A stretch of DNA of 64,000 bases from an uncultured Spirochaeta sp. (GTDB taxonomy: Bacteria; Spirochaetota; Spirochaetia; DSM-27196; Alkalispirochaetaceae): positions 1 through 64,000 of the forward strand of contig CAJWEZ010000010.1 of NCBI GenBank assembly GCA_913030605.1. The letters are read 5' to 3'. Made by a program: the position numbers and the translations under genes. The notes under the pieces were generated by a model that searched no databases, had not been told where the DNA came from, and worked only from the letters and a program-made list of their open reading frames with translations. Below, one piece after another: positions 1 to 64,000 of this stretch. How positions within the stretch are numbered: position 1 is the stretch's first letter; each line of letters starts with the position of its first letter.

Positions 1-20
1 TCAGTCGCGCGGGTCGCGGG

Positions 21-2654
21 TCAGGGCGTCGGAAAACTCGCGTTCTGCTCCGCCGCCCGGGTGTCCTCGCCGGTGTACCGATCGGTCGTGACCGCGTCAC
101 TCGATGGTGCGATCCGGTTTACCAGCACCGCGAGCACGTCCTCTCCGCCGATGTAGAACTCCCGGTACACCTTGCTGTCCTCGCGGTACCAGTGGAACGA
201 CAGCCGCACATCCACCGGGAGGACCCACCCTTCCCGGTTGGTATCGCTGTAGAACTGGTCGCGCTCGTACGTCTCCGCCACGTCGAGGCCGCCGTTGCCG
301 TCGGCGACGAACACCGGAACGATCTGCTTCTCCCCGGACACAGGGGCGAGCTGCCCCGTGGAAAATGTGACCGTCGTGGTGAGGGTGAGCCAGTCGAGGG
401 GCTTCACGTTGAACAGCGCGTTGAGTGTGTGGAAGCGGTGAAAACTCGGGTAGTACCACCGGCCCCGCGGATCACCGGCGTCACCGTCGCCGGCGTCGCC
501 GGCGGTCGTATCCCCCGAGGGGTTCAAATACCGGGCGTAAATGAAGGAATACGCGAGCATTCCGTCGAACCAGCGACTCGTGCGCCGGTCGAGGAGCAGG
601 TCAAATCCGCCGACGTGTCCGACGCCGTCGGTGAAGACCTGCGGCACCGATTCCAGCGAGCCGTCGTCCTGGAGCCGTTCCTCAAAGTTGAGGTAGAAGC
701 GATCGTAGAGGTACTTGTAGTAGCCCTCGATCTTGAAGCGCCAGCCGCCGCTGAACCGCGCCTCCCATCCGAGGAGCGCCATCAGGTTCTTGGGCGCCGT
801 GAGACGCCCCCCGTCGATCTCCAGATCCTCGTTGATGAGGGCCGCGTCAAACGGAACCTTCGTGAACACCCCGGCGCCTCCGGTGACGGTGAACTCCTCA
901 ACAGACCGCCAGGTTCGCGGTCCCGGCGGCGTCCAGTGCAGCAGCGCCCGCGGCCCCAGCGCCGGAACGGTGTTGACGGTGAACCCGTCTCCAAAGAGCA
1001 CCGCGTGGTCCACGCGCAGCCCGAGGTCGGCGGTATAGAGATCGGGAACCAGGTCCCGCTCCACGTTGGCGTAGCCGAAGGTGATCAGACCGGTGTTGCG
1101 TGGGGCCGCCTGGTCGATCGTGAGGCGTCGGTTGGTAAAGGTCCCCGTGTCCGGATCCCGGTCCACCGTCCAGAACTCGAAGTCGGCAACGTACTCGTTG
1201 ATTTGCACGAAGGAGCCCAGTCCCGCCTGCAGTACCGTCCGGTCGTCGAGCTGATAGTCCGCGTCCACCCGTCCCTGGATGTGGTGCAGCACGTTGGTGT
1301 TCAGGAATCCGTTGGGCTGGTCGATCGTGAACGACCCGCCGGGGGCCACGAAGGGCCGGTAGTCGGCGAACGCGGGGTTCGTCTGGACCTCCTGGATAAA
1401 CGAGTCGGAGTAGAACCGGGTGCCCCGCTCGGTGAAGGCGCCGTCGACCGTGTTGCTGACCCATTCGTACCCGGCAACGCCGGACAGCAGGAGACGGTCT
1501 CCGACCAGCTGGTTGATACCGACCCCGGTCAGGGAGTCGGCGTTCCGCCAGCGAAAGTCAAACGTATTCCGAATTTCCACCGACTCGTCGATGTCCGGTT
1601 CGATCGCCGCAAGCCCGATGCCGTCCATCCCCACCATGGCGTTCACAAACCATTCGGTGGCGGGGTTCGGGCGGCTCACCCAGCGGAGGTATCCGGCGTA
1701 GATGTACGGCACGCGGGAGAACGTGACCCCCTGGTCCTCGAGGAACTGGCCGGTCATGGCAAAGACGAGGTCGTAGTTGGTGAGTCGGGCCCCGGCAAAC
1801 AGCCCGGAGTGCGCACCCACCGGCGACCGGGCGTACCCCTCCAGCGTGCTGGTGGACTGCGCCACCTCCCAGCGGAGCCCCTCCATGGGGTCGATGCTGG
1901 ATACCTCCATGAGTCCGCTGGTCGCCTGACCGTAGCGGACGGGAAAGATTCCGGCTGAGAGTTTGACCGAATCGACCACGTGGGGGTTGAAGACCGAGAC
2001 ACCACCTCCCCAGTGGTACGGATACTTCACCACCAGACCGTCCAGGACGTGGGTGAGTCCGTCGGGTTCGCCGCCCCGCACCGAAAGAAACGAGTTGAAC
2101 CCGCCGGCGTAGCTCACCCCCGGGAGGAGCTTGACGGTGCTCATGACATCCTCAATCACACCGATCATCGCGCTCGACTTGATAAACTCCCGTTCCACGA
2201 CCACGGACACGCCGGCGGTGTCGTCGGTGCGACCGATGCGGTCGGCGATGATCACGAGTTCTTCCGCCTCCAGGATTCCCAGAATGACCATCGGGATCTC
2301 GATCGTCGTATCGAACTCCGTGACCATCGTGCGAACGGGCTCGTAGCCCGGCAGATACAGGTCGAGCACCGCTCGGGGCGATGGGAAGCGAGCCTCGATG
2401 ACTGCCCGGCCGTCGGCGTCGGTCGTCGCGGTGACCCCGCTGCCGGCCTCGACGATCTGCACCCCCTGGAGCGGGATCTCCAGGTCGCGATCGGAGACGG
2501 ACACGACGATTCGGCCGGTCTCCCGGGTGGCGCCCGGGCGATCCTGCGCGGACAGCGGTGCCGGCGGGGCGGCAAGCATACTGAGGAGAAGAAGCGCGGC
2601 GGCACACAGCGCCTGAACTGAACTGTCCCGTCGGTTGTATCGAAGCGTTCGCAT
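21..2654 (-). CDS. TonB-dependent outer-membrane receptor with N-terminal carboxypeptidase-regulatory-like domain
   Basis: This is an 877-residue protein with a long signal peptide (hydrophobic ALCAAALLLLSMLAA, cleavage near SAQ). An Ig-like regulatory domain follows at about 45-130. A plug domain comes next, carrying a possible TonB box (EELVIIAD) and the LPGV...SVRGG motifs, and then a C-terminal beta-barrel. The family takes up siderophores, vitamins, glycans or peptides across the outer membrane using TonB energy; the substrate cannot be told here. I chose the ATG at 2654, which has AGGGGG 11 bases upstream, over an in-frame GTG at 2678. The barrel contains a short low-complexity loop (GDAGDGDAGD). 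The last strand is followed by about 30 polar residues rather than ending on an aromatic residue. No TonB, ExbB or ExbD genes are nearby. Confidence 0.88.
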   Translation of the reverse strand: MRTLRYNRRDSSVQALCAAALLLLSMLAAPPAPLSAQDRPGATRETGRIVVSVSDRDLEIPLQGVQIVEAGSGVTATTDADGRAVIEARFPSPRAVLDLYLPGYEPVRTMVTEFDTTIEIPMVILGILEAEELVIIADRIGRTDDTAGVSVVVEREFIKSSAMIGVIEDVMSTVKLLPGVSYAGGFNSFLSVRGGEPDGLTHVLDGLVVKYPYHWGGGVSVFNPHVVDSVKLSAGIFPVRYGQATSGLMEVSSIDPMEGLRWEVAQSTSTLEGYARSPVGAHSGLFAGARLTNYDLVFAMTGQFLEDQGVTFSRVPYIYAGYLRWVSRPNPATEWFVNAMVGMDGIGLAAIEPDIDESVEIRNTFDFRWRNADSLTGVGINQLVGDRLLLSGVAGYEWVSNTVDGAFTERGTRFYSDSFIQEVQTNPAFADYRPFVAPGGSFTIDQPNGFLNTNVLHHIQGRVDADYQLDDRTVLQAGLGSFVQINEYVADFEFWTVDRDPDTGTFTNRRLTIDQAAPRNTGLITFGYANVERDLVPDLYTADLGLRVDHAVLFGDGFTVNTVPALGPRALLHWTPPGPRTWRSVEEFTVTGGAGVFTKVPFDAALINEDLEIDGGRLTAPKNLMALLGWEARFSGGWRFKIEGYYKYLYDRFYLNFEERLQDDGSLESVPQVFTDGVGHVGGFDLLLDRRTSRWFDGMLAYSFIYARYLNPSGDTTAGDAGDGDAGDPRGRWYYPSFHRFHTLNALFNVKPLDWLTLTTTVTFSTGQLAPVSGEKQIVPVFVADGNGGLDVAETYERDQFYSDTNREGWVLPVDVRLSFHWYREDSKVYREFYIGGEDVLAVLVNRIAPSSDAVTTDRYTGEDTRAAEQNASFPTP

Positions 2655-2717
2655 CACAGTGACTACCCCCTGTAACACTGCCGAACGCGCTCCGTGTTAC
2701 CGCGAGTCCGAACGCGC

Positions 2718-3716
2718 CTACTCTGGCCGCACCGCCTGCATCGCCTCGATGAGCCGGTCCACAAGCCGGTTGATCGAGTCGTCGATCTGTTTCTCGTCCG
2801 GGTGCTCGGCGATCCAGGCGGCGCTCCGGCGCATGCCCTCGTGGAAGGGAATCGTTGCCTGGAACCCGGGGACGTAGCGCTTGATTTTGGCGTTGTCGAA
2901 GATCACGCTGTGCGCCTTGTCACCGACCAGCCCGGCGCCGACCTCCGGGTCGAAGCGTGCGATCACGTCGCTCGGGACGTGCACGATCTCGGGGGTCACG
3001 CCGAAGGCGGCACCGATCGCGATGTGCACCTCGTCCCAGGTGAGCTGTTCGTCGCTGGTGATATGGAACGTCTCGCCGATCGCCTGCGGGTGTCCCAGCA
3101 GCCCGTTGAACGCGCGGGCAAAATCGTCGGTGTGGGTCAGCGTCCAGAGCGAGGTTCCGTCGCCGTGGACGACCACCGGTCTGCCGTCGATCATGCGCTG
3201 CGGGTAGGTAAAATCCGCGGAACCGAAGCTGGTGGGAAACCACCCCGTGGAGTACGTGTGGCTCGGCCGAACGATCGTCATCGGAAACCCGGTTTCCGTG
3301 TACTCCTTCCACAGGAGCTGTTCGCAGGCGATCTTGTTCTGCGAGTACTCCCAGAACGGGTTGTACGCCGGCGTGCTCTCGGTGATGATCTGCTGCCGCA
3401 CCGGCTTGTGGTACACACTCGCCGAACTGATGAAGATGAACTGGCCGGTGGAGTCGCGGAAGAGTTCGAGATCGGTCCGAATGTGCTCCGGTGTGAAGGC
3501 GATCCAGTCGACAACCACGTCGAACTGCATGCCCTTCAGGAGCTTCCGCGTCGCCTCACGGTCGCGGATATCGCCGGTCAGCGTATTGACGCCCTCCGGG
3601 GCGCGCCTGCCGCTGGACCCGCGGTTGAGATGATACAGCTCGATGCCGCGGGCGAGCGCGTCATGGGTGCAGGATGTCGAGATATTGCCGGTTCCACCGA
3701 TAAACAGGACTTTCAT
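2718..3716 (-). CDS. NAD-dependent epimerase/dehydratase (extended SDR family)
   Basis: This 332-residue protein begins with a Rossmann beta-strand and a glycine motif (MKVLFIGGTGNIS). It carries the DIRD nucleotide-binding turn, the FISSASVY strand and the catalytic YSQNK (YxxxK) motif, so it is an extended short-chain dehydrogenase/reductase. Such enzymes usually act on nucleotide sugars or related substrates; the substrate here is unknown. The ATG at 3716 is preceded by GGGAGG with 4-base spacing, which rules out the longer upstream reading frame. It is followed by the TonB-dependent receptor after about 60 bases on the same strand and preceded by the glyoxalase-fold gene, so the three may be co-transcribed, though the gaps of 60-75 bases leave this open. 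Confidence 0.88.
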   Translation of the reverse strand: MKVLFIGGTGNISTSCTHDALARGIELYHLNRGSSGRRAPEGVNTLTGDIRDREATRKLLKGMQFDVVVDWIAFTPEHIRTDLELFRDSTGQFIFISSASVYHKPVRQQIITESTPAYNPFWEYSQNKIACEQLLWKEYTETGFPMTIVRPSHTYSTGWFPTSFGSADFTYPQRMIDGRPVVVHGDGTSLWTLTHTDDFARAFNGLLGHPQAIGETFHITSDEQLTWDEVHIAIGAAFGVTPEIVHVPSDVIARFDPEVGAGLVGDKAHSVIFDNAKIKRYVPGFQATIPFHEGMRRSAAWIAEHPDEKQIDDSINRLVDRLIEAMQAVRPE

Positions 3717-3792
3717 TGGGCCTCCCGATCGCGATGATAGCACGGGATGGAGCGGAGCGCTTCGGGCGACCGGCGACGAATCCGAGAACCGC

Positions 3793-4242
3793 TCACTCCC
3801 ACGTCTGGATCTCGATGATGTTGTCCTCGGGGTCCCTGGCGTACACCAGGTGAATTGCGCCCACCCCGTCAACGGTGCCGCGGACCGTCTCCCCGACGGT
3901 TGAGCCACCGTGTTCGATCACCGCCGCGAGACACGCGTCAACGTCGTCGACGGCGAAGGCGATGTGTCCGAACCCCAGCGTGTTGATCGATTTGTCGGGA
4001 TGGGGAACGTGCTCGTCGTACTGGAATATCTCCAGCGTCGGGCCATCGTCACCGAAACCCGGAAGTATCAGGTGGATCCCCCGAATCGTGGCGGCCTCAA
4101 GCGCCGTGAGCCGGTCGAGCCAGGCACCGGACAAATCGCGCTCCGGCGGCTTCGGCCTGCACCCGAACACATCGATGTAGAAGGAAGCAAGGCGCCGCCA
4201 GTCACGGGCAACGATGTTGGTGTGGGAAAACGATACGTGCAT
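3793..4242 (-). CDS. VOC (glyoxalase/bleomycin-resistance fold) family protein
   Basis: This 149-residue protein has two beta-alpha-beta-beta-beta repeats typical of the vicinal oxygen chelate fold. Likely metal ligands are His in FSHTNIVARD, Glu in LEIFQYDE, His in GFGHIAFAVDD and Glu in the C-terminal NIIEIQTWE. The family includes lactoylglutathione lyases, dioxygenases and fosfomycin-resistance enzymes, and the sequence does not decide between them. The start at 4242 has AAAGGA six bases upstream. About 180 bases separate it from the broken lipoprotein gene upstream; I see no clear promoter or terminator there. Confidence 0.85.
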   Translation of the reverse strand: MHVSFSHTNIVARDWRRLASFYIDVFGCRPKPPERDLSGAWLDRLTALEAATIRGIHLILPGFGDDGPTLEIFQYDEHVPHPDKSINTLGFGHIAFAVDDVDACLAAVIEHGGSTVGETVRGTVDGVGAIHLVYARDPEDNIIEIQTWE

Positions 4243-4422
4243 GCGGTGTCCTTTCGCCGGAGGCCAGAACCGGTGGCCAGAACGGTAGTGGATACCGGGG
4301 GGATCGGGCAAGGAGGTTAGAGGAGACACCAAGGCGCCGACCGTCGCTGGCCCGGATCGAAGAGGCCCCCGGAAAAGACCGCACGGAACAAACGGTTCTC
4401 GAGTGTTGGTTGCTCAACCCAC

Positions 4423-4863
4423 CTACGGATTGTTGACTTCGTAGACCAACGCGAACCGATCGCTGGTATTGCCGGCGGAGTCACTGGCGGTTACATACGC
4501 GGTGAACCGCCCAACATCGCTCGCTGACGGTGTGTAGGCGCTCGTGAGGTACAGCGTTGTCTCCTGCGTTTGTGACGCCAGGTTGAAGGTCGTGGGCGAA
4601 CCGTTCTCCTACACGGTGACCGTGCTGGCGTCGAGGTCTGGATCGACCACCACAATGCCGAATCGATAGGACGTTCCGACGTCAAGAGCCGTGTGTTTGG
4701 TATACGTCGAATCACCGTCGACGACGAAGCCCGCATCCGTCACCCGCGGTGCCGTTCCGTTGTCTTCCTCGTCATCTTGAAACGGGTTCTGACACCCAGC
4801 GAGTACTACAACCGCGAGGAAAGCGATGGTAATTACAGTAATATTTCTTCCAAAATGTTTCAT
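4423..4863 (-). pseudogene. Small lipoprotein gene interrupted by an in-frame TAG stop
   Basis: The reading frame starts at 4863 with a lipoprotein signal (hydrophobic ITIAFLAVVVLAG then Cys) and a good ribosome-binding site (AGGGGG, 5-base spacing). After 84 residues it meets a TAG at 4609-4611. The same frame then continues without interruption for 61 codons to a TAG at 4423-4425, and the downstream part (ENGSPTTFNL, LYLTSAYTPS, FTAYVTASDSAGNTSDRFAL) clearly continues an Ig-like or fibronectin-like beta-sandwich. The reading frame is unchanged, so a single base change (for example TAC or TAT to TAG) would explain it. It could be a recent pseudogene, a sequencing error or a readthrough codon. 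The strong promoter and clean signal peptide argue that the gene was recently functional. Confidence 0.72.
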
Positions 4864-4882
4864 TACAGCCCCCTAAATGTGG

Positions 4883-4911
4883 ATATTAATCCGCATATAT
4901 CAACCAGTCAA
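4883..4911 (-). promoter_or_regulatory. Sigma-70-type promoter of the interrupted lipoprotein gene
   Basis: On the minus strand a TTGACT -35 (4906-4911) is separated by exactly 17 bases from a TAATAT -10 (4883-4888), about 20 bases upstream of the lipoprotein start codon. It sits in an unusually AT-rich stretch (about 4861-4980), in contrast to the GC-rich surroundings. Confidence 0.6.
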
Positions 4912-5345
4912 TCGGTATGTTACATAATCTTTATTTTATTTTTTTGGTCAAAAATATGGACACTGTGTAGGGCCCGATGACGTAAAGTTCAGATAGGCGC
5001 GCGATAAGCCGGAATGATGCCGGGAGCCTGCCGTTTCCCTTCGGACGCCGTTCTAGACCGCGTCCGGTTCGTTGAGTCAGTCGGAATTGACAACGGAGAC
5101 GGCAGCGCCGATCTCAAGGGGACGTGGGTCTCCGTGAGCCCGGGAAGCACCTCCCCTTACCAGGATGTCACGGCCGGTTCGTACTCGACGTACAGCGTGC
5201 GGGAGGAGTAGACGCAGGTCCCTGCCGCCACACCCGGCGGGGACGGTCATTCTCGATACGGGGGTTCGCGGTGCCGGAACCGAGCTCTTGGGCCTTGGCT
5301 CTCAATCCTCGGCCGCGGCGCGGGCAGAATCTCCCCGCCGGCGCT
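4912..5345. other. Intergenic stretch with a possible gene remnant
   Basis: The first part (to about 4980) is AT-rich upstream sequence of the lipoprotein gene, including a run of T on the plus strand near 4935. A plus-strand frame at 5014-5211 encodes a plausible protein-like tail (IDNGDGSADLKGTWVSVSPG and onward to STYSVREE). It has no ribosome-binding site or recognisable N-terminus, so it may be the remnant of a decayed secreted protein. From 5212 to 5345 I see nothing recognisable. Confidence 0.35.
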
Positions 5346-6287
5346 TCACCCCGAAGCACCGGCCCCCCACACCCGTTCTTTCAGTCCCGCCACCTCCACC
5401 GTCCCGGCGATCGTGGTCCCGTCGGCGGGCGATATCTCGGACTGCGTCATGTGCTCGGTGGCGGAGGTGACAAACAGCGTCCGCATGTCGGGACCGCCGA
5501 AGGTGACACAGGAGGGTTGGGTCATGGGGACCGGCAGAACCTCTGCCAGCGTCCCGGCGGGGTCGTACCGATCGATGGCCGCCCCGCCCCACCGTGCGCT
5601 GAACACCGTGCCGTCGGTGGCAACGGCCATGCCGTCGGGCAGCCCCGGGCGCTCGCTCGTGTCGATGAACGGCTCCAGGTGACCGATGGTCCCGTCCGCC
5701 GCCGAGAACCTCGCGCGGTAGATCGTACGGGAGAGACTGTCGGTGAGGTACATGACGTCCGCCTCGGGGCTTAGGCCGATTCCGTTGGAAAGACGAACTC
5801 CGTCAGAGACGGTCGACACCGACGACACCGCTGGTGCCGCCGATTCTCCGCCGGCGGCCACTCTCGCGCCGCGGACGGCGAGAAACGCGCCGGTGGCGTC
5901 CGCCGGTTTCCACGCCATGACGCCCGCCACGAGTAGATCGGACGACGCCACGAAGGAATCGTTGAACCGGTAGACCGAGGGATCAAAGCCGGCGTCCGTC
6001 AGGAGATGCTCCGGAACGCCCGGTGCCGGGTCGCCGTTCAGCGTGCGGACCGAGTCCGCCGTCACCACCCACGGTTCGGTCCCGGGGGTCAGAATGATCC
6101 CGATCGCAAATCGCCCCGCGTCCCACGAGCGGATCGGCGCGGCGTCTCCATCGCGAAACGCGTATACCGTGTTCCCCCAGCCGTCGACCCACCAGAGCGT
6201 GCCGGTTCGGTGGTCCCAGGTGGGCGCCTCGCCGAGGGTACACTGGATGTCGGATATCGTTCGCCATTGGATGGTTGTATGTTTCAC
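5346..6287 (-). CDS. SMP-30/gluconolactonase/LRE family sugar lactonase
   Basis: This is a 313-residue six-bladed beta-propeller. The three divalent-metal ligands known from SMP-30 enzymes are visible: Glu in TLGEAPTWD, Asn in LSNGIGLSPE and Asp in LPDGMAVATDG. Members hydrolyse aldonolactones such as gluconolactone, so a role in sugar-acid catabolism is likely; the exact lactone is unknown. I chose the GTG at 6287, because upstream sequence in frame is arginine-rich and unlike the family. No strong ribosome-binding site is seen there, so the start is less certain. The gene is divergent from the periplasmic sensor gene, with about 86 bases between the start codons, so promoter elements must overlap. 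Confidence 0.87.
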   Translation of the reverse strand: MKHTTIQWRTISDIQCTLGEAPTWDHRTGTLWWVDGWGNTVYAFRDGDAAPIRSWDAGRFAIGIILTPGTEPWVVTADSVRTLNGDPAPGVPEHLLTDAGFDPSVYRFNDSFVASSDLLVAGVMAWKPADATGAFLAVRGARVAAGGESAAPAVSSVSTVSDGVRLSNGIGLSPEADVMYLTDSLSRTIYRARFSAADGTIGHLEPFIDTSERPGLPDGMAVATDGTVFSARWGGAAIDRYDPAGTLAEVLPVPMTQPSCVTFGGPDMRTLFVTSATEHMTQSEISPADGTTIAGTVEVAGLKERVWGAGASG

Positions 6288-6373
6288 GTCGGGTATTGTA
6301 TCCGGTCTCGCCGGATCGTACAGGAATTTGCGAACCGCAGGATGCCGCCGTATTCTTTGAGCGGGATCGCCCA

Positions 6374-7513
6374 GTGATACGACCGCGGATCGGGACCACA
6401 GCGTGTGTGATACTCTGTCTGACCGTTGCCCTGGTTCGCGCGCAGGACGATCCAACCCGGATCATCATGTTCTCTCCCACCACCGAAGGAAACACGTACT
6501 GGCCTCAGGTATACGCGATTCTGCGCGACGCGGCGGATGATCTCGGCGTGGAACTCCTCGTTCATGAGTTCGACGTGACCGACCGGTTCGCGCGGGAGGA
6601 GGAGGCCCTGGCGATCCTGCAGAGCACCACGGACATCGATGGCGCCATCTTTTCGGTGGCCGTGGGACAAGCCCCTCCTCTTGTTGCGGAGGCCGAACGC
6701 CGCGGGTTTCCCGTCATGATCAACGGTCCTCTGCACGACCGCGATGTCCGCGCGCTGGGCGGTGGACCGCGCACCCGGTTCTCGCAGTGGGTCGGGTATT
6801 TCTACCAGGACGAGGAGGAAAAGGGGTATCGGCTCGGCCAGATACTGCTCCACGCGGCGCGGGACGATCGAACCGAGGATTCGGGCGCGCCGATAGCGGT
6901 GGCCGGCATCGGCGGCGACCATACGTGGAGCGGCTCCGCGCTGCGGGCGAACGGACTGCGCCGGGCCGTCTCCGACGACGGAAACGCGCGGCTGATCCAG
7001 ATCGTGCCGACGCAGTGGACGGAGCGCGAAGGAACCACGACCGCGGCGCGGCTGCTCGCCCGCTATCCGGAGATCGAGGTGCTCTGGGCCGCCAGCGATC
7101 AGCTCGCGATCGGCGCCGGTAGCGCGATCGCGTCCCGCCCCGGGGAGGCTGCGACGCGTCACGGTGTCGTCACGGGAGGGCTGGACATGTCTCCCCGCGG
7201 TTTGCGTGCGGTTCGCGATGGCGATCTCGTGGCAACCGCATCGAGCACGCTCTTCACCTTTGCCGAAGCCCTCGTCTATCTGTACGACTACATTCACGGC
7301 CACGACTTTGCTGATAACGTGGGATCGACGATCGAGACGTCGATCGAGGTCGCCACCCGGGAGACGGCGACGATGTATATCGAACTCTACGACCGTCACG
7401 CGGGGATCGACTTTCGGAGGTTTTCAAAGGCTTTTGACCCCGACCTTGACCGGTACGATTTCTCGCCTGCGGCCTACCGGCGCGCTCTGCACGCGTCGAT
7501 GCCCAGTGAGTGA
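6374..7513 (+). CDS. Periplasmic substrate-binding sensor (LuxP/ribose-binding-like, Peripla_BP_4)
   Basis: This 379-residue protein has a signal peptide (TACVILCLTVALVRA, cleavage before QDD). A type I periplasmic binding fold follows: IIMFSPTTEGNTYW at the first strand, a DGAIFSVAV strand, the AAGIGGDHTWS-like hinge region (VAGIGGDHTWSG) and LWAASDQLAIGA. Its closest family resemblance is to LuxP-type binding proteins rather than transporter components. It is followed after 3 bases by a membrane histidine kinase and there are no permease or ATPase genes, so it probably presents a ligand to that kinase. The start is a GTG at 6374 chosen to give a proper signal peptide; an in-frame ATG at 6275 would add 33 non-signal residues. 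Confidence 0.82.
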   Translation: MIRPRIGTTACVILCLTVALVRAQDDPTRIIMFSPTTEGNTYWPQVYAILRDAADDLGVELLVHEFDVTDRFAREEEALAILQSTTDIDGAIFSVAVGQAPPLVAEAERRGFPVMINGPLHDRDVRALGGGPRTRFSQWVGYFYQDEEEKGYRLGQILLHAARDDRTEDSGAPIAVAGIGGDHTWSGSALRANGLRRAVSDDGNARLIQIVPTQWTEREGTTTAARLLARYPEIEVLWAASDQLAIGAGSAIASRPGEAATRHGVVTGGLDMSPRGLRAVRDGDLVATASSTLFTFAEALVYLYDYIHGHDFADNVGSTIETSIEVATRETATMYIELYDRHAGIDFRRFSKAFDPDLDRYDFSPAAYRRALHASMPSE

Positions 7514-7516
7514 CCG

Positions 7517-8899
7517 ATGATCCGTGTTGCCGCGGGCAGACCGCGCTGGTGGCAGAGTATCGCATTTCGCCTATCGGTCGCCGTGGCGCTGGCGGGGGTG
7601 GCGATCACCGTACTCTCGGCGACGATCCAGATTCGCATCGACGCCCGATCGGGTCGTGACCGCCTCGAGGAAACGCTCGCCCGTTTCGACGAAACCTTCG
7701 TCCCGGCGATCAGTCGGAGTGTCTTTGACTTCGATCTGGTGCAGACCCGGATTCTGCTCCAGAGTATCACCATGGCTCCGGACGTGGTGGATGCACAGGT
7801 TGAGGAACGCCGGGGCACGGACTACGTTCTCCTGATTCAGGAGTCGGACGCCACCGCCGAACGGCCGAAGACCACCACGTTCCCCCTGGTCGTCACCGAC
7901 GAGTCCGGGGAAGACCGGGTCATCGGGCGCCTGACGGTGACGGCCGACCTCGCGATGCTGCACCGCGCGGTTGTCGATCGCATCGTTCCAACCGCCGCAA
8001 CCAGCGCCGCCGTCGTCGCGGGCGTCTCCCTGCTGATACTTGTCCTCGTCCAGACGATGGTGGTACGACACCTCCGGACCATCTCGCGGTTCGTGGATGC
8101 TCTCACGCTGCCGCAGCTTGACCGGCGCGAGCTGCGGCTCGGTCACCGCGTGCACGTCTTTGGCTCCCGGGACGAGCTCGACCGCATCGCAACCGTGATC
8201 AACGAGATGACGCGACGCCTCGACGCGGCGTACGGCGAGGTGGAAACGATGCGCAGTACGCTGGCATCGTCTCTGGACCAGAAGGAGACTCTGCTTCGTG
8301 AACTCTACCACCGCACGAAAAACAACATGCAGGTCGTGAGTTCGATGCTGGCGCTCCAGGCAGCCGAGTACCCCGATGACAGCTCGATCCGGGACCTTGT
8401 GTCTGCAACGCGGGACCGCATACACGCTATGGCACTGGTCCATCAGAAGCTCTATCAGGCGCAGGACCTGTCCCGGGTAGACATGTCCGAATACCTGACC
8501 TCACTGGTGGACCATATCGTCCATACCCGGAGCAACGCACGTCCACACGTGTCGGTCGCCTGCGACGTTGCCAGCTACGCCCTCGCCCTGGACATGGCGA
8601 TGCCGTGCGGCATGATCGTGAACGAACTGGTAACCAACTCGTTCAAGCACGCGTTCCCCGGCGGTCGCCCCGGAGCGATCCGCGTCGAGTTCCGTCGGGA
8701 GGACGAGGAACGCTTTCGCCTTTCGGTGAGTGACAACGGTGTCGGTGCCGGTCCCGGCGTCGACCCCGCTTCGGCCACCTCGATGGGCCTCACGTCGGTC
8801 CGGTCTATCGGCACGGACCAGCTGGATGGAACGGTGTCGTTCCACCACACCGACGGCTTCGAATGCACGGTCGTGTTTCCGGAGCAGGCGCGGCATTGA
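7517..8899 (+). CDS. Membrane sensor histidine kinase, HisKA_2 type
   Basis: This 460-residue inner-membrane kinase has TM1 at about 15-38, a periplasmic loop of about 115 residues and TM2 at about 157-183. A HAMP-like linker and a coiled region (210-260) follow. The HisKA_2 dimerisation box contains the phosphorylatable His265 (ELYHRTKNNMQVVSS). The HATPase domain shows an N-box (NELVTNSFKHAF), a G1 box (SDNGVGAG) and a GLTSV segment. HisKA_2 kinases typically signal to stress or light response regulators. It lies 3 bases after the binding-protein gene, as expected for a LuxPQ-like pair. No receiver-domain protein is encoded anywhere in this window, so the output partner must lie elsewhere. 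Confidence 0.9.
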   Translation: MIRVAAGRPRWWQSIAFRLSVAVALAGVAITVLSATIQIRIDARSGRDRLEETLARFDETFVPAISRSVFDFDLVQTRILLQSITMAPDVVDAQVEERRGTDYVLLIQESDATAERPKTTTFPLVVTDESGEDRVIGRLTVTADLAMLHRAVVDRIVPTAATSAAVVAGVSLLILVLVQTMVVRHLRTISRFVDALTLPQLDRRELRLGHRVHVFGSRDELDRIATVINEMTRRLDAAYGEVETMRSTLASSLDQKETLLRELYHRTKNNMQVVSSMLALQAAEYPDDSSIRDLVSATRDRIHAMALVHQKLYQAQDLSRVDMSEYLTSLVDHIVHTRSNARPHVSVACDVASYALALDMAMPCGMIVNELVTNSFKHAFPGGRPGAIRVEFRREDEERFRLSVSDNGVGAGPGVDPASATSMGLTSVRSIGTDQLDGTVSFHHTDGFECTVVFPEQARH

Positions 8900-8985
8900 C
8901 GCAGTGGAGACCTCCGACACCGGACGCGGAGTTGGCGAAACCTGCGGCGCGCCTGTCAAAGGTTTCGAAAAAAACGGAATTCCAA

Positions 8986-9016
8986 TTGTCATTCTTTAGT
9001 AAAATGGTAGTATAAT
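8986..9016 (+). promoter_or_regulatory. Promoter driving an apparently leaderless transcript
   Basis: A perfect TATAAT -10 (9011-9016) is preceded by TTGTCA (8986-8991) with a 19-base spacer. The -10 ends only 7 bases before the GTG start codon at 9024, so transcription should begin at or next to the start codon, leaving no room for a ribosome-binding site. Confidence 0.6.
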
Positions 9017-9023
9017 TTCGATC

Positions 9024-11000
9024 GTGGCAGACGGGCAGCCGGCGGAGTACGGGTCCACCATCCGGGACGACGAACGACGCGAGATACTCGATCAGATCGA
9101 TCTCATGACGGAGTCGCACAAACTCGAGGTGACCGACGATCTCTTCGTGGTCGAGGCCGGGAACAAGGGCGTCCTGTTCCCGATCCTGGTGAACGTGGGT
9201 GCGCTCGTGGCCATCCTGGCGTCGGTGTTTCTCCTGACCCGCATTTTCGGCCAGGATTCCGACGCGTTCCAGCAAAGCCGTCGCGTATACGCCTCCGTTG
9301 AAAACCAGCTCATCCGTCAGTTGCGCGAGGAGTCCAGAAACCAGCTCCAGAGCAAGGAATCGGAGATTCGCGATGTCCAGCAACGACTCCAGGCGGTGGC
9401 CGAGGAACGCAACTCGCTCCTGTCGTCCATGGAGGATCGGATTCGCGAGCGTGAGGCGGCCCTCCGCGATCAGTTGGCCCAGGAGCTGGCGACGGAACGC
9501 GATCGACTCCAGGGCCAGGGAATGGCAGGCACTCGTCTCGAGAACCAGCTGGCGTCGTTTGAACGGTCCCGCGCCGAGGAGGCGGATCGCACCCTCGCCG
9601 AGTTTCGATCGCAACTCGAGACGGAGCGGCAGCGGCTGGAGGAAGATCTCGCGCGGGCGCAACGGGAGTACAATAGCCGGCTCGACGAGCTCGCCACCGA
9701 GCGGGACCAGCTGGTCGCATCCTACCAGCAGCGGGAGACGGAGCTGCAGCAGCAACTCGCCATGCGTACACGGGCTCTCGAATCGGACCGTGATGCTGCC
9801 CAGACCGGACTCGCGCAGGCGCAGGCTCGCCTCAGCGAGTTGACCCGGAACCGCGAGGCGGAACGGCAGCTGCAGGCGCAGGTCACCGGCTATCTTTCGA
9901 GCATTCGCGACGCCGTGCAGCGTGGCGCCTATCCCGAGGCCAGGGCCACGATGGCGTCGTTTCGGTCCTTCGTGGATCCACCGGGGGGCACGCCGGTCAC
10001 CTACTCCCGGCGCGAGATGGATCTGTTTTTGGTGAATACACTGGACCGCATGGTGGCCGAGACGATGGAACGGGCCGCAGCGGCGGACTCCATCTCCGCG
10101 GATCTGACCCAGTTGCAGACGCTTCGCTCGTTTCTGGCGGACGGGGCCCGGTTCCGGGACACCGAGAACCCCGAGGACGCCGTTGCGTCGTACTCCGCCG
10201 CATTCGCCAGTCTCCCGGGATTGGCCGCCGCCCACGACTATCTGGTGCAGCGCGAGGTGGACCGGGAACGTCTATCGGCGCAGGAGGTGATCGAGCCGCT
10301 GCGATCGCAAAACGAGCGCTTTGTCGATCAGATCGATACGTTGCAGTCGCAGAATGCGAACCTGACGGATCGGGTCGGCATACTGGGCAGGGAGGTGACT
10401 GACTCCCGGGGCCGCCTGGAAGCGCAGGACACCGCGATGTCCGCCCTTTCCGATCGGATCGCCACGATGACAACCCGCCTCGCCGCGGCGTCCGCCGGCC
10501 TCGACGAGGCCAACGCGCGCGCGCAGGAGCTGAACGCGGCTCGGGACCGACTGGCGGCGCAACTCGCCGCTGCCCGTTCGGAAATCACGTCGCTGCAACG
10601 GCGTTCGACTGCGCTGGATGATCTGGAACGTGCGTACCGGGAGTTCCGTTCGCAAGAGACGGCGGCACTCAACGCCGACGCCCTCGATGAGGACGCCGCT
10701 GCCTTGAGGGGCAAGTTCGCGCTTGATTCCTTCCTGGGGTCGACGGAGGTTCAGCGCTTTTTCCCCGGTGTTCTGGACAGAATCCACACCTACGATGGCG
10801 CCTTTGAGAACGCGGGATACCGGGCCGCGCTTCTGGACGTGAGCGATATCCTCGAGGAAATCTCCTTCGCGGCGGATCCGCCGCAGCAGGCCGCCTACAT
10901 CGAACGTCAGATCGCCGAGAGCGCGGACGACCCGGAGCGACTGCGCCTCCTGTCCTCGCTCCAGCTGCTGCTGTCCGACCGCGCGCTGGGAACACCGTAA
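9024..11000 (+). CDS. Membrane-anchored long coiled-coil protein of unknown function
   Basis: This 658-residue protein has a short cytoplasmic N-terminus and one transmembrane segment at about 50-72 (ILVNVGALVAILASVFLL). Very long heptad-rich coiled coils rich in Gln, Glu, Arg and Ala occupy about 85-300 and 415-540. A C-terminal region of about 110 residues (from roughly 545) looks globular. No enzyme motif is visible. Proteins of this layout in spirochaetes are uncharacterised; a scaffold or envelope-structuring role is only a guess. The GTG at 9024 is chosen because a TATAAT box lies 7 bases upstream. The next in-frame ATG (residue 28) lacks a ribosome-binding site. The gene converges on the envelope operon to its right with a 46-base gap. 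Confidence 0.78.
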   Translation: MADGQPAEYGSTIRDDERREILDQIDLMTESHKLEVTDDLFVVEAGNKGVLFPILVNVGALVAILASVFLLTRIFGQDSDAFQQSRRVYASVENQLIRQLREESRNQLQSKESEIRDVQQRLQAVAEERNSLLSSMEDRIREREAALRDQLAQELATERDRLQGQGMAGTRLENQLASFERSRAEEADRTLAEFRSQLETERQRLEEDLARAQREYNSRLDELATERDQLVASYQQRETELQQQLAMRTRALESDRDAAQTGLAQAQARLSELTRNREAERQLQAQVTGYLSSIRDAVQRGAYPEARATMASFRSFVDPPGGTPVTYSRREMDLFLVNTLDRMVAETMERAAAADSISADLTQLQTLRSFLADGARFRDTENPEDAVASYSAAFASLPGLAAAHDYLVQREVDRERLSAQEVIEPLRSQNERFVDQIDTLQSQNANLTDRVGILGREVTDSRGRLEAQDTAMSALSDRIATMTTRLAAASAGLDEANARAQELNAARDRLAAQLAAARSEITSLQRRSTALDDLERAYREFRSQETAALNADALDEDAAALRGKFALDSFLGSTEVQRFFPGVLDRIHTYDGAFENAGYRAALLDVSDILEEISFAADPPQQAAYIERQIAESADDPERLRLLSSLQLLLSDRALGTP

Positions 11001-11046
11001 AACCAGCCCCCGACCGCGCGCCTGTCGCTATGCGTGCTGACGACGC

Positions 11047-12282
11047 CTAGTCAAACAGAAACCGGACGCCCAGGGCGGTGTTTCGCATGTCGACGGCCAC
11101 CGTGTCCGTGACCAGGTAACCGGGAACGCGTCGTCCGGAATAGTAGCCCGCCGGAAACGAAACGGACAGAAAATCGTCCACCGAGTGAGGCACGTAGGCA
11201 AGCGGTTCGTACTCGGCGAAAAGGCGGACCCTTGGAAGCAGTGCGTACTCCAGACCGACGGCCCCACCGATTCCCCACGGGGCAACCGGATCGAGCGTCG
11301 CCGGTGCACCGTCGTGGCTGAGTCTCAGAAATGGTCCGAGCTCCGCGTACGGCCGCAGCGTTCGATCCGGCAGGCGAAAGAACATCCCGGCGCGCACGGT
11401 TGCCAGCGAAAGCGGGTTCGACTGCAACAGGTTAGGGGTCGTTCCGGAGGGGTCTTCATTCACCAGGTACAGCCCGGCGGTGTACGTCGTGATGCCGGTT
11501 CTGACATAGATGGTTGCCGGTCTCGGGAACCACGCCGCACGAATCCCGGGAAACTGAAACCCTGCGAGGCGGACGTCCACGGCCCACCGATTGTACGCCA
11601 CCGGGTCCAGTTCAACCGTCACCGGGTCGTACTGGATGTAGACGCTTCGCTCGATCGGTAAATGGCCCGGTGTTTCGCCGCGAATCTCGAGTGCCGCCGG
11701 CGGATCGATCGCGGTTTCCACGACTCCGGTATCTCCGACCGGAATCGGATCGGCGGTGATACCGAACAGCACGGTGCCGGGTGGTGCCCTGACCACGAGC
11801 GAGACACGGTCTGCCGGCGGCGGTGTCCACTGGTCCCGCCTCTCGGTGAGCGGGAACCAGTACGCCTGTTCGATAAAGCGATACGGTACCGGCCTGTCCG
11901 GCGGCGAGAGAACGGTGTCGTCAGTCACGTTCCGAAGGATATCGTGGGACGAGGCGTGCAGCCTCACATCATCCATCGATCCGTCCGCGGTCACGGCGAG
12001 CCATCCGTCGGCGTCACGCTCCCGCGTCGCCGCGACGCGCGCCGGTTCATCGGGCGGTATGCCGAACGAGTCGTATTCGAGGATGATCAGGTTGGGATCC
12101 GACCGTTTGAGCACGGCAATTAACGACTCGTAGATCAGGCGGGCATCTACGGCGGAGAACGATGGCGATGGCTCAAAAAAGACGATCAGTCGGCGCCGCG
12201 GTCCGGAGTCCACGTCCCCGGCCTCACCGTACGCCTGAACCGCCGCCAGAGCCAGGACCGCAACGAGAATCCACCGCTTCAT
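11047..12282 (-). CDS. Secreted protein with PEGA-like segment and C-terminal outer-membrane beta-barrel
   Basis: This 411-residue protein has a cleavable signal peptide (MKRWILVAVLALAAVQAYG). An N-terminal alpha/beta domain (IVFFEPSP, LIILEYDSFG) is followed by a PEGA-like beta domain (VVRAPPGTVLFGI, LEIRGETPGH). The C-terminal third alternates aromatic and small residues (YAELGPFLRLS, VRLFAEYEPLAY) and ends GVRFLFD, typical of a beta-barrel. No catalytic motif is recognised. Its ATG overlaps the stop of the preceding gene by 4 bases (ATGA), so the two are translationally coupled. The preceding gene has the same overall plan, which suggests an envelope-associated pair. It is the last gene of the operon. 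Confidence 0.75.
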   Translation of the reverse strand: MKRWILVAVLALAAVQAYGEAGDVDSGPRRRLIVFFEPSPSFSAVDARLIYESLIAVLKRSDPNLIILEYDSFGIPPDEPARVAATRERDADGWLAVTADGSMDDVRLHASSHDILRNVTDDTVLSPPDRPVPYRFIEQAYWFPLTERRDQWTPPPADRVSLVVRAPPGTVLFGITADPIPVGDTGVVETAIDPPAALEIRGETPGHLPIERSVYIQYDPVTVELDPVAYNRWAVDVRLAGFQFPGIRAAWFPRPATIYVRTGITTYTAGLYLVNEDPSGTTPNLLQSNPLSLATVRAGMFFRLPDRTLRPYAELGPFLRLSHDGAPATLDPVAPWGIGGAVGLEYALLPRVRLFAEYEPLAYVPHSVDDFLSVSFPAGYYSGRRVPGYLVTDTVAVDMRNTALGVRFLFD

Positions 12283-13481
12283 GAGCGCGCTACCACCATA
12301 CCAACGGCGATCCGCGGCAGAACGCCGGCGGTCAACAGCCATCCACGGGAGTCGTAGCTCCCCGGGGTTCCCAGGGCATAGTGAAACCCCGCGCGCAGGA
12401 ACAGCGTCCGACGTCCGGCGGACCACTCGATCGTGGGATCGGCGAGGGACAGATACCAGTCGGTGCGCGGTGCACCGTCGGCGCTGTGAATCCAGGTGCG
12501 GCTGAACCCACCGCCGGCCGAAAAGCTGACCCGTACGGGTGAGGTCACCGGAAAGAACATATAGCCACCCGCGGCAACCGAAAGATCTCCCCGAAGAGCC
12601 GCCCGATCCCCAAAGCGCTGCCGCAGTGCGGCATCCACCTCCACAAACGATGCATCGGGCACCAGATACGCCCGCGCCCCGGTGCCGGCGCCCGTAAAGC
12701 GGCCGAGATCGAGCCATGCCGTCACGGCATAGCGCGTGCTCCGGAGGAGCGGTGGAAGCGAGACGTCGTTCTCCACCGAATCCAGCGTGACGCGCACGTC
12801 CGCCGGATGGTAGCCGCGTTTTTCCACACGGACGGGTACCGTCGTCCCGACGGCGAGGGGCGAATACGGGGCGACAAGGGAGCCGTCGGTCACCGTGCCG
12901 ATCGGCTGACCGGAAAACCGGATCGTGGCGCCTTCATCCGGCGAGCGAAACACGATCGATGCCACGCGGTCCACCCGGGGTGCATCGTCTCCATCCCCCG
13001 CCAGGAACGCCGTCAGGGGGGCCTCCATGCGAGCGATAGCGGCCCGCATCGCGTTGTAGAACGAGAGCCCCGGACGCTGACGCTCAAAGACCGACGCAAC
13101 CACCGCTCCCTGGGATACGTCGTAGATTTTCATCTGGAAGTAGACGGAGCGGCCATCGAGCAGGGTGAAACCGACAAACGCCACATCGGCGCGGGCTTCC
13201 GCCGCCGCGGCGCGGATGCCGCCGGGAGACCAGTCACCACCTCGCCCGTCCCCGTCCGTGGATTCGCCGGGTGCGGTAACCAGCCGCAGCCCCAACGAGT
13301 CCGCGAGTTCCGCCACCGCCGCCCGAACGGTCTCCTCGAACGGTTCTCCGGATCGTTGGTCGGAGAGATCCTGGAAGCTCAGGACGGCCACCGGACCGGA
13401 CACCTCACCGTCAACCGCATGCGCCCGGGCAAGAGCGGACGCAAGGATTCCGAGAGCCACGATCGCTGTGTGCCGGTTCAC
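12279..13481 (-). CDS. Secreted protein: CsgG/TolB-N-like domain, PEGA domain, C-terminal beta-barrel
   Basis: This 400-residue protein has a signal peptide (TAIVALGILASALARAHA). Residues of about 28-160 resemble the CsgG/TolB-N-type alpha/beta domain (GPVAVLSFQDLSDQ, ADVAFVGFTLLDG). A PEGA domain follows (GATIRFSGQPIGTV, VRVEKRGYHPADV), and then a C-terminal region of predicted barrel strands. PEGA domains are known from bacterial surface proteins and are thought to bind envelope components. The start is a GTG at 13481 with AAGGA about 11 bases upstream. It follows the cyclase gene by 24 bases and is coupled to the downstream gene, so it belongs to a four-gene operon. The function is not known. 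Confidence 0.76.
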   Translation of the reverse strand: MNRHTAIVALGILASALARAHAVDGEVSGPVAVLSFQDLSDQRSGEPFEETVRAAVAELADSLGLRLVTAPGESTDGDGRGGDWSPGGIRAAAAEARADVAFVGFTLLDGRSVYFQMKIYDVSQGAVVASVFERQRPGLSFYNAMRAAIARMEAPLTAFLAGDGDDAPRVDRVASIVFRSPDEGATIRFSGQPIGTVTDGSLVAPYSPLAVGTTVPVRVEKRGYHPADVRVTLDSVENDVSLPPLLRSTRYAVTAWLDLGRFTGAGTGARAYLVPDASFVEVDAALRQRFGDRAALRGDLSVAAGGYMFFPVTSPVRVSFSAGGGFSRTWIHSADGAPRTDWYLSLADPTIEWSAGRRTLFLRAGFHYALGTPGSYDSRGWLLTAGVLPRIAVGMVVARS

Positions 13482-13505
13482 CGCTGCACCGTTCCTTCAC
13501 CCACC

Positions 13506-15167
13506 CTATTTGGTGGTAATGACTTCCACGCCGTTCCAGTTCTCCGGAGGCGGGTTGGAGAGGTACCGCTCACACCGTTCCATCATCATCGAGGTTATCC
13601 GCTCCGGGCCGATACGGGATGCTACGTCCGAAAAGGTCTCGTATCCACGGCCAAAATCTCCGGCGAAATACTCTTCCATACCGCGGTTGTGAAGGTCCCA
13701 CACCGCCCGCACCTCCGGCGAGAGTTCGACCGCCGGTGCGTAGATTCGCTCACCCTGGCTCCGTCCCTTGACGGCCACCATGTCGAGGAGACGGCAGTAC
13801 ACGTCATCGCGGACCTGATCGTACAGGCTGGCGGAGATGATGATCTCCTGTTGGTACCGTTTGGTCAGGCCCTCCAGGCGCGACGCCAGGTTTACCATGT
13901 CCCCAATGACGGTGTAGTCCATTTTTCGCTCGGTGCCGATGTTGCCGACGGTGACGGAACCATAGGAAATCCCGACACCGATTTTGAACTCCGGTTTCCC
14001 GAGCGTGACCTGTTGCCGATTGAACTCGTGTACCGACGTCGCCATTTCGATTCCGGCCAGCACCGCCTGCACCGGATCATCGGCGTGCTGAACCGGCGCG
14101 CCGAACAGCGCCATGATGGCGTCACCGATGTATTTGTCCACGACACCCTGCCGGTTCATGATGATATCCACCATCATGGAGAAATAGCGATTCAGGGACC
14201 CGACGAGGTCGTCGGGAGCCATCCGCTCCGAGATCGACGTGAAGCTTCGGATGTCGGAGAACAGGATCGCAAGTTCGCGATCCTCACCAACCAGCATCGA
14301 TTCCGGGTTCTGAAAGAACCGGTCGATCAGCTCCTGGGGTACGTACTTCTGGAAGATGTTGCGGATCTTGGATTCTTTCTTCTGGGCGACGACGGCATCA
14401 AAGGCGTACTGTTTGATCGCGCTGTACGCCTTGTCCAGTTCGCCGACCATGATGTTAAACGTGTGCGACACCTGGCCGATCTCGTCGTCGTGTTCGACCG
14501 CCACTCGCGCGCTCAGGTCGTTGGATGAGATGATCTCCTTCATGGCGCCGGCCATGCGACTGAGCGGCTGCATCGTGTAGCGCACGAAAAAGAGAATCAA
14601 CAGCAGCGAGAACAGGGTGCCGCCGATGATCAACACCACCGTCTGGATGGTGATGCGATTGAGGTAGGTGTAAAACGCCGTCCGGTCCTCGCTGACGATC
14701 ACCAGCCACGAGAACGGGTCGAAGGTGAACCCCATGGCGATCCGCTCGTCATCCGCCACCCGAATCGTCTGGAGCGAACGGATCTCCTCGGACCCGACAA
14801 AGCGCCCCAGGGCGGTACGCTCGTCGTCACTCAGCCCAACCTCCCCGGTTGCCATCGCGACATCGAGGTTCTGGTCCAGCGCGAAAATCAGCTCCGTCTC
14901 GCTGCGAATCAGCCCCTCGGCGTACACCTCGATTCCCGCCTGCGTCGCTCTCTCCATGACCGGGTCCCCCGTGAGCCCGTTCTGGACCAGCAGGTCCCAC
15001 TGACCGGTCATGTAGTTTTCGAGTTCCGATACCTTGAAATCCAGGAATTCCGTCGTAACGCGGTTGACCGCGTTGACCGCCACCAGGTACGACGAGACGC
15101 CGCCGATCACCAGCGTTGCAAGAAGGACCGGGAGGACGACAAACGCGACTTTGAGCCAGATTTTCAC
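13506..15167 (-). CDS. HAMP-domain class III adenylate/guanylate cyclase
   Basis: This 553-residue membrane cyclase has TM1 at 5-30, a periplasmic sensor region of about 140 residues, TM2 at 173-197 and a HAMP domain at 197-250. A catalytic domain occupies about 295-490. Class III hallmarks are present: first metal Asp in ILFSDIRSFTS (Asp305), Lys-Tyr-Ile-Gly-Asp in DKYIGDAIMALFG (second metal Asp), and the transition-state Asn/Arg in IGDMVNLASRLEGL. It should make cAMP (or cGMP) in the cytoplasm in response to a periplasmic signal. The GTG start overlaps the stop of the upstream lipoprotein gene (GTGA), so sensor lipoprotein and cyclase are probably made together. Confidence 0.92.
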   Translation of the reverse strand: MKIWLKVAFVVLPVLLATLVIGGVSSYLVAVNAVNRVTTEFLDFKVSELENYMTGQWDLLVQNGLTGDPVMERATQAGIEVYAEGLIRSETELIFALDQNLDVAMATGEVGLSDDERTALGRFVGSEEIRSLQTIRVADDERIAMGFTFDPFSWLVIVSEDRTAFYTYLNRITIQTVVLIIGGTLFSLLLILFFVRYTMQPLSRMAGAMKEIISSNDLSARVAVEHDDEIGQVSHTFNIMVGELDKAYSAIKQYAFDAVVAQKKESKIRNIFQKYVPQELIDRFFQNPESMLVGEDRELAILFSDIRSFTSISERMAPDDLVGSLNRYFSMMVDIIMNRQGVVDKYIGDAIMALFGAPVQHADDPVQAVLAGIEMATSVHEFNRQQVTLGKPEFKIGVGISYGSVTVGNIGTERKMDYTVIGDMVNLASRLEGLTKRYQQEIIISASLYDQVRDDVYCRLLDMVAVKGRSQGERIYAPAVELSPEVRAVWDLHNRGMEEYFAGDFGRGYETFSDVASRIGPERITSMMMERCERYLSNPPPENWNGVEVITTK

Positions 15168-16981
15168 GGCAGGATCACCATCATCGTCGCCGTTCCGTTG
15201 GCGACGAAGGACAGAGCAGGCGTCTCGTCGGTCGCGGTGTATCCCAGATCCTGGCCGCCGGAACCGGCGTAGGTATTGCCGAGATCCACGTCGACGCTGG
15301 TGCCGGGGTTGATCCAGTTGTCGTAACGCAGCCCGTGAACGGAACCGTCGGCGTTGTAGGATACCAGCGAATACCGGTAGGTCGTTCCGTTGTCTTCCTT
15401 CAGCACCATCTTGGCCAGTCGATCCTGGTTGGTGTGAATGTAGATGATCGTGCCGACGGGGAGCCGGTTCTGTCCGCTGTTGTCCACCGGGGTCTGCGTC
15501 AGGTTGCCACCGTCGAACTCCGACTCGATCTGCGAAAACCCCACGTCAAAGAACGCGCCGGTCAGCGTGTAGGTGGCGCTGGACACGGCGGAGGCGGAGA
15601 ACTCGCCCGGTTTGAGCGCGATCGCCCGGATCGTCATCGTTTCGAGCACCTGCACACTGGTAGAGTAGACCGGCGCCGCGTCGGTGGGATCGGAGCCGTC
15701 GGTGGTGTAGTGGATCGTTGCGTCCGGGGTCTCGGTGGTGAGTTCGACGGACTGCGCGACGGTGTATTCACCACCGGGCACGCTGAACGCAACCGACGCC
15801 GCCGGCGGCAGGTAGTTCTGGACCGCCACCGCCGAGTCCTGGTAGCCGGCCCGCACCGCCACCGCCTTCAGCGTGGTCGGGATCGAAAGCGTCAACGGCC
15901 CGGCGTACTCAGATGACTCACCCGTGGGCGTGGTCCCGTCCGTGGTGTAGTAGATGGTCGCACCGTTCGTCGCCGTACTCAAGGTGACCTGGACATTTGC
16001 GACCTGATCACCCCCGGTGACATTGACGCCGACGTCGCCCGCCACCAGCGTGTACGTCTCGCTCGTCGGGGTCGATGCAAGCATCTGCGACCCCACGGCG
16101 ATCGCACGCACCGTCGTTCCCGTCTGAGACACGGTGAACGGTTCCGAATACTGCGTGGCCTCCTGGGTCGGTTCGGAGCCATCGGTTGTGTAGTAGATCG
16201 ACGCCCCGTCTGTCGCGGTTTCCAGCAGCACGAGTACATCGTTGGCGAATGATCCCCCGGTAGGCGCTATCGTCACCGGCGCCGTCGGCTGATACTCGAT
16301 GGCCCAGGTGCCGGATGCTTCTGAGCTCGTCGTTTTCCCCGGCGCGACCGCGATCGCGCGGATCGTCACGGAGGTGCCGTGGCCGGAGACGCTAACGGGT
16401 GTCTCATACCGGTACGAGGGAGAAACCTGCGGCTCGGTGCCGTCGGTGGTGAAATACACTGCTGCCCCCTCGTCGGGGGCGGATATCGTCACGGTCTGAT
16501 CCGTCGCGAACGAACCCGGCTCCGGGCTGAACGTTGGGGGATTGGTCGCGTCGTAGTTGATCGTGTACGTTGCGGTGGCAACCTCGCTGTCCCGCATCCC
16601 GTCCCGGGTGGCGACGGCGGTAATCGTCATCGATGTCAGGTGTCCCGCCACGGGGATCGGTTCGACAAAAACCGTGGAGTTCTCGTCCGGAAGCGAACCA
16701 TCGGTGGTGTAGCGGATCGTTGCCCCCGACGTCGTCGACGAAATCGAAACCGCCAGGTCGGCGTTGTAGGTGCCGGGGGAGACATCGAACGCCGGCGTCG
16801 CAACCTGCTCCGGGGCCGCCGGCGGATCCACCGGTGTCGGAGTCTCGGTGGGTGAATCGACAGGTACATTCAGCGCGTCCGGCGCGTACACAAACGGCTG
16901 GACACAGCCGCCGACGAACGCGACCAGCGTCAAGACGCCCAATGCGACAACGAGATTCCGAATAGTGCGTCCCACCCTCAC
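15164..16981 (-). CDS. Lipoprotein with five tandem chitobiase/hexosaminidase C-terminal-like (CHB_HEX_C_1) repeats
   Basis: This 605-residue lipoprotein has a signal sequence with lipobox FVGGC (Cys26) and a Pro/Thr-rich linker. Five repeats of about 80-90 residues follow, each marked by a YTTDG-x-x-P-type core (residues near 91, 177, 264, 345 and 424) and a TI[RT]AVA strand. This is the Ig-like module known as CHB_HEX_C_1, common on bacterial surface proteins. The C-terminal 130 residues (IIYIHTNQDRLAKMVL, YRYSLVSYNADG) form a separate domain I do not recognise. I used the GTG at 16981, preceded by a GGGGGGAAG purine run; another GTG at 17020 is possible. It is the first gene of the operon with the cyclase and could be its extracytoplasmic sensor partner. 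Confidence 0.82.
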   Translation of the reverse strand: MRVGRTIRNLVVALGVLTLVAFVGGCVQPFVYAPDALNVPVDSPTETPTPVDPPAAPEQVATPAFDVSPGTYNADLAVSISSTTSGATIRYTTDGSLPDENSTVFVEPIPVAGHLTSMTITAVATRDGMRDSEVATATYTINYDATNPPTFSPEPGSFATDQTVTISAPDEGAAVYFTTDGTEPQVSPSYRYETPVSVSGHGTSVTIRAIAVAPGKTTSSEASGTWAIEYQPTAPVTIAPTGGSFANDVLVLLETATDGASIYYTTDGSEPTQEATQYSEPFTVSQTGTTVRAIAVGSQMLASTPTSETYTLVAGDVGVNVTGGDQVANVQVTLSTATNGATIYYTTDGTTPTGESSEYAGPLTLSIPTTLKAVAVRAGYQDSAVAVQNYLPPAASVAFSVPGGEYTVAQSVELTTETPDATIHYTTDGSDPTDAAPVYSTSVQVLETMTIRAIALKPGEFSASAVSSATYTLTGAFFDVGFSQIESEFDGGNLTQTPVDNSGQNRLPVGTIIYIHTNQDRLAKMVLKEDNGTTYRYSLVSYNADGSVHGLRYDNWINPGTSVDVDLGNTYAGSGGQDLGYTATDETPALSFVANGTATMMVILP

Positions 16982-17178
16982 GCGATGTATTGCTTCCCCC
17001 CACGGATGCACGTGACCCACATGAAGTGCCTGGTTGATTACAAAACAGGTCAGGAATGCAGCCTCAGCAATAGTACCTCACAATGTCTGGGGCGGCTATA
17101 GTTTTTTTCAAGAATGTGAATATTTCCTGGACTCCAGCTCACTTGCGTTTCCCACGTGTCTCCGTTAGGCTCCGAACC

Positions 17179-18750
17179 ATGACGAGTGAAAATATCGGCC
17201 GCGGGCCGACAATTGAGGTCGCGGCATTCATCGACTCAATCCGGACAGCCCTGGAGGGCTACGCCACCTGGGCGCGCGAATCCGCTGCGGCGATTGCCGG
17301 GCATCTGCGAGGCGATGCGGGGCCCCATTACCCGGCGGTGGAACAGTTCTCGCGACTCCACCGCGGCGCCCACGCCCCCCGCCCGCTTGCCACGTTCATT
17401 CCCGCTGCATACGGCGGACGCGGCCAGATCACAGCCGAGTCACTCTCGGTGCTGGAGGAACTCTCGTACACATCCCTCCCGCTCTCGCTGATCGCCGGTA
17501 TCAACGGTGCGCTCTTTCTGCAGCCGGTCTCCCGGTACGGAACGCCGGAGCTCCAGCAGCAGGTGTTTTCCCGGGTCCTGAACGACGGCGCCCTGGGTGG
17601 GCTCATGATCACCGAACCGGACTTCGGCTCCGACGCCCTCAACATGCAGACCTCCTTCGTTCCGGAGGGCGATGGGTTTCGGATTCGCGGCACCAAACAC
17701 TGGGCGGGCCTGACAGGTCACGCGGATTTCTGGCTGCTGACGACCCGGGAACAGGCAGAGGACGGCCGTCTGGGACGCAACATCAACTTCTTTGTGTGGG
17801 ACAAGTCCCGCGGTGGCATTGCGGTGGACGAGTATTTTCACAGCCTGGGTCTCGAGGAGATCCCCTACGGCAGGAACCGAATCGATACCCACGTCCCCGC
17901 TGGAAACAGGCTGCAGCCGCTGGCCAGCGGTGTGCGTATGCTGCTCGATGTCCTCCACCGCAGCCGCCTGCAGTTTCCCGGGATGGCGATGGGCTTCCTC
18001 CGTCGCATTCTCGACGAGGCCTGGGCTCATGTGCGCCGACGGCACGTCGGCGGACGCCCGCTCCACACCTACGATCAGGTCCAGGACCGCCTTGCGGAGA
18101 TCGAATCGGCATACACCGCGTGTTCGGCGATGTGCGCCTACACCTCCCGTGAGGCGTCCATCGACCGGGACTGCTCCGGCATGGCGCTGCAGGCCAACGC
18201 GATCAAGACGGTGGTGACCGACATGATGCAGGAGGCGTCTCAGTCGCTTCTGCAGCTGGTCGGTGCAAAAGGCTATCGGCGCGACAGCTACGCCGGCCGC
18301 GCCACGGTGGACTGCCGGCCGTTCCAGATCTTCGAGGGCTCCAACGATATTCTCTACGAGCAGATCGCCGACGCCGTCCTCAAGGGGATGAAGCGCGCGA
18401 AGGCCTCGAGTCTCGCGTTGTACCTGAAGACGCAGGAGCTCACCACCCGGGTTGCCGACCGCGTCCGGCACGCGTTTGATGTCGCCCCCGGCACCGACCT
18501 GCCACAGCGCGACCGCGTTGAGCTGGGTCGCGCCCTGGGACGGGTGATCACCATGCAGATGGTGGAAGAGGCGCGCGACACCGGCTTTGACGGCGGACTG
18601 GTGGAAACCGCGATGGCCACGCTCTCACGGTCGATCTCCCGAACGATGGGCGGTGTGCAACTGACCGGTTCGTCCGGCGGACTGATCACCCCGGCGGAGG
18701 ACTACCGCGCCGCGGGACACTGGCGGAGCATGGTGACGCCGGCGGGCTGA
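17179..18750 (+). CDS. Acyl-CoA dehydrogenase family protein
   Basis: This 523-residue flavoprotein has the acyl-CoA dehydrogenase signature ITEPDFGSDALNM (flavin and acyl-CoA site) and FRIRGTKHWAGLTGHADF. The C-terminal QIFEGSNDILYEQI motif contains the Glu at the position of the catalytic base in medium-chain enzymes. It is larger than typical (about 380-400 residues) because of extra C-terminal helices, as in the long-chain and bacterial FadE-like branches. The start is the ATG at 17179 (AGG about 9 bases upstream). It is monocistronic and divergent from the lipoprotein operon across roughly 200 bases, which include an AT-rich stretch near 17096-17125. The substrate is unknown. Confidence 0.88.
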   Translation: MTSENIGRGPTIEVAAFIDSIRTALEGYATWARESAAAIAGHLRGDAGPHYPAVEQFSRLHRGAHAPRPLATFIPAAYGGRGQITAESLSVLEELSYTSLPLSLIAGINGALFLQPVSRYGTPELQQQVFSRVLNDGALGGLMITEPDFGSDALNMQTSFVPEGDGFRIRGTKHWAGLTGHADFWLLTTREQAEDGRLGRNINFFVWDKSRGGIAVDEYFHSLGLEEIPYGRNRIDTHVPAGNRLQPLASGVRMLLDVLHRSRLQFPGMAMGFLRRILDEAWAHVRRRHVGGRPLHTYDQVQDRLAEIESAYTACSAMCAYTSREASIDRDCSGMALQANAIKTVVTDMMQEASQSLLQLVGAKGYRRDSYAGRATVDCRPFQIFEGSNDILYEQIADAVLKGMKRAKASSLALYLKTQELTTRVADRVRHAFDVAPGTDLPQRDRVELGRALGRVITMQMVEEARDTGFDGGLVETAMATLSRSISRTMGGVQLTGSSGGLITPAEDYRAAGHWRSMVTPAG

Positions 18751-18776
18751 CGCCGGCGGGCTGACACCGGCCGGCA
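18735..18776 (+). repeat. 14-bp tandem repeat spanning a stop codon
   Basis: GACGCCGGCGGGCT occurs at 18735-18748 and 18749-18762, with a degenerate third copy at 18763-18776. The first copy encodes the end of the acyl-CoA dehydrogenase including part of its stop codon, and the second repeats the stop. Confidence 0.6.
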
Positions 18777-18781
18777 AACGC

Positions 18782-18847
18782 CGCCCTTGACCGCGTGGTG
18801 CGATCGCCCGTGGCCGCGGGCGGCCTGTCCCCGCGCCCTTGACCACG
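18782..18847 (+). repeat. Pair of 14-bp direct repeats upstream of the peptide-island operator
   Basis: CGCCCTTGACCGCG (18782-18795) and CGCCCTTGACCACG (18834-18847) differ at one base and each contains a TTGACC that resembles a -35 element. They lie in the 160-base gap before the aminotransferase operon and could be duplicated promoter or regulator sites. Confidence 0.4.
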
Positions 18848-18853
18848 CCGGCC

Positions 18854-18899
18854 GGTTGTGACACTTTTTTGTCACCATGACAACTTCGTGTACACAACC
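18854..18899 (+). promoter_or_regulatory. Nested inverted repeats, putative operator of the aminotransferase/M24 operon
   Basis: The core is TTGTCA-CCA-TGACAA (18869-18883). It overlaps a perfect GTGACA/TGTCAC repeat (18858-18863 and 18870-18875) and is enclosed by a 7-bp inverted repeat GGTTGTG/CACAACC (18854-18860 and 18893-18899). The core matches 13 of 15 bases of a palindrome in front of ridA at 32983-32997. It ends 27 bases before the GTG of the aminotransferase. The YheO-type regulator at 33017-33673 is the likely binder by context. Confidence 0.62.
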
Positions 18900-18910
18900 G
18901 GGGGCGCGGC

Positions 18911-20134
18911 GTGGATCCGCGTGATCTGATGACGCCGTCCTTTGCAGGACTCAACGGCGGTCTGTTTTCTTCGGTGCAGAAAGCCGATGTGGGGGACGGC
19001 GCCGGTCGCCTGATCGAGCGCGGCGTCGACATCATGGCCTGGGCGGATCCGTTCTTTCCCGATCCCTCGCTTCCCGCCTCCGTGGAACACGCGATGACGA
19101 CGGCGCTCGCTGAGGGGACGCCCTCCCACTACTCCATGCCCGTGGGCCGTGCCGATCTGCGCCAGGCGCTGGCGCGGCGGCTCTCCCGCCGGATGGGTCG
19201 CGAGATCGACGCGGGGCGCAATATCCTGGTGACACCGGGCTCCGACGCCGGGCTGCTGTACGCGATGATGCCCTTCATCGGGCCCGGTGACGAGGTTCTG
19301 GTACCGGAGCCAACCTACCCCAACAACCTCCTCAACCCGGAGCTGCTCGGCGGCACCACCGTGTCGGTCCCGCTCTCGCCGGAAGACAACTACCAGCTCT
19401 CCATCCCGGAGCTGGAGACCCGAATCACCGACCGCAGCAAAATGGTGCTCCTGTGCCATCCGAACAACCCCACCACCACGGTCTACCGGCGTGAGACGCT
19501 GGAGGCGCTGGCGGAGGTCGTCATCCGGCACAACCTGGTCCTGGTCTGCGACCAGGCGTTTGAAGACCATGTCTACGACGACATCGAGTTCGTCTCCCCC
19601 GCCACCCTGGACGGAATGTGGGAGCGCACCGTGACGGTGGGATCGATCTCCAAGGGCTACGGCCTCAGCGGGCTGCGCATCGGTCACATCTGCACCTCGG
19701 ACCACGTGATGGACGTGCTGTACGGTGCCGCGGTGAACGTGATCGGTGCCGCCTCCACGGCCTCGTCGATCGGAGCCACCGCGGCACTGGAGGACCCGGA
19801 GATTCTCCCGGAGATCCGACGGCGCCTGGACGCTCGGCGTCGCCTCATGGTGGAGATTCTGGGCTCCATTCCCGGTGTGCGCATGCAGGCGCCGGAATCG
19901 GGTATTCTGGCGTGGCTCGACGTCTCCGCCCTGGGAAGATCCGCCGAGATCGTGGATTACCTGCTCGCCGAAGCCAACGTTCTGGTGAACCCCGGTGATC
20001 AGTACGGCGCCCACGGCGAGGGCTGGATTCGCCTGGTGTTCGCCGTTTTCGCCGACGACCGTCGCGCCGAGGCGGCGTTTCTGCGGATCCGGGACGCCCT
20101 CTCGGCGCGCGCAGTACAGAAAGGACTGACCTGA
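18911..20134 (+). CDS. PLP-dependent class I/II aminotransferase
   Basis: This 407-residue fold-type I enzyme has the Schiff-base lysine in GSISKGYGLSGLRIG, the PLP-contacting HPNNPTTTVY motif, an Asp in VCDQAFEDHVY and a terminal substrate-carboxylate Arg in WIRLVF. The substrate is not evident. The start is a GTG at 18911 with GGGGG about 8 bases upstream; an ATG six codons later is possible. Its TGA is followed directly by the GTG of the M24 peptidase, so the two form an operon. The operator-like palindrome upstream is shared with the large minus-strand peptide-uptake operon, suggesting it transaminates amino acids released from imported peptides. Confidence 0.88.
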   Translation: MDPRDLMTPSFAGLNGGLFSSVQKADVGDGAGRLIERGVDIMAWADPFFPDPSLPASVEHAMTTALAEGTPSHYSMPVGRADLRQALARRLSRRMGREIDAGRNILVTPGSDAGLLYAMMPFIGPGDEVLVPEPTYPNNLLNPELLGGTTVSVPLSPEDNYQLSIPELETRITDRSKMVLLCHPNNPTTTVYRRETLEALAEVVIRHNLVLVCDQAFEDHVYDDIEFVSPATLDGMWERTVTVGSISKGYGLSGLRIGHICTSDHVMDVLYGAAVNVIGAASTASSIGATAALEDPEILPEIRRRLDARRRLMVEILGSIPGVRMQAPESGILAWLDVSALGRSAEIVDYLLAEANVLVNPGDQYGAHGEGWIRLVFAVFADDRRAEAAFLRIRDALSARAVQKGLT

Positions 20135-21457
20135 GTGGACACCCCCATCATGCCGTTGCAGGCGCTGGCTCGCCTCCGCGACGAGATCCTCGCCGAGCGC
20201 CTGGACACGATCCTGCCGCGCCTCATGGAAGAGACCGACACCGATATGTGGATCGTCATCGGCGACGAGTATAACGAGGGTCCCACAGTTCCCTCGTTCC
20301 TGCCGTCGAGCTTTTTTCACGCCCGGCGTCGCGCGCTGTTCGTGTTTCTCCGCGACGGGCGTCGCTACATTGTCTCGCGGCCGGATTTCACGATCGGCCG
20401 CTTCTACGAACCGATTCTGCTGCGCCCCCCCGGGCTGGACATCGACGCGTTCTATGGAACCTTCGCCACCTCCTACGACCTGGAGACGATCCGCGCGCTC
20501 CCGGAGGAGGACGAGTGGCAGCGCCTGGAACGCCTGGTGCAGGAGATCGATCCCCGCACGATCGCGGTGGAGACATCCCCGGAAACCGCCTTCGCCGACG
20601 GGTTGAGCAAGTCCAACTTTGACCGTCTGTCGGCGGCTCTGGGTGACACGTACCGCGACCGTCTCGTCTCAAGCGCAGCGCTGACCGTTCGCTGGCTGGA
20701 GTCACGCACGGACCGCGAGATCGACCTCTTCCGGCAGGTGCTGGCAAAAACCCGCGAGATCATCGCCTGGCTGTACTCCCGCGAGGGTATCACCCCGGGG
20801 CGCACTACGCTCGGAGAGGCACGTTTCTCAATGATGGAACGGGGCTACCGCCTGGGTATGGTGCCGTGGTTTGACGCCACCGTCTGGGCGCGCCGGGCCG
20901 GAGCGGCGCATATCGACGATGACGACGAGGTAATCCGGCCCGGCGACGTCCTCCACTGCGATGTGGGCTTCTGCTACGGCGGCCTGTGTTCCGACGTTCA
21001 GGAGATGGCGTATATCGACAACCCCGACGACCCGCACAACGCGGAAACGATCGCCCGGCTGGAGGAGATTCACCGCACGGCGCTGCAGGTGATGGACGCC
21101 ACAGCGGCGCAGTTTGCCGGGGGACGCACGGGAAACCAGGTCCTCGCCGACGCGCTGGCGGCTTCGCGGGAAGCAGGTGTTGCCCGTCCTATGGTGTACA
21201 GTCACCCCACGGGTCTCTTCGGCCACGGCCCGGGCCCTACGATCGGCCATTTCGGCAACCAGGAGTTCGTGGAGGGTTCCGGCGAAAACCGGATCCACGA
21301 TCGCACGTGCTACGCCCTGGAGCTCAACGTCCGCGAGCCGGTCGCCACCTGGGACGACCTGACGATCATGTACGGGCAGGAGATCGACGTCGTGTTCCGC
21401 GACGGCGTGGTGGAGTATCCCGCCGGTCGGCAGGAGTCGCTCCACATCGTGCGGTAG
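20135..21457 (+). CDS. M24 family metallopeptidase (Xaa-Pro/creatinase-like)
   Basis: This 440-residue protein has an N-terminal creatinase-like domain (about 1-190) and a C-terminal pita-bread domain. The five metal ligands of the family are present: Asp in HCDVGFCYG, Asp in CSDVQEM, His in YSHPTGLFGHG, Glu in ALELNVREP and Glu in YGQEIDVVF. Such enzymes remove Xaa-Pro residues or hydrolyse related amides in the cytoplasm. The GTG start abuts the aminotransferase stop codon. It converges with oppF at its right; the 43 bases between hold no clear terminator. A second M24 protein (25369-26562) and a stand-alone creatinase-N protein (27806-28273) are in the facing operon. Confidence 0.88.
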   Translation: MDTPIMPLQALARLRDEILAERLDTILPRLMEETDTDMWIVIGDEYNEGPTVPSFLPSSFFHARRRALFVFLRDGRRYIVSRPDFTIGRFYEPILLRPPGLDIDAFYGTFATSYDLETIRALPEEDEWQRLERLVQEIDPRTIAVETSPETAFADGLSKSNFDRLSAALGDTYRDRLVSSAALTVRWLESRTDREIDLFRQVLAKTREIIAWLYSREGITPGRTTLGEARFSMMERGYRLGMVPWFDATVWARRAGAAHIDDDDEVIRPGDVLHCDVGFCYGGLCSDVQEMAYIDNPDDPHNAETIARLEEIHRTALQVMDATAAQFAGGRTGNQVLADALAASREAGVARPMVYSHPTGLFGHGPGPTIGHFGNQEFVEGSGENRIHDRTCYALELNVREPVATWDDLTIMYGQEIDVVFRDGVVEYPAGRQESLHIVR

Positions 21458-21500
21458 TCCCCGCCGGCGGAGCCCCGCAGAAGGCCCCGGCGCGACCCCC

Positions 21501-22514
21501 TCACACCTTCCAGCAACTAACGACGCGACCGTCGTCCCTGGGTTCCAGCCGCGGCTGCTCCTCGTGACACCTGGTGTCCGCCATCGGGCACCGAGTCGCG
21601 AAGGGGCAGCCGGCGGGGGCGTTGAGGGGACTGGGGATCTCGCCGCGCAGAATTACCCGTTCCTGACGGTTGCGCGGATCGCCCTTGCTGATCGCTCCCA
21701 GCAGCGACCGCGTGTACGGGTGCATGGGCCGATCGAAGAGGTCGTTCACCGGGGCGATTTCCATGATCTGCCCCAGATACAGCACCATGACGCGGTCGCT
21801 CACGTGGCGGATCACCCGCAGGTCGTGGGAGATAAACAGGTAGGTGAGCGACAGCCGGCGTTTGAGGTCCGCGAGCAGGTTGATCACCTGCGCCTGCACC
21901 GACACGTCCAGGGCCGATACCACCTCGTCGCAGACCACGAACTTGGGGTTGAGGGCGATCCCGCGGGCGATCACCACGCGCTGTCGCTGACCGCCGCTGA
22001 ACTCGTGGGGGTAGCGACGCAGCACGTCCCTCGTGAGCCCCACCATCTCCAGCAGATCCCCGGCCAGCGTTTCGCGCTCGCTCACCGCCATATCGGGACG
22101 GTAGTTCTCCAGCGGCTCGAGGATGATGTCGCGGATCGTCATCTTCGGGTTCATGGAACTGTAGGGATCCTGGAAGATGAACTGCATCTCCTCCCGGAGC
22201 GCCCGCAGCCGACGCCGATCATAGCCGACGATATCCTCTCCCTCGAAGGAGACGTCTCCCTCCGTGGGGTCCTCGAGGCGCAGCAGGATGCGACCCAGGG
22301 TACTTTTGCCGCACCCCGATTCCCCCACGACACCCAGCGTCTCGCCGCGGTACACCTCAAACGAGAGGCGGTCCACCGCCTTGAGCACCGCGGAAGCCGG
22401 ACCAAAGAACGACTGCCGCACGCGGTAGTGCTTGCTGAGGTCTCGGGCAGCGAGCAGAACCTCGCCGCGCCCCACGGGTGCGTTGCCGGTTGCGTTGCCG
22501 GTTGATGCGTTCAT
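21501..22514 (-). CDS. oppF: Oligopeptide/dipeptide ABC transporter ATP-binding protein (OppF type)
   Basis: This 337-residue nucleotide-binding subunit has Walker [12 protein letters not shown], signature FSGGQRQR and an H-loop in FISHDLRVIRH. The cysteine-rich C-terminus typical of OppD/OppF is present (CPFATRCPMADTRC). The Walker B region reads VVCDEVVSALD, with Val where the family has Pro after the catalytic Glu (DEP); Glu itself is intact. Its ATG overlaps the oppD stop (ATGA). It is the last gene of the minus-strand peptide operon. Together with oppB, oppC, oppD and the binding protein at 29659-31356 it forms a complete importer. Confidence 0.92.
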   Translation of the reverse strand: MNASTGNATGNAPVGRGEVLLAARDLSKHYRVRQSFFGPASAVLKAVDRLSFEVYRGETLGVVGESGCGKSTLGRILLRLEDPTEGDVSFEGEDIVGYDRRRLRALREEMQFIFQDPYSSMNPKMTIRDIILEPLENYRPDMAVSERETLAGDLLEMVGLTRDVLRRYPHEFSGGQRQRVVIARGIALNPKFVVCDEVVSALDVSVQAQVINLLADLKRRLSLTYLFISHDLRVIRHVSDRVMVLYLGQIMEIAPVNDLFDRPMHPYTRSLLGAISKGDPRNRQERVILRGEIPSPLNAPAGCPFATRCPMADTRCHEEQPRLEPRDDGRVVSCWKV

Positions 22515-23497
22515 TGCGACTCCTCACTGCGGTGGGGATCGAAGAGGTGGCAGCGCACATCCTGGCCGCCGACACGGTACACCGCCGGCGCCTCGGCGGT
22601 GCAGCGGGGGTGGGCGAAGGGACAGCGGTTGTGAAACCGGCAGCCCGACGGCCGGTTTGCGATCGACGGCACCACCCCGGGAATCGTCGGCAGATCGCCC
22701 TCGACCCCGGTAAGCGACGGCATCGCCCCCAGAAGCCCCTGCGTGTAGGGGTGCTTTGGCTGCTCGAAGACGTCGAGAACCGAGCCCCGTTCCACGATCT
22801 GCCCGGCGTACATCACGATCACGTCGTCGGCGATATCGGCCACCACGTTGAGATCGTGGGTGACAAACAGGATCGAGGTGCCGAACTCTCGCTTGAGCCG
22901 GTCCAGGAGGTCCAGGATCTGCGCCTCGATCGTCACGTCCAGGGCGGTGGTGGGCTCGTCGGCGATCATCACCTTGGGCTCCGAGACGAGGCCCATGGCG
23001 ATCATCACGCGCTGTCGCATCCCGCCGCTCAGCTCGTGGGGGTACTGGCGGATGCGCTTCTCCGGTGAGGGAATTCCCACCTCCCTGAGCACCTCGATCG
23101 CCCGCTCGTAGGCCGCCTTCTTCGCGATCCCCTGGTGCTCCAGAAGCACCTCGGTGATCTGGTCTCCCACCGTGAGGATCGGGTTGAGGGCGGTCATGGG
23201 CTCCTGAAAGATCATGGAGATCTGCTGACCCAGAATGCGGTGCTGAATGTCGTTCGGTGGGAGATCCAGCAGGTTTTCGCCGTCCAGGACGATCTCCCCG
23301 GCGGTGATCCTCCCGTTCTCGGCGAGCAACTGCATGATCGCCAGGGAGGTCACGCTCTTGCCGCTCCCCGACTCGCCCACGATCGCCAAGGTTTTTCCCT
23401 GTTCCAGGCCGAACCCGACGTCCTCTATTGCCGAAAAGGTCCCGTCCTCGGTAGAAAACTCGACCGTGAGGCCGGACACCCGCAGTATTTCACTCAC
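22511..23497 (-). CDS. oppD: Oligopeptide/dipeptide ABC transporter ATP-binding protein (OppD type)
   Basis: This 328-residue subunit has Walker A GESGSGKSVTS, signature LSGGMRQRV, Walker [13 protein letters not shown] and H-loop FVTHDLNVVAD. The C-terminus carries the Opp Cys cluster (CRFHNRCPFAHPRC). I chose the GTG at 23497, which follows AAGGGGG by a suitable distance and lies after the oppC stop; the longer frame to 23548 would overlap oppC by 38 bases. It is translationally coupled to oppF. It powers peptide import with oppB and oppC. Confidence 0.93.
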   Translation of the reverse strand: MSEILRVSGLTVEFSTEDGTFSAIEDVGFGLEQGKTLAIVGESGSGKSVTSLAIMQLLAENGRITAGEIVLDGENLLDLPPNDIQHRILGQQISMIFQEPMTALNPILTVGDQITEVLLEHQGIAKKAAYERAIEVLREVGIPSPEKRIRQYPHELSGGMRQRVMIAMGLVSEPKVMIADEPTTALDVTIEAQILDLLDRLKREFGTSILFVTHDLNVVADIADDVIVMYAGQIVERGSVLDVFEQPKHPYTQGLLGAMPSLTGVEGDLPTIPGVVPSIANRPSGCRFHNRCPFAHPRCTAEAPAVYRVGGQDVRCHLFDPHRSEESQ

Positions 23498-23510
23498 CGT
23501 GGTCACCCCC

Positions 23511-24386
23511 TTACTGTTTCGGGTCAAAGGCATCACGGAGCCCGTCACCGAGGAAGTAGATACCCAGAACCAACAACAGCGTCACCGTCCCCGGGGGAAT
23601 CCATATCCAGGGCATCTCCCGCAACACCAGCGACCGCTGCGCGTCGATCAGCATGTTGCCCCAACTGGGAGTCGGCTGCTGCACCCCGACACCCAGAAAG
23701 CTCAGCGACGCCTCCATGAGGACCGCCTGCGCGGTCCCGATCGTGATCTGCACCATCACCGGTGCCAGAATGTTGGGAATGATGTGGCGCAGGATGATCT
23801 TTGTGGAGGTAGAGCCGACGCCGCGGGCGGCGGAGACGAAGTCCAGCTCCTTGATTCGCAGCACCTCTCCCCGTACCAGGCGGGCGGTGTTGGTCCATCG
23901 CACGAACCCGATGGCGAACACGACGATCCACACCGACGGCGTGAGGATCGTGGAGATCGAAATCAGCAGAAAGAGGACCGGAAAGGAGATCACCACGTCC
24001 ACGATGCGCATGAGCACCCCGTCCACGATGCCGCCGAAGTAGCCCGCCACGAGACCGACGATCGTTCCGATCACGGTTGAGATCAGCACTGCGGAAAACG
24101 CCACCAGGATCGTGACGCGGGCGCCGTAGAGGATGCGCGTGAGCACGTCGCGGCCCAGGGCGTCGGTGCCCAGCAGGTGCGCCCCGCTCGGTGCTGCGTA
24201 GCGGCTGTAGGTGGTTCCGTCGGCGGAGAAGAAAAACTCAGACGGTCCGTAGGGCGTCAGGACCGGCGCGAACACGGCGATGAACACAAACGCCAGCGTA
24301 ATGGCGGCTCCGATGATCGCCAGGCGGTTGCGCATGAACCGCCGATACGCCAGATCGTAGAAACTGTTCTTCTGGAATATCTGCAT
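23511..24386 (-). CDS. oppC: Oligopeptide/dipeptide ABC transporter permease (OppC type)
   Basis: This 291-residue inner-membrane permease has the OppC N-terminal extension (NRLAIIGAAITLAFVFIAVF) and the LLGTDALGRDVLTR motif. The EAA loop that docks the ATPases is SAARGVGSTSTKIILRHI. Six hydrophobic segments are visible, and it ends GDGLRDAFDPKQ as is usual for OppC. The ATG at 24386 has AGGAG four bases upstream; a GTG directly before it is also in frame. It follows oppB by about 9 bases and precedes oppD. Confidence 0.93.
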   Translation of the reverse strand: MQIFQKNSFYDLAYRRFMRNRLAIIGAAITLAFVFIAVFAPVLTPYGPSEFFFSADGTTYSRYAAPSGAHLLGTDALGRDVLTRILYGARVTILVAFSAVLISTVIGTIVGLVAGYFGGIVDGVLMRIVDVVISFPVLFLLISISTILTPSVWIVVFAIGFVRWTNTARLVRGEVLRIKELDFVSAARGVGSTSTKIILRHIIPNILAPVMVQITIGTAQAVLMEASLSFLGVGVQQPTPSWGNMLIDAQRSLVLREMPWIWIPPGTVTLLLVLGIYFLGDGLRDAFDPKQ

Positions 24387-24395
24387 CACGCGCTC

Positions 24396-25355
<960 letters not shown>

Positions 25356-25368
25356 CGCGGCACTCCTA

Positions 25369-26562
25369 TCAGATCAGCACGAGGTTCCGCTGCGGTTCGC
25401 CCAGCAGTTCTGCGCCGTCATCGGTTACCAGATAGTTGTCCTCGGAGATGATCGCGGGGCCCTCCTCGTACAGAATCGTCGGTTCCACAGCGAACACCAT
25501 TCCCGCTTCCACGGTTCCGAGGGAGTCCTTGCGGTATCCACCCCGGTCGGGTCCCAGCATCGTCCCGCCGTCGTGGACGTCGCGGCCGACCTGGTGCCCC
25601 ACGGAGTGAAAGATGTTGGGGTAGCCGTGGTCCAGGACGTACTGCCGCGCCGCGTGGTCCACGTCACGTCCGATCGCACCCGGCTTCAGCACCTCCAGCG
25701 CCCGGTCGGTCGCCTCACGGACGGTGCGGAAGGCGGCCTCCATCGCATCGCTGGGGCCGGTCTCGCCGTCACGGAGGACGTAGGCGGTCCGGGCGATATC
25801 GGAACAGTATCCGCAGTAGTCCACGGAAAAATCCATGATCAGATAGTCGCCCTTCTCGATGACGCCGGGGCCCGGGGCGCGGTGGGCGATCTTGTGCTTC
25901 ATGACGATCGGTGGCGTGAGCGACCGGGTGATACCGTTGACCACACCGCGCTTCCGCATCCCCTCGATAAAGAGCTCACCGACCTCGATCTCGGTCATGC
26001 CCACGCGGATGGCGGCAAACACTTCGTCGTAGATCTCCAGAGTGATAGCGATCGCCTTGCGGATGTACGCCACCTCCTCCGCGGTCTTGATGCTGCGCAA
26101 CCGCTGCAGGAACTCGTCGCTGGGTACGAGTCGCCCGCTCAGCTCCGGTCCCAGCATCGTCAGCAGCGACCGGTACGTCCCGACCGTCATGCCGTCTGCA
26201 AGGTGGTTGGCGGCGGAGACGTTGACCGCGATCTGCGTTGGAGCGATAGCCCCGAGCAGGGTGCGCAGGCGCGCGGCCCGCTCGCTGTCGGCCCCCGTTT
26301 CTTCGCCGACCACAATCACCTGGTCAAAGAGCGCCGAGTCGTTCACCGCGTCGGCGTCCCGGGATTCCACGAGGGCCGTGGCGGCGCCACCGGTGATGAG
26401 GTAGACCGCGTCGCCGACGGTCTGTATACCGAACATCAGGGGAACACAGGGGTCTCCGGTGCCGCGATCCCGGATGAGCCACGCGTCGATGCCGCGTTCC
26501 GCCATGTATCGTCGTGCCTGCGCGATTTTCTCTCTGTGCAGTCGTGTCTGGTCGTTCATCAT
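25369..26562 (-). CDS. M24 family metallopeptidase (Xaa-Pro aminopeptidase/creatinase-like)
   Basis: This 397-residue cytoplasmic enzyme has an N-terminal creatinase-like domain (about 10-150) and a C-terminal catalytic domain with all expected metal ligands: Asp in IMDFSVDYCG, Asp in YCSDIARTAYV, His in HSVGHQVGRDVH, Glu in FAVEPTI and Glu in ISEDNYLV. It should cleave N-terminal residues before proline or a similar imide bond. The ATG overlaps the upstream M20 stop (ATGATG context), so the two peptidases are coupled. It immediately precedes oppB. Confidence 0.91.
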   Translation of the reverse strand: MMNDQTRLHREKIAQARRYMAERGIDAWLIRDRGTGDPCVPLMFGIQTVGDAVYLITGGAATALVESRDADAVNDSALFDQVIVVGEETGADSERAARLRTLLGAIAPTQIAVNVSAANHLADGMTVGTYRSLLTMLGPELSGRLVPSDEFLQRLRSIKTAEEVAYIRKAIAITLEIYDEVFAAIRVGMTEIEVGELFIEGMRKRGVVNGITRSLTPPIVMKHKIAHRAPGPGVIEKGDYLIMDFSVDYCGYCSDIARTAYVLRDGETGPSDAMEAAFRTVREATDRALEVLKPGAIGRDVDHAARQYVLDHGYPNIFHSVGHQVGRDVHDGGTMLGPDRGGYRKDSLGTVEAGMVFAVEPTILYEEGPAIISEDNYLVTDDGAELLGEPQRNLVLI

Positions 26563-27809
26563 TCCCCCTGCGCTGTCGCCTGAATCAGATCGCCGAGTAC
26601 CCGTGCGCCGAGTTCCACCGAGTCCCGGGTGACGCTTTCATTCTTCTGGTGCACCCGCTCGAGGACCCCCGAAAAGGGAATCGCGTCCGTCACCGGTGCA
26701 AACCCGTAGACGTGGCATCCCCGCGTCCCCAGAAAACGCCCATCGGTCTGCCCCAGGGCGAATACCGGGAGCAGCCGGGTGGCACCAAAGTGCGTCGCCG
26801 CCGCGCGTTCCAGGGCGCGGTACGCCTCGCCCGCGATATCGGAGATAAACGCGGGGCGAAAATCGGTGATCTCCCACCGCGCCGGCGAGTCGCGAAACAC
26901 CGCATCCAGGATGCCCTCGGCGGCGGCGCGGTCGCGTCCCGGCAGCAGGTGCAACTGAACCTCGAACGCTGCCCCCGCCGGGAGCACGTTGATCTGGGAG
27001 CCGACATCGTACTGCCGGAGGATGAACGCGTCGCGGCGGTTGTACTCCCGGAACGCCCGGAGAAAGGGATCCTCGATCCCGTCACCCAGGATCTCGTCGA
27101 AGCGCCGCGAGACCGCGTTCTCCTCCACCGGAAACGGGTGAGACGCCATGCGACGGAAGAGGTCGGTCAGCGTTGCCACCGTCCGGTTGTCGGACGGAAA
27201 GGACGCGGGACCGGCGCTCCCGTCGATGGTGATCCGGACGGTACAGCGCCCCTTCTCTCCGGCGGTGCACAGCTGAAGACGCTCGGTCCCGTGGGGAACG
27301 AAAAAACCGCCACCCTCGTTGATCACGATGCCGCCCCGGAACGCGTCGGCGTACCGTTCGGCGACGACCGCCATCCCGTGCGTACTGCCCTGCTCCTCGT
27401 CGGCGGTGGCCACAAAGTACACCGGCCGGTTGAGGTTCCAGGTGCGCGCCTGAAGAAAGGCGCCGAGTTCCATGGCGGTCAGGTACTTGGTGTCGATCGT
27501 GCCGCGGCCGTAGATCTCTCCGGCGTCCTCCACAGCGTCAAAGGGCGGATAGTCCCACTCCGCGGGATTCGCCGGTACCACGTCGAGGTGCGAGATGAGC
27601 ACGATCGGTTCGCGTCCCGTCTCCGGGCCGATCCGCGCGACGATGCTCTGTCTGGTCGGCTCCGGCTCCACGACCTCGTAGCTCACCCCGAACCGGTCAA
27701 ACAGGTCGCGCAGGTAGGATACGGCGATCACCTCGTTTCCCGGCGGATTGCTGGTGTCGAGGCGAACGAGATCGCGGAAGACCGCCACCACATCGATCGG
27801 TTCGCTCAC
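26559..27809 (-). CDS. M20 family metallopeptidase (ArgE/DapE/carboxypeptidase-like)
   Basis: This 416-residue di-zinc hydrolase carries the family motifs in order: metal His and catalytic Asp in ISHLDVVP, bridging Asp in GRGTIDTKY, general-base Glu pair in ATADEEQGST, Asp/Glu-type ligand region in INEGGGFF, and C-terminal His in ERVHQKNESV. Members release amino acids from dipeptides, N-acyl amino acids or longer peptides. It overlaps its neighbours by 4 bases on both sides, so it is tightly coupled with the creatinase-N protein upstream and the M24 peptidase downstream. A second M20 enzyme (28266-29588) in the operon suggests complementary specificities. Confidence 0.91.
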   Translation of the reverse strand: MSEPIDVVAVFRDLVRLDTSNPPGNEVIAVSYLRDLFDRFGVSYEVVEPEPTRQSIVARIGPETGREPIVLISHLDVVPANPAEWDYPPFDAVEDAGEIYGRGTIDTKYLTAMELGAFLQARTWNLNRPVYFVATADEEQGSTHGMAVVAERYADAFRGGIVINEGGGFFVPHGTERLQLCTAGEKGRCTVRITIDGSAGPASFPSDNRTVATLTDLFRRMASHPFPVEENAVSRRFDEILGDGIEDPFLRAFREYNRRDAFILRQYDVGSQINVLPAGAAFEVQLHLLPGRDRAAAEGILDAVFRDSPARWEITDFRPAFISDIAGEAYRALERAAATHFGATRLLPVFALGQTDGRFLGTRGCHVYGFAPVTDAIPFSGVLERVHQKNESVTRDSVELGARVLGDLIQATAQGE

Positions 27810-28273
27810 TGGAGCACCGCCCGCAGCATCTCCGCACTCGATACTTCCATCGCCCGCAGCTCGTCGGCGCCGACGATCTCCTGAAGCTGCTGATACAGGC
27901 CCCAGCGCAGGCCATCGTACTGCGGATCATCCTCGCAGATGTTGAGGGCCACCCGCTTCGGCTGCAGGCGTTCGAACACTCGGGCAAACTCCACGTCGAA
28001 GCCCTCTTCCATGGCGATGATCTCGCGAAAGAACGGGTACCCGTCGTAGGCCATCGCATCGGTTCGCCCGGTGAGCACCAGGTGCTCGCCGTTGGCCCGG
28101 AACAGGAACGCCGTCTGGGCAACCACGTGGGCATTTAGGATGCGCGCCACGATCGGATCGGAGTCCTCGCGGGAGACGATCAGGTACAGGTCGATCCCCC
28201 GCGCCTTCAGCTCGTCTTCGATTCTGCGAACGATCACCGCGCTTTCCGTTGTCTGATGCTGGGTATCACTCAT
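27806..28273 (-). CDS. Stand-alone creatinase N-terminal-domain-like protein
   Basis: This 155-residue protein resembles only the N-terminal domain of M24 creatinase/prolidase proteins. It has a leading helix, the LYLIVSREDSDPIVARI strand-turn, a LVLTGRTDAMAYDG hairpin and the RVALNICEDDPQYDGL strand before a helix. It then stops where the linker to the catalytic domain would begin. No metal ligands are present. GGAGG precedes the ATG at 28273 by 7 bases. It overlaps both flanking M20 genes (8 and 4 bases), so it is an intended operon member, not a fragment left by decay. It could be a partner or oligomerisation subunit for one of the operon's peptidases, or a ligand-binding protein. Confidence 0.72.
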   Translation of the reverse strand: MSDTQHQTTESAVIVRRIEDELKARGIDLYLIVSREDSDPIVARILNAHVVAQTAFLFRANGEHLVLTGRTDAMAYDGYPFFREIIAMEEGFDVEFARVFERLQPKRVALNICEDDPQYDGLRWGLYQQLQEIVGADELRAMEVSSAEMLRAVLQ

Positions 28274-29588
28274 TGTCGCGCCCCTCCACGTAGCGCTCGC
28301 ATACGTCACCGATCACCCTCCGACAGAACTCGAGTCCCGACAGGGAGATCCGTTCGTTGTCGCCGTGAATCCGTCCGATCACGTCTTCGAACGGCTGACT
28401 GCGATCCAGCGGGGCGAATCCGATCACCTCGCACCCCAGCGGACGAAGGTACTTCCCGTCGTTGGCGCCGGGGGTCAGAAACGGTACCGCCGCCGCGATC
28501 TCGCCGTCGTGGCGCCTGATCGCTGCCTCGGCGGCGGCGAACACCGGTGAGGACCCGGGACCGTCGTACCCTTCGGAAAAGGAGAGGATCTCGCGCTCCA
28601 CCTCCAGGTCCGCCAGCGCCCGGTCCACAGCGTCAAGAAACTCATCGCGAGTGATCCCCGGCAGCAGCCGGCAGTCGAAATCGACGGTCGCCTTGATCCC
28701 GTCCTGCAGGTCCGGGTGACGGGCTCCACCGCGGACGACGGTCGGGGTGATCATCGAATGGGTCATGGCGTGCACCAGACCCGAGAGAAACCGGTCGCCC
28801 CGCTCGTTCAGGTGAGCCACCACGGCGTCGGCACCGGCGGGTGTCGAGAGGTCGTGGCCGCCGCCGAGGATTCGCGAGACCAGTGTCTGAGCCGTGTTCG
28901 GCATGCGGTGCGGGAGTTCGGCCGACTGGACCGCTTCGGTCGCGTCCGCCAGAATCGCCTCGTGGGTCATGGTCGGGAAGTACGGGTTGGTCCCCGGTCG
29001 CTCCGCCACCGTCACCCGCAGGCGGCACACCGTCTTCTGGCCGGTCTCGATCAATGAGTACCAGCGCCCGCCGCTCCGGTACGCAAAGCCGCCGCCTTCG
29101 TTCAGCACGGCTCGCCCCCGCAGTTCGTCCCGCAGTGCCGGATCCTCCAGAAGTTTCGGCAGTCCGAATGAACTCCCCGCTTCCTCGTCGGCGGTGAAAA
29201 CCGCGGTAATCCCGCGGTTGAGGTTCGCCTCCCGGGGCTTCAGCGCGATCAGCGTCTGCATCGCCACCGCCACAAAGTACTTCATGTCGAGAGCGCCGCG
29301 GCCATACAGAAACCCGTCGACGATCTCGGCACCGAAGGGGTCGTGATCCCACCGCTTCGGATCCGCCTGTACCACGTCCAGGTGTCCGAGAAGGACGATC
29401 CGGTCCGGGAGTTCCGGCGCCAGACGAATCACGATGTTTGCCCGCCCTTCCCCCGTGGTAACCACCTGGTGGGCGAGATCGTGGGAGCGGCACAGCGCCG
29501 AAATGAAATCGACAACCGCCCGTTCGTTTCCCGGCGGGTTCTGACTGTCGATGCGAATGAGGTCCTGAAGAACGCGTTCGGTTGTCAT
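28266..29588 (-). CDS. M20 family metallopeptidase
   Basis: This 440-residue di-zinc hydrolase has motifs LLGHLDVVQ, GRGALDMKY, FTADEEAGSS, LNEGGGFA and a C-terminal RIHGDNERIS, and it shares the SQNPPGNE start with the second M20 enzyme of the operon. It probably cleaves imported peptides or acylated amino acids in the cytoplasm. I used the ATG at 29588, since the upstream extension is arginine-rich and unlike the family. There is no clear ribosome-binding site before it; instead a large stem-loop lies 12 bases upstream, which may influence translation. It is downstream of the peptide-binding protein gene. Confidence 0.9.
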   Translation of the reverse strand: MTTERVLQDLIRIDSQNPPGNERAVVDFISALCRSHDLAHQVVTTGEGRANIVIRLAPELPDRIVLLGHLDVVQADPKRWDHDPFGAEIVDGFLYGRGALDMKYFVAVAMQTLIALKPREANLNRGITAVFTADEEAGSSFGLPKLLEDPALRDELRGRAVLNEGGGFAYRSGGRWYSLIETGQKTVCRLRVTVAERPGTNPYFPTMTHEAILADATEAVQSAELPHRMPNTAQTLVSRILGGGHDLSTPAGADAVVAHLNERGDRFLSGLVHAMTHSMITPTVVRGGARHPDLQDGIKATVDFDCRLLPGITRDEFLDAVDRALADLEVEREILSFSEGYDGPGSSPVFAAAEAAIRRHDGEIAAAVPFLTPGANDGKYLRPLGCEVIGFAPLDRSQPFEDVIGRIHGDNERISLSGLEFCRRVIGDVCERYVEGRDNE

Positions 29589-29599
29589 AGTGTGATCAG

Positions 29600-29655
29600 A
29601 CAACGGACCGGTACGGCGCGACGACACGCGCCGCACCGCAACCGGATCCCGTTGT
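29600..29655 (-). other. Large stem-loop between the peptide-binding-protein gene and the M20 gene
   Basis: Outer arms ACAACGG/CCGTTGT (29600-29606 and 29649-29655) enclose a CCGG/CCGG pairing (29608-29611 and 29642-29645) and an inner perfect stem CGGCGCG/CGCGCCG (29614-29620 and 29627-29633) with a 6-base loop. There is no T run, so it is more likely an mRNA stabiliser or attenuator after the binding-protein cistron than a full terminator. Confidence 0.6.
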
Positions 29656-29658
29656 GCC

Positions 29659-31356
29659 TCAGTCCAGCGTCCAGAGATGCGCGTTCAGGGTGTACCCGCG
29701 CGTGTCCGGCGAGAATCCCCCGATGTTTGCACCGGTCACCACAACCTCGTTGGTACCGGCGTAGACAAACCACGGCAGGTCCTCCGACAGCTGCTCCGAT
29801 ATGCGATAGAGAATCTGCTGCCGCGCGTCGGGATCGACGGTGACCGCCTGTTCGGCAAACCACCGCTGCACGTCCGCGTTCTCGTAGTGGTAAAAGTTCC
29901 AGAAATCGTCGTCCACGAAATACTGGGCGTACTCGTCGGGGTCCGACTCCTGGGCAAATCCCAGCAGGTAGGCCTCAAACGGCGAGTCCGTGGCGGCCTC
30001 CTCGGCGTTGAAAGCGGCACCGTCGCTCTCGAGGTCACCCTCGGCGTCGCTCTTGCGCAGGAGCACGTTGATCAACGCACCGAAGTCCAGCAACCGCAGC
30101 TGAAGATCCACACCCACTTCGCGCCACTGCTCGTTGAGAATGGCGGCGGCGGCACCGTCGGCCTCGGAATACAGGAGTTCGATGGAAAGCGGTTCACCAT
30201 CCTTCTCGTAGAAACCGGAGGCGTTGTTGAACGTGTAGCCCTCAGACTCGATCATGCTCCGGGCACGGTCGGGATCGTAGTCGTAGGAGTTGTCATTGGG
30301 GCTGTCGGCGATCGATCCCTTGGGGAACACCGAGTCGTGGGGATACCCGCTGACCCCGAACGCCGCTTCCACCAGTGCATCCTTGTTGGTGGCATACGCC
30401 AGCGCCTGACGGATCGTCCGGCTGTACACCGGCAGCTCACCCCGCGTGTCCTCCGCGCGGCCGGGACCCACGCGATAGCCCACGTAGTCCACGCTCAGCA
30501 TCGGATAGCTGTAGATGTTGAACGCCGAATCGCCGTCGAACGTCTCGTAGCCATCCCGATCAACCTCGAGAATGTCGATCGCGCCGGTCTGCAGCTGACT
30601 GGTCAGCGCCACCTGATCGCCGAACTTGACGATCACGCCGTCGACCTTCGGTGCACCGAGGAAGTAGTCGGGGTTGGCGTTCAGGGTGATCGAGTCACCA
30701 ACGGCCCACTCCTCGAAGACAAAGGGACCGGTTCCCACGGGGTGAGAGTTGAACGGCGCCTCCTCCAGGTTGGTCAGATCGATATCGGCGATCTCGTGAG
30801 CCGGCAGAATCGGAAAGTAGAGTCCCGGGAGGAACGTGGCCGACGGCTCGGAGACCTGAATGGTCACCGTGTACTTGTCATCGCTCAGCGAAATACCGGA
30901 GATGCCCTGACTCGGGTCCTCGCGGTAGGCGTCGATGCCGACGATATCGCTGACCCGGTTCATACCGCCGTTGTAGTCCGGATGCCCCAGCATCTCGAAG
31001 GTCGCGACAACGTCATCGCCGTCGAACACCTCGCCGTCATGCCACGTCACCCCGTGTCGAAGGTTGAACGTATAGGTCAGTCCGTCGTCGGAAACGTCGT
31101 AGGACTCGACCAGATGTCCCACGATGTTTCCATCCTCGTCGGGCATCACGAAGTTGTCGAAGATAAGGTTGGTAACGATCGAGTCCTGGCGACTCGGGAA
31201 GAACAGGGGATTCAGCGTACGGGGGGCACTGTTGCTCCCGACGATGATCGTCCCGCCGCCCTGGGCTGACTCCTGTGATCCTCCGGCAAACACACCGGCG
31301 ACACCCACAAGAACGATGAGTGAAGCTGCAAGCAGCACCCTTGAAAACCGTGTCAT
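29659..31356 (-). CDS. Peptide ABC transporter substrate-binding protein (SBP family 5)
   Basis: This 565-residue exported protein has a signal peptide (VLLAASLIVLVGVAGVFA) followed by GGSQES, the spirochaetal form without a lipobox cysteine. SBP_bac_5 features are present: TLNPLFFPSRQD near the N-terminus, YTFNLRHGVTWHDGEVF, and the late TNKDALVEAAF segment. It should deliver oligopeptides to oppBCDF encoded further down the same operon. The ATG overlaps the aminotransferase stop by 4 bases (ATGA). A strong stem-loop follows the gene, which would favour higher binding-protein levels than those of the permease cistrons. Confidence 0.91.
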   Translation of the reverse strand: MTRFSRVLLAASLIVLVGVAGVFAGGSQESAQGGGTIIVGSNSAPRTLNPLFFPSRQDSIVTNLIFDNFVMPDEDGNIVGHLVESYDVSDDGLTYTFNLRHGVTWHDGEVFDGDDVVATFEMLGHPDYNGGMNRVSDIVGIDAYREDPSQGISGISLSDDKYTVTIQVSEPSATFLPGLYFPILPAHEIADIDLTNLEEAPFNSHPVGTGPFVFEEWAVGDSITLNANPDYFLGAPKVDGVIVKFGDQVALTSQLQTGAIDILEVDRDGYETFDGDSAFNIYSYPMLSVDYVGYRVGPGRAEDTRGELPVYSRTIRQALAYATNKDALVEAAFGVSGYPHDSVFPKGSIADSPNDNSYDYDPDRARSMIESEGYTFNNASGFYEKDGEPLSIELLYSEADGAAAAILNEQWREVGVDLQLRLLDFGALINVLLRKSDAEGDLESDGAAFNAEEAATDSPFEAYLLGFAQESDPDEYAQYFVDDDFWNFYHYENADVQRWFAEQAVTVDPDARQQILYRISEQLSEDLPWFVYAGTNEVVVTGANIGGFSPDTRGYTLNAHLWTLD

Positions 31357-32567
31357 ACACGCTCCTTTTGGTGAGAAATCCAGTTCTCGATCCTGTCGAG
31401 ACCCTCACGCAGTATTTCACGGGAGGTGGCGAAACAGAGCCGCACACTTCCCTCGCCTCCGGGCCCGAAGAACGCCGTGGTACCGGGTACCACCGCCACT
31501 CGAGCCTCCGTTACCAGCCGAGTCGCGACCTCCTCGGCGGTCATCCCCAGATCGGCGATTCCGGGGAACAGTACGTAGGTGCCTTCCGGCGAACCACAGT
31601 GTACGCCGGGCAGCGCAGTCAGTCGTCGGTGGGCGTAATCCCGCTGGGACCGCAGGTGCCGCACAAAGCCGGAAACCCAGTCCCACCCGTCACGCAGCGC
31701 CGCGGCTGCCGCCACCTGAACCAGGGGAGCCAGTCCCCCGGCGGTGGCGGGCATGTGCGCGGCGTGAAAGAACCGCTCGTACGTTTCGTCGTCCGGGAGG
31801 AGCACGAAACCGGCGCGCAGCCCCGCCATGGCAAACGTTTTTGAAAACCCGTAGACCGTGACCGTTCTGGCGGTCAGCTCCGCGGGGAGCGAGTGCAGAC
31901 TGGTGAAGGCGATTCCGCCGTCGCCGTAGACGATATCCGACCAGATCTCATCGTTCATAATCCACAGGTTGTGCCGGGCGGCGATCTCCGCGATCGCCTG
32001 CACCTCACCCCGGCGGAGCACGCGGCCCGTGGGATTGTGGGGATTGCAGACCGCGATCATCCGCGTACGGGGGGTCACCAGGGACTCCAGTTCGCCGGGG
32101 TCAAAGGCGCCGGAGCGCGGATCGACCGGACAGAAAACGGGCGTCGCGCCGGCAGCTTCCACCGATCGCTTGAACAGGAAGTCTACGGGATCGAAGATGA
32201 TCGCCTCGTCTCCGGGGGAGAGGATCACCTCGGCCATGAGGAACATCGCCCGCGCGGCACTGTCGATCGGAAGCACTCGCCCCGCCGGCACCGCGATTCC
32301 CTTCCGCGTCCGTACGGTCTCCGAGACCGTCTCACGGAACTCCGGGAGTCCTCCCGGCGGGCCGTACGAAAAGTAGCCGCCCTCGACGTATTCCACGATC
32401 GCGTCGCGTACGGCCGGCGGCGCCGGGAAATCGGGATCCGCCGCCGTGAGGGGGATCACGTCCGACGGCTGTTCCGCCCAGCGATGGTTGTACGCCCGCT
32501 GCCGGAGAATCGTGATATTGACCGCTTCGTCTGCGAAGCGATGGTCAGAAACAGCCGAGAGCGACAC
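31353..32567 (-). CDS. MalY/PatB-type PLP-dependent aminotransferase or C-S lyase
   Basis: This 404-residue fold-type I PLP enzyme has the Schiff-base Lys in VYGFSKTFAMAGLR, VCNPHNPTGRVL and the NDEIWSDIVY motif that is characteristic of MalY/PatB (cystathionine beta-lyase-like) proteins. It could be a beta C-S lyase or an aminotransferase. The products of such lyases are enamine/imine intermediates, which fits the ridA gene 9 bases upstream. The start is a GTG at 32567 with only a weak ribosome-binding site. It is coupled to the peptide-binding-protein gene downstream. Confidence 0.88.
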   Translation of the reverse strand: MSLSAVSDHRFADEAVNITILRQRAYNHRWAEQPSDVIPLTAADPDFPAPPAVRDAIVEYVEGGYFSYGPPGGLPEFRETVSETVRTRKGIAVPAGRVLPIDSAARAMFLMAEVILSPGDEAIIFDPVDFLFKRSVEAAGATPVFCPVDPRSGAFDPGELESLVTPRTRMIAVCNPHNPTGRVLRRGEVQAIAEIAARHNLWIMNDEIWSDIVYGDGGIAFTSLHSLPAELTARTVTVYGFSKTFAMAGLRAGFVLLPDDETYERFFHAAHMPATAGGLAPLVQVAAAAALRDGWDWVSGFVRHLRSQRDYAHRRLTALPGVHCGSPEGTYVLFPGIADLGMTAEEVATRLVTEARVAVVPGTTAFFGPGGEGSVRLCFATSREILREGLDRIENWISHQKERV

Positions 32568-32576
32568 GCGCCGGAC

Positions 32577-32963
32577 TCACCCGTTGTCGACGGTTGCCAC
32601 CGCCTCGATCTCAACCATCGCCTGTTTGGGAAGCGCCGCAACCTCGAACGCCGCCCGCGCCGGAACGGACTCACCAAACACCGCTGCGTACGCCTCGTTC
32701 ATGGCACCGAAGTCTGAAATATTCTGCAGATATACAGTCACCTTCACCACGTTGGCGATCGATGACCCACCAGCCCTCAGGATTGCCTCAAGGTTTTTCA
32801 GACACTGCGTCGTCTGCTCGGCGATGCCGCCGGGGACAAATTCACCTGTGCCGGGATCGAGGGGCAGCTGTCCGGATACAAACAACAGGTCTCCCGTGCG
32901 TACAGCCTGCGAATAGGGGCCGATCGCTGCCGGTGCTGCGTCGGTGTGGACGATCTCTTTCAT
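32577..32963 (-). CDS. ridA: RidA family reactive intermediate (enamine/imine) deaminase
   Basis: This 128-residue trimer-forming protein has all RidA landmarks: GPYSQAV near the start, FVSGQLPLDP, and the catalytic Arg in the PARAAFEVAALPK segment followed by Glu in VEIEAVA. RidA hydrolyses 2-aminoacrylate and related enamines made by PLP enzymes, protecting other PLP enzymes from damage. The ATG at 32963 has GGGAG five bases upstream; the longer frame is rejected. It is the first gene of the peptide-catabolic operon, which begins with an operator-overlapped promoter, and it directly precedes the PLP lyase/aminotransferase whose products it would detoxify. Confidence 0.93.
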   Translation of the reverse strand: MKEIVHTDAAPAAIGPYSQAVRTGDLLFVSGQLPLDPGTGEFVPGGIAEQTTQCLKNLEAILRAGGSSIANVVKVTVYLQNISDFGAMNEAYAAVFGESVPARAAFEVAALPKQAMVEIEAVATVDNG

Positions 32964-32982
32964 AGCGACTCCCGTCATAAAT

Positions 32983-33020
32983 TTGTCATCATGATAAATA
33001 TTTATTAGTCGCTCCGTCAA
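32983..33020 (-). promoter_or_regulatory. Promoter and overlapping palindromic operator of the ridA-opp operon
   Basis: On the minus strand a TTGACG -35 (33015-33020, overlapping the stop of the regulator gene) is followed after 18 bases by TATCAT (32991-32996). The palindrome TTGTCA-TCA-TGATAA (plus strand, 32983-32997) covers the -10, which is the geometry of a repressor site. It extends to a 19-bp near-palindrome (ATTTGTCAT-C-ATGATAAAT). The same core occurs at 18869-18883. Confidence 0.65.
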
Positions 33021-33673
33021 TCGTCCCTGATCGTTCGAAGGTATCGATAGAGGGTGGGCTCCGAAATACGCAGTACACGGGAGACGCTGGCGATCGCCCC
33101 CTTGAGCAGAAAGATCCCCCGCCGTTCCAGAACCCGCACCACCTCGATACGCTCATCCTGAGTGAGCGCCTCCGGGGTAACCTCCATCTCCCGCATGACT
33201 TCCATGACCGTCTCTACGGGGATGTCGTTCACCGTCTGGCTGAGTTTCTCGTTGATCGGTGCCGAGGCACGCTCGATGTGCCGCGATGCCACCAGGTCGT
33301 CGGTGGCCTTTTTCAGCGCCTGCAGGTGCGTGAGATCGGTATTGGTACACAACAGGCCGACCAGCTCGTCGCCTTCCTTGATAAAGAAGGTGCCTGAGCT
33401 CAGAAAGCGCCCGGTGGCCGAGGCACTCGTGTAGGCCGGGGTGAACTCCTGGTGCCGGTAGCTCTGTTCCTGCAGAATCCGCAGCACGAGGTCGGTGGAG
33501 GACCCGCCGACGGTGCGCCCACTGATGTGCGCGTTCTCGATCGCAATGATCGACTGATCGAGATTGCTGACATCGTGGAGCACGATCTCCGTGTCCGGCA
33601 ATTGCTGGGCAAAGAACTTCATGAGCGGAATGTAGGATTCAAGAATCTCGCGTCGTTTCTCGGGGCTAAGCAT
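33017..33673 (-). CDS. YheO/DauR-type PAS-HTH transcriptional regulator
   Basis: This 218-residue cytoplasmic regulator has an N-terminal YheO-like PAS domain (about 5-125: TEIVLHDVSNLDQSIIAIEN, GTFFIKEGDELVGLLCTNTD). A C-terminal helix-turn-helix (about 165-215: LKGAIASVSRVLRISEPTLY) ends in RYLRTIRD. DauR of Pseudomonas aeruginosa, a D-arginine-utilisation repressor, belongs to this family. GAGGTGG precedes the ATG at 33673. It lies immediately upstream of the ridA operon with the palindromic operator between them, and the same operator precedes the facing aminotransferase operon, so it is the prime candidate to control both. Confidence 0.87.
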   Translation of the reverse strand: MLSPEKRREILESYIPLMKFFAQQLPDTEIVLHDVSNLDQSIIAIENAHISGRTVGGSSTDLVLRILQEQSYRHQEFTPAYTSASATGRFLSSGTFFIKEGDELVGLLCTNTDLTHLQALKKATDDLVASRHIERASAPINEKLSQTVNDIPVETVMEVMREMEVTPEALTQDERIEVVRVLERRGIFLLKGAIASVSRVLRISEPTLYRYLRTIRDD

Positions 33674-33768
33674 AGACCACCTCAGCATACAGCAGGTTCA
33701 CCGCACATCGCCACTGGATGGACGGCCTCTTGCCGAGGCGCGGGAGACATGCCATCTTCACGGAACCT

Positions 33769-35229
33769 ATGGAAGCGTACCCGACTACCCGACTGGGAGA
33801 CACCCTCGAGATCACCCGAATCGTGAACGGCCTCTGGCAGGTATCCGGCGGCCACGGATCGATCGACGCCCAGGCCGCCGTTCAACACATGCATTCACTC
33901 CGCGAACGGGGGCTCACAACCTTTGACATGGCCGACCACTACGGCCCCGCCGAGGAACTCACCGGCACCCTTGTGTCTGAACTGGGGGATGAGTCCCGGG
34001 TGCAGGCGTTCACCAAATGGTGTCCCGAACCGGGAGAGATGACCGAACAGGTGGTGCGGCAGGCGATCGACCGCTCCCGGACCCGGCTGAAGAGCGCGAC
34101 GATCGACCTTTTGCAGCTTCACTGGTGGGACTACCTCGATCCGCGCTACATCGATGCGATGGCCCATCTGGACACCCTCCGAAAGGAGGGGCTCATCGCC
34201 AACCTCGGGCTCACGAACTTCAACACGACCCACCTCCGCGTCCTGGCGAGCCAGGGGACCCCGATCGTGTCCAACCAGGTCCACTATTCGCTCCTGGACA
34301 CGCGCGCCGCCGGCGCCATGACCGATGCCTGCCGCGAATACGGCGTCAAGCTGTTGTGCTACGGCACCGTTGCCGGCGGGTTTTTTAGCGAACGCTGGCT
34401 GGGGGTCGACGAACCGTCCGACGATGATCTGGCGGACAACTGGAGTCGCATGAAGTACATGCGCTTTATCCGCGCCGCCGGGGGATGGGCGGTGTTCCAG
34501 GACCTGCTGGCGGCGCTGGACACGGTTGCCAGGCGCCACGGCGTGAGTATCGCCAACGTTGCCGTCAGGTGGGTCCTGGAACAGCCGATGGTCGCGGCGG
34601 TTCTCGTGGGGACGCGCCTTGGCCTGAGCGACCACTCCGACGACAACGCCCGGATCCTGGCGTTTCCGTTCGATGCGGCGGACCTCGCCACGATCGAGAG
34701 CGCCCGGAGCGCGCTGCGTCCGATCCCCGGCGACTGTGGCGACGAGTACCGACGGGCCCCGTTCCTCACCGCTGCCGGCGATCTTTCGGATCACCAGACC
34801 CGTCAGTGGCGACCGCAGCGCTGCGAGCGCTATCCTGCGGAGCTGCCACAACGTGTGCACTCCCGCTCCGGCACCACGTGGGAATCGATCGCCTCATTTG
34901 CGCGGGCCGTTCGCCGCGGCAACACGATCACCGTGAGCGGCACCACGGCAACCTACGGCACCCGAATGATCGGCGGCGCCGATGCCGCCACGCAGGCGGA
35001 GTTCTGTCTCGACAAGATCGAGGCGGCGATACAGGAGCTGGGCGGAACGCTCGAAGACGTGGTCCGTACGCGAATATTCGTACCGAACGTGGAACGGGAC
35101 TGGGAGGCCATTGCGCGCGTCCACGGAGAACGGTTCGCGGGCATTGACCCCGCCAACACACTGGTGGGCGCCCCCCTGGTGGGAGACGGGTATCTGGTGG
35201 AGATCGAGGCCGACGCGCTGATCGTGTAG
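33769..35229 (+). CDS. Aldo/keto reductase fused to a C-terminal RidA-like domain
   Basis: This 486-residue protein has two parts. Residues of about 5-330 form an aldo/keto reductase barrel with the catalytic tetrad visible: Asp and Tyr in FDMADHYGPAEE, Lys in AFTKWCPEP and His in LLQLHWWDY. Residues of about 363-486 form a YjgF/RidA fold (ITVSGTTATYG, DKIEAAIQELGGTLEDVV, LVEIEADALIV). The segment where RidA has its catalytic arginine reads DPANTLVGAPL, so the arginine is absent and the domain is probably not a standard imine deaminase. The ATG at 33769 has GGAAC upstream; an ATG at 33718 is a weaker alternative. It is divergent from the YheO-type regulator (95 bases between starts) and probably under its control. 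Confidence 0.85.
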   Translation: MEAYPTTRLGDTLEITRIVNGLWQVSGGHGSIDAQAAVQHMHSLRERGLTTFDMADHYGPAEELTGTLVSELGDESRVQAFTKWCPEPGEMTEQVVRQAIDRSRTRLKSATIDLLQLHWWDYLDPRYIDAMAHLDTLRKEGLIANLGLTNFNTTHLRVLASQGTPIVSNQVHYSLLDTRAAGAMTDACREYGVKLLCYGTVAGGFFSERWLGVDEPSDDDLADNWSRMKYMRFIRAAGGWAVFQDLLAALDTVARRHGVSIANVAVRWVLEQPMVAAVLVGTRLGLSDHSDDNARILAFPFDAADLATIESARSALRPIPGDCGDEYRRAPFLTAAGDLSDHQTRQWRPQRCERYPAELPQRVHSRSGTTWESIASFARAVRRGNTITVSGTTATYGTRMIGGADAATQAEFCLDKIEAAIQELGGTLEDVVRTRIFVPNVERDWEAIARVHGERFAGIDPANTLVGAPLVGDGYLVEIEADALIV

Positions 35230-35239
35230 ACGGCGCCGG

Positions 35240-36151
35240 CTACGCGGAGTATGCGGCGGTCAGTGTTGACCGCTTTCCGGGCTGGTCCTTCGCAAACTCC
35301 CAGGTGAACACGATCGCCCCGTCCGACGGAGCGGCGGTCGCCATCGGGAGTGCTATCGCGAAATCGTCATCGCTCACCTCCATCGCCTGAACGACCGGAA
35401 CCACCGGCTTTCCCGTGGCGGTTGCCGTCCATCGCGTCATATCTCCCACCCAGGTCGGTGGCTGGTCCTGCAGACCGAAGTGGCACATGGGACTGTAGTA
35501 GTCAAGGAGCGGGTTCAATAGCGAAAGATCCTGACCCAGCGCGCCAGGGCGGGCCCCCGCGTATCGCTCGTCATCCCAGGGGACCATGTGCAGGCCGATC
35601 GGCGTTCGGTGCGGTTTCCCGTCGCGGAGTGCCACGATCTGGCGCGCGAACTCCGCTATCTGCGCCGCTTTCCACCGTTCCCAGTCCGGTCCCACCGGTT
35701 CGCCCCCGTAAAGCGACCGGCACCGTTGACAGGTACACCCCTCCAGCAGGCTCTCCCGGCCCCTGGCTGCCTCCCAGTAACCGGGGAACCGCAGAAAGTT
35801 GAGGTTGATTCCGCTGACAAACTCGTAGTCCAGAAGCCGGTCAAACTCCTGGAGAAGCTCCTCGCGGAAACCGGGATGGGTCGGACAGACTCCGTGATAC
35901 CACCCGGCCGCGATCTCCATCGGTTCACCGTCCCGGCCCACGGGGCGGCAGTCCGGGTACCGCGTCCACCACGCCTCACCCTGAAACACGTCCTTCACGA
36001 GATAGATCTCCAGACCGTCGTGCGCCAGGCGCCGACCGAGATCCGGGTCCAGGTTCTCGGGGGCAACAAACACCGCGGACATGCCCAACCCGGTGGCCTC
36101 GGCCACGGCGTCGTCGGTCAATGGAGTCATGAAAAATACACCCTTGGTCAT
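35240..36151 (-). CDS. Uncharacterised protein, possible glycoside-hydrolase-like TIM barrel
   Basis: This 303-residue cytoplasmic protein has no signal peptide. Alternating strands and helices (GVFFMTPLTDD, GMSAVFVAPENLD, GLEIYLVKDVF, GINLNFLRFPGYWE, TPIGLHMVPWDDERY, GAIVFTWEF) suggest a TIM barrel. It has a CTCQRC cysteine cluster after the central LRFPGYWE strand, reminiscent of uncharacterised glycoside-hydrolase-like proteins, but I cannot assign a family. AAGG lies just upstream of the ATG at 36151. It converges with the reductase-RidA fusion gene (10 bases apart) and is divergent from the chemoreceptor gene. Confidence 0.65.
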   Translation of the reverse strand: MTKGVFFMTPLTDDAVAEATGLGMSAVFVAPENLDPDLGRRLAHDGLEIYLVKDVFQGEAWWTRYPDCRPVGRDGEPMEIAAGWYHGVCPTHPGFREELLQEFDRLLDYEFVSGINLNFLRFPGYWEAARGRESLLEGCTCQRCRSLYGGEPVGPDWERWKAAQIAEFARQIVALRDGKPHRTPIGLHMVPWDDERYAGARPGALGQDLSLLNPLLDYYSPMCHFGLQDQPPTWVGDMTRWTATATGKPVVPVVQAMEVSDDDFAIALPMATAAPSDGAIVFTWEFAKDQPGKRSTLTAAYSA

Positions 36152-36239
36152 ATCGCCTTCCATCGTAGCACGACCCGGGCGGCACGCGTGCTTTCTCTGT
36201 CCAGTTCCCATCTACCGTGAATTCGAGTACCATCCGGCA

Positions 36240-38063
36240 ATGATTACAAAAAAGGGCATATTTCTCTTCCTGCTCGCGGGCGTCGGCGGGCCGATCGCCA
36301 TCGTGCTGACCGATATCCTCATGGGTGCCGCGTCCGTCGCCGGCGTGTTTGCCGGCGTGCGGTGGCCGCTCCTTGTATCCACCGTGGGGCTTCTCGCAGT
36401 TGGCGGGTGGATCCTGATCCGTACGGCCCGTAGAGTCGCCGCGCTGTCCACGCAGGCTCCGCAAAAAGCGTTCACGGTTGCCAGCCACGGGCCGGCACTG
36501 CTCCTCCCGTGGAGTATCGCTCACAATGTGACGTTTTCCCTTTTCCTTCACGCCGGGACACCCGCTGCCGGCGACACCCTCGGCCTGGTCATCCTGTCGG
36601 TGTACGCCGGCGCCGTGGGGATGTTTTTTGCGATTCTTCTGGTGATCGGCACCGCGGTCGATCTGGAGTCGATGCTGCCCGTGGAAGTTGCGCTCTCTGG
36701 GGAGGCGCGTATCCTTGGCCTCACAGCCCGGTTCTATCTCTCGATCACGATCACGATCGTCGCGTTCGTATTCGGCGCGTTCGCAGTCGTGCTGCTGCCG
36801 GTCTACCTCGGCCACCCAGTAGCTTTCGCGTTCCAGCGGGCGGCGGTGGTGGCGATCCCGTTCGTGCTGTGCACGGTACTGGAGGTCCAGTTTCTCGCGG
36901 GCATGACAACCCGACCGATCAGCCAGGCGGTACCGAAGCTCCAGGCGCTTATCGAGGGAACCCTTACCGAGAGACTGTCCGTTCGGGGAGTGGACGAGGT
37001 CGCTTTGTCGCTCCACATGGTGAACCGATTCGTGAGTTCGGTCGCGGACTCCATCGGCGAGTCCAGCTCCGCGGCCGGAAACAGTGAACAGCTCGCGGGA
37101 TCGCTCGACGACCAGGCGGCCCAACAGCGCGACGCGGTTGCCTCGGTCTCGGACGCTGTCGATGCAGTCGCCCGTCAGATCGGAGAACTTGGAGACCGGG
37201 TCGACACCACCGTCTCCGCCACCGAACAGATATCGAGAACGCTGAATAGCCTGAAAAAACTGGTCGCCGGCCAGAAGTCAGCGGTTCAAGAGACCGCGAG
37301 TTCCGCGGAAGAGCTGCAGGCGTCCTCCGCTAACGTCGTGGACGTCTCCGAAACCCGGGAACGCGCCGCCCGCGAGCTCGCCGCTACCATTCGCGACAGC
37401 AGATCCGAGCTCGACACCGCGATCAACACGATGGAGACGATGGCGAGCCGCGCCGGCGAACTCACTGAACTCAACGGGCTCATTGCCGGTCTCGCCGCCC
37501 AGACCAATCTTCTTGCGATGAACGCCGCGATCGAGGCGGCCCACGCCGGAGATTCCGGGAAGGGCTTTGCCGTGGTAGCCACCGAGATCCGCAACCTCGC
37601 GGAGTCCGCGTCCAGAAACTCCAGGGATAGTTCCGCGTTTCTCAAGGAGATGGTCGCCGGAATCCGTGAAACAAGTGAGGTTATGGGGACCGTTCAGCGA
37701 TCGTTTGCCCAGGTGGAGAGCGAGACCGGCGAGGTCACCTCGTCCATGTCCGAGATCGTGGTCGCGGCCCGCGAGATGAGCGATAGCGCCAGGGGCATTA
37801 GCACCATGATGGAACGCCTTCGCGATGGGAGTCGGGAGATTGTGGACGGCGCGGCGCAGATCAGCGAGGGCGTGTCTGAGATCAATCGAGTGAGCCAGTC
37901 GTCGAAAGACTCGGCCCGGGAAACCCGCGAGCGAATCCAGGACGTGGAACAGAGCACCACCGTTCTCACCGGAATCGTGGAGGAGATCACGCGCGTATCC
38001 GCCACGCTCCGGACGTCGGCACGAACGCTGGCCGCCAGACTCAGGGAGTACCGACTGGTGTAG
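36240..38063 (+). CDS. Methyl-accepting chemotaxis protein with polytopic membrane N-terminus
   Basis: This 607-residue chemoreceptor has about six hydrophobic segments in the first 215 residues (FLFLLAGVGGPIAIVL, LLVSTVGLLAVGGWILI, LGLVILSVYAGAVGMFFAIL, SITITIVAFVFGAFAVVLL and others) with only short loops, so there is no periplasmic ligand domain. A HAMP-like linker follows, then a long four-helix-bundle signalling domain containing the highly conserved hairpin tip (AAQTNLLAMNAAIEAAHAG, GFAVVATEIRNLAE). It ends LREYRLV without a CheR-tether pentapeptide. The ATG at 36240 has no strong ribosome-binding site. It would couple to CheA/CheW encoded elsewhere; ligand or membrane-state sensing is unknown. 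Confidence 0.88.
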   Translation: MITKKGIFLFLLAGVGGPIAIVLTDILMGAASVAGVFAGVRWPLLVSTVGLLAVGGWILIRTARRVAALSTQAPQKAFTVASHGPALLLPWSIAHNVTFSLFLHAGTPAAGDTLGLVILSVYAGAVGMFFAILLVIGTAVDLESMLPVEVALSGEARILGLTARFYLSITITIVAFVFGAFAVVLLPVYLGHPVAFAFQRAAVVAIPFVLCTVLEVQFLAGMTTRPISQAVPKLQALIEGTLTERLSVRGVDEVALSLHMVNRFVSSVADSIGESSSAAGNSEQLAGSLDDQAAQQRDAVASVSDAVDAVARQIGELGDRVDTTVSATEQISRTLNSLKKLVAGQKSAVQETASSAEELQASSANVVDVSETRERAARELAATIRDSRSELDTAINTMETMASRAGELTELNGLIAGLAAQTNLLAMNAAIEAAHAGDSGKGFAVVATEIRNLAESASRNSRDSSAFLKEMVAGIRETSEVMGTVQRSFAQVESETGEVTSSMSEIVVAAREMSDSARGISTMMERLRDGSREIVDGAAQISEGVSEINRVSQSSKDSARETRERIQDVEQSTTVLTGIVEEITRVSATLRTSARTLAARLREYRLV

Positions 38064-38113
38064 GCGCCCCATGCGGCGCCGTGACCGTCATGTGTCGATA
38101 CAACCAGGCCACC

Positions 38114-39946
38114 CTACCCCCCAAGCCGGTCCAGGGCGTCAACAACGGGGGACGTCGTGCTGTGTCCACCCTCGGCCCGCAAACGTTCACGGGCCAGGAG
38201 CGATCGATACAGCTCCTCACACGCCTCCGGATAGCCGATGCCGCGAATATGAGCGATGATCCGGCTCCCCCGGTCGATGAGCTTCTTGTTGGTCGGGTCG
38301 AGCTGCACCATCCAGTTGCCCCTGATGCGGTTCATGATGCCCATCGACGCCGTGCTGATCGTGTTCATCACGAGTTTCGTAGCCACGTGGTGCCACAGTA
38401 GGACCGGACTCTCCGGCACGCGGACCGATACGGTGTACCCGGCCCCGGTGGCGCCGCGCCGACGCTCGTCGCCACCGGCCGCGCCGATCCGCAGGAGGTC
38501 TGCAGGGTGCGGATTGCGTGGTTCTTTCGCGCCACCCGCAATCCCCGAACCGTCGGGGGCCTCGGCGTGAGCGCCGTCCTCGCCGACCGCGATTGAGAGG
38601 AAAAGGTGGGGCGTCACCGCGGTCCGGGTGGGGTCCGGCTCGTTGCCGATCAGGTACCTGGCGATCTCGTCCGCGCCGAGCGACGGCGGAGCGGCCCCAA
38701 GCGTTTCCCAGGTACCCATTCGCCGGTAGTCGTCGGCGGTCCAGTCGATCCCGCGCGGCGCCCGGCGAAGCATCGCAAACCACGCATCGGGACTGCTGCG
38801 CAGCGGATCTTTGGCGTACGCCCAGGATACGGGCGCCGACTCATCGTCGGCGGGGCGGAACGGCGGGAGCATGAACGTGGGAGAGCGTTCCGTGGTGTCA
38901 CTGAACACGTCGAGAAGGAACCGGGACGCCAGATAGGTCACTCTTCCGCCGCCCTCGTAGATCTGACTCTCCCGCTCGGCGAGCGCTGCCATCGTCTGAC
39001 GGTTGTCGATCTCGGAAAGCTCTCCGAGGAGTCGCGCAAACCGATTTGCCTGCTCCAGGCGGTCGCCGGTGGAGACCGCCTCTCCGTCAACGGTTCGAAA
39101 GACCTCTTCGAGCGCCGAGCCGACGACGACCATTTCGACCGTCGTCGCCTGCATGCGGGTGGAACCGGTGAGCGCCATGGACCCGGTATACAGGTCCAGC
39201 ACCGTAACGCGGGGATCCTCGATGACCTGCCGTGACCGCTCGATACTGCCCACCAGCACCGCGGTCGGATTGTTGTAGACGAGAAACACCTCGCATCCCC
39301 GTTCCAGCCCCTCCTCGACCGTTCCGATGACCGACGATGTCTCGCCTCCTTCGGTGATCGCCACCAGGATATCCCCCCGCTGGAGTCCGAGGTCTGCGAT
39401 CTGGCGGCGACCATACGCCGCATGGTCCTCGAAACTTTCCACAGATCGAATCAGCGCGCGATCGCCGCCGGTCATTACGCTTGCGGCCTGCTCCGCTTTT
39501 CTGAGGGCGGGATGGGTGCCGTCCGTCCCGCGGGCGGCATCGCCGGGACCGACGCCGGCTTTGTCTTCCCAGTACTGCCGCCACATTTCCTCCAGCATCA
39601 TCGCCAGACGCCCCGTGCTCCCGCAACCGGAGAAGCAGATCTTCCGGTCGGTGGTGGCGGCCCGCCCGACGGCCGAGACAAGGCTCCCGTACTCCGGACT
39701 CAGAAACACGCGACGCGCCACCGGGGGAATGTCGGCGTCCACGTTCAGGAGCAGCGCGATCCCCGCGGCGGTATCCTGCTGAACGACGGAGCTGAAGCGC
39801 TCGGTATATGGATGTGGCTGTTCGGTCGGAAGGTGCCCGAGCTGGAACTGCGTCTCGTGATGAACGAACTGTCGCGCGTTCTCCTCCGCCCGTCGCCGGA
39901 TCTCCGGGTCGTCTGCGTAGATGGCGTATTCCGATGTGGTGCTCAC
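38114..39946 (-). CDS. Double-length MurQ/GCKR-like SIS-domain protein (putative MurNAc-6-phosphate etherase)
   Basis: This 610-residue protein contains two SIS halves. The first has the sugar-phosphate motif FSGCGSTGRLAM (about 105-116), the segment RSVESFEDHAAYG that matches the region of MurQ holding a catalytic Glu, and LVAITEGGETSSVIGTVEEG. The second half has the MurQ C-terminal signature (NTISTASMGIMNRIRGN, then DPTNKKLIDRGSRII). Bacterial MurQ is about 300 residues; this length resembles the eukaryotic glucokinase regulator GCKR. A low-complexity insert lies near residues 460-510. MurQ cleaves the lactyl ether of MurNAc-6-P to give GlcNAc-6-P. A GTG start at 39946 has GGAGG upstream. 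It is the last gene of the cell-wall sugar operon. Confidence 0.78.
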   Translation of the reverse strand: MSTTSEYAIYADDPEIRRRAEENARQFVHHETQFQLGHLPTEQPHPYTERFSSVVQQDTAAGIALLLNVDADIPPVARRVFLSPEYGSLVSAVGRAATTDRKICFSGCGSTGRLAMMLEEMWRQYWEDKAGVGPGDAARGTDGTHPALRKAEQAASVMTGGDRALIRSVESFEDHAAYGRRQIADLGLQRGDILVAITEGGETSSVIGTVEEGLERGCEVFLVYNNPTAVLVGSIERSRQVIEDPRVTVLDLYTGSMALTGSTRMQATTVEMVVVGSALEEVFRTVDGEAVSTGDRLEQANRFARLLGELSEIDNRQTMAALAERESQIYEGGGRVTYLASRFLLDVFSDTTERSPTFMLPPFRPADDESAPVSWAYAKDPLRSSPDAWFAMLRRAPRGIDWTADDYRRMGTWETLGAAPPSLGADEIARYLIGNEPDPTRTAVTPHLFLSIAVGEDGAHAEAPDGSGIAGGAKEPRNPHPADLLRIGAAGGDERRRGATGAGYTVSVRVPESPVLLWHHVATKLVMNTISTASMGIMNRIRGNWMVQLDPTNKKLIDRGSRIIAHIRGIGYPEACEELYRSLLARERLRAEGGHSTTSPVVDALDRLGG

Positions 39947-39985
39947 TGCTTCCTCCGTGTGTCATCGATCATCTGGTACCCTGTG

Positions 39986-41095
39986 TCATCCGTATCGCCG
40001 CAGGGCGGACTCATGAACGAGTCGTCGAAACGCGAGTATCCCGTCCGTCGTGGATTCCCTGCCGTAGTACAGTCGACTTGTGAGGATGGTAACCGCCACC
40101 CCGGTCGCCGGATCTCCCCATACGCTGGTGCCCGTGAACCCGGTATGCCCGAATGCGCCCGCACCGAACCCACCGCGCTGCGTATCCGGCACGATCTGCA
40201 TCCCCAGACCCCGTCGCTCCGTGCTCCCCCGGGGCCGATCGTGCAGCGGGCTCCCGAGCGGGAGTACCCTGCGAGGCTTCACCGCCGCCAGCACCGTCTC
40301 ACGCGTCAGCAGCGGATCTCGCCGGTGTACGCCGAGCGCCGCGCCCCATTCCCTGAGAAACAGCTCATGAACCGCCGGAAGCGTCCCGAACAGACCGGCG
40401 TTTCCGGCCGCACCACCGAGCACGTGGGCGTTCTCGTCGTGGACCGTTCCCTGTACGCGCCGCTGTCGCCACGAACACCACTCCGTGGGAACGTACAGCT
40501 CCCGGTCGGACGGGGTCGGCGAAAACCCGAGCGATCCGTCACGCCCTGCCGCGCCCCCCGCGAAATCGGAAAACGCCGCGGCCACCCCCTGACCGCAGAC
40601 CGTCTGGACGACCTCCCCGAGCAGTATGAACCCCGTGCAGCTGTACACGATCTGTCTGCCCGGCGCCGCTGTCGGTTCAACCGTGAACAACCGGGCGCGG
40701 GCCTCCTCCCGTTGGTCTACCTCGGGCGACCGACCCTGCCACAGATCGGGCAGCGCCGGAAGCCCGCCGCTGTGCGTAAGGAGGTCTTCGATCGTCAACG
40801 CCGCGGTCGCTCCGGTAAGCCCCGTCAGGATCTCCCCGATCCTGGTGGAGAAATACACATTCCCGTGTTCAACCAGCGAAAGGATCAGCGGCGCTGTGGC
40901 GAGAAATTTCGTGAGGGACGCGAGATCGAAACGCGAGCTGTCCGTGGGAACCGGGAGTTCCTCGTCCGTCGTGTACGAGGCCGGTTCCAGGGGATCGCCG
41001 CCACAGTAGCGACCGAAATACCCATCGAACAGTACTGTGTTTCCCCGTGAAACCCTGATCGCCGCGCAGGGCACCGCCCGCTCGCAGTGGTTCAT
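39986..41095 (-). CDS. Serine hydrolase of the beta-lactamase/AmpC-like family, apparently cytoplasmic
   Basis: This 369-residue penicillin-recognising fold has the SxxK motif (LASLTKFLAT, Ser60/Lys63), a YxN-like tyrosine motif (IVYSCTGFILLGE) and an HTG triad (FGHTGFTGTS) in place of KTG. There is no signal peptide (MNHCERAVPCAAIRVSRGN), so it should act in the cytoplasm. In Bacillus subtilis the neighbouring gene of namZ encodes the related AmiE, an N-acetylmuramyl-L-alanine amidase, and that is the most attractive role here; esterase activity is an alternative. Its ATG overlaps the namZ stop by 4 bases. Confidence 0.84.
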   Translation of the reverse strand: MNHCERAVPCAAIRVSRGNTVLFDGYFGRYCGGDPLEPASYTTDEELPVPTDSSRFDLASLTKFLATAPLILSLVEHGNVYFSTRIGEILTGLTGATAALTIEDLLTHSGGLPALPDLWQGRSPEVDQREEARARLFTVEPTAAPGRQIVYSCTGFILLGEVVQTVCGQGVAAAFSDFAGGAAGRDGSLGFSPTPSDRELYVPTEWCSWRQRRVQGTVHDENAHVLGGAAGNAGLFGTLPAVHELFLREWGAALGVHRRDPLLTRETVLAAVKPRRVLPLGSPLHDRPRGSTERRGLGMQIVPDTQRGGFGAGAFGHTGFTGTSVWGDPATGVAVTILTSRLYYGRESTTDGILAFRRLVHESALRRYG

Positions 41096-42306
41096 CGGTA
41101 GTGTCTGGCGCTCGCCGACGCGTCGGCGTAGGACGACGCGTCCCGGCAGAGAATCCCATGCGCCTCCTCCGCCGACGCTCCCGCATCCACCGCGTCGCGG
41201 AACGCGCGCCCACCGGCGAGGTGGTCAACAAACGACCGCTCCGGGTCCTCCCACAGCGGGCGCCACGCGAAGCGCGTCGGATCCTGGCGACGCACCGCGC
41301 AAAGGAGTTCGACCCCGGTCCGAACGGAATCGAACACCTCAGAATCCGTGACGTGAAGCTGAATGCCCCTGCACGGCTCGCCTGCGTACGCCGAAAACGT
41401 CGGCACGAAATCGACAACCGAAAACGCCACCCCCGGAAGAGCGCGGGCAGATACATCGTCGCGCAGCGACTCGGCATCGATCCACGGCGCACCGATCGTC
41501 TCGAACGGTCGCGTCGTGCCACGCCCCTCCGAAATGTTGGTGCCTTCGAACAGACAGGTTCCGGGATAGACGTACGCGGTCTCGATCGTAGGAAGATTGG
41601 GCGACGGCTGTTTCCACGGAAGCCCGGTGGCGCGATACGCCGTGTCACGACGGTAGTGCTCCATCCACAGCACGATCGGCTCCGAGATCCACGGTTTCGC
41701 CGCTCCGCCTCGTGCCCCCTGGTGATAGCGCGCGTAGGATCGGGCAAAATCCCCGGCAAGGTAGCGGGCAAACTCCCCCATTGTCAGGCCGTGCCGAATC
41801 GCCAGGCCGTAGCCGCCCACTTCGCTCTCAGCGCCCCGCGGGAGTGGCCCGCCCTCGATCCTCGTTCCTCCGATCGGGTTCGGACGGTCGCAGACGAACG
41901 TTTGAACTCCCGACTCGGCGCACTCTTCGATCACCGCTGCGGCCGTGTAGATGTAGGTGTAGTACCGGCACCCGATCTCCTGGATATCGATGACGACGGC
42001 GTCGAGATCCTCAATGTGACCGGGTTCCGGTCTGTGGCGGGTGCCGTACAGAGACACCACCTCAATTCCCTGGACGATCGAATCGTCGACGTCCACGGTG
42101 TCCTGTGCCTGTGCGACAAAGCCGTGTTCCGGCCCGAACAGTCTGACCAGATTGAATCCCGACTGCAGAAGTGCCTGTGGAACGGTTCGTCCGTCGGGAA
42201 GAATCGTTGACTGGTTGGTCAGTAGTCCGATCCGGCGCCCGGCGAACTCGTCCGCCCGGTCCATCAACACCTCGATCCCGAGACGCACCGGGGCGCTGGC
42301 TGTCAT
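41092..42306 (-). CDS. namZ: NamZ-like exo-beta-N-acetylmuramidase (DUF1343)
   Basis: This 404-residue protein matches the DUF1343 pattern throughout: LLTNQSTI, LVRLFGPEHGF, SLYGTRHRPEP, DIQEIGCRYYTYIYT, DRPNPIGG, RHGLTMGEFA, LPWKQPSPNLPT, VYPGTCLFEGTNISEGRGTT and GAPWID. NamZ of B. subtilis releases MurNAc from the non-reducing end of peptidoglycan fragments. Unlike secreted NamZ proteins, this one has no signal peptide (MTASAPVRLGIEVLMDRADE), so it probably works on fragments already imported. The ATG at 42306 overlaps the permease stop (ATGA); the longer upstream frame is rejected. It is coupled to the serine hydrolase downstream. Confidence 0.9.
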   Translation of the reverse strand: MTASAPVRLGIEVLMDRADEFAGRRIGLLTNQSTILPDGRTVPQALLQSGFNLVRLFGPEHGFVAQAQDTVDVDDSIVQGIEVVSLYGTRHRPEPGHIEDLDAVVIDIQEIGCRYYTYIYTAAAVIEECAESGVQTFVCDRPNPIGGTRIEGGPLPRGAESEVGGYGLAIRHGLTMGEFARYLAGDFARSYARYHQGARGGAAKPWISEPIVLWMEHYRRDTAYRATGLPWKQPSPNLPTIETAYVYPGTCLFEGTNISEGRGTTRPFETIGAPWIDAESLRDDVSARALPGVAFSVVDFVPTFSAYAGEPCRGIQLHVTDSEVFDSVRTGVELLCAVRRQDPTRFAWRPLWEDPERSFVDHLAGGRAFRDAVDAGASAEEAHGILCRDASSYADASASARHYR

Positions 42307-43154
42307 CGGAACGTCCCGGCAAGCATCCCTCTGATGAAGTATCGGGACATCACCAGATACAGAAGCACGATCGGAAGAATTGACAGTCCAAGAAACGCAA
42401 AGAGTTCGCCCCACTGGACCGAGTGCTCACCAAAAAAGTTTGCCACCGCCAGCGGCAGGGGGCTCAACCGTTCCGTTCGCAGAAAGATCAGCGGGAAAAA
42501 GAAGTCGTTCCAGATCGGAACCGCGTTGTAGATCACCGTGATCACGAGTCCCGATGTCGCCAGCGGCAGCATCACCCGTCCGAACAGCTGGTACTCGTTG
42601 GCACCGTCGATCCGGCCGGCATCCTCGAGGTTCGCGGGAAGTGCGAAGAAAAACCCGTAGAAGATCAGGATCGAGAACCCGAACCGCCACGCGGCGTACA
42701 CGATGATGAGTGAGAGGCGCGTATCGAGGATCCCGATGTCGCGCATCAGCAGGAACAGCGGCAACGAGGCGAGGCGCAACGGAACCATCAATCCCAGCAG
42801 AAAGAAGGAGTACAGCAGTCCCGAGATCCGGAACTTGTACCGGGCAAGCGCGTACGCCGCACCGGTACTGAGCGCCAGGTTGAGGACCATCGCGCCCGCC
42901 GTAATCACCACGCTGTTTGCGAGGTACAGCAGGAAGTTCTGTCCGACGAGGATGTTCGTGTAGTTGCTGAATTGTGGATCCGTGGCGAGTCGCAGCGGCG
43001 CCTCGAAAATCTCTCGCGTGGTGCGAAGAGACGAGTTGTACATGAACACCAGCGGTACGATGATTGCCAGCGCGTACAGACCGAGAAACGCGTACACCGC
43101 GACCGACCGCTTCACCCCGAGTTCCCGAATTCGTTTCATCTTCTGTGGATTCAT
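42303..43154 (-). CDS. Sugar ABC transporter permease (CUT1, MalG/second permease type)
   Basis: This 283-residue inner-membrane permease has six predicted spans, starting AVYAFLGLYALAIIVPLVFM. The EAA loop reads LEDAGRIDGANEYQLFGRVMLPL, and the C-terminal half carries IWNDFFFPLIFL, as usual for MalG-like CUT1 subunits. The ATG at 43154 has AAGG in GGAAGGGTGACC and starts 2 bases after the first permease. It pairs with the MalF-type permease and the binding protein at 44163-45449. No ATPase gene is present, so a shared MsmX/MsmK-type ATPase is expected elsewhere. Confidence 0.92.
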   Translation of the reverse strand: MNPQKMKRIRELGVKRSVAVYAFLGLYALAIIVPLVFMYNSSLRTTREIFEAPLRLATDPQFSNYTNILVGQNFLLYLANSVVITAGAMVLNLALSTGAAYALARYKFRISGLLYSFFLLGLMVPLRLASLPLFLLMRDIGILDTRLSLIIVYAAWRFGFSILIFYGFFFALPANLEDAGRIDGANEYQLFGRVMLPLATSGLVITVIYNAVPIWNDFFFPLIFLRTERLSPLPLAVANFFGEHSVQWGELFAFLGLSILPIVLLYLVMSRYFIRGMLAGTFR

Positions 43155-43156
43155 GG

Positions 43157-44098
43157 TCACCCTTCCAGCTGGACGCGCTTTTTGTCCAGAAGCCGGTTGA
43201 CTCCCAGGGAGATCACGGCGGTCGCGACTACGATGACGATACCGATCGTGGCCCCCAGCCCCTTGTCGGCCAGACCCGTGATACCTCCGAATGCCGTTCG
43301 ATAGAACAGCGTCCCCAGGACGTCGGTGGCGTAGTTCGGTCCACCCGTAGGCCCGGTCAGGGAATAGACGATGTCGAACATTCGCAGGTTGCCGGCGATG
43401 GTCAGGATCAGGACCGTCAGCAGCTGCGGGACGATCAACGGCAGGTAGATATCCTTGATTCGGTGAAAACCCGACACGCCGTCGAGTTTCGCAGCCTCGA
43501 TGATCGGCTGCGGTATGTTGTTCAGTCCGGACAGGAAAATCAGGGTCGGAAACCCGGCCCACTGCCAGATATTGATCAGCAGAATCGTGGTGAGCGCCGT
43601 CCGGGGGTCACCCAGCCACGGGAACGCAAACTCGGGATCTCCGATCAGGCGTATGGCGGCGTTGATCATACCCCACGACGGGTGGAGGAGCAGACTGAAC
43701 AGAAACCCCACCACGACGATCGAAAGGGTTACGGGCAGAAACAGGAGTGCCCGAAAAAACTTGGTGCCGGGAAGTTCCTGGAACAGCATCAGGGCGAAGG
43801 CGAACCCGACCGTCGACTGAAACGCAACCACAAATATCAGCGAATACGCGTTGTGTCCGGCGGCGTTCCAGAATCGCGCCGAGATCGGATTGTCGGACGC
43901 GAACACGGTCCGGAAGTTATCCAGACCGACGAACGCCTCCCGCTCCAGTCCGTTCCACGAATACAGGCTGTATCCGAATGAACTGAACACGGGATAGATG
44001 ACGAGCGCGACAAAGAAGATCGTACCCGGAAGCAGAAACAGGGCGAACGCGATCTTTCGCGACGTGAGTATTCGGTCCCAACTCCTAGACAGATTCAC
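43157..44098 (-). CDS. Sugar ABC transporter permease (CUT1, MalF/first permease type)
   Basis: This 313-residue permease has N-terminal spans LFLLPGTIFFVALVIYPVF and the EAA loop EAAKLDGVSGFHRIKDIYLP. FPTLIFLSGLNNIP is the usual feature upstream of the EAA loop. It has six spans in the CUT1 style. A GTG start at 44098 is supported by GGAGG seven bases upstream. It is separated from the binding-protein gene by 64 bases containing a very stable hairpin. By context it imports amino sugars or peptidoglycan fragments. Confidence 0.92.
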   Translation of the reverse strand: MNLSRSWDRILTSRKIAFALFLLPGTIFFVALVIYPVFSSFGYSLYSWNGLEREAFVGLDNFRTVFASDNPISARFWNAAGHNAYSLIFVVAFQSTVGFAFALMLFQELPGTKFFRALLFLPVTLSIVVVGFLFSLLLHPSWGMINAAIRLIGDPEFAFPWLGDPRTALTTILLINIWQWAGFPTLIFLSGLNNIPQPIIEAAKLDGVSGFHRIKDIYLPLIVPQLLTVLILTIAGNLRMFDIVYSLTGPTGGPNYATDVLGTLFYRTAFGGITGLADKGLGATIGIVIVVATAVISLGVNRLLDKKRVQLEG

Positions 44099-44121
44099 GA
44101 GAGTCCTCCAGTGTGATCAGT

Positions 44122-44145
44122 GTAGCCTCCCCGAAGGGAGGCTAC
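44122..44145 (-). other. Stable UUCG-loop hairpin between binding-protein and permease genes
   Basis: A perfect 10-bp stem (GTAGCCTCCC paired with GGGAGGCTAC) is closed by a TTCG loop on the transcribed minus strand, forming the exceptionally stable C(UUCG)G tetraloop. It has no T run. Its position after the binding-protein cistron fits a 3' stabiliser that raises binding-protein over permease expression. Confidence 0.72.
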
Positions 44146-44162
44146 TATGTCGCGGGGTTCTT

Positions 44163-45449
44163 TCAGTTCTGGAACGGTTCGTACCAGGAAGCGATCTGCG
44201 TTTGGACTTCCTCCGCCACTTCCTGAGGAGTCAGGTCACCCTGCATCATGCCCTGAAGGGCGTTCTGCAGCGCCACCGAGCCCGTGGGCTGTTCCCACCT
44301 GAACCCGACCAGCATGATGTACGGCGTGGTTTCGTGTTCGTTCATGAGGTCGGTGAACTGGCTGAGGACCGGCACACTGTTGGGGTCGGCGGAGACGCCG
44401 GGAATCGGCGAAATCTGTCCAAGAAGGTTGGAAAACATCGTTCCAAACTCTTCGCTCGCCATGTACCGGGCGAGTTCCACCGCCTCGTCGGGGTGTTCGG
44501 TTGCCTCGTTCACGCCGTACGAGCCGTCGGCCCACGTCCCGATGTACTGCGGAGAACCTGCCGGAGCCGGGGCTGCGAATACACCGATCTCGAGGTCCGG
44601 ATTCTGCGCGCGGAAGTTTGCCGCCTCAAACGATCCCCCGATATACATGGCCGCCTGTTCGGTAAAGAAGTTGGCCTGCATGCTCGCGAAGTCGAGTCCC
44701 ATGAACCCGCGGGGCATGTACGGGATCAGCGACTGCATCCGGGTGAGAGCGCGGACAAATCGCGGATCGGTAAACGTGGTGTCGCCGGCGACTACCTCCT
44801 GATAGAACTCGTTCCCACCGTAGAAGTTGGGTCCGATCGTTCCAAACATGATCTCCAGCATCCACGCCGCCTGACCACCGTTGGCGAGGGGCGTGACACC
44901 GTTGTTCTTGAGGGTGTCGAGGACGGTGATGAACTCGTCCCAGGTGGTGGGCACGGAGAGGTTGTTCTCCCGGAAGATGCGCTCGTTGTAGAAAATGCCC
45001 AGGGCCTGATTGGCAAACGGAACACCGTAGATGACACCGTCCTCGCGGCCCGAGGCGCTCGCGATCGAGGCGTCCGAGAACGAGCTCAGGGCCTCGATCT
45101 TGTCGCCCAGAGGCATGAGGAACGGCGTGTACCGCTGGAGTCCGCCGTACGCGCGAAGCTGCATCACGTCCGGACCCTGTCCCCCCTCGAGGGCAGTCGC
45201 GAGCACGGTGTTGTACTCGGTGTTCTTTACCGTGCGGAACTCAACGTTGATGCCCGGGTGGCTTTCCTCGAACGCATCGAAGATCGTCGCGTACCCCTCT
45301 TCATCCTCGCCACGCCAGCTCCACACTTCCAGTGTGACGGTATCGGCTTCACTCACCCCGGCACCGTCGGATTCCTGTTCGCCACCGGCGAAGGCGACGG
45401 CCAGAAACGCGAGGCCGAAAAGCAACGACAGAACTACCAGCTTTCTCAT
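44163..45449 (-). CDS. Sugar ABC transporter substrate-binding protein (SBP family 1)
   Basis: This 428-residue exported protein has a signal peptide (LVVLSLLFGLAFLAVAFA) followed by GGEQES, a typical spirochaetal start without lipobox cysteine. Family 1 binding-protein features include LEVWSWRGEDEEGYATIFDA, FEESHPGINVEF, the GPDVMQLRAYGG segment, GIFYNERIFRENNLSVPTTW and YVNEA-like YGVNEATEHPDEAVELARYM. It is the first gene of the operon leading to two permeases, NamZ, a serine hydrolase and the MurQ-like protein, so the likely ligand is MurNAc or a MurNAc-containing saccharide. AAAGGAGG precedes the ATG. The promoter and operator upstream are described separately. Confidence 0.92.
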   Translation of the reverse strand: MRKLVVLSLLFGLAFLAVAFAGGEQESDGAGVSEADTVTLEVWSWRGEDEEGYATIFDAFEESHPGINVEFRTVKNTEYNTVLATALEGGQGPDVMQLRAYGGLQRYTPFLMPLGDKIEALSSFSDASIASASGREDGVIYGVPFANQALGIFYNERIFRENNLSVPTTWDEFITVLDTLKNNGVTPLANGGQAAWMLEIMFGTIGPNFYGGNEFYQEVVAGDTTFTDPRFVRALTRMQSLIPYMPRGFMGLDFASMQANFFTEQAAMYIGGSFEAANFRAQNPDLEIGVFAAPAPAGSPQYIGTWADGSYGVNEATEHPDEAVELARYMASEEFGTMFSNLLGQISPIPGVSADPNSVPVLSQFTDLMNEHETTPYIMLVGFRWEQPTGSVALQNALQGMMQGDLTPQEVAEEVQTQIASWYEPFQN

Positions 45450-45469
45450 GTGCCCTCCTTTGAGCAGTC

Positions 45470-45529
45470 GGAATTAGGTTTGTTGTAATTCCTATTAACC
45501 ATCGTAGATACAGTCACTGCCGGTGTCAA
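45470..45529 (-). promoter_or_regulatory. Promoter and ROK-type operator of the cell-wall sugar operon
   Basis: On the minus strand TTGACA (45524-45529) and TACGAT (45501-45506) are separated by exactly 17 bases. Just downstream of the -10 lies an inverted repeat GGAATTA/TAATTCC (45470-45476 and 45486-45492) flanking CAACAAAC. The 18-bp block 45475-45492 matches 15 of 18 bases of a block at the start of the ROK gene (46605-46622), suggesting a common repressor. Confidence 0.68.
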
Positions 45530-45543
45530 GAAAAAAAGGACGG

Positions 45544-46605
45544 TCAGCCCGCTTCGATTGCGCGAAAGAGCGGGAAACTCCGATCGGCGAGCAGAAACCG
45601 CATCGACGAATAGGCTGCGCCGAAGGCCACAGCCTGCAGGCCATCGCTGATGGAGGACACGCGTACACCGCTCCCCGATTCGTCCGTCGCGATCCTGGAG
45701 AAGCGACGAATGCGTTCCGAAAGCGGCTCGAGGATCCCGTCCAGGTCGCCACCGAGAACGATCTCGTCGATACCGGTGATGTTTGCCACCAGCGCGAGAG
45801 ATCGCCCCAGCTCATCGATCGACCGTTCGGGGTCCTTCGGGAGCATTTTGAAGTACGGCCGCAGGAGGTGTGTGATCGCCTTGCCGTGGCACAGCTCGTT
45901 CCGCATCACGAGGCCGGCCCCGATTCCGATATCCTCGTCCGAGCCACCGGGACGGAACTCGACGATGATGAGCAGCAGGTTTCCGGTACCCCGCAGCCCC
46001 GACTCGCGAAGGACGGCGGCCTGGGCGTCGTTCAGGAGGGAAACGGGGACCTGAAGCACCGTTTCGAGCGGCTCTGCGATGTTCAGAGGATCCCGAACGT
46101 GAAGGGCGTGGGAGATTTCGATCGATCGATTGGTCTCGTCGACCTGCCCGCTGACACCAACGCCGAGGGTGACGAGCCCTATGCCGTGCTCCCGGTAACG
46201 GGTATCGAGCGAGGCTCGGAGCCTGGCTGTCTCGACCGCCAGGGTGTCTATCGCGGTGGGACCGTAGTGCTCGACCGCGATCTCTTCGCCCCCGATGTAC
46301 GAACCGCACATGTCGACCGCAACGAGGCGAATCGTCGGGTACGTGAGTTCCACGCCGATGCTGTATGCGACGTTCGGTTCTATGCCCAGCAGGATCGGGG
46401 GACGTCCCCCCTTGGGGCCGGAGTTTTCCTCTCCGTACTGGTACAGAATTCCGGCGGCGATCATCTGATCCACCAGCGCGCCCACGGTCGATCGATCCAG
46501 GTGCAGCTCCCGGGCAAGGTCGGCGCGGCTACGGCCTGACCGGTGCCACAGGGACTCGAGAATTCGAAACAGGTTGGTGCGTCGAGGGCGGTTCTTGGTC
46601 GGCAT
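45544..46605 (-). CDS. ROK family transcriptional repressor (NagC/XylR type)
   Basis: This 353-residue protein has an N-terminal winged helix-turn-helix (NLFRILESLWHRSGRSRADL, LDRSTVGALVDQMIAAGIL). A ROK sugar-binding/kinase-like fold follows (YSIGVELTYPTIRLVAVDM, TLGVGVSGQVDE, GIGAGLVMRNELCHGK). The zinc-binding Cys cluster of ROK glucokinases is missing, so it is a regulator and not a kinase. It lies upstream of, and in the same direction as, the cell-wall sugar operon, with its own promoter. The shared operator in both promoters suggests that it represses the operon and itself until an amino-sugar ligand binds. Confidence 0.9.
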   Translation of the reverse strand: MPTKNRPRRTNLFRILESLWHRSGRSRADLARELHLDRSTVGALVDQMIAAGILYQYGEENSGPKGGRPPILLGIEPNVAYSIGVELTYPTIRLVAVDMCGSYIGGEEIAVEHYGPTAIDTLAVETARLRASLDTRYREHGIGLVTLGVGVSGQVDETNRSIEISHALHVRDPLNIAEPLETVLQVPVSLLNDAQAAVLRESGLRGTGNLLLIIVEFRPGGSDEDIGIGAGLVMRNELCHGKAITHLLRPYFKMLPKDPERSIDELGRSLALVANITGIDEIVLGGDLDGILEPLSERIRRFSRIATDESGSGVRVSSISDGLQAVAFGAAYSSMRFLLADRSFPLFRAIEAG

Positions 46606-46657
46606 ATGTTTGTTGAATTTCCCACATTACCGTAGCATGTGCCCGGTCGCGCGTCAA
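46605..46657 (-). promoter_or_regulatory. Promoter and operator of the ROK repressor gene
   Basis: On the minus strand TTGACG (46652-46657) and TACGGT (46629-46634) are separated by 17 bases. The block at 46605-46622 (containing CAACAAAC at 46608-46615) resembles the operator of the downstream operon at 15 of 18 positions and reaches into the start codon. No ribosome-binding site is visible before the ATG. Confidence 0.6.
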
Positions 46658-46714
46658 ACTCCGCCCGTGGCACGGTCGGACTGTCTTGAACTTTTTTCAC
46701 CTGTTTTCTTTGAA

Positions 46715-47154
46715 ATGGCCGTCATCTCGACGTACGACGAGAGTGCGATCACGCGAGAACGTCGGCTGGGCCCGGCGTATGTCGGTGTGCTCGTTGTCGG
46801 CGTGCTCGTTGTCGGCGTGCTCGTTGTCGCTGGCGAAATCATTCACAGTCTCAGTCGAATCCACGACTGCGGGAGCCGGGCGTGCGGAACGCAAAGCCGC
46901 GGTCACCCGCTTCAGGGAGCACGCCAAGGCAGCGCCCCCACCGTCGCGAACATGAAAGAGGCAAGTGCGCTACTGGACTCGGGAAACGAAAGCCTTCAGA
47001 ATGCTGCGGACTCCGGGTCCCGGAGCGCAACCGCGACGCCGAGTCCACGATGTCCGAGGTTGAGGAGATCCAGACCCGCATGGACCGGCTTTCAGACACG
47101 ATCGCCGATCTCCTGAGTTCGGTAAACGGAGGATGCGAGGACGATGGTGAATAG
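46715..47154 (+). pseudogene. Probable frame-disrupted gene for a small membrane/coiled-coil protein
   Basis: Protein-like sequence continues through this stretch only if the frame shifts. A start at 46715 gives MAVISTYDESAITRERRLG, a hydrophobic repeat (VLVVG three times) and GEIIHSLSRIHD. Another frame then reads ERKAAVTRFREHAKAAPPP (to about 46955). The first frame returns with KEASALLDSGNESLQNAA, and a third frame reads MSEVEEIQTRMDRLSDTIA to a TAG at 47152-47154 that overlaps the next gene's start. Together these resemble a single-TM protein with a helical tail. No intact frame covers it. A 34-residue peptide from 47050 could still be made. Confidence is limited because the family is not recognised. 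Confidence 0.4.
46787..46831 (+). repeat. Three tandem 15-bp repeats
   Basis: GTGCTCGTTGTCGGC occurs at 46787-46801 and 46802-46816, followed by a copy at 46817-46831 with one mismatch at its end. In frame it encodes VLVVG units of a membrane segment, so copy-number changes would lengthen the hydrophobic stretch by 5 residues each. Confidence 0.8.
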
Positions 47155-48220
47155 GAACGTTCTTTGGCGTCGCGAGGGCGCACAGACAGGCGGACGGGCG
47201 CTCGCGACAGTCGCGTCGATCGTGCTCGCGCTTTTCGTTGCCGGATGCAGCACCGCCCCGGCGCCGGCCCCCGACTCCGGCTCGGCCGGGAACCCGCCCG
47301 CCGTACAGTCGGAGCCCGCGGCGGATACACCGGTCCCGGCACCGGACTCCCCGGAGCGGGTCACGATCCGTCTCAATCTGTCCGAGGGGGAGAGCTACGA
47401 GCTTTCCAGCCACGTCAGACAGACGGTCGACCAGGAGTTCCTGGGCCAATCCCTGACCATTCGGCAGGATCTGACCGGGGTCACGCGCTACACCGTCCGT
47501 GCCGTGGACGGTGACGGCGTTATGGACCTCGATGTGACGTACGAGTCCTTCGACATGTCGATGTCACTGGAAAGCACCGATGTGTCGAAGGAGCAACTCG
47601 ACCAGCTGAACCAGGTGATGAACGGGGCGCTGCAGCAGTCGGCCCGACTGGTGAACGGGGTCACGTTCTCCATGCGGGTGAGTCCCGCCGGCGATATCGT
47701 CTCGATACAGGGTGTCGAACAGCTGATGGCGCGTGTGCTCAAGTCGGTGTCGGGTCCCGGCGATACCCAGCAGGTTCGGGACGCCCTGCAGCAGGTCCTG
47801 AGTGGCGACGCGATCCGTCGCTCCTGGGAGGAGTCGTTCGGCTACATCACCGACGGCCCCGTCGCCGTGGGTGATGAGTGGACATCGGATACTTCGGTGA
47901 ACATGGGCCTGTCGATGGATGTGCACACCCGGTTCGCGCTGGAATCCGTTGACGGGGACACCCTCGTGCTGAACGTGGACGGCTCGATCGCCAGCTCGGG
48001 ATTCGACGGTGCCATACTGGACCAGCTCAACGCCGAGGGCGTCGATTTCGATCTGTCGATCGAGGGCACCCAGAGCGGAACGATGCGCGTTGACCGCGAG
48101 ACCGGCTGGTTGGTGGGACAGGAGAGCGTCATAGACGCAACAGCTGACATCCTGATATCCGCGGAGGGTCAGGAACTCCGCCTGCCGATTACGATGCACA
48201 CGGAGTCAACGGTCCGGTAG
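47144..48220 (+). CDS. Secreted lipoprotein of unknown function (resembles DUF6263-type proteins)
   Basis: This 358-residue lipoprotein has an N-terminal signal (VASIVLALFVAGCS, lipobox AGC, Cys35) and a Pro/Ala-rich linker (36-70). One beta-rich domain follows, with VTIRLNLSEGESYELSSHVR near its start, VNGVTFSMRVSPAGDIVS and a central helix. It ends MHTESTVR. The layout resembles the uncharacterised DUF6263 family, but that is from memory of its pattern only. GAGGACG precedes the ATG, which overlaps the stop of the broken upstream frame (translational coupling in the past). It converges with the quinone-reductase-like gene with only 4 bases between stops. Confidence 0.8.
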   Translation: MVNRNVLWRREGAQTGGRALATVASIVLALFVAGCSTAPAPAPDSGSAGNPPAVQSEPAADTPVPAPDSPERVTIRLNLSEGESYELSSHVRQTVDQEFLGQSLTIRQDLTGVTRYTVRAVDGDGVMDLDVTYESFDMSMSLESTDVSKEQLDQLNQVMNGALQQSARLVNGVTFSMRVSPAGDIVSIQGVEQLMARVLKSVSGPGDTQQVRDALQQVLSGDAIRRSWEESFGYITDGPVAVGDEWTSDTSVNMGLSMDVHTRFALESVDGDTLVLNVDGSIASSGFDGAILDQLNAEGVDFDLSIEGTQSGTMRVDRETGWLVGQESVIDATADILISAEGQELRLPITMHTESTVR

Positions 48221-48224
48221 TCCG

Positions 48225-49292
48225 CTACGGCACCAGAACGAACTTCCCGACGTGCGTTCGTTTCAGCAACGCCTGTTGCGCCTCGACGATCCGCTCGAGG
48301 GGAAAGCGTCCGGCGATGATCGGGCGGATCTCGGACCGCTCGATGTATGCGATCAGATTGGGGAACACCGGTTCGTCCCAGGCGGTGGACCCGATCAGCG
48401 TCAGATCCTTGAGATACATCGTCCGCAGGTCGAGGGAGACGATCGGGCCGGCGATCGCACCGGAGGAGACGTACCGCCCGCCACGACGAAGCACCTTGAG
48501 CATCGCAGCAAATCCCCCGCCGCCAACGTTGTCGACCACGACGTCCACCGACTCCTCGCCAAGCACCGCCACCGGATCACTGTCGCGGTCGAGCACCCGG
48601 TCGGCGCCAAGCTCGCGCACGCGATCCATCTTGGCGGCGCTGGTGAGGGCAACGACCGTGGCACCGCGACGCCTGGCGAGCTGGACCACAGCCGATCCAA
48701 CGCCGCCGGACGCGCCTGCCACGAGGACCGTATCGCCGGCGGTCACGGCACTTCGATGCAGCATGTTTTCCGCGGTGCCGTAGGCGCACGGGATCGTCGC
48801 CAGTTCCTCGTCGGTCCAGTCACTACGAACTTCGAACACCTCCGACGCGGGAACGCGAACGTATTCGGCGAAGGCACCGTCAAAGTTCGAACCCAGCCAG
48901 ACGTTGTCCATAGACCCGAACCCCTGCGGTCGCATGCACGGTCGCACCAGGACCCGCCGACCGATCATCGCGGAATCGACATCGGGGCCAACGGCATCCA
49001 CTGAACCGCAGCAGTCGGTCCCCTGAATCAGCGGAAACGGGGTCGCCCCGTTCCAGCCACCGGCGGTGCGATCGTCTGCGGGCGAGGACGGTGTCGCACC
49101 ATCCTCCGCCGCGTCGGTGGCGGTCGTCACATCCGACGAATACCACCCCAGCCGGGTGTTCACGTCGGTGTTGTTGACACCGGCGGCGCGGACGCGGAGC
49201 AGCACCTCACCGGCGCGCGGCTCCGGTACCGGCACATCCCGCAGCTCGAGCCTGTCGAACCCGCCAATCCCCGTCGTGACGATCGCTTTCAT
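48225..49292 (-). CDS. Medium-chain dehydrogenase/reductase, quinone oxidoreductase-like
   Basis: This 355-residue NAD(P)-dependent MDR enzyme starts MKAIVTTGIGGFDRLELRDV. It has the GroES-like fold (VLLRVRAAGVNNTDVNTRLG) and the Rossmann motif VAGASGGVGSAVVQLARRRG. The zinc-ligand cysteines of alcohol dehydrogenases are not in the usual arrangement, so a quinone-reductase or crotonyl-reductase-like activity is likelier. An extra low-complexity loop (DAAEDGATPSSPADD) follows residue 55. GGAG lies before the ATG. It starts 12 bases after the SEC-C gene and is probably co-transcribed with it. Confidence 0.87.
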   Translation of the reverse strand: MKAIVTTGIGGFDRLELRDVPVPEPRAGEVLLRVRAAGVNNTDVNTRLGWYSSDVTTATDAAEDGATPSSPADDRTAGGWNGATPFPLIQGTDCCGSVDAVGPDVDSAMIGRRVLVRPCMRPQGFGSMDNVWLGSNFDGAFAEYVRVPASEVFEVRSDWTDEELATIPCAYGTAENMLHRSAVTAGDTVLVAGASGGVGSAVVQLARRRGATVVALTSAAKMDRVRELGADRVLDRDSDPVAVLGEESVDVVVDNVGGGGFAAMLKVLRRGGRYVSSGAIAGPIVSLDLRTMYLKDLTLIGSTAWDEPVFPNLIAYIERSEIRPIIAGRFPLERIVEAQQALLKRTHVGKFVLVP

Positions 49293-49304
49293 TGTCTTCT
49301 CCGT

Positions 49305-49640
49305 TCAGCCCCCGCGCTGAGAGCCCCGCGTGGTGCGGGAGGTGGTGGCTCCACCGGACGCACGGCCCGTTCCACCGGCACTCGGCTTCGCGACCTTGGA
49401 GGAATCGCGCATGAATCGCGATCCGCCGCGGGAGGATTCGCCCCGGCCACCGGCGGCGCCGCTCCCGGCCCCGTCGTCGTCCGGCGATTCCGACTCCGCC
49501 GCCTGTTCGGCCTCGGCTCGCCGGGCCTCCGCCGCCTCGGCCAGCGCCTTCGCCTCCGCCTTGCGGTCTTCTTCGTAGTGACAGTGTTTGTATTTGCGCC
49601 CGCTGCCGCAGTGGCAGGGATCGTTGCGTCCCAGTTTCAT
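49305..49640 (-). CDS. SEC-C zinc-finger protein with low-complexity tail
   Basis: This 111-residue protein begins directly with the SEC-C motif (GRNDPCHCGSGRKYKHCH), which binds zinc through three Cys and a His as in the C-terminus of SecA. An Ala/Glu helix (about 20-50) and a Gly/Ser/Arg-rich tail follow. The role is unknown; SEC-C proteins are often linked to ribosomes or SecB-type binding. AGGAG stands six bases before the ATG at 49640, which fixes the start. It is in an operon with the downstream oxidoreductase and divergent from the beta-hydroxyacid dehydrogenase gene. Confidence 0.85.
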   Translation of the reverse strand: MKLGRNDPCHCGSGRKYKHCHYEEDRKAEAKALAEAAEARRAEAEQAAESESPDDDGAGSGAAGGRGESSRGGSRFMRDSSKVAKPSAGGTGRASGGATTSRTTRGSQRGG

Positions 49641-49716
49641 GGTGACTCCTTCCGTGTCGTTCCCCGTCAGCATATACCGACCGGCAGCCGCATGTCGCTA
49701 CAGGTGGTGGGCGCGC

Positions 49717-49745
49717 TTGTACGAACGGCGCGCCTTTTCTATGAT
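49717..49745 (+). promoter_or_regulatory. Promoter of the beta-hydroxyacid dehydrogenase gene
   Basis: TTGTAC (49717-49722) and TATGAT (49740-49745) are separated by exactly 17 bases in the 141-base divergent region, about 36 bases before the start codon at 49782. Confidence 0.55.
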
Positions 49746-49781
49746 TCCCGACATTCGCGAAACACGAAAGGGGACGGCACT

Positions 49782-50684
49782 ATGAAGATCGGCTGGATCG
49801 GTACGGGTATCATGGGGGCTTCGATGGCCGGGCACCTTCTCGATGCCGGGCACGAGCTGCGGGTGTTCAATCGAACGCACGCGAAGGCCCGAGCGCTCAT
49901 CGACCGTGGCGCGACCTGGTGCGATACCCCGGCGGTGGCGGCCCGGGGCGCCGAGGTGGTGTTCTCGATTGTGGGGTACCCTGTCGACGTCCGCGAGGTC
50001 TATCTCGGCGACGACGGTGTATTGTCGGCGGTGGAGTCGGGCGCGGTTCTCGTCGACATGACGACCTCCGAACCCCAGCTGGCGATCGAACTCGCCGACC
50101 TCGCCGCGGAACGGTCTGCAACGATGCTGGACGCCCCCGTCTCCGGCGGCGATACCGGTGCCCGCAACGGCACACTGGCGATCATGGTCGGCGGCGAGGA
50201 TCGCGCGTTCCGGCGCGTGTATCCCCTGTTCGAAGCGATGGGATCCACGATCCGCCTCATGGGCGGCCCGGGGGCGGGGCAGCACACCAAAATGGCCAAC
50301 CAGATCCTCATCGCGTCGACGATGATCGGCGTCGTCGAATCGCTGCTGTACGCACGGCGCGCGGGCCTCTCGCAGGACGAGGTGATCGCGATCATCGGGT
50401 CGGGGGCTGCCGGGTCGTGGTCAATCAACAACCTGGGGCCCCGCATCGCCTCCGGTGACATGAACCCGGGGTTCATGATCCGCCATTTCGTGAAGGATCT
50501 GGGGATCGCCCTCAAGGAGGCGCGCCGGACCAGCCTTGCGCTGCCGGGCCTGGCGCTCGTGGAGCAGTTCTACCAGGCGGCGATCGCCCAGGGACTGGCC
50601 GACCGCGGGACCCAGGCGCTGTATCGCGTTCTGGACGGCCTGAACACCGCGGAACCGCGCGCGGACGGCGGCGATCGCCGCTGA
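49782..50684 (+). CDS. NAD(P)-dependent beta-hydroxyacid dehydrogenase (3-hydroxyisobutyrate dehydrogenase family)
   Basis: This 300-residue enzyme has the N-terminal GWIGTGIMGASMAGHLLDAG Rossmann motif, substrate-loop DAPVSGGDTGARNGTLAIMVGG and the catalytic lysine in GAGQHTKMANQIL. Members oxidise or reduce 3-hydroxyisobutyrate, tartronate semialdehyde, succinic semialdehyde or similar compounds; the substrate is not determined. AAGGGG precedes the ATG at 49782 by 9 bases. It is a single-gene unit followed 99 bases later by the GntR-type regulator with its own promoter. Confidence 0.9.
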   Translation: MKIGWIGTGIMGASMAGHLLDAGHELRVFNRTHAKARALIDRGATWCDTPAVAARGAEVVFSIVGYPVDVREVYLGDDGVLSAVESGAVLVDMTTSEPQLAIELADLAAERSATMLDAPVSGGDTGARNGTLAIMVGGEDRAFRRVYPLFEAMGSTIRLMGGPGAGQHTKMANQILIASTMIGVVESLLYARRAGLSQDEVIAIIGSGAAGSWSINNLGPRIASGDMNPGFMIRHFVKDLGIALKEARRTSLALPGLALVEQFYQAAIAQGLADRGTQALYRVLDGLNTAEPRADGGDRR

Positions 50685-50715
50685 GCACCGCCGACGCACC
50701 GGGCCGGATTCACAG

Positions 50716-50756
50716 TTGGGAACTCCGCCGATATCGTATATAATGTCGGGTATCGG
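50716..50756 (+). promoter_or_regulatory. Promoter and possible autoregulatory site of the GntR gene
   Basis: TTGGGA (50716-50721) and a perfect TATAAT (50739-50744) have a 17-base spacer. An inverted repeat CCGATA/TATCGG (50728-50733 and 50751-50756) brackets the -10, a plausible operator for the GntR protein itself. Confidence 0.6.
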
Positions 50757-50783
50757 TTCGAAAAACACCAAGGAGTCTGTCTG

Positions 50784-51476
50784 GTGAAGAGAAAACCAGC
50801 TCTTGTACCGGTTCGGGAGCAGCTGTACGAACACATCAAGAGTGCCATTCTTTCAAACGCGTACGCCCCCGGACAGATCGTACAGATCGAAAAACTCGCC
50901 GATCAGTTTGGTGTGAGCACCACGCCGATCAGGGAAGCGCTCATCCGCCTGGAGGCGGCCGGGTTTCTCAGGATGATCCCCAACAAGGGAGTGAAGATCT
51001 CGGAGATCTCGGAAGAGGACGTGCTTCACGTGTGGGAGATCCGGCGACTTCTGGAACCGTACGCCGGGAGCCTCACCGCGCTCCTGGATATCGAGGAGCA
51101 CATTCGACCGCTCTACTCCCGATCGCAGAGTTTTCTCAACGGCTGGTTCGACCTCGAGCTGTACATGCAAACCGATATCGCGATCCACGAGCTGTTCTAT
51201 GTCCACCTCGACAACGCTCCCCTGAAGGAGATGATCGAACGGGTGCAGCAGATGTCGATGCGGATGCGGTACTTCGCCGAGAACTCCAGCGCCACGTCCA
51301 GCTCGGTCGTCACCGAAGTCACCACCGAACACGTGACGATTCTCGACGCGATGCTGGCCCACGATGCGGACGCCACCGCCACCGCCATCGAGCGGCACCT
51401 GGTCAATGGCGAACGGCGCACACTGGAGTCGATTCACTCCAACGCGGTGGTATCGGAAACCTCCCCACCGAGCTGA
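50784..51476 (+). CDS. GntR-family transcriptional regulator, FadR/FCD subfamily
   Basis: This 230-residue protein has an N-terminal winged helix (about 8-75: REQLYEHIKSAILSNAYAPG, GVSTTPIREALIRLEAAGFL) and a helical FCD ligand domain (about 80-220) with HVWEIRRLLEPYAGSL and a His in TEVTTEHVTILDAML, a typical metal-binding position. The start is a GTG with AAGGAG at 50770-50775. It converges on the large minus-strand opp-M18-DUF885 operon (stops 22 bases apart), and is the only regulator beside it, so it may control that operon. Confidence 0.9.
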   Translation: MKRKPALVPVREQLYEHIKSAILSNAYAPGQIVQIEKLADQFGVSTTPIREALIRLEAAGFLRMIPNKGVKISEISEEDVLHVWEIRRLLEPYAGSLTALLDIEEHIRPLYSRSQSFLNGWFDLELYMQTDIAIHELFYVHLDNAPLKEMIERVQQMSMRMRYFAENSSATSSSVVTEVTTEHVTILDAMLAHDADATATAIERHLVNGERRTLESIHSNAVVSETSPPS

Positions 51477-51497
51477 TCGATCGCCGCGGATCGGCGG

Positions 51498-52676
51498 TCA
51501 GCGAAACGTCAGAAACCCCTCCAGCGAGTGCATGTTTTCATACAGATAGCGAATGAACCGCCCGTAGGTTCCCGCTTCGCGCGCACGAATGCGTACCTCA
51601 CGCACCGCCTGCGTCCCGTAGTAGTAGGATGCGTTAAACGGCCCCCTGTAGACGTGTTTCGCCTGGGTGATCCGTCCGTCGACGTAGGGGGCCAACGCAA
51701 ACCCGGTGTCGTCGATGTAGGCGACCACGTCCGCCTCGGCGTGACCGAGCTGCATGAGGCGCCATGACGCGGTCGTGGCGACCGCGATCCGCAAACGACG
51801 AAGTGCGATCTGAATCACATCGTCGTCGTCCTCGACCCAGTCGATCAGTTCGGTGGCCTGGTCGCCGATGCCTTCCTGGATGATGCCCGGGACACCGTTG
51901 AGCGTGCACAGGAGCACGTCGGCGGTCGACGTTTCCCGCTTGTAGCTGTCGAGCGTATAGAGCAGTTGCGTGGCGTGGCCGGGAAAGTTCTCATGGGTCA
52001 CCAGGTGCTTCATCGCGGCCCGCGTGATCCCGAGATCCGTGTTGACCTCCATGACACCCTCTGCAAAGTTGCAGCGCCCCGCCGCAGCGGTTCCTGGTTT
52101 GAGCACGAGATCCATGCGGTAGTCGCCCAGGTCGAACACGACGTCGGAGGTCCGGCGGATCGCCTCCTCCTGCAGTTCCTCGTACACGGTGTGCAGCTGT
52201 TCGACGGGGATGAACCGCTCTCGTTCCCACCGTCGCACCCGCTCCTTCAGACTCCCCTGCCCGATTCCGAGACGCGCGAGCGCCTGATCGATCTCATCGC
52301 GGAGTCCGGCGATCACCTCGTCGTCGGCGGGTTTCGCCGGGACGCCGACGAGGTTCTCGAGGCGGTCGGCAAAACTCGTCTCCTCGCCGCGAAACACGGC
52401 GATCGCGGTCCGGAGCGACCGCAGCAGTCCCTCCAGAAACATGCGTCGCGCCCCGGCGGGGTACCGACTCACCACCGAGTCCATCTCGTCCAGCTCCTCG
52501 AGCGCGGCCTCCCACGACGCGTACCGGCGGGGCTCGATCAGCCCGTCTCCCAGATAGATCGGGACGAGGCCCTCGCTGTCGAGGGCACCGCTTCCCTTCT
52601 GAAGCGACCGTTCGTAGCGATCGATCCCGATCGCGATCGCGGTTACGTCATATCCGACCGCTGCATCATCAATCAT
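51498..52676 (-). CDS. Short DUF885 family protein (putative metallopeptidase), paralogue 1
   Basis: This 392-residue cytoplasmic protein carries the HExxPGH active-site motif of DUF885 (VTHENFPGHATQ, His228/Glu229/His234). A downstream Glu sits in PGIIQEGIGDQATELIDW. It is shorter than standard DUF885 proteins (about 550-600). It is a clear paralogue of the next gene upstream (same ends of domains and the same LNGVPG/LNGIPG-xIQEGIGDQ block). The ATG at 52676 overlaps that gene's stop by 8 bases. It is the last gene of the long operon. A peptidase role is inferred from motif and context. Confidence 0.83.
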   Translation of the reverse strand: MIDDAAVGYDVTAIAIGIDRYERSLQKGSGALDSEGLVPIYLGDGLIEPRRYASWEAALEELDEMDSVVSRYPAGARRMFLEGLLRSLRTAIAVFRGEETSFADRLENLVGVPAKPADDEVIAGLRDEIDQALARLGIGQGSLKERVRRWERERFIPVEQLHTVYEELQEEAIRRTSDVVFDLGDYRMDLVLKPGTAAAGRCNFAEGVMEVNTDLGITRAAMKHLVTHENFPGHATQLLYTLDSYKRETSTADVLLCTLNGVPGIIQEGIGDQATELIDWVEDDDDVIQIALRRLRIAVATTASWRLMQLGHAEADVVAYIDDTGFALAPYVDGRITQAKHVYRGPFNASYYYGTQAVREVRIRAREAGTYGRFIRYLYENMHSLEGFLTFR

Positions 52677-53883
52677 CGCTGTCCCCGTAGCTGCGGTACG
52701 GCACGTTGGTGGTGGCGCACAGGCTTTCCGGCGAGTGGGCCTCCCCGTACAGCGCCCGGACAAACCGGTTCCACCGGGCCGCATCGCCGGCGACGGTGCG
52801 CCGAACCCGCCGAACCGCTTCGTTACCGTAAAAGTACGACGCGATAAAGGGAGCCCGGTAGGGATGCCTGGCCATGCCGATACGGCCATCGATCCGCGCC
52901 GGCTGCAGGGCTCCGGTGTCCTTCAGATAGGTGCGAACCTCGTCCTCACCGCGCCCCTCTGCGTTCAGCATCCAGGTTGCCTGCGTCGCTACGGCGCTCT
53001 GATACCGTCGGAGCGTCGCATGAACGTCGTCGTGGACGTCCTCGATCCAGTCGATCAGTTCGACACCCTGGTCGCCGATGCCCTCCTGGATGACGCCGGG
53101 GATCCCGTTGAGGCTGCAGAGCAGCACCTCAGCCGGCGCCTCACCGCGCTCGTACGCCGCAACCGTGAAGATGTTCTGAGTCGAATGCCCCGGGAAACAC
53201 TCGTGGGCAACGAGGTGTTTCAGCGCCGCGCGGGTGAAGCGGTTTTCGACGTTGAGGTCCATTTTGCGTTCGCTGAAGTTGCAGCGTGCCGTGTAGTGCG
53301 TGTTCCGCACCGGATTGAGGTCCATCCAGTAGTCGCCGGTTGGAACGATCCGTTCGTCCGTTCGTTTTTTTGCCTCGGTCATCAGCTCGTGGTACACGCC
53401 GGGAATCTCGTCCGGGTCGAGTGTCCCGGTCTGTTCCCACGCCACCACCCGTTCGCGGACGGTTCCTCCGACAACACCGGCGGCGTCGAGTTTGGTGTGC
53501 AGCTCGTCGGCGAGGCGGTCGAGAAAATCGCCGGAGATCCGCTCTGCCGGAATCCCCACCAGCGTGGTGAGCTTGTCCGGGAACGACATGGTCGCCCCCT
53601 GAAAGAGCGCCGTGGCCGCCGAGAGCGACGCCGTCAGCTTTTGGAGAAACATCTTTCGGGGAGTATCATCAAGCGCCGCCACGCGGGCGGCCAAGCCGGA
53701 GATGTCCGATTCGATCCCGGCCCAGCCCGTGTAGATTCGTTCGTCGACCAGGGACTGACCAAGATACAGGGGAATGAGCCCCTCACCATCGAGAATGCCG
53801 TTCTCGCCGTTGGTCTCGCGCTCGAAGCGGTCGATTCCCGCGGCGATCTGGGTTGCCTCAAGACCGATGTCGATGTCGTTCAC
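52669..53883 (-). CDS. Short DUF885 family protein (putative metallopeptidase), paralogue 2
   Basis: This 404-residue protein has HECFPGHSTQ as its active-site motif and IQEGIGDQGVELIDWIED downstream; it aligns along its length with the neighbouring 51498-52676 protein. No signal peptide is seen, so it should be cytoplasmic. A GTG start overlaps the stop of the third DUF885 gene (GTGA). The tandem arrangement suggests duplication followed by specialisation of peptide-cleaving activity. Confidence 0.83.
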   Translation of the reverse strand: MNDIDIGLEATQIAAGIDRFERETNGENGILDGEGLIPLYLGQSLVDERIYTGWAGIESDISGLAARVAALDDTPRKMFLQKLTASLSAATALFQGATMSFPDKLTTLVGIPAERISGDFLDRLADELHTKLDAAGVVGGTVRERVVAWEQTGTLDPDEIPGVYHELMTEAKKRTDERIVPTGDYWMDLNPVRNTHYTARCNFSERKMDLNVENRFTRAALKHLVAHECFPGHSTQNIFTVAAYERGEAPAEVLLCSLNGIPGVIQEGIGDQGVELIDWIEDVHDDVHATLRRYQSAVATQATWMLNAEGRGEDEVRTYLKDTGALQPARIDGRIGMARHPYRAPFIASYFYGNEAVRRVRRTVAGDAARWNRFVRALYGEAHSPESLCATTNVPYRSYGDSDD

Positions 53884-55568
53884 GGTGTGCCTGCCTTTCG
53901 TTCCGGGTGTGTCGTGACGGTCGATGTCGCCGTCATCTCTCGGGCGATCCGGTCCACCGGGATGCTCCCGTATGACAGAAGCTCGTCGTGAAACTCCCGA
54001 TCGGATCGGTCACCGCACGCTGTTCGGAGCCGTTCTATCGCCTCGATTCCATAGAGATACATGATCGCCCCTCCCGGGAAGAGGCTGTTCTTCACCGCCT
54101 CGGCCCGCGCCGCGGCGGCTCCCATGCCGGCGCGGTCGCGGTAGAACGCCTCTGCCTCTTCCAGTGAGAACTGCCCGAAGTGGAGCCGCACGTCCACGAC
54201 CGCCCGCGCCGCCATTCGACGACGCGAGGCGATCTCGGCGTACGCCTCGATCGGCGTCAGAAACCCCGCGCCGGCGCCCAGTTCCGTGGCGTAGCACGCC
54301 CACCCTTCCACCAGGGTACCGGCGCACAGCATGAGGAGCCGCGCCGGGCCGTCGGTGGCGGCGACCTGGGCGATACGGGATCGGGCGCGCACAGCGTTCC
54401 AGTTCTGCATGTGGTGACCCAGTCCCCCGTGGTGCAACACGTGATTGGTCTTGATCACGAACGTATTGTTGGCTTTGAGTCGAGCGAGGCGTTCCTCCGC
54501 CGGGAGGTCGGGGTCCACCGGGATAACGTGGTACGGATACACCGCCGGCTGGTTCCAGCGCGGAGGACACCGGTAGAAAAGGAAATACAGGTGCGGCTGG
54601 ACATCCAGCCACCAGCGCGGGAGCGGCTGGTACCGGACCGGCGCGTCGCGCCAGGTTAGCAGGTCGTGGGACACCGCCATCTCGCGCGACGCCTCCCACA
54701 GCGAGCGATAGGTGGAGAGGTACTCGTCCTCCGCAGGGTGCGTGTCCTGCAACGACGCCAGAGCGGCGTCGACGGAGGAAAACCCGAGCTCCCTCGCGCC
54801 CTCCGCCAGCTGCCGGTCGCACTCACGAATCACCTCCTCTGCGTGGTCGGCAAAGGCGCCGGGGTCGGCCTCGGACTGGTGGCTCCAGCGCATGATGTTC
54901 CGAAACGCGGCCTCCCCCACCGACACCGCCCCGCCCGGCCGCGTCAGCAGTTCGGTCCGCAGGAACTCCTGGAACCGCTCGAACGCGTCGATCGCCGCGG
55001 CCACGGGAGCGTCATCCACGGCGAGCCCCTCGTCCTCCCGGAGAATCGGGATGCCGTTCCGAAGAAAGTTGAGCGCTCCGGTACATTCGCCGATCGCCCG
55101 CTCGGTCCACGCCGGCGGTGCCACGGCAAGGTTCTCGCGCGCCGACGCAAGAAACGCCGGGATCGCCTCGAGACGAGCGGTCAGGTCGATCGCCCGCTCC
55201 CCGATCGGGCGAAAATCGGAGACGAAGAGCGATACGAGGGCGAACGCGGCCTCTCCCGTGTACGTCGTCGGGTTGTACCCGAAAAAGTGGCCGGACCGCC
55301 GCTCCCAGAGCTGGGTCTTCAGAAACCCGCGGGCGAGGTCGTAGTCGATGCGTTGAAATCGATCCAGGGGCCCGGGATCGATCGCGTCGAGGCGCCGAAG
55401 CAGCGCCTCGATCTCCGCGATCGTCTCCGTGAGGCTCCCGGCGTCCAGCGCCGGAAGTCGCGAGTTGTACTCCGCCAGCCCGGCGAAGGTCGCATCCACC
55501 GGGCGCCGGGAAAAGAGATGAACGAAGAAGTCGTCCATGAACGTGTCGAATTCCGCGGTGTGATTCAT
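53880..55568 (-). CDS. Full-length DUF885 family protein with altered HE motif
   Basis: This 562-residue protein has the standard DUF885 length. The usual HExxPGHH motif reads HHGGLGHH here (residues 379-386), replacing the Glu that would be the general base. The second motif VEGWACYATELG, with the presumed metal Glu, is intact. It may be inactive, may belong to a subfamily using a different base, or may bind rather than cut its substrate. The ATG at 55568 overlaps the upstream oxidoreductase stop (ATGA); the 250-residue upstream extension of the frame is a shadow of that gene. Confidence 0.83.
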   Translation of the reverse strand: MNHTAEFDTFMDDFFVHLFSRRPVDATFAGLAEYNSRLPALDAGSLTETIAEIEALLRRLDAIDPGPLDRFQRIDYDLARGFLKTQLWERRSGHFFGYNPTTYTGEAAFALVSLFVSDFRPIGERAIDLTARLEAIPAFLASARENLAVAPPAWTERAIGECTGALNFLRNGIPILREDEGLAVDDAPVAAAIDAFERFQEFLRTELLTRPGGAVSVGEAAFRNIMRWSHQSEADPGAFADHAEEVIRECDRQLAEGARELGFSSVDAALASLQDTHPAEDEYLSTYRSLWEASREMAVSHDLLTWRDAPVRYQPLPRWWLDVQPHLYFLFYRCPPRWNQPAVYPYHVIPVDPDLPAEERLARLKANNTFVIKTNHVLHHGGLGHHMQNWNAVRARSRIAQVAATDGPARLLMLCAGTLVEGWACYATELGAGAGFLTPIEAYAEIASRRRMAARAVVDVRLHFGQFSLEEAEAFYRDRAGMGAAAARAEAVKNSLFPGGAIMYLYGIEAIERLRTACGDRSDREFHDELLSYGSIPVDRIAREMTATSTVTTHPERKAGTP

Positions 55569-56587
55569 GTGTTCTCCTGTTGTACTGCCACCGGTGTCCC
55601 GGCGCCGGCGGCCGATTCCCGAAGGGCCGCGATCGCCCGCAGAGTGGCGGCGGCGTCGCCGGCGGTGTAACGCGGCGCCGTCCCCGCGCGGACGCAGTCG
55701 GCAAAGTGGGACACCATCAGCTGATACTCGTCGACGCCGCCAAACCGCAGTCGATCGACCTCGCTCCGGCCTGCGAAATGGACGATCTCCGTCGGCGCCG
55801 TCCCCGGGAGGAAGGTGTCCGCCACGGTGAGGTGGCCCTCGGTACCCCCGACCACGCAGTACTCCCGTCGCTCGTCCAGCAGCGAGCTGGTGAGGTGCGC
55901 GACGCGGCCACCGGGAAACTCGAGATACCCGTGCAGGCGCCCGTCCACACCGGTCGGCGTCTCCACGGTCACGGCGCTGGCGTGGGTCGGTTCCGCGCCA
56001 AAAACGGTGCGGGCGAAGTTGACGCAGTAGCAGCCCACGTCCATGAGGGAACCGCCACCGAGGTCGGGTGAGAGCCGGATATTCTTGGGGTTCTTCACCC
56101 GGAACGTGAACGTGGCGTCTATCGTTGCCGCCTCCCCGATAGCACCGCCGGCGACGTGCCGGATCAGCGCCTCGATCCGCGGGTGAAAGCGGTACATAAA
56201 CGCTTCCATGAGCACCACGCCGGCGCGGTCCGCGGCGGCCTGCATCTCGATGCACTCCGCCGCGTTCAGCGCGAGGGGTTTTTCGCACAGGACGTGTTTT
56301 CCCGCCTCCGCTGCGCGGATCGCCCACTCACGGTGGAGGGCGTTCGGGAGCGGCACGTACACGGCGTCGATCTCGTCGTCGGCGAGGAGCGCGTCGTAGG
56401 ACCCGTGGGCCCCGGCGACGCCGTGGTCTTCGGCAAAGCGCCGTGCCCGCTCCCCGTCCCGGGAGGCGACCGCTGCGATCTCGCACCCGTCGGTCGCGCG
56501 AATCGCCGGCATCACCGCCGCCGCGGCGATGTTTGCGGTGCCCATGACGCCCCAGCGGACCGGACGCCCGTCGGCGAGCGCGCTCAC
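55565..56587 (-). CDS. Gfo/Idh/MocA family oxidoreductase 1
   Basis: This 340-residue NAD(P)-dependent oxidoreductase has an N-terminal Rossmann domain (WGVMGTANIAAAAVMPAI) and the family signature GKHVLCEKPLALNAAE with the catalytic Lys. The C-terminal beta-sheet domain has the DVGCYCVNFARTVFG motif. Family members oxidise sugars, inositols or related hydroxyls; the substrate is not evident. A GTG at 56587 overlaps the upstream stop (GTGA) and has GGAG just before it, which I prefer to the GTG at 56608. It is coupled to the DUF885 gene downstream. Confidence 0.9.
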   Translation of the reverse strand: MSALADGRPVRWGVMGTANIAAAAVMPAIRATDGCEIAAVASRDGERARRFAEDHGVAGAHGSYDALLADDEIDAVYVPLPNALHREWAIRAAEAGKHVLCEKPLALNAAECIEMQAAADRAGVVLMEAFMYRFHPRIEALIRHVAGGAIGEAATIDATFTFRVKNPKNIRLSPDLGGGSLMDVGCYCVNFARTVFGAEPTHASAVTVETPTGVDGRLHGYLEFPGGRVAHLTSSLLDERREYCVVGGTEGHLTVADTFLPGTAPTEIVHFAGRSEVDRLRFGGVDEYQLMVSHFADCVRAGTAPRYTAGDAAATLRAIAALRESAAGAGTPVAVQQENT

Positions 56588-57753
56588 AGCTCCGTGTCCG
56601 ATACCCACCGCTTTTCGTAGTGGGACCTGGCCGCCATGTTGATCACTTTCTGGACCCGGGCGCTTTGCAGGAAGTTCCCCTGGTTCTCGTCACCGCCGGA
56701 GACGATCTCCTGCATGAAGTTGTGAACCAGCCCCGCGTAGAACACCTGGTCCCACGACTGCCCGACCTGGTATCCCGGCGGGAAGAAGGCATCCGGGATC
56801 TCCATGTCCACGTACTCCACCGCGTCCTTTGTGGCGCCCTTGAGCGTCTGAATGACACCGAACTCTTCGACCAGGCGCACCTGAAGGCCGCCCTTGGAAC
56901 CGAAAATCCGCGCCTCGATACCCGGGTAGTTGCCGACGGTGACGATGCTGGACTGGAGCGAGAACATCGTGCCGTTCTTGCCCTCCCCGATGAAGATGTC
57001 GGCGTCGTCGACGTTAATGCGTGACAGCTCCGAGTCGAGGTTGGTGAGCCTGCGCTCCTTCACCATGTTCATCATGATTCCGGTCACGCGCTCCAGGTCC
57101 GCGCCGATCAGTTCGAGGCCGATATCGATCGTCGGCGCGCCGTACCCCTCCAGCGAGAAGATGCCGATGCCCTCCGGCGAGAGGTCGGTGTGAAAGCTGG
57201 GCGGCGGATCCGGATACTCCCGGTGGACGCGCTTGTCCATCGGGTACTGCGGGTCGAGCCACTGGGAGTTCTGCTCGTATCCGTTGTACACGAAAGGGTC
57301 CCCGATGAACCCGTCGCGAACGAGACTCATCATGTACTGCACCGCCGGCGCGTACCGGAACGTGAGTCCCACCTTGGTCTTCAGATTCTTTGAGTCCGCG
57401 AGTTCCTGGGCGCGAATGACGTCCTTGTAGTCGTGACAGACCGGCTTCTCGACGAGCACGTGCTTCCCTTCCTCGAGGGCCCGGAAGGTGAGAATCTCGT
57501 GGGTGTTGTCGTGCTGGTCTCCGGCACGGGTAACCACGTCGATTACGTCGATGTCGCTGCGGGACATGATCTTCTCGTAGTCCGTGTAGGCATCGGGAAT
57601 GCCGAACTCGCGGGCGGCGTCGGTGGCGAGGTCCTCGTGGAGGTCGGCGATCGCCACCAGATCGCACAGCGGAGAACTCACGTACCCCGGCAGGTGTGCC
57701 CGCCGGCACCACCGGCCCGCTCCGATCACTCCAACGCGCAGTTTGTCGCTCAT
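56584..57753 (-). CDS. Gfo/Idh/MocA family oxidoreductase 2
   Basis: This 389-residue protein has a Rossmann motif (VGVIGAGRWCRRAHLPGY), signature EGKHVLVEKPVCHDYKDV and a DIGLELIGADLERVTGIM helix in the C-terminal domain. It is only distantly similar to the adjacent family member, so the two likely do different steps. AAGGAG lies seven bases before the ATG at 57753. It follows the ThDP-enzyme gene by 25 bases in the same operon, so it may act on the product of that enzyme or on sugar-linked peptides. Confidence 0.9.
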   Translation of the reverse strand: MSDKLRVGVIGAGRWCRRAHLPGYVSSPLCDLVAIADLHEDLATDAAREFGIPDAYTDYEKIMSRSDIDVIDVVTRAGDQHDNTHEILTFRALEEGKHVLVEKPVCHDYKDVIRAQELADSKNLKTKVGLTFRYAPAVQYMMSLVRDGFIGDPFVYNGYEQNSQWLDPQYPMDKRVHREYPDPPPSFHTDLSPEGIGIFSLEGYGAPTIDIGLELIGADLERVTGIMMNMVKERRLTNLDSELSRINVDDADIFIGEGKNGTMFSLQSSIVTVGNYPGIEARIFGSKGGLQVRLVEEFGVIQTLKGATKDAVEYVDMEIPDAFFPPGYQVGQSWDQVFYAGLVHNFMQEIVSGGDENQGNFLQSARVQKVINMAARSHYEKRWVSDTEL

Positions 57754-57778
57754 ATCACTCTCCTTGATGGTCTGTCTG

Positions 57779-59413
57779 CTATTTGTGAGGACGGAGGATC
57801 GTTTCCTCGTACTCCGAAATCTCGATGTGCGCCTCGATGATCGTCGGCTCCTGCGCGGCGAGCGCCTCGCGCAGTGCGCGGCGGTACCCGTCGGCGTCCG
57901 ACACGGATCGCACCGGGACGCCGAACAGGAAGTCGGCGGACCGGTCGCCATCCGGCTCCAGGATCGTCGCGTCACTCACGCTGCCCCGACGTCCCTGTTT
58001 GATACGGATCAGACCGAGCGCGCGATCGCGGAGCACGACAAACACGATCGGCAGGCCCTGTCGTCGGGCGGTCGCCATTTCGCCGGCCATCATCATGAAC
58101 CCGCCGTCTCCGGTTACGCACACCACCGGCCGGTCGGGGCGGGCGATGCCGGCACCGATCGCGGACGGGACACCGAATCCCATGGAGGACCACCCGTTGG
58201 ACATGAGCTGTGCCGCCGGGTCCGGCGTGCGCCACGCCTGACCGATGAGGTGGGTGTGGGCGCCGACGTCGCAGGTCATGATCCCGTTTTCCGGAAGCTC
58301 TTCGCGCAGGATCGAGATCGCCGCAAAGGGACCGAACAGACCGGCGCGGGGCTCGAGGTCCGCAAACATCCGCCGCCGGCGCTCTGCCAGCGCCGCCATG
58401 TCCCACCCTGCCACGGGAAGGTCCTCCGCCAGCAGGAAATCCAGCGCCGGAGCGATGTCACCGACGACATCGATGACGTGCGGGTACGCACGCCGGTCGA
58501 TATCCGCCGGCCGGGGGTCGATGTGGATCAGCGGCACCGTCGGCATCCAGGACTCGTAGTCAAACTCAACGGGGTCGTAGCCCACGCCGATGACCAGATC
58601 CGCCTGGCGGTGGGTTTCGGCGACGCGATCGCTCAGGGCGTGAAACAGAACACCGGCGTACCACGGATGGTCCTCCGGGAGCATTCCCTTCGCCATCGGG
58701 GTCAGCACCACCGGAACCGCCAGACGCCGCGAGAGCTCGTCGATCGTCGCCGCCACGCCGGGGCGGATCGCCGAAAGCCCCACGGCCAGCACCGGGCGAG
58801 AGGCGCCCCGGATCGCGGCAACGGCGCGGGACACCGCATCCGGCGCCGGCGTGTGGGCCGATGCCGGCAGCCCTGCCGCGGCGGCGCCGCCACCAGCGGG
58901 CTGATCACCGATCCCCGAAGGGAGCCCGATGTGAACCGGCCCCGGATACTCCGCCAGCGCCTCCCGGACCGCCGCGTGTACGATTCCGTCCACGTTGGCC
59001 ACGTTGAGCCGGGTGGTCCACTTGGTGATCGGTCGGAAGAGTTCCTGATGATCGATCATCATCTGTTTGGTGCGGCCGAGGGCGCTGTCCGGCGTTTCGC
59101 TGGTGAACGCGATGACCGGGGCGCGATCGAGATACGCGCCGCCGACACCCGTCGCCAGGTTTGTGGCACCGGGGCCGAAGGTTCCATAGCACACGCCGGG
59201 AACGCCGCGCAGCCAGCCGTACACGGCGGCCATAAACCCCGCGCTTGCCTCGTTCGCCACGAGGACGAACTCGATTCCGGCGGCGGCGAACGCCTCCATG
59301 TACGGGAGCCAGTCACCGCTGGGAACGCCGAACACGTGTTCCACACCGTGGACGCGGAGCAGCGCGGCGATACGCTCCGCGACCGTCTGTTTTTCCACCT
59401 CCGGGCGCCTCAC
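57779..59413 (-). CDS. Thiamine-diphosphate-dependent enzyme (acetolactate-synthase-like family)
   Basis: This 544-residue enzyme has three domains. The N-terminal Pyr domain carries the cofactor-activating Glu in VANEASAGFMAAVYGW, followed by GPGATNLATGVGGAYLDRAP. A central domain comes next. The C-terminal PP domain has the ThDP motif VTGDGGFMMMAGEMATARR. Members include acetolactate synthases, benzoylformate and phosphonopyruvate decarboxylases and sulfoacetaldehyde acetyltransferase; which one this is cannot be read. A GTG start overlaps the M18 peptidase stop (GTGA). Its presence in a peptide-uptake operon is unusual. Confidence 0.88.
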   Translation of the reverse strand: MRRPEVEKQTVAERIAALLRVHGVEHVFGVPSGDWLPYMEAFAAAGIEFVLVANEASAGFMAAVYGWLRGVPGVCYGTFGPGATNLATGVGGAYLDRAPVIAFTSETPDSALGRTKQMMIDHQELFRPITKWTTRLNVANVDGIVHAAVREALAEYPGPVHIGLPSGIGDQPAGGGAAAAGLPASAHTPAPDAVSRAVAAIRGASRPVLAVGLSAIRPGVAATIDELSRRLAVPVVLTPMAKGMLPEDHPWYAGVLFHALSDRVAETHRQADLVIGVGYDPVEFDYESWMPTVPLIHIDPRPADIDRRAYPHVIDVVGDIAPALDFLLAEDLPVAGWDMAALAERRRRMFADLEPRAGLFGPFAAISILREELPENGIMTCDVGAHTHLIGQAWRTPDPAAQLMSNGWSSMGFGVPSAIGAGIARPDRPVVCVTGDGGFMMMAGEMATARRQGLPIVFVVLRDRALGLIRIKQGRRGSVSDATILEPDGDRSADFLFGVPVRSVSDADGYRRALREALAAQEPTIIEAHIEISEYEETILRPHK

Positions 59414-60720
59414 GAGAACATCACCGAGAACAGACGCAGCGCGTTAAAATTGTCGTCCACACCGCACATCTCGCGGATTGAATGCATCGCAAGAATCGGT
59501 ATTCCGACGTCCACCGACCGCATCGGAGCCTGCGTGACCGACGCGGTTCCCGCCGCGGACCCGCCGGGGGAGTCGGCCCGGTTTGCGTAGAACTGCCACG
59601 GCACACCGGCATCTTCGCACAGCCCCCTGAAGGTGGCGATGGAGCTGCTGTCCGAGGTGAACTTCTGCGCGCCGCTGAACTTCGCGACCACACCCCCGTT
59701 GATCACCGTTTCCACGTGGGGATCCGATCGGTCGTGGATGTTCGGGTGCAGCGCGTGGGAGACATCGGCGGAGAACATGAACGACCGGTGCAGTGCGCGG
59801 AGGTATTCCTCGCGGCCGCCGCCGGTGGCCAGGGCGATTCGCTCCAGGACCGCCGCCATCATGGGAGAATCCGCCCCCTGCGGCGAGCGGTTTCCCACCT
59901 CCTCGTTGTCCACACAGCACAGCACCCTGGTGGCGCCGACGGCGTTGCCATCGTCGTCGCAGCGCGAGAGAGCGTGTACCCCCGCGTGGAGCAGAGACAG
60001 ATTGTCCAGTCGCGTCGAGGAAATGAACTCACCCGCGGTCCCCACCACGGTGCCGCGTTCGAACTCCGACAGCGACAACTCCACATCCAGGATCTCATCG
60101 GGTGTAACCCCGATCTGCCCGGCAACGAGGTCCAGAACGGTTCCTCCCGCCGCACGGTCCGGTGACACCATCCCGATCATCGGCAGCAGGTCCTTCTGGG
60201 GGTTGAGCGCGATCCCGGAGTTGACCTGCTTGTTGTGGTGGATGCTGAGGTTCGGGATGTAGGCCACGGCGGTGTCAAACGCCACCAGCCGATCCACCGG
60301 GGCGAAGGGGTCCTCACCGCGGAGCGACACCCGCCCCGCCATCGTCAGGGGACGGTCGAGCCAGGTGTTGAAGATCGGCGAGCCGTAGACCTCCGCGTTC
60401 AACGTGAGATATCGATTGCGTGCGGCGATCTCGGGTCGGGGTTTGATCCGAATCGTCGGACTGTCGGTATGGGTCTGAATGACCCGGAACCCCTCGTCGG
60501 CGACATCGGCGGTCCCCACGACAAACGCGATGAAGGCGGAGCCGTTGACCGCCACCAGATAGCGCCCGCCGCGTTCGAGCGTCCACGGTGCCGCCGGATC
60601 GAGACGCTCAAACCCCGCCTTCGACAGGAGCGCCAGTGCGTTCGCGGTGACGTGGAAGGGGCTCGGCGAACGGTGAATGAAATCGATCAGTGATTCGGCA
60701 AACTCGGCCGCGTTGTTCAT
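59410..60720 (-). CDS. M18 family aminopeptidase
   Basis: This 436-residue cytoplasmic di-zinc aminopeptidase has the expected motifs: zinc His in IQTHTDSPTIRIKP, bridging Asp and catalytic Glu in VDNEEVGNRSPQGADS, Asp in MFSADVSHALHPN and His in AMHSIREMCG. M18 enzymes remove N-terminal (often acidic) residues from peptides and form dodecameric shells. AGGAG and GAGAGG lie just before the ATG at 60720. It follows oppF by 24 bases, linking peptide import to cytoplasmic trimming. Confidence 0.93.
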   Translation of the reverse strand: MNNAAEFAESLIDFIHRSPSPFHVTANALALLSKAGFERLDPAAPWTLERGGRYLVAVNGSAFIAFVVGTADVADEGFRVIQTHTDSPTIRIKPRPEIAARNRYLTLNAEVYGSPIFNTWLDRPLTMAGRVSLRGEDPFAPVDRLVAFDTAVAYIPNLSIHHNKQVNSGIALNPQKDLLPMIGMVSPDRAAGGTVLDLVAGQIGVTPDEILDVELSLSEFERGTVVGTAGEFISSTRLDNLSLLHAGVHALSRCDDDGNAVGATRVLCCVDNEEVGNRSPQGADSPMMAAVLERIALATGGGREEYLRALHRSFMFSADVSHALHPNIHDRSDPHVETVINGGVVAKFSGAQKFTSDSSSIATFRGLCEDAGVPWQFYANRADSPGGSAAGTASVTQAPMRSVDVGIPILAMHSIREMCGVDDNFNALRLFSVMFS

Positions 60721-60744
60721 GCCTCTCTCCTTGTGCTGCATTAC

Positions 60745-61722
60745 TCACACCATATGGCAGGCGCTGAAGTGCCCCGGCGCCTTCTCTTCCAGTTCCGGTC
60801 GACTGTCCCGACAGACCTGCTGAGCCAGCGGGCATCGCGGTGCGAACGGGCATCCCCGGGGCGGGTCCAGCGGATTGGGGACCTCCCCTTCCAGCGCCCG
60901 CAGCGGGTGCCTGGCCGCATAGGCCGGGTCCGGCACGGGGATCGCCGCCAGCAGTGCCCGGGTGTACGGGTGCTGCGGGTGCTCGAACAGTTCATCGCGC
61001 GAGGTGAGCTCCACGATACGCCCCAGATACATGACGGCGATCCGCGACGAGATGTGACGCACCATGGACAGGTCGTGGGCGATGAAGAGGAACGTCAGAT
61101 TCAGTTCCTGCTGCAACCGCTCCAGGAGCGTGACAACCTGCGCCTGTACCGACACGTCGAGCGCGGAGATAGGTTCGTCGCACACGACGAATTCCGGATC
61201 CACCGCCAGGGCGCGGGCGATGCCGATCCGTTGCCGCTGCCCGCCGGAGAACTCGTGGGGAAACCGGTTTACAAACGACGGGTCGAGGTTCACGCGACGC
61301 AGGAGCTCCCGGCTCCGGTCCTCGCGTTCCTTTTTTGTCAGGTGCGGGTGGTGGATCAGCAGCGGTTCCGCCACGATACTGCCCACGGTAAGCCGTGGGT
61401 TCAGCGAGGAGTACGGATCCTGAAACACGATCTGCATCCGTCGCCGGTACGGGAGCATCTCCTTGCGGGTGAGCCCGGTCAGCTCATCGTCCCCGTACCG
61501 AACGCTTCCGGCGGTTGCCGGGTACAGCTGCAGAATCGTGCGTCCCACCGTGGATTTTCCGCACCCGCTCTCGCCGACGAGACCGAGTGTCTCCCCCGGG
61601 AACACGTCCATATCCACACCGTTTACGGCGTGCACGGTCTTGGTCTGCCTGAGGAGCCCGCCTTCGGTGACAAAGTGTTTCGTCAGGCCCCGGACCCGGA
61701 CAAGCGCGTCTTTCGATTCCAT
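60745..61722 (-). CDS. oppF: Oligopeptide/dipeptide ABC transporter ATP-binding protein (OppF type), second system
   Basis: This 325-residue subunit has Walker [12 protein letters not shown], signature [10 protein letters not shown], Walker [12 protein letters not shown] and H-loop [11 protein letters not shown]. The Opp C-terminal Cys cluster ([14 protein letters not shown]) is present. Unlike the OppF at 21501-22514, its Walker B has the normal DEP. It works with the oppD, oppC and oppB genes immediately upstream. The short intergenic distances show one operon continuing into the M18 gene. Confidence 0.93.
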
Positions 61723-61728
61723 CTCTGC

Positions 61729-62703
61729 CTACCTTCCCGTGGGGTTCCAGCACGCCACCGCGTGGTCCGAGCCGACCGGTTCCAGCACCGGGTTCTCCTC
61801 CCGACACCGGTCGGTCACCCGCGGACACCGCGGCGCAAACGGACACCCGACGGGTGGCGACAACAGATTCGGCGGGGCCCCCGGAATCGGAGTGAGGTCG
61901 TGGTGTGCGCCGTCGGTGATCTGTGGAAGCGATCCCAGCAGTCCCAGCGTGTACGGGTGCTGCGGGTGCTCAAACAGATCCCCCACCCGCGCCTTCTCAA
62001 CGATGAAGCCCGCGTACATGACCTGGACCTTCTCGGCGAAGTTCGCCACCACGCCCAGATCGTGGGTTATCCAGATCACCGACATGTTTTTCTGGCGCTG
62101 GATGTCTTTGACGAGGGTAAGAATCTGCGCCTGGATCGTGACGTCGAGCGCGGTTGTCGGTTCGTCGGCGATCAGCAGCCGGGGATCACAGGCCAGGGCG
62201 ATGGCGATCATAACCCGCTGTCGCATGCCCCCCGAGAACTGAAACGCGTAATCGTCGATCCGGCGGTGCGGCTCCGGAATCCCCACCAGGCGCAGCAGCT
62301 CGATCGCCCGCTCCCGCGCCTCGCGCTTGGACACCCGAAGGTGCCGGACGATTCCCTCCGTGAGCTGCCGCCGGATCGTGAGAACCGGGTTGAGACTCGT
62401 CATCGGATCCTGGAACACCATCCCGATGTCGCGCCCTCGCCGGTCACGAATCTCCTGCTCCGGGAGCGCCAGGAGGTCCACACCGTCGAAGCGGGCGGTG
62501 CCCGACTCGATGCGCCCCGGCGGTTGCGGAATGAGCTGCAGCAGGGAGAGTGTCCCCACGCTCTTGCCGCAGCCGCTCTCGCCGACGATGGCGAGCGTCT
62601 CACCTTCCTCAACGGAATAGGAAATCCCGTTGACCGCGTGGACTACGCCTTCGCGGGTGTGGAAGCGCGTCTTCAGGTCCTGTACGTCAAGAATCGTTGC
62701 CAC
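61729..62703 (-). CDS. oppD: Oligopeptide/dipeptide ABC transporter ATP-binding protein (OppD type), second system
   Basis: This 324-residue subunit has Walker [12 protein letters not shown], signature [10 protein letters not shown], Walker [13 protein letters not shown] and H-loop [11 protein letters not shown], with the C-terminal [14 protein letters not shown] cluster. It lies 6 bases before oppF and 12 bases after oppC. The paralogous oppD at 22511-23497 serves the other peptide operon. Confidence 0.94.
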
Positions 62704-62715
62704 AGCGCTGCCTCA

Positions 62716-63618
62716 CTACAGGGTCGGATCGAGGGCATCCTGCAGACCGTCACCCATAAAGTTGACGCACAGGACGGTGATCAGAATTGCCATGCCCGGG
62801 AAGATCGTGAGCCACGGCTCCGACGCCATCGTGGCCTGGCTGTCCATGAGCATGTTTCCCCACGTCGGAATCGGCGGCGACACCCCCAGACCGAGAAAGC
62901 TCAGCGACGACTCCACGATGATCGCGTCACCGACGCCCAGCGTGGCGCCAACGACGATCGAGTTGAACACGTTGGGGATGATGTGCCGAAGGACCACGGC
63001 GCGGTCGCCGGCCCCCAGTGCGTGGGCGGCGGTAACGTAGTCGTTCTGCTTCACCGCGAGGATCGCCCCGCGCACCACCCGCGCCGTCGACATCCAGCTG
63101 AAAAACCCGATGATCAGCATCAGTCCCAGGACCTGGGTGTCGGCGTAGGCACCGAGGACGATCATGAGCGGCAGCGTGGGGATCGAATACGCCAGGTCGG
63201 TGAGCCGCATCAGCAGGTTGTCGATGCGCCCGCCATAGTATCCCGCCGTGGCCCCCACCAGCGTGCCGATGAGCGTACCGATAAACGCCGAGGTCAGTCC
63301 GATCGTGATCGAAATGCGCCCGCCGAAGAGCAACCGGGTGAACAAATCGCGCCCCAGGGCGTCGGTACCGAGCAGGTGAACCGCGTTGGGCCGCTGTCGG
63401 ATATTCGCGAGGTCGATCGCATCGAACTCGTAGGGCGCCACGATCGGCGCGGCCATACACAGTACCGTAAGCACGAGAAGCACCACCGCGGATATCATCG
63501 CGAGTCGGTGTCGCCGGAACTTGCTCCACGCGATGCGCGCGTTGGACCGCTGGACGGTATCGATTCCCTCAACGAGGAGGGCGTTGTCAGTGGCGAGGCT
63601 GTCGTTGTGTTCAGTCAT
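62716..63618 (-). CDS. oppC: Oligopeptide/dipeptide ABC transporter permease (OppC type), second system
   Basis: This 300-residue permease has an extended N-terminus (WSKFRRHRLAMISAVVLLVL), the HLLGTDALGRDLFTRLLFG motif and the EAA loop AAHALGAGDRAVVLRHIIPN. It ends GDGLQDALDPTL. The start overlaps the oppB stop by 8 bases. It pairs with the OppB-type permease that runs off the right edge. Confidence 0.94.
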   Translation of the reverse strand: MTEHNDSLATDNALLVEGIDTVQRSNARIAWSKFRRHRLAMISAVVLLVLTVLCMAAPIVAPYEFDAIDLANIRQRPNAVHLLGTDALGRDLFTRLLFGGRISITIGLTSAFIGTLIGTLVGATAGYYGGRIDNLLMRLTDLAYSIPTLPLMIVLGAYADTQVLGLMLIIGFFSWMSTARVVRGAILAVKQNDYVTAAHALGAGDRAVVLRHIIPNVFNSIVVGATLGVGDAIIVESSLSFLGLGVSPPIPTWGNMLMDSQATMASEPWLTIFPGMAILITVLCVNFMGDGLQDALDPTL

Positions 63619-64000
63619 AGCTGATCCGGGGATCCAGAAAGCCGTATACGACGTCGGCCACCAGGTTGAAGGCGACGACCATGAAGGAGCCCATCATCAT
63701 GATGCCCATGAGCATCGGGTAGTCCCGGGCGTGCATCGACTGGATGAACAGCCGACCGATTCCCGGCCATCCAAAGATCGTCTCGGTGATGACGGCACCG
63801 GAAAACAGTTTCGCGATGCTCAGAGTCATGACCGAAACGACGGGGATACTCGCGTTTTTCAGGGCGTGGATCGCGATCACCGTTCGCCGGGTAAGACCCT
63901 TGGCGTATGCGGTGCGCACGTAGTCCTGACGGAGGACGCCCAGCATCGAACTGCGCATGTACCGGGACCAGCCGGCGATGTAGTGCAGCGCCAGTACGGT
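63611..64000 (-). CDS. oppB: Oligopeptide/dipeptide ABC transporter permease (OppB type), partial at window edge
   Basis: Only the C-terminal part (about 130 residues) is in the window; the gene continues beyond 64000. Visible features are YVRTAYAKGLTRRTVIAIHA (EAA loop), SGAVITETIFGWPGIGRL and the conserved end VYGFLDPRISYD, all typical of OppB/DppB. The ATG at 63958 is internal, since the open frame continues to the edge. A peptide-binding protein gene is expected upstream, outside this window. Confidence 0.92.
   Translation of the reverse strand, partial: TVLALHYIAGWSRYMRSSMLGVLRQDYVRTAYAKGLTRRTVIAIHALKNASIPVVSVMTLSIAKLFSGAVITETIFGWPGIGRLFIQSMHARDYPMLMGIMMMGSFMVVAFNLVADVVYGFLDPRISYD

Follow-up and report, generated by a model that had tools for sequence, protein, structure and literature searches.

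A cyclase–coiled-coil gene pair kept in a class of spirochaetes, often with genes for predicted outer-membrane barrels: a candidate trans-envelope route to cAMP

The gene of a predicted inner-membrane adenylate cyclase (B) and that of a probably bitopic coiled-coil protein, which we call COIL, recur together and close to each other across a class of spirochaetes, often next to two genes (C and D) whose products are predicted to carry outer-membrane barrels. The starting point was a window of 64,000 nucleotides from an uncultured Spirochaeta sp. (contig CAJWEZ010000010.1, positions 1–64,000 of the forward strand), in which an initial annotation had described a run of four genes, A to D, on the minus strand at 11047–16981, as a possible trans-envelope system controlling cAMP. 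The observation as a whole is confirmed, all four open reading frames being found at that place, and its first interpretation is partly supported: the link between envelope proteins and the cyclase is conserved, but the lipoprotein A, which had been counted as a member, is not kept beside the cyclase, and the constant partner of the latter, COIL (9024–11000), lies outside the four-gene run and had been missed. The features discussed below are the following:

15164–16981, minus strand: gene A, lipoprotein with five CHB_HEX_C_1/Fn3_assoc repeats (PF13290 in five stretches, E 5.5e-88 for the whole protein)
13506–15167, minus strand: gene B (CYC), predicted inner-membrane class III adenylate cyclase (Pfam, transmembrane prediction, invariant residues)
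14640–15104, minus strand: predicted periplasmic domain of B, residues 22–176 (no Pfam family)
12279–13481, minus strand: gene C, signal peptide, TolB-N-like domain (28–161), PEGA-like sandwich (175–241) and 8-strand barrel (247–400), as predicted in an AlphaFold2 model
11047–12282, minus strand: gene D, paralogue of C, FlgT/PelC-like domain (27–157), transthyretin-like sandwich (160–230) and 8-strand barrel (229–411), as predicted in an AlphaFold2 model
9024–11000, plus strand: COIL, 658 residues, short conserved N-terminal head, one predicted transmembrane segment (54–72), long coiled coil and C-terminal tip (linkage, co-occurrence)
9024–9239, plus strand: head and transmembrane segment of COIL, common to COILs with and without barrel neighbours
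10653–11000, plus strand: COIL tip, a C-terminal end of roughly 115 residues that accompanies barrel genes (HMM built from eight other loci, E 3.9e-25)

Layout of the locus and its predicted proteins

The tight packing reported for the four genes is correct: A and B overlap by GTGA (15167–15164), C and D overlap by ATGA (12282–12279), and 24 bases separate B from C. B runs from a GTG at 15167 to 13506, C from a GTG at 13481 to 12279 and D from an ATG at 12282 to 11047; A ends at 15164 and starts at either GTG 16981 or GTG 17020. Scans for promoters and terminators gave no clear excess over shuffled sequence. Note that two genes stand directly before COIL on the plus strand, at 6275–8899: one for a periplasmic binding protein (Peripla_BP_4, E 1.4e-17) and then one for a HisKA_2/HWE histidine kinase, which matches HAMP weakly. 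They are likely a sugar or small-molecule sensor pair.

The descriptions of A as a five-repeat CHB_HEX_C_1 lipoprotein and of B as a HAMP adenylate cyclase agree with the Pfam matches and with the presence of a lipobox-like motif (VGGC) in A, whose PF13290 score over the five stretches, 289.3 bits, is above the cut-off. The B protein comprises, in order, a transmembrane segment, a periplasmic domain of about 155 residues, a second transmembrane segment, a HAMP domain (E 4.9e-10), a catalytic domain (Guanylate_cyc, E 3.2e-23) and a conserved C-terminal extension, the transmembrane segments being predicted at residues 3–21 and 177–195. The catalytic domain scores 82.7 bits against PF00211, the curated cut-off being 21.9. 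Residues D305, K345, D349, D417, N426 and R430 are invariant in 29 aligned cyclase sequences; we take them to be the metal-binding Asp pair, the adenine-selecting Lys/Asp and the transition-state Asn/Arg. With its catalytic residues intact, B is predicted to be an adenylate cyclase. The C-terminal extension (13506–13755, minus strand) contains a tryptophan, W544, and a terminal lysine, K553, that are invariant in the 29 sequences. The N-terminal halves of 23 cyclases all match HAMP (23/23), and no sensor family was found in them at a convincing E-value. The catalytic domain and HAMP are common to B and the CyaB-type membrane class III adenylate cyclases, the catalytic domain of CyaB (3r5g) being among the closest solved relatives of B (E 6e-48). 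Unlike membrane cyclases such as CyaB, B has COIL as its constant neighbor and a periplasmic domain that matches no family in Pfam.

C and D both have a signal peptide and are paralogues (hhalign 99%, E 2e-18); Pfam and NCBIfam searches of the two proteins gave no convincing family. The barrels that had been predicted in C and D are supported by the AlphaFold2 models, whose input alignments of relatives comprised 44 rows (C) and 36 rows (D); in these models each C terminus forms an 8-strand barrel (mean pLDDT 89.3 and pTM 0.76 for C, 89.1 and 0.69 for D). The modeled C barrel (residues 247–399) matches OprF with a VIA Z of 17.9 (rmsd 2.0, 132 aligned residues) and OmpA with a Z of 17.2, and the modeled D barrel (residues 229–410) matches OprF with a VIA Z of 17.7 (rmsd 2.7, 128 aligned residues). 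Thus the models display the OmpA-type 8-strand fold, although no Pfam barrel sequence family is matched convincingly by C or D at E ≤ 1 (PagL reaches E 0.31 in one of 24 C relatives).

The N-terminal α/β domain of C has VIA Z values between 10.3 and 11.9 overall, with HpaA (11.9), TolB (10.6–11.5), FlgT (11.0) and PelC (10.4) as matches; residues 29–159 superimpose on the N-terminal domain of TolB (2hqs) with a Z of 11.5 and an rmsd of 2.7 over 117 residues. The corresponding domain of D matches FlgT (VIA Z 11.3) and PelC (10.6), and TolB more weakly (9.7), while its sandwich matches transthyretin-like domains (carboxypeptidase D, Z 10.3). Weak FlgO profile matches are also found. C and D therefore seem to share the periplasmic fold of FlgT, FlgO, PelC and, for C, HpaA, but, unlike in those proteins, it continues here into a sandwich followed by an 8-strand barrel; the PD40 β-propeller of TolB was found in neither, the sandwich and barrel of the models standing in its place. 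The initial annotation had spoken of PEGA-like segments. This holds loosely for C, where PF08308 reaches E 0.14 and 12.5 bits for a cut-off of 20.8 (with E ≤ 1 in three of 24 C relatives), and does not hold for D, for which the Pfam search gave no match, PF08308 included. Given the structure models and their fold matches, a TolB-N/FlgT/PelC-like wording fits the periplasmic domains better than a PEGA-like one.

Regarding COIL, a single transmembrane segment is present near the N terminus in 47 of 49 complete sequences, and the K/R count is higher before this segment than after it in 37 of the 47, an N-in bias. This arrangement suggests that COIL is probably a bitopic protein with a periplasmic coiled coil. 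Contrary to the family trend, the positive charge of the window's own COIL is higher after the transmembrane segment (within 15 residues). Cysteines are rare in COIL bodies (two in 30,503 residues), which fits the periplasm, but coiled coils are also cysteine-poor. No PDB relative of the head was found by sequence, and TolA is not among the best 25 of the 35 families matched by 22 COILs (Pfam, E ≤ 0.01). We also considered COIL as a P83/100 protein, the family of that antigen being, as we assume, PF05262; this was rejected, with no match among the families listed for the window's COIL (Pfam, E ≤ 0.1) and none among the best 25 of the 35 families for the 22 COILs.

Conservation of the cyclase, COIL and barrel genes

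Most of 61 related genomes contain long cyclase relatives; relatives of C are present in 29 of the 61 and relatives of D in 31. A contig scan with the cyclase sequence of the window alone found no relative; a second scan, with an alignment of cyclase N termini (A5), retrieved 231, and 80 of these were retained. Neighborhoods were compared in the window and 40 fetched loci at first, and in 97 distinct loci after the addition of named contigs, nearly all of which are labelled as spirochaete MAGs; genes in these loci were called with a codon-usage script and not with a standard gene finder. The order that emerges from the 97 loci starts with the cyclase and C, continues with a middle gene and D, in many cases followed by a post-D gene, and ends with COIL in convergent orientation. 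In 47 of the 97 loci C is the next gene after the cyclase, and in 21 of the 47 the two overlap by 4 bases. Recurring as it does across a spirochaete class, the cyclase–C–D order appears to be more than chance, and B–C–D, usually with an extra gene between C and D, is, judging from these sequences, an old module.

The window has neither the middle gene, which most relatives have between C and D, nor the post-D gene, and a search of its genome with the middle-gene profile, run without a positive control, gave no match. A lipobox-like motif is found in about two thirds of these additional genes (25 of 35 middle genes and 12 of 18 post-D genes), and neither kind shows a convincing Pfam family. That they are further paralogues of C and D was rejected, as no profile matched. 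Against the PDB, the middle-gene profile hit two WD-type proteins (E 9.7e-8 and 3.5e-4) with no single stretch passing, a result that is not relied on.

Whereas B, C and D are kept together in relatives, A is not. The initial annotation would have been refuted by a lack of conserved gene order, and this check speaks in its favor for three of its four genes. A-like proteins occur in 10 of the 61 related genomes, the window's own included, and only one other genome, G010, has an A-like gene adjoining a cyclase, on the opposite strand. A constant membership of A in the cyclase locus is ruled out by its absence beside the cyclase in relatives other than G010; from the sequence comparison, it may have been added locally. 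As a guess, it would stand in for the middle and post-D genes, which are lipoprotein-like and which the window lacks.

The link between the cyclase and COIL is closer. In the 394 genomes of the class, the cyclase family is found in 130 and COIL in 127 (E ≤ 1e-30): both are present in 122 genomes, COIL only in 5, the cyclase only in 8 and neither in 259 (Fisher 1e-84, a value that ignores shared descent). COIL adjoins the cyclase in 62 of the 97 loci, and in 16 of 17 when only loci with a long flank at each end are counted. Pair distances were taken from 150 listed matches each for the cyclase and COIL, both from longer lists: among the 150 cyclases listed, 96 are on the same contig as a COIL of the list, and 95 lie within 15 kb of it. 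These 95 listed pairs comprise 56 divergent pairs less than 1 kb apart, one divergent pair further apart, 29 convergent pairs more than 1 kb apart and nine pairs on the same strand; in the loci L109 and L112, COIL sits between the cyclase and C. Because the pair is kept in several orientations, its linkage outlives rearrangement. Complete single-contig genomes (e.g. G008, G052 and G244) also carry the system.

The barrel genes follow the pair less strictly. In 55 of 69 rows, D is no more than 15 kb away from a cyclase or a COIL (13 weaker rows out of 82 being left out), and 54 of the 119 genomes with a strong cyclase, eleven genomes with weak matches being set apart, have no D. Since the cyclase–COIL pair persists without barrels in many genomes, the barrels are not needed for this core pair. 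On the cyclase tree, from which five of the 97 loci with short cyclases were left out, the barrel label changes 6 times against a mean of 25.8 after shuffling, i.e. barrel-linked cyclases cluster; in L130, L131 and L186, the label rests on C- or D-like genes located elsewhere than immediately after the cyclase.

Several individual records may be mentioned here. L154, from a MAG labelled Gracilinema caldarium, has the cyclase and C. The window's own genome contains a second cyclase–COIL pair (G000:C27, L136 9941–13810), which is divergent and without barrels, and whose COIL has a DLVY-type end. The cyclase of L171, on a contig labelled Nitriliruptoria (Actinomycetota), adjoins that of the spirochaete locus L119 on the tree, probably owing to a binning error, and the MAG labels of L139 (Borreliella garinii) and L179 (Treponema denticola) are also doubtful. 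A cyclase relative at G038:C118:45865–47520 has one in-frame TAG and is either a pseudogene or the product of a sequencing error.

The C-terminal tip of COIL and the barrel genes

The C-terminal end of COIL varies with its genomic context. In barrel loci, it is a helical-looking end of about 115 residues, the tip; in several barrel-less, divergent loci it displays a DLVY-like motif (6 of 22 barrel-less rows versus 0 of 34 barrel rows). The COILs of Treponema-type MAGs have the coiled coil itself as their C terminus. A tip HMM was trained on eight loci. With these excluded, it detects the tip in 23 of 25 loci that have barrels and in 3 of 21 that do not (Fisher 8e-8, again ignoring shared descent); with them included, the counts are 31 of 33 and 3 of 21. 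A COIL fragment (L121), a duplicate (L241) and COILs truncated at the 3′ end are left out of these numbers. Two of the three barrel-less exceptions, L125 and L214, have a D relative elsewhere in the genome. In L159, the tip is present and the genome has no D, and in L130 and L131 a C relative is present and no clear tip is seen; this check of the genomes covered 19 of 20 loci (all but L200). On a tree of COIL N termini, the tip and the barrels each change about four times, and a sign test on independent pairs cannot reach 0.05. Thus, the tip–barrel association in these sequences is strong if loci are counted and weak if evolutionary changes are.

A candidate trans-envelope device and its alternatives

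With a constant COIL head accompanying the cyclase and a tip accompanying the outer-membrane module, we infer a bridge: the locus may be a trans-envelope device in which COIL would couple the outer-membrane barrels to the cyclase, so that the state of the surface would set cAMP. We give this reading, drawn from gene comparisons and structure models, an even chance. More specifically, (i) C and D would form 8-strand barrels in the outer membrane, with their TolB-N-like and sandwich domains in the periplasm; (ii) a single helix would hold COIL in the inner membrane, its conserved head lying in the cytoplasm and its coiled coil reaching across the periplasm; (iii) the C-terminal tip of COIL would dock on the barrel module; (iv) what is read there would be the condition of the outer membrane, such as its load or spacing, a ligand or contact with a surface; and (v) COIL would relay the signal either to the cyclase, by way of the periplasmic domain and HAMP of the enzyme, or, through its own head, to the cytoplasmic side, and cAMP would change. 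In the window, A may be a local, exchangeable surface sensor or adhesin. A control of cAMP by envelope state or contact, as proposed in the initial annotation, is plausible on these sequence grounds. More tentatively, and with confidence short of even, the system may be seen as a modular receptor, in which the exchangeable tip of a TolA-like bridge would read the barrels and the constant head would drive a dedicated cyclase; the outer membrane itself would then be the sensor, and barrel-losing lineages would have lost or replaced the tip.

The evidence can be read in other ways. If the cyclase and COIL were the signaling unit and the barrels an older operon partner with a job of its own (porin, adhesin or envelope assembly) and no input to the cyclase, one would understand that the pair is kept without C and D in many loci, that 54 of the 119 strong-cyclase genomes have no D and that the COIL head and transmembrane segment are common to both kinds of locus. 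We nevertheless consider this rather unlikely, as the COIL tip tracks the presence of barrel genes and the cyclase–C overlaps are retained across families. The TolB-N-like fold of C and the bitopic, helical character of COIL, reminiscent of TolA, would also suit a Tol-like mechanical tether of the outer membrane made of COIL and the barrels, the cyclase being only co-regulated with it or tuning its expression via cAMP. Unlike a tether of general use, COIL is almost never found without the cyclase (5 of 127 genomes), which makes such an arrangement unlikely. Finally, we hold it to be very improbable that these are simply neighboring spirochaete envelope genes with no joint function: spirochaete gene order may persist for other reasons and the Fisher tests ignore descent, but the genes stay linked while their order and orientation change (divergent, convergent or co-directional).

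The proposed coupling of barrels to the cyclase through COIL has partial counterparts among known systems. With Tol-Pal, it would share the fold of the TolB N-terminal domain, seen in the model of C (VIA Z 10.6–11.5), and, by analogy, the anatomy of TolA, COIL having one N-terminal transmembrane segment, a long helix and a C-terminal domain; it differs in that C and D have a predicted membrane barrel and no PD40 propeller, and in that a cyclase takes the place of the TolQR motor. In RcsF-OmpA-IgaA and FecA-FecR, an outer-membrane component informs an inner-membrane regulator, as proposed here, but the output is a phosphorelay or a sigma factor, whereas here the cyclase would make cAMP.

Among described loci, the TP0483–TP0486 region of Treponema pallidum comes closest to the window locus, being an operon-like run with a protein that has a long Q/A/E-rich segment, a HAMP-type membrane cyclase and a downstream secreted protein that looks like a barrel by eye. 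L239 (4109–10565), which is probably T. pallidum, encodes a protein with such a segment, a cyclase and two further proteins of 640 and 362 residues, the shorter of which ends in what looks, again by eye, like a barrel; from gene order and position, these would be TP0483–TP0486, TP0485 presumably being the cyclase and TP0484 presumably also lying in the region. Our cyclase profile matches the L239 cyclase at 1.9e-74, and the N-terminal-half search gave at best 8.1e-11 in that genome; the profiles of COIL, C, D, the middle gene and the post-D gene gave no match at E ≤ 0.1 among the 10 predicted proteins of L239. With the COIL, C and D profiles unmatched, homology beyond the catalytic domain, and hence identity of the two systems, was ruled out; judging from these profiles, the T. 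pallidum region would be an analogue at most, and not a homologue outside the catalytic domain. In passages of PMC2408589 and PMC13343974, TP0486 is described as the antigen p83/100, and in passages of PMC5421087 and PMC6685089, TP0483 is described as a fibronectin binder and outer-membrane protein.

A described equivalent of the gene set was not found in the open-licence literature. To our knowledge, the stimulus of most bacterial membrane cyclases is unknown and signaling across the unusual envelope of spirochaetes has hardly been studied. Comparing genomes here names the likely partners of one cyclase family, namely COIL, C, D, the middle gene and the post-D gene, the last two being lipoprotein-like in many loci. 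The system being widespread and also present in complete genomes, signaling from the outer membrane to cAMP becomes directly testable, and the T. pallidum analogue makes a parallel question on the fibronectin-binding TP0483 worth asking.

Follow-up and report, generated by a model that had tools for sequence, protein, structure and literature searches.

The window, the 64,000 nucleotides of spirochaete DNA analysed here, holds a seven-gene operon that likely forms a unit for the import and catabolism of peptidoglycan fragments and includes a predicted GKRP-like etherase. The last gene of the operon encodes a GKRP-like protein with tandem SIS domains and a lid, not a MurQ. By the predicted route, bacteria that lack a MurNAc PTS could make use of the cell walls of others, with cleavage after import.

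The operon and its genes

The seven open reading frames all lie on the minus strand of the window sequence, from 46605 down to 38114, and constitute one operon (Table 1). Pfam and NCBIfam support six of the labels: ROK with HTH, SBP_bac_1, BPD_transp_1 in two genes, NamZ_N with NamZ_C, and PF00144.

Table 1. Genes of the operon, from the highest to the lowest coordinate
Product	Coordinates	Strand	Support and remarks
ROK-family regulator, winged helix and degenerate ROK domain, 353 aa	45544..46605	-	PF00480, 41 bits; MarR/HTH_24
CUT1 sugar-binding protein, 428 aa, N-terminal signal sequence	44163..45449	-	PF01547
CUT1 permease 1 (MalF/UgpA type), 313 aa	43157..44098	-	PF00528, 66 bits
CUT1 permease 2 (MalG/UgpE type), 287 aa	42303..43166	-	PF00528; stop overlaps NamZ start (ATGA)
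Predicted NamZ-family exo-beta-N-acetylmuramidase, without signal peptide	41092..42306	-	NamZ_N, 204 bits (Pfam cut-off 26.9); NamZ_C, 162 bits (Pfam cut-off 25)
AmiE/PBP4B-type beta-lactamase-fold hydrolase, 369 aa, without signal peptide	39986..41095	-	PF00144, 125.4 bits
GKRP-like protein with tandem SIS domains and a lid, 610 aa; putative lactyl etherase	38114..39946	-	GKRP_SIS_N; AF2 model; Foldseek

The preliminary description had seen here a regulated seven-gene cluster with an ABC importer instead of a PTS, a ROK regulator and no NagZ. The reading frames and family matches bear this out, and the gene order is repeated in a homologous locus (L044). PTS MurP, RpiR-type MurR and NagZ were not found in the operon by sequence, Pfam or NCBIfam. 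The absence of NagZ holds for the cluster but not for the genome, which carries NagZ-type GH3 genes elsewhere (36% and 30% identity). The binding protein and two permeases are present and no ABC ATPase is encoded in the seven-gene cluster; the importer ATPase is presumably encoded elsewhere and shared. NCBIfam matches of the binding protein are CPR_0540 and NgcE-type (GlcNAc/chitobiose) binding proteins, and its PDB relatives include the chitin-oligosaccharide-binding NagB2 (7eho). Upstream of the ROK gene, a sequence search for an operator returned only short inverted repeats, none of them convincing.

Stop and start codons overlap as ATGA at two junctions, permease 2/NamZ and NamZ/hydrolase. 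Because the first of these overlaps joins permease 2 to NamZ, the NamZ start was moved from the upstream position 42414 to the ATG at 42306, which the sequence indicates as the most likely start. With the start so corrected, NamZ, a member of family GH171 that matches PDB entry 4k05 (E=1e-50), has no signal peptide, and since the AmiE-like protein also lacks one, cleavage would be expected after import. By inspection, other Spirochaetia NamZs show no obvious signal sequence at their start; most Planctomycete and Bacteroidetes NamZs begin with one.

The hydrolase contains SxxK (SLTK) and HTG motifs, and its top NCBIfam match is PBP4B. PF00144 is also the family of B. subtilis AmiE (YbbE) (PMC10653849 Table 1), so an AmiE counterpart would be present in the operon. 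By this analogy, the protein with the beta-lactamase fold is probably the AmiE counterpart itself and not an extra hydrolase. PF00144 is functionally broad, and the predicted AmiE-type amidase role is assigned by context.

In the proposed pathway, the ROK repressor would control the CUT1 ABC importer, and the importer would take up a fragment that contains MurNAc, probably MurNAc-GlcNAc or the peptide form of it. In the cytoplasm, the AmiE-like protein would strip the peptide from MurNAc, NamZ would free MurNAc from the non-reducing end, and the GKRP-like tandem-SIS etherase would split off the lactyl group, so that D-lactate and GlcNAc (or GlcNAc-6-P) result. For this pathway we infer the substrates, the direction of import, the catalysis and the phosphorylation state at the etherase step.

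The last gene encodes a GKRP-like tandem-SIS protein

The product of the last gene had been labelled MurQ-like. Against the MurQ equivalog TIGR00274 it reaches 80.6 bits, where the cut-off is 302 and the ordinary MurQ of a homologous locus (L060) scores 361.8; against GKRP_SIS_N (PF22645) it scores 37.9 bits, above the cut-off of 27. An ordinary MurQ is ruled out by this score, by the length of 610 aa (versus about 300 aa and one SIS domain) and by the fold, and the label gives way to that of a GKRP-like double-SIS protein. Pfam gave no match to GKRP_SIS_2 (PF22198) or to the lid (PF20741) at E≤0.001 in this protein, the lid region being detected by profile alignment and fold only. Profile matches in the PDB are to MurQ, in two separated pieces, and to GKRP. 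The AlphaFold (AF2) model, based on 18 homologues, is confident, with a pLDDT of 87.9 and a pTM of 0.90, and its best Foldseek matches are full-length GKRPs (4bb9, TM 0.66/0.67), with MurQ behind at half coverage. Model and Foldseek together give a SIS1–SIS2–lid layout as in GKRP, that is, two SIS folds and a lid.

The GKRP-like family is broad and poorly annotated in bacteria. It comprises at least 541 encoding stretches, and the 80 members listed come from Spirochaetota, Planctomycetota, Verrucomicrobiota, Lentisphaerota, Kiritimatiellota, Bacteroidota, Armatimonadota, WS1 and others.

Predicted active site

The ligand residues of GKRP (PMC4109836 Fig. 1B) were mapped through profile alignments and counted in 89 sequences. 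E170, E173, E353, R264, K555, L556 and R559 are invariant (89/89), and N553 is kept in 88/89. E173, in SIS1, is equivalent to GKRP E153 and, by spacing, to MurQ E114; E353, in SIS2, is equivalent to GKRP E348 and MurQ E83. The catalytic glutamates of E. coli MurQ are E83 and E114. Both MurQ-type catalytic glutamates are kept in 89/89 sequences, split between the two SIS domains, and SIS1 has a residue other than Glu at the position matching MurQ E83. The GAGTSGR loop is gone from SIS2, which keeps D-T-T-E-R-x-P-T-F, compared with D-A-S-E-C-P-P-T-F in MurQ. The protein is of low sequence similarity to MurQ and, on its own, SIS2 aligns weakly with MurQ (hhalign E=0.0027, probability 11%); the equivalence of E353 and E83 leans on three things taken together, namely the motif, the alignment anchored on the lid and the structure of GKRP.

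MurQ acts as a dimer. In the GKRP-like protein, sequence and model suggest that one chain could supply both halves of one composite site, the second site being gone, so that a single-site lactyl etherase is predicted. Such an etherase would be an internal, asymmetric pseudo-dimer in which one of MurQ's two active sites survives (E173 of SIS1 with E353 of SIS2).

At the fructose-phosphate site, the equivalents of GKRP E153, E348, R259, N512, K514, L515 and R518 are kept, and those of V180, S183 and H351 are changed to E199, E202 and P356, respectively. Most of the sugar-phosphate site reported for GKRP is retained (T111, T/S198, R264, N553, K555 and R559). At the loop-2 position that matches the second serine of GlmS-type loops, 89/89 sequences have Gly, beside an invariant Glu, and residues E199–E202 form an invariant Glu-Gly-Gly-Glu loop. 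An argument for an unphosphorylated substrate from the phosphate loop alone was dropped, since this loop is variable among ordinary MurQs too and a partly similar one serves GKRP in binding phosphate esters.

A sugar-responsive regulator of a sugar kinase, as vertebrate GKRP is, would also have the GKRP domain layout and fold, and fructose phosphates bind to vertebrate GKRP at the corresponding site (PMC4109836). However, such a non-enzymatic role is very improbable for the 610-aa protein: both MurQ catalytic glutamates are invariant among the 89 homologues, the neighbours supply enzymes for the steps before and after the etherase while the operon otherwise has none, the genome contains no other MurQ relative besides this protein, and a partner kinase is rarely adjacent. 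Compared with MurQ (TIGR00274; PDB 4s12, 4lzj), the preferred etherase aligns in SIS1 and the lid and retains both catalytic glutamates, whereas it is twice as long, scores below the equivalog cut-off and would be an internal pseudo-dimer with one composite site. With vertebrate GKRP (PDB 4bb9, 3w0l) it shares the SIS1–SIS2–lid layout, a full-length fold match and most ligand-site residues, at about 15–18% identity; it is bacterial and resides in sugar-import operons, whereas GKRP is a kinase inhibitor. The etherase reading gives a likely function to a bacterial family that is built like human GKRP and bears on the origin of that regulator from an etherase. Veiga-da-Cunha is said to have reported in 2009 that GKRP derives from a bacterial MurNAc-6-P etherase. 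Bacterial GKRP-like proteins may already have been assayed, which would lower the novelty of the function proposed here.

Recurrence and neighbours of homologous loci

A search for the 610-aa protein gave matches in 56 of the 297 genomes of the class (E≤1e-5), of which the weak ones are mostly of ordinary MurQ length and about 23 genomes hold the long form; within the same genus, six further genomes lack the long SIS protein. In L044, from a spirochaete of a different family, all seven genes recur in identical order; their grouping is therefore not due to chance. Identities to L044 are 65.8% for the ROK regulator, 83.6% for the binding protein, 85.3% and 82.3% for the permeases, 61.1% for NamZ, 54.8% for the hydrolase and 66.5% for the SIS protein. 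In the tree, the SIS protein of the window pairs with that of L044 (SH-aLRT 99); this pairing and the patchy occurrence suggest lateral transfer. A smaller core of ROK regulator, binding protein, two permeases and SIS protein is found in L046, L047, L050, L051 and L053, and homologues of the ROK regulator head the same operon in these loci and in L044. L045 has the core plus the hydrolase, and L048 a contig-cut form of the core. At several Spirochaetia loci, the core operon is not accompanied by NamZ and the PF00144 protein, which counts against the peptidoglycan reading.

Within the Spirochaetia set, NamZ lies near the gene in L044, L052, L055, L057 and L060, together with a PF00144 protein in L044, L052, L057 and L060; in L055, NagZ stands beside it. 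Outside the fetched Spirochaetia set, NamZ is near the gene in 9 of about 70 drawn loci; the drawn loci are the best 80 matches to the spirochaete query, which biases such frequencies. L-Ala-D/L-Glu (AEE)/DgcA-group epimerases are encoded in L052 and L060, and GlcD-type 2-hydroxyacid dehydrogenases in L055, L060 and L065, with EtfAB alongside in the latter two. The dehydrogenases fit the D-lactate that cleavage of the lactyl ether leaves as a by-product, although GlcD-type enzymes also use other 2-hydroxyacids. L060 additionally encodes an ordinary MurQ, an RpiR regulator and a BadF kinase. The GKRP-like gene of Planctomycetes is divergent from AnmK–MurQ–sodium symporter (SSS) genes, usually with NamZ and/or a PF00144 protein nearby (L118, L122, L124, L127, L143, L144 and L153); the AnmK assignment was confirmed for L127. 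Collectively, the recurrence of the gene set in L044 and the neighbours in homologous loci support the peptidoglycan-fragment salvage proposed in the preliminary description. A HAD phosphatase in L046 and L047 was considered as a MupP counterpart and matched generic HAD and glucose-1-phosphatase-like models only.

The specificity of the CUT1 binding protein is not readable from sequence, an N-acylglucosamine 2-epimerase is present in the homologous operons of L056 (474.7 bits, below the model's 600-bit cut-off), L058 and L064, and KDPG aldolase lies beside some distant homologues. These points would be compatible with an operon for some other amino sugar or ether-linked sugar acid and not for peptidoglycan. 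We regard such an operon as unlikely, however, since NamZ, AmiE-type, NagZ, AEE-type epimerase, AnmK and MurQ genes recur beside homologues in several phyla. At several loci of Verrucomicrobia, Lentisphaerae and Kiritimatiellota, the neighbours are instead KDPG aldolase or DUF4838 genes, and some family members may therefore act on other ethers.

MurNAc kinases and the state of the substrate

The window operon encodes no MurNAc kinase, and the preliminary description had predicted one elsewhere. A search of that genome (94% complete) yielded no AnmK, no stand-alone BadF/MurK-type kinase (BadF domains occur in a 1513-aa protein and in one 22-bit match) and, in five APH matches, nothing recognisable as AmgK, the last type being excluded less firmly as it was judged by family resemblance only. 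One of the APH matches is SrkA-type, another has no NCBIfam match and the rest have no clear assignment. With the AnmK, MurK and AmgK types not recognised, two stand-alone ROK kinases remain as candidates. In G026, a relative that is assembled as a single contig and carries the core operon, no ordinary MurQ, no AnmK above the cut-off and no stand-alone BadF were found, and its APH proteins are SrkA-type or unassigned, with no AmgK recognised. Where Spirochaetia have AnmK, it adjoins an ordinary MurQ by coordinates (G061, G046 and G121), not the long protein. The complete Phycisphaerales chromosome of L122 has the GKRP-like gene, NamZ and an AmiE-type gene beside AnmK and an ordinary MurQ, and a BadF search there matched only inside a 1580-aa fused protein. 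Free MurNAc is the product of NamZ, and anhydro-MurNAc the substrate of AnmK; AnmK is not known to accept MurNAc.

In one version of the salvage pathway, to which we give slightly less than even weight, an unlinked kinase, most likely of the ROK family, would produce MurNAc-6-P, and the GKRP-like protein would be a fused MurQ that cleaves it. The phosphate-binding residues of the GKRP sugar-phosphate site, which are largely kept, speak for this version; the two stand-alone ROK kinases are consistent with it, as are the ROK kinase and NagB-like genes that adjoin importer genes in L064 and the GKRP-like gene in L065. By contrast, neither the lack of a recognised AnmK-, MurK- or AmgK-type kinase in the genome and in G026, which also has no ordinary MurQ, nor the invariant Gly at the second-serine position of loop 2, next to an invariant Glu, fits a phosphorylated substrate well. 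Alternatively, the GKRP-like family may be a kinase-independent lactyl etherase acting on unphosphorylated MurNAc. This proposal is tentative and rather doubtful; it draws on the missing kinases, the ordinary MurQ neighbour, the N-acylglucosamine 2-epimerase in three operons and the E199–E202 loop. N-acylglucosamine 2-epimerase is an enzyme of unphosphorylated sugars. MurQ has been called the only known lactyl etherase (PMC6572805), and in mycobacteria a non-MurQ lactyl etherase was inferred, not identified (PMC6572805, PMC13041923). If true, action on unphosphorylated MurNAc would represent a second way to open the lactyl ether of muramic acid.

Comparison with known systems

Like the B. subtilis murQ-murR-murP-amiE-nagZ-ybbC(namZ) cluster (PMC5061867, PMC10653849), the operon combines NamZ, an AmiE-type protein of PF00144 and a member of the MurQ superfamily in a single regulated cluster. 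It differs in having an ABC importer in place of the PTS MurP, a ROK regulator in place of RpiR-type MurR, a GKRP-like tandem-SIS protein in place of MurQ and no NagZ in the cluster. Furthermore, NamZ and the AmiE-like protein are predicted to be cytoplasmic here, whereas NagZ and AmiE of B. subtilis act outside the cell (PMC5061867). As in the MurT-MurK-MurQ system of Tannerella forsythia (PMC10465942), unphosphorylated MurNAc is predicted to be taken up by a non-PTS transporter, but T. forsythia uses a dedicated MurK and an ordinary MurQ, whereas no MurK, AnmK or AmgK was recognised here. NagS, the GlcNAc-6-P dehydratase of Streptomyces (PMC12680351), is likewise a MurQ-related SIS enzyme with a distinct reaction; unlike the 610-aa protein, it has a single SIS domain, is homodimeric and belongs to a separate MurQ-related clade (PMC12680351).

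Neighbourhoods of the GKRP-like gene in other genomes

A rich peptidoglycan cluster is found in locus L060 (7333-18367), where genes for the GKRP-like protein (tandem SIS domains plus lid), RpiR, BadF kinase, NamZ, an epimerase, the PF00144 protein (beta-lactamase fold), GlcD, EtfA and EtfB lie side by side; alongside the GKRP-like protein, this cluster also encodes an ordinary MurQ. The HAD-family protein of L046 and L047 (Table) could be a sugar-phosphate phosphatase. In three loci from Kiritimatiellota/Lentisphaerota/Verrucomicrobiota (L126, L147 and L152), a KDPG/KHG aldolase gene directly precedes the GKRP-like gene, no recognised peptidoglycan genes adjoin the latter, and its products possibly act on another substrate. 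In the Bacteroidota loci L141, L132 and L145, the GKRP-like gene is accompanied by clusters C11/C25, whose sizes suggest that they may be SusC/SusD, and in L132 and L145 also by an MFS transporter.

Other ORFs beside the window operon

Searches of the 323-aa ORF (Table) against Pfam and NCBIfam returned nothing at E<=0.001. This ORF overlaps the start of the opposite-strand ORF 36081-38063.

Table. Features of the window and of loci L046 and L047
Feature	Position	Strand	Remarks
Aldo/keto reductase domain fused to C-terminal RidA/L-PSP domain	33718-35229	+	single 503-aa ORF; PF00248, PF01042 (Pfam)
323-aa ORF	35240-36211	-	
HAD-family phosphatase gene	L046 10129-10761		between permease and GKRP-like genes
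HAD-family phosphatase gene	L047 7647-8279		between permease and GKRP-like genes
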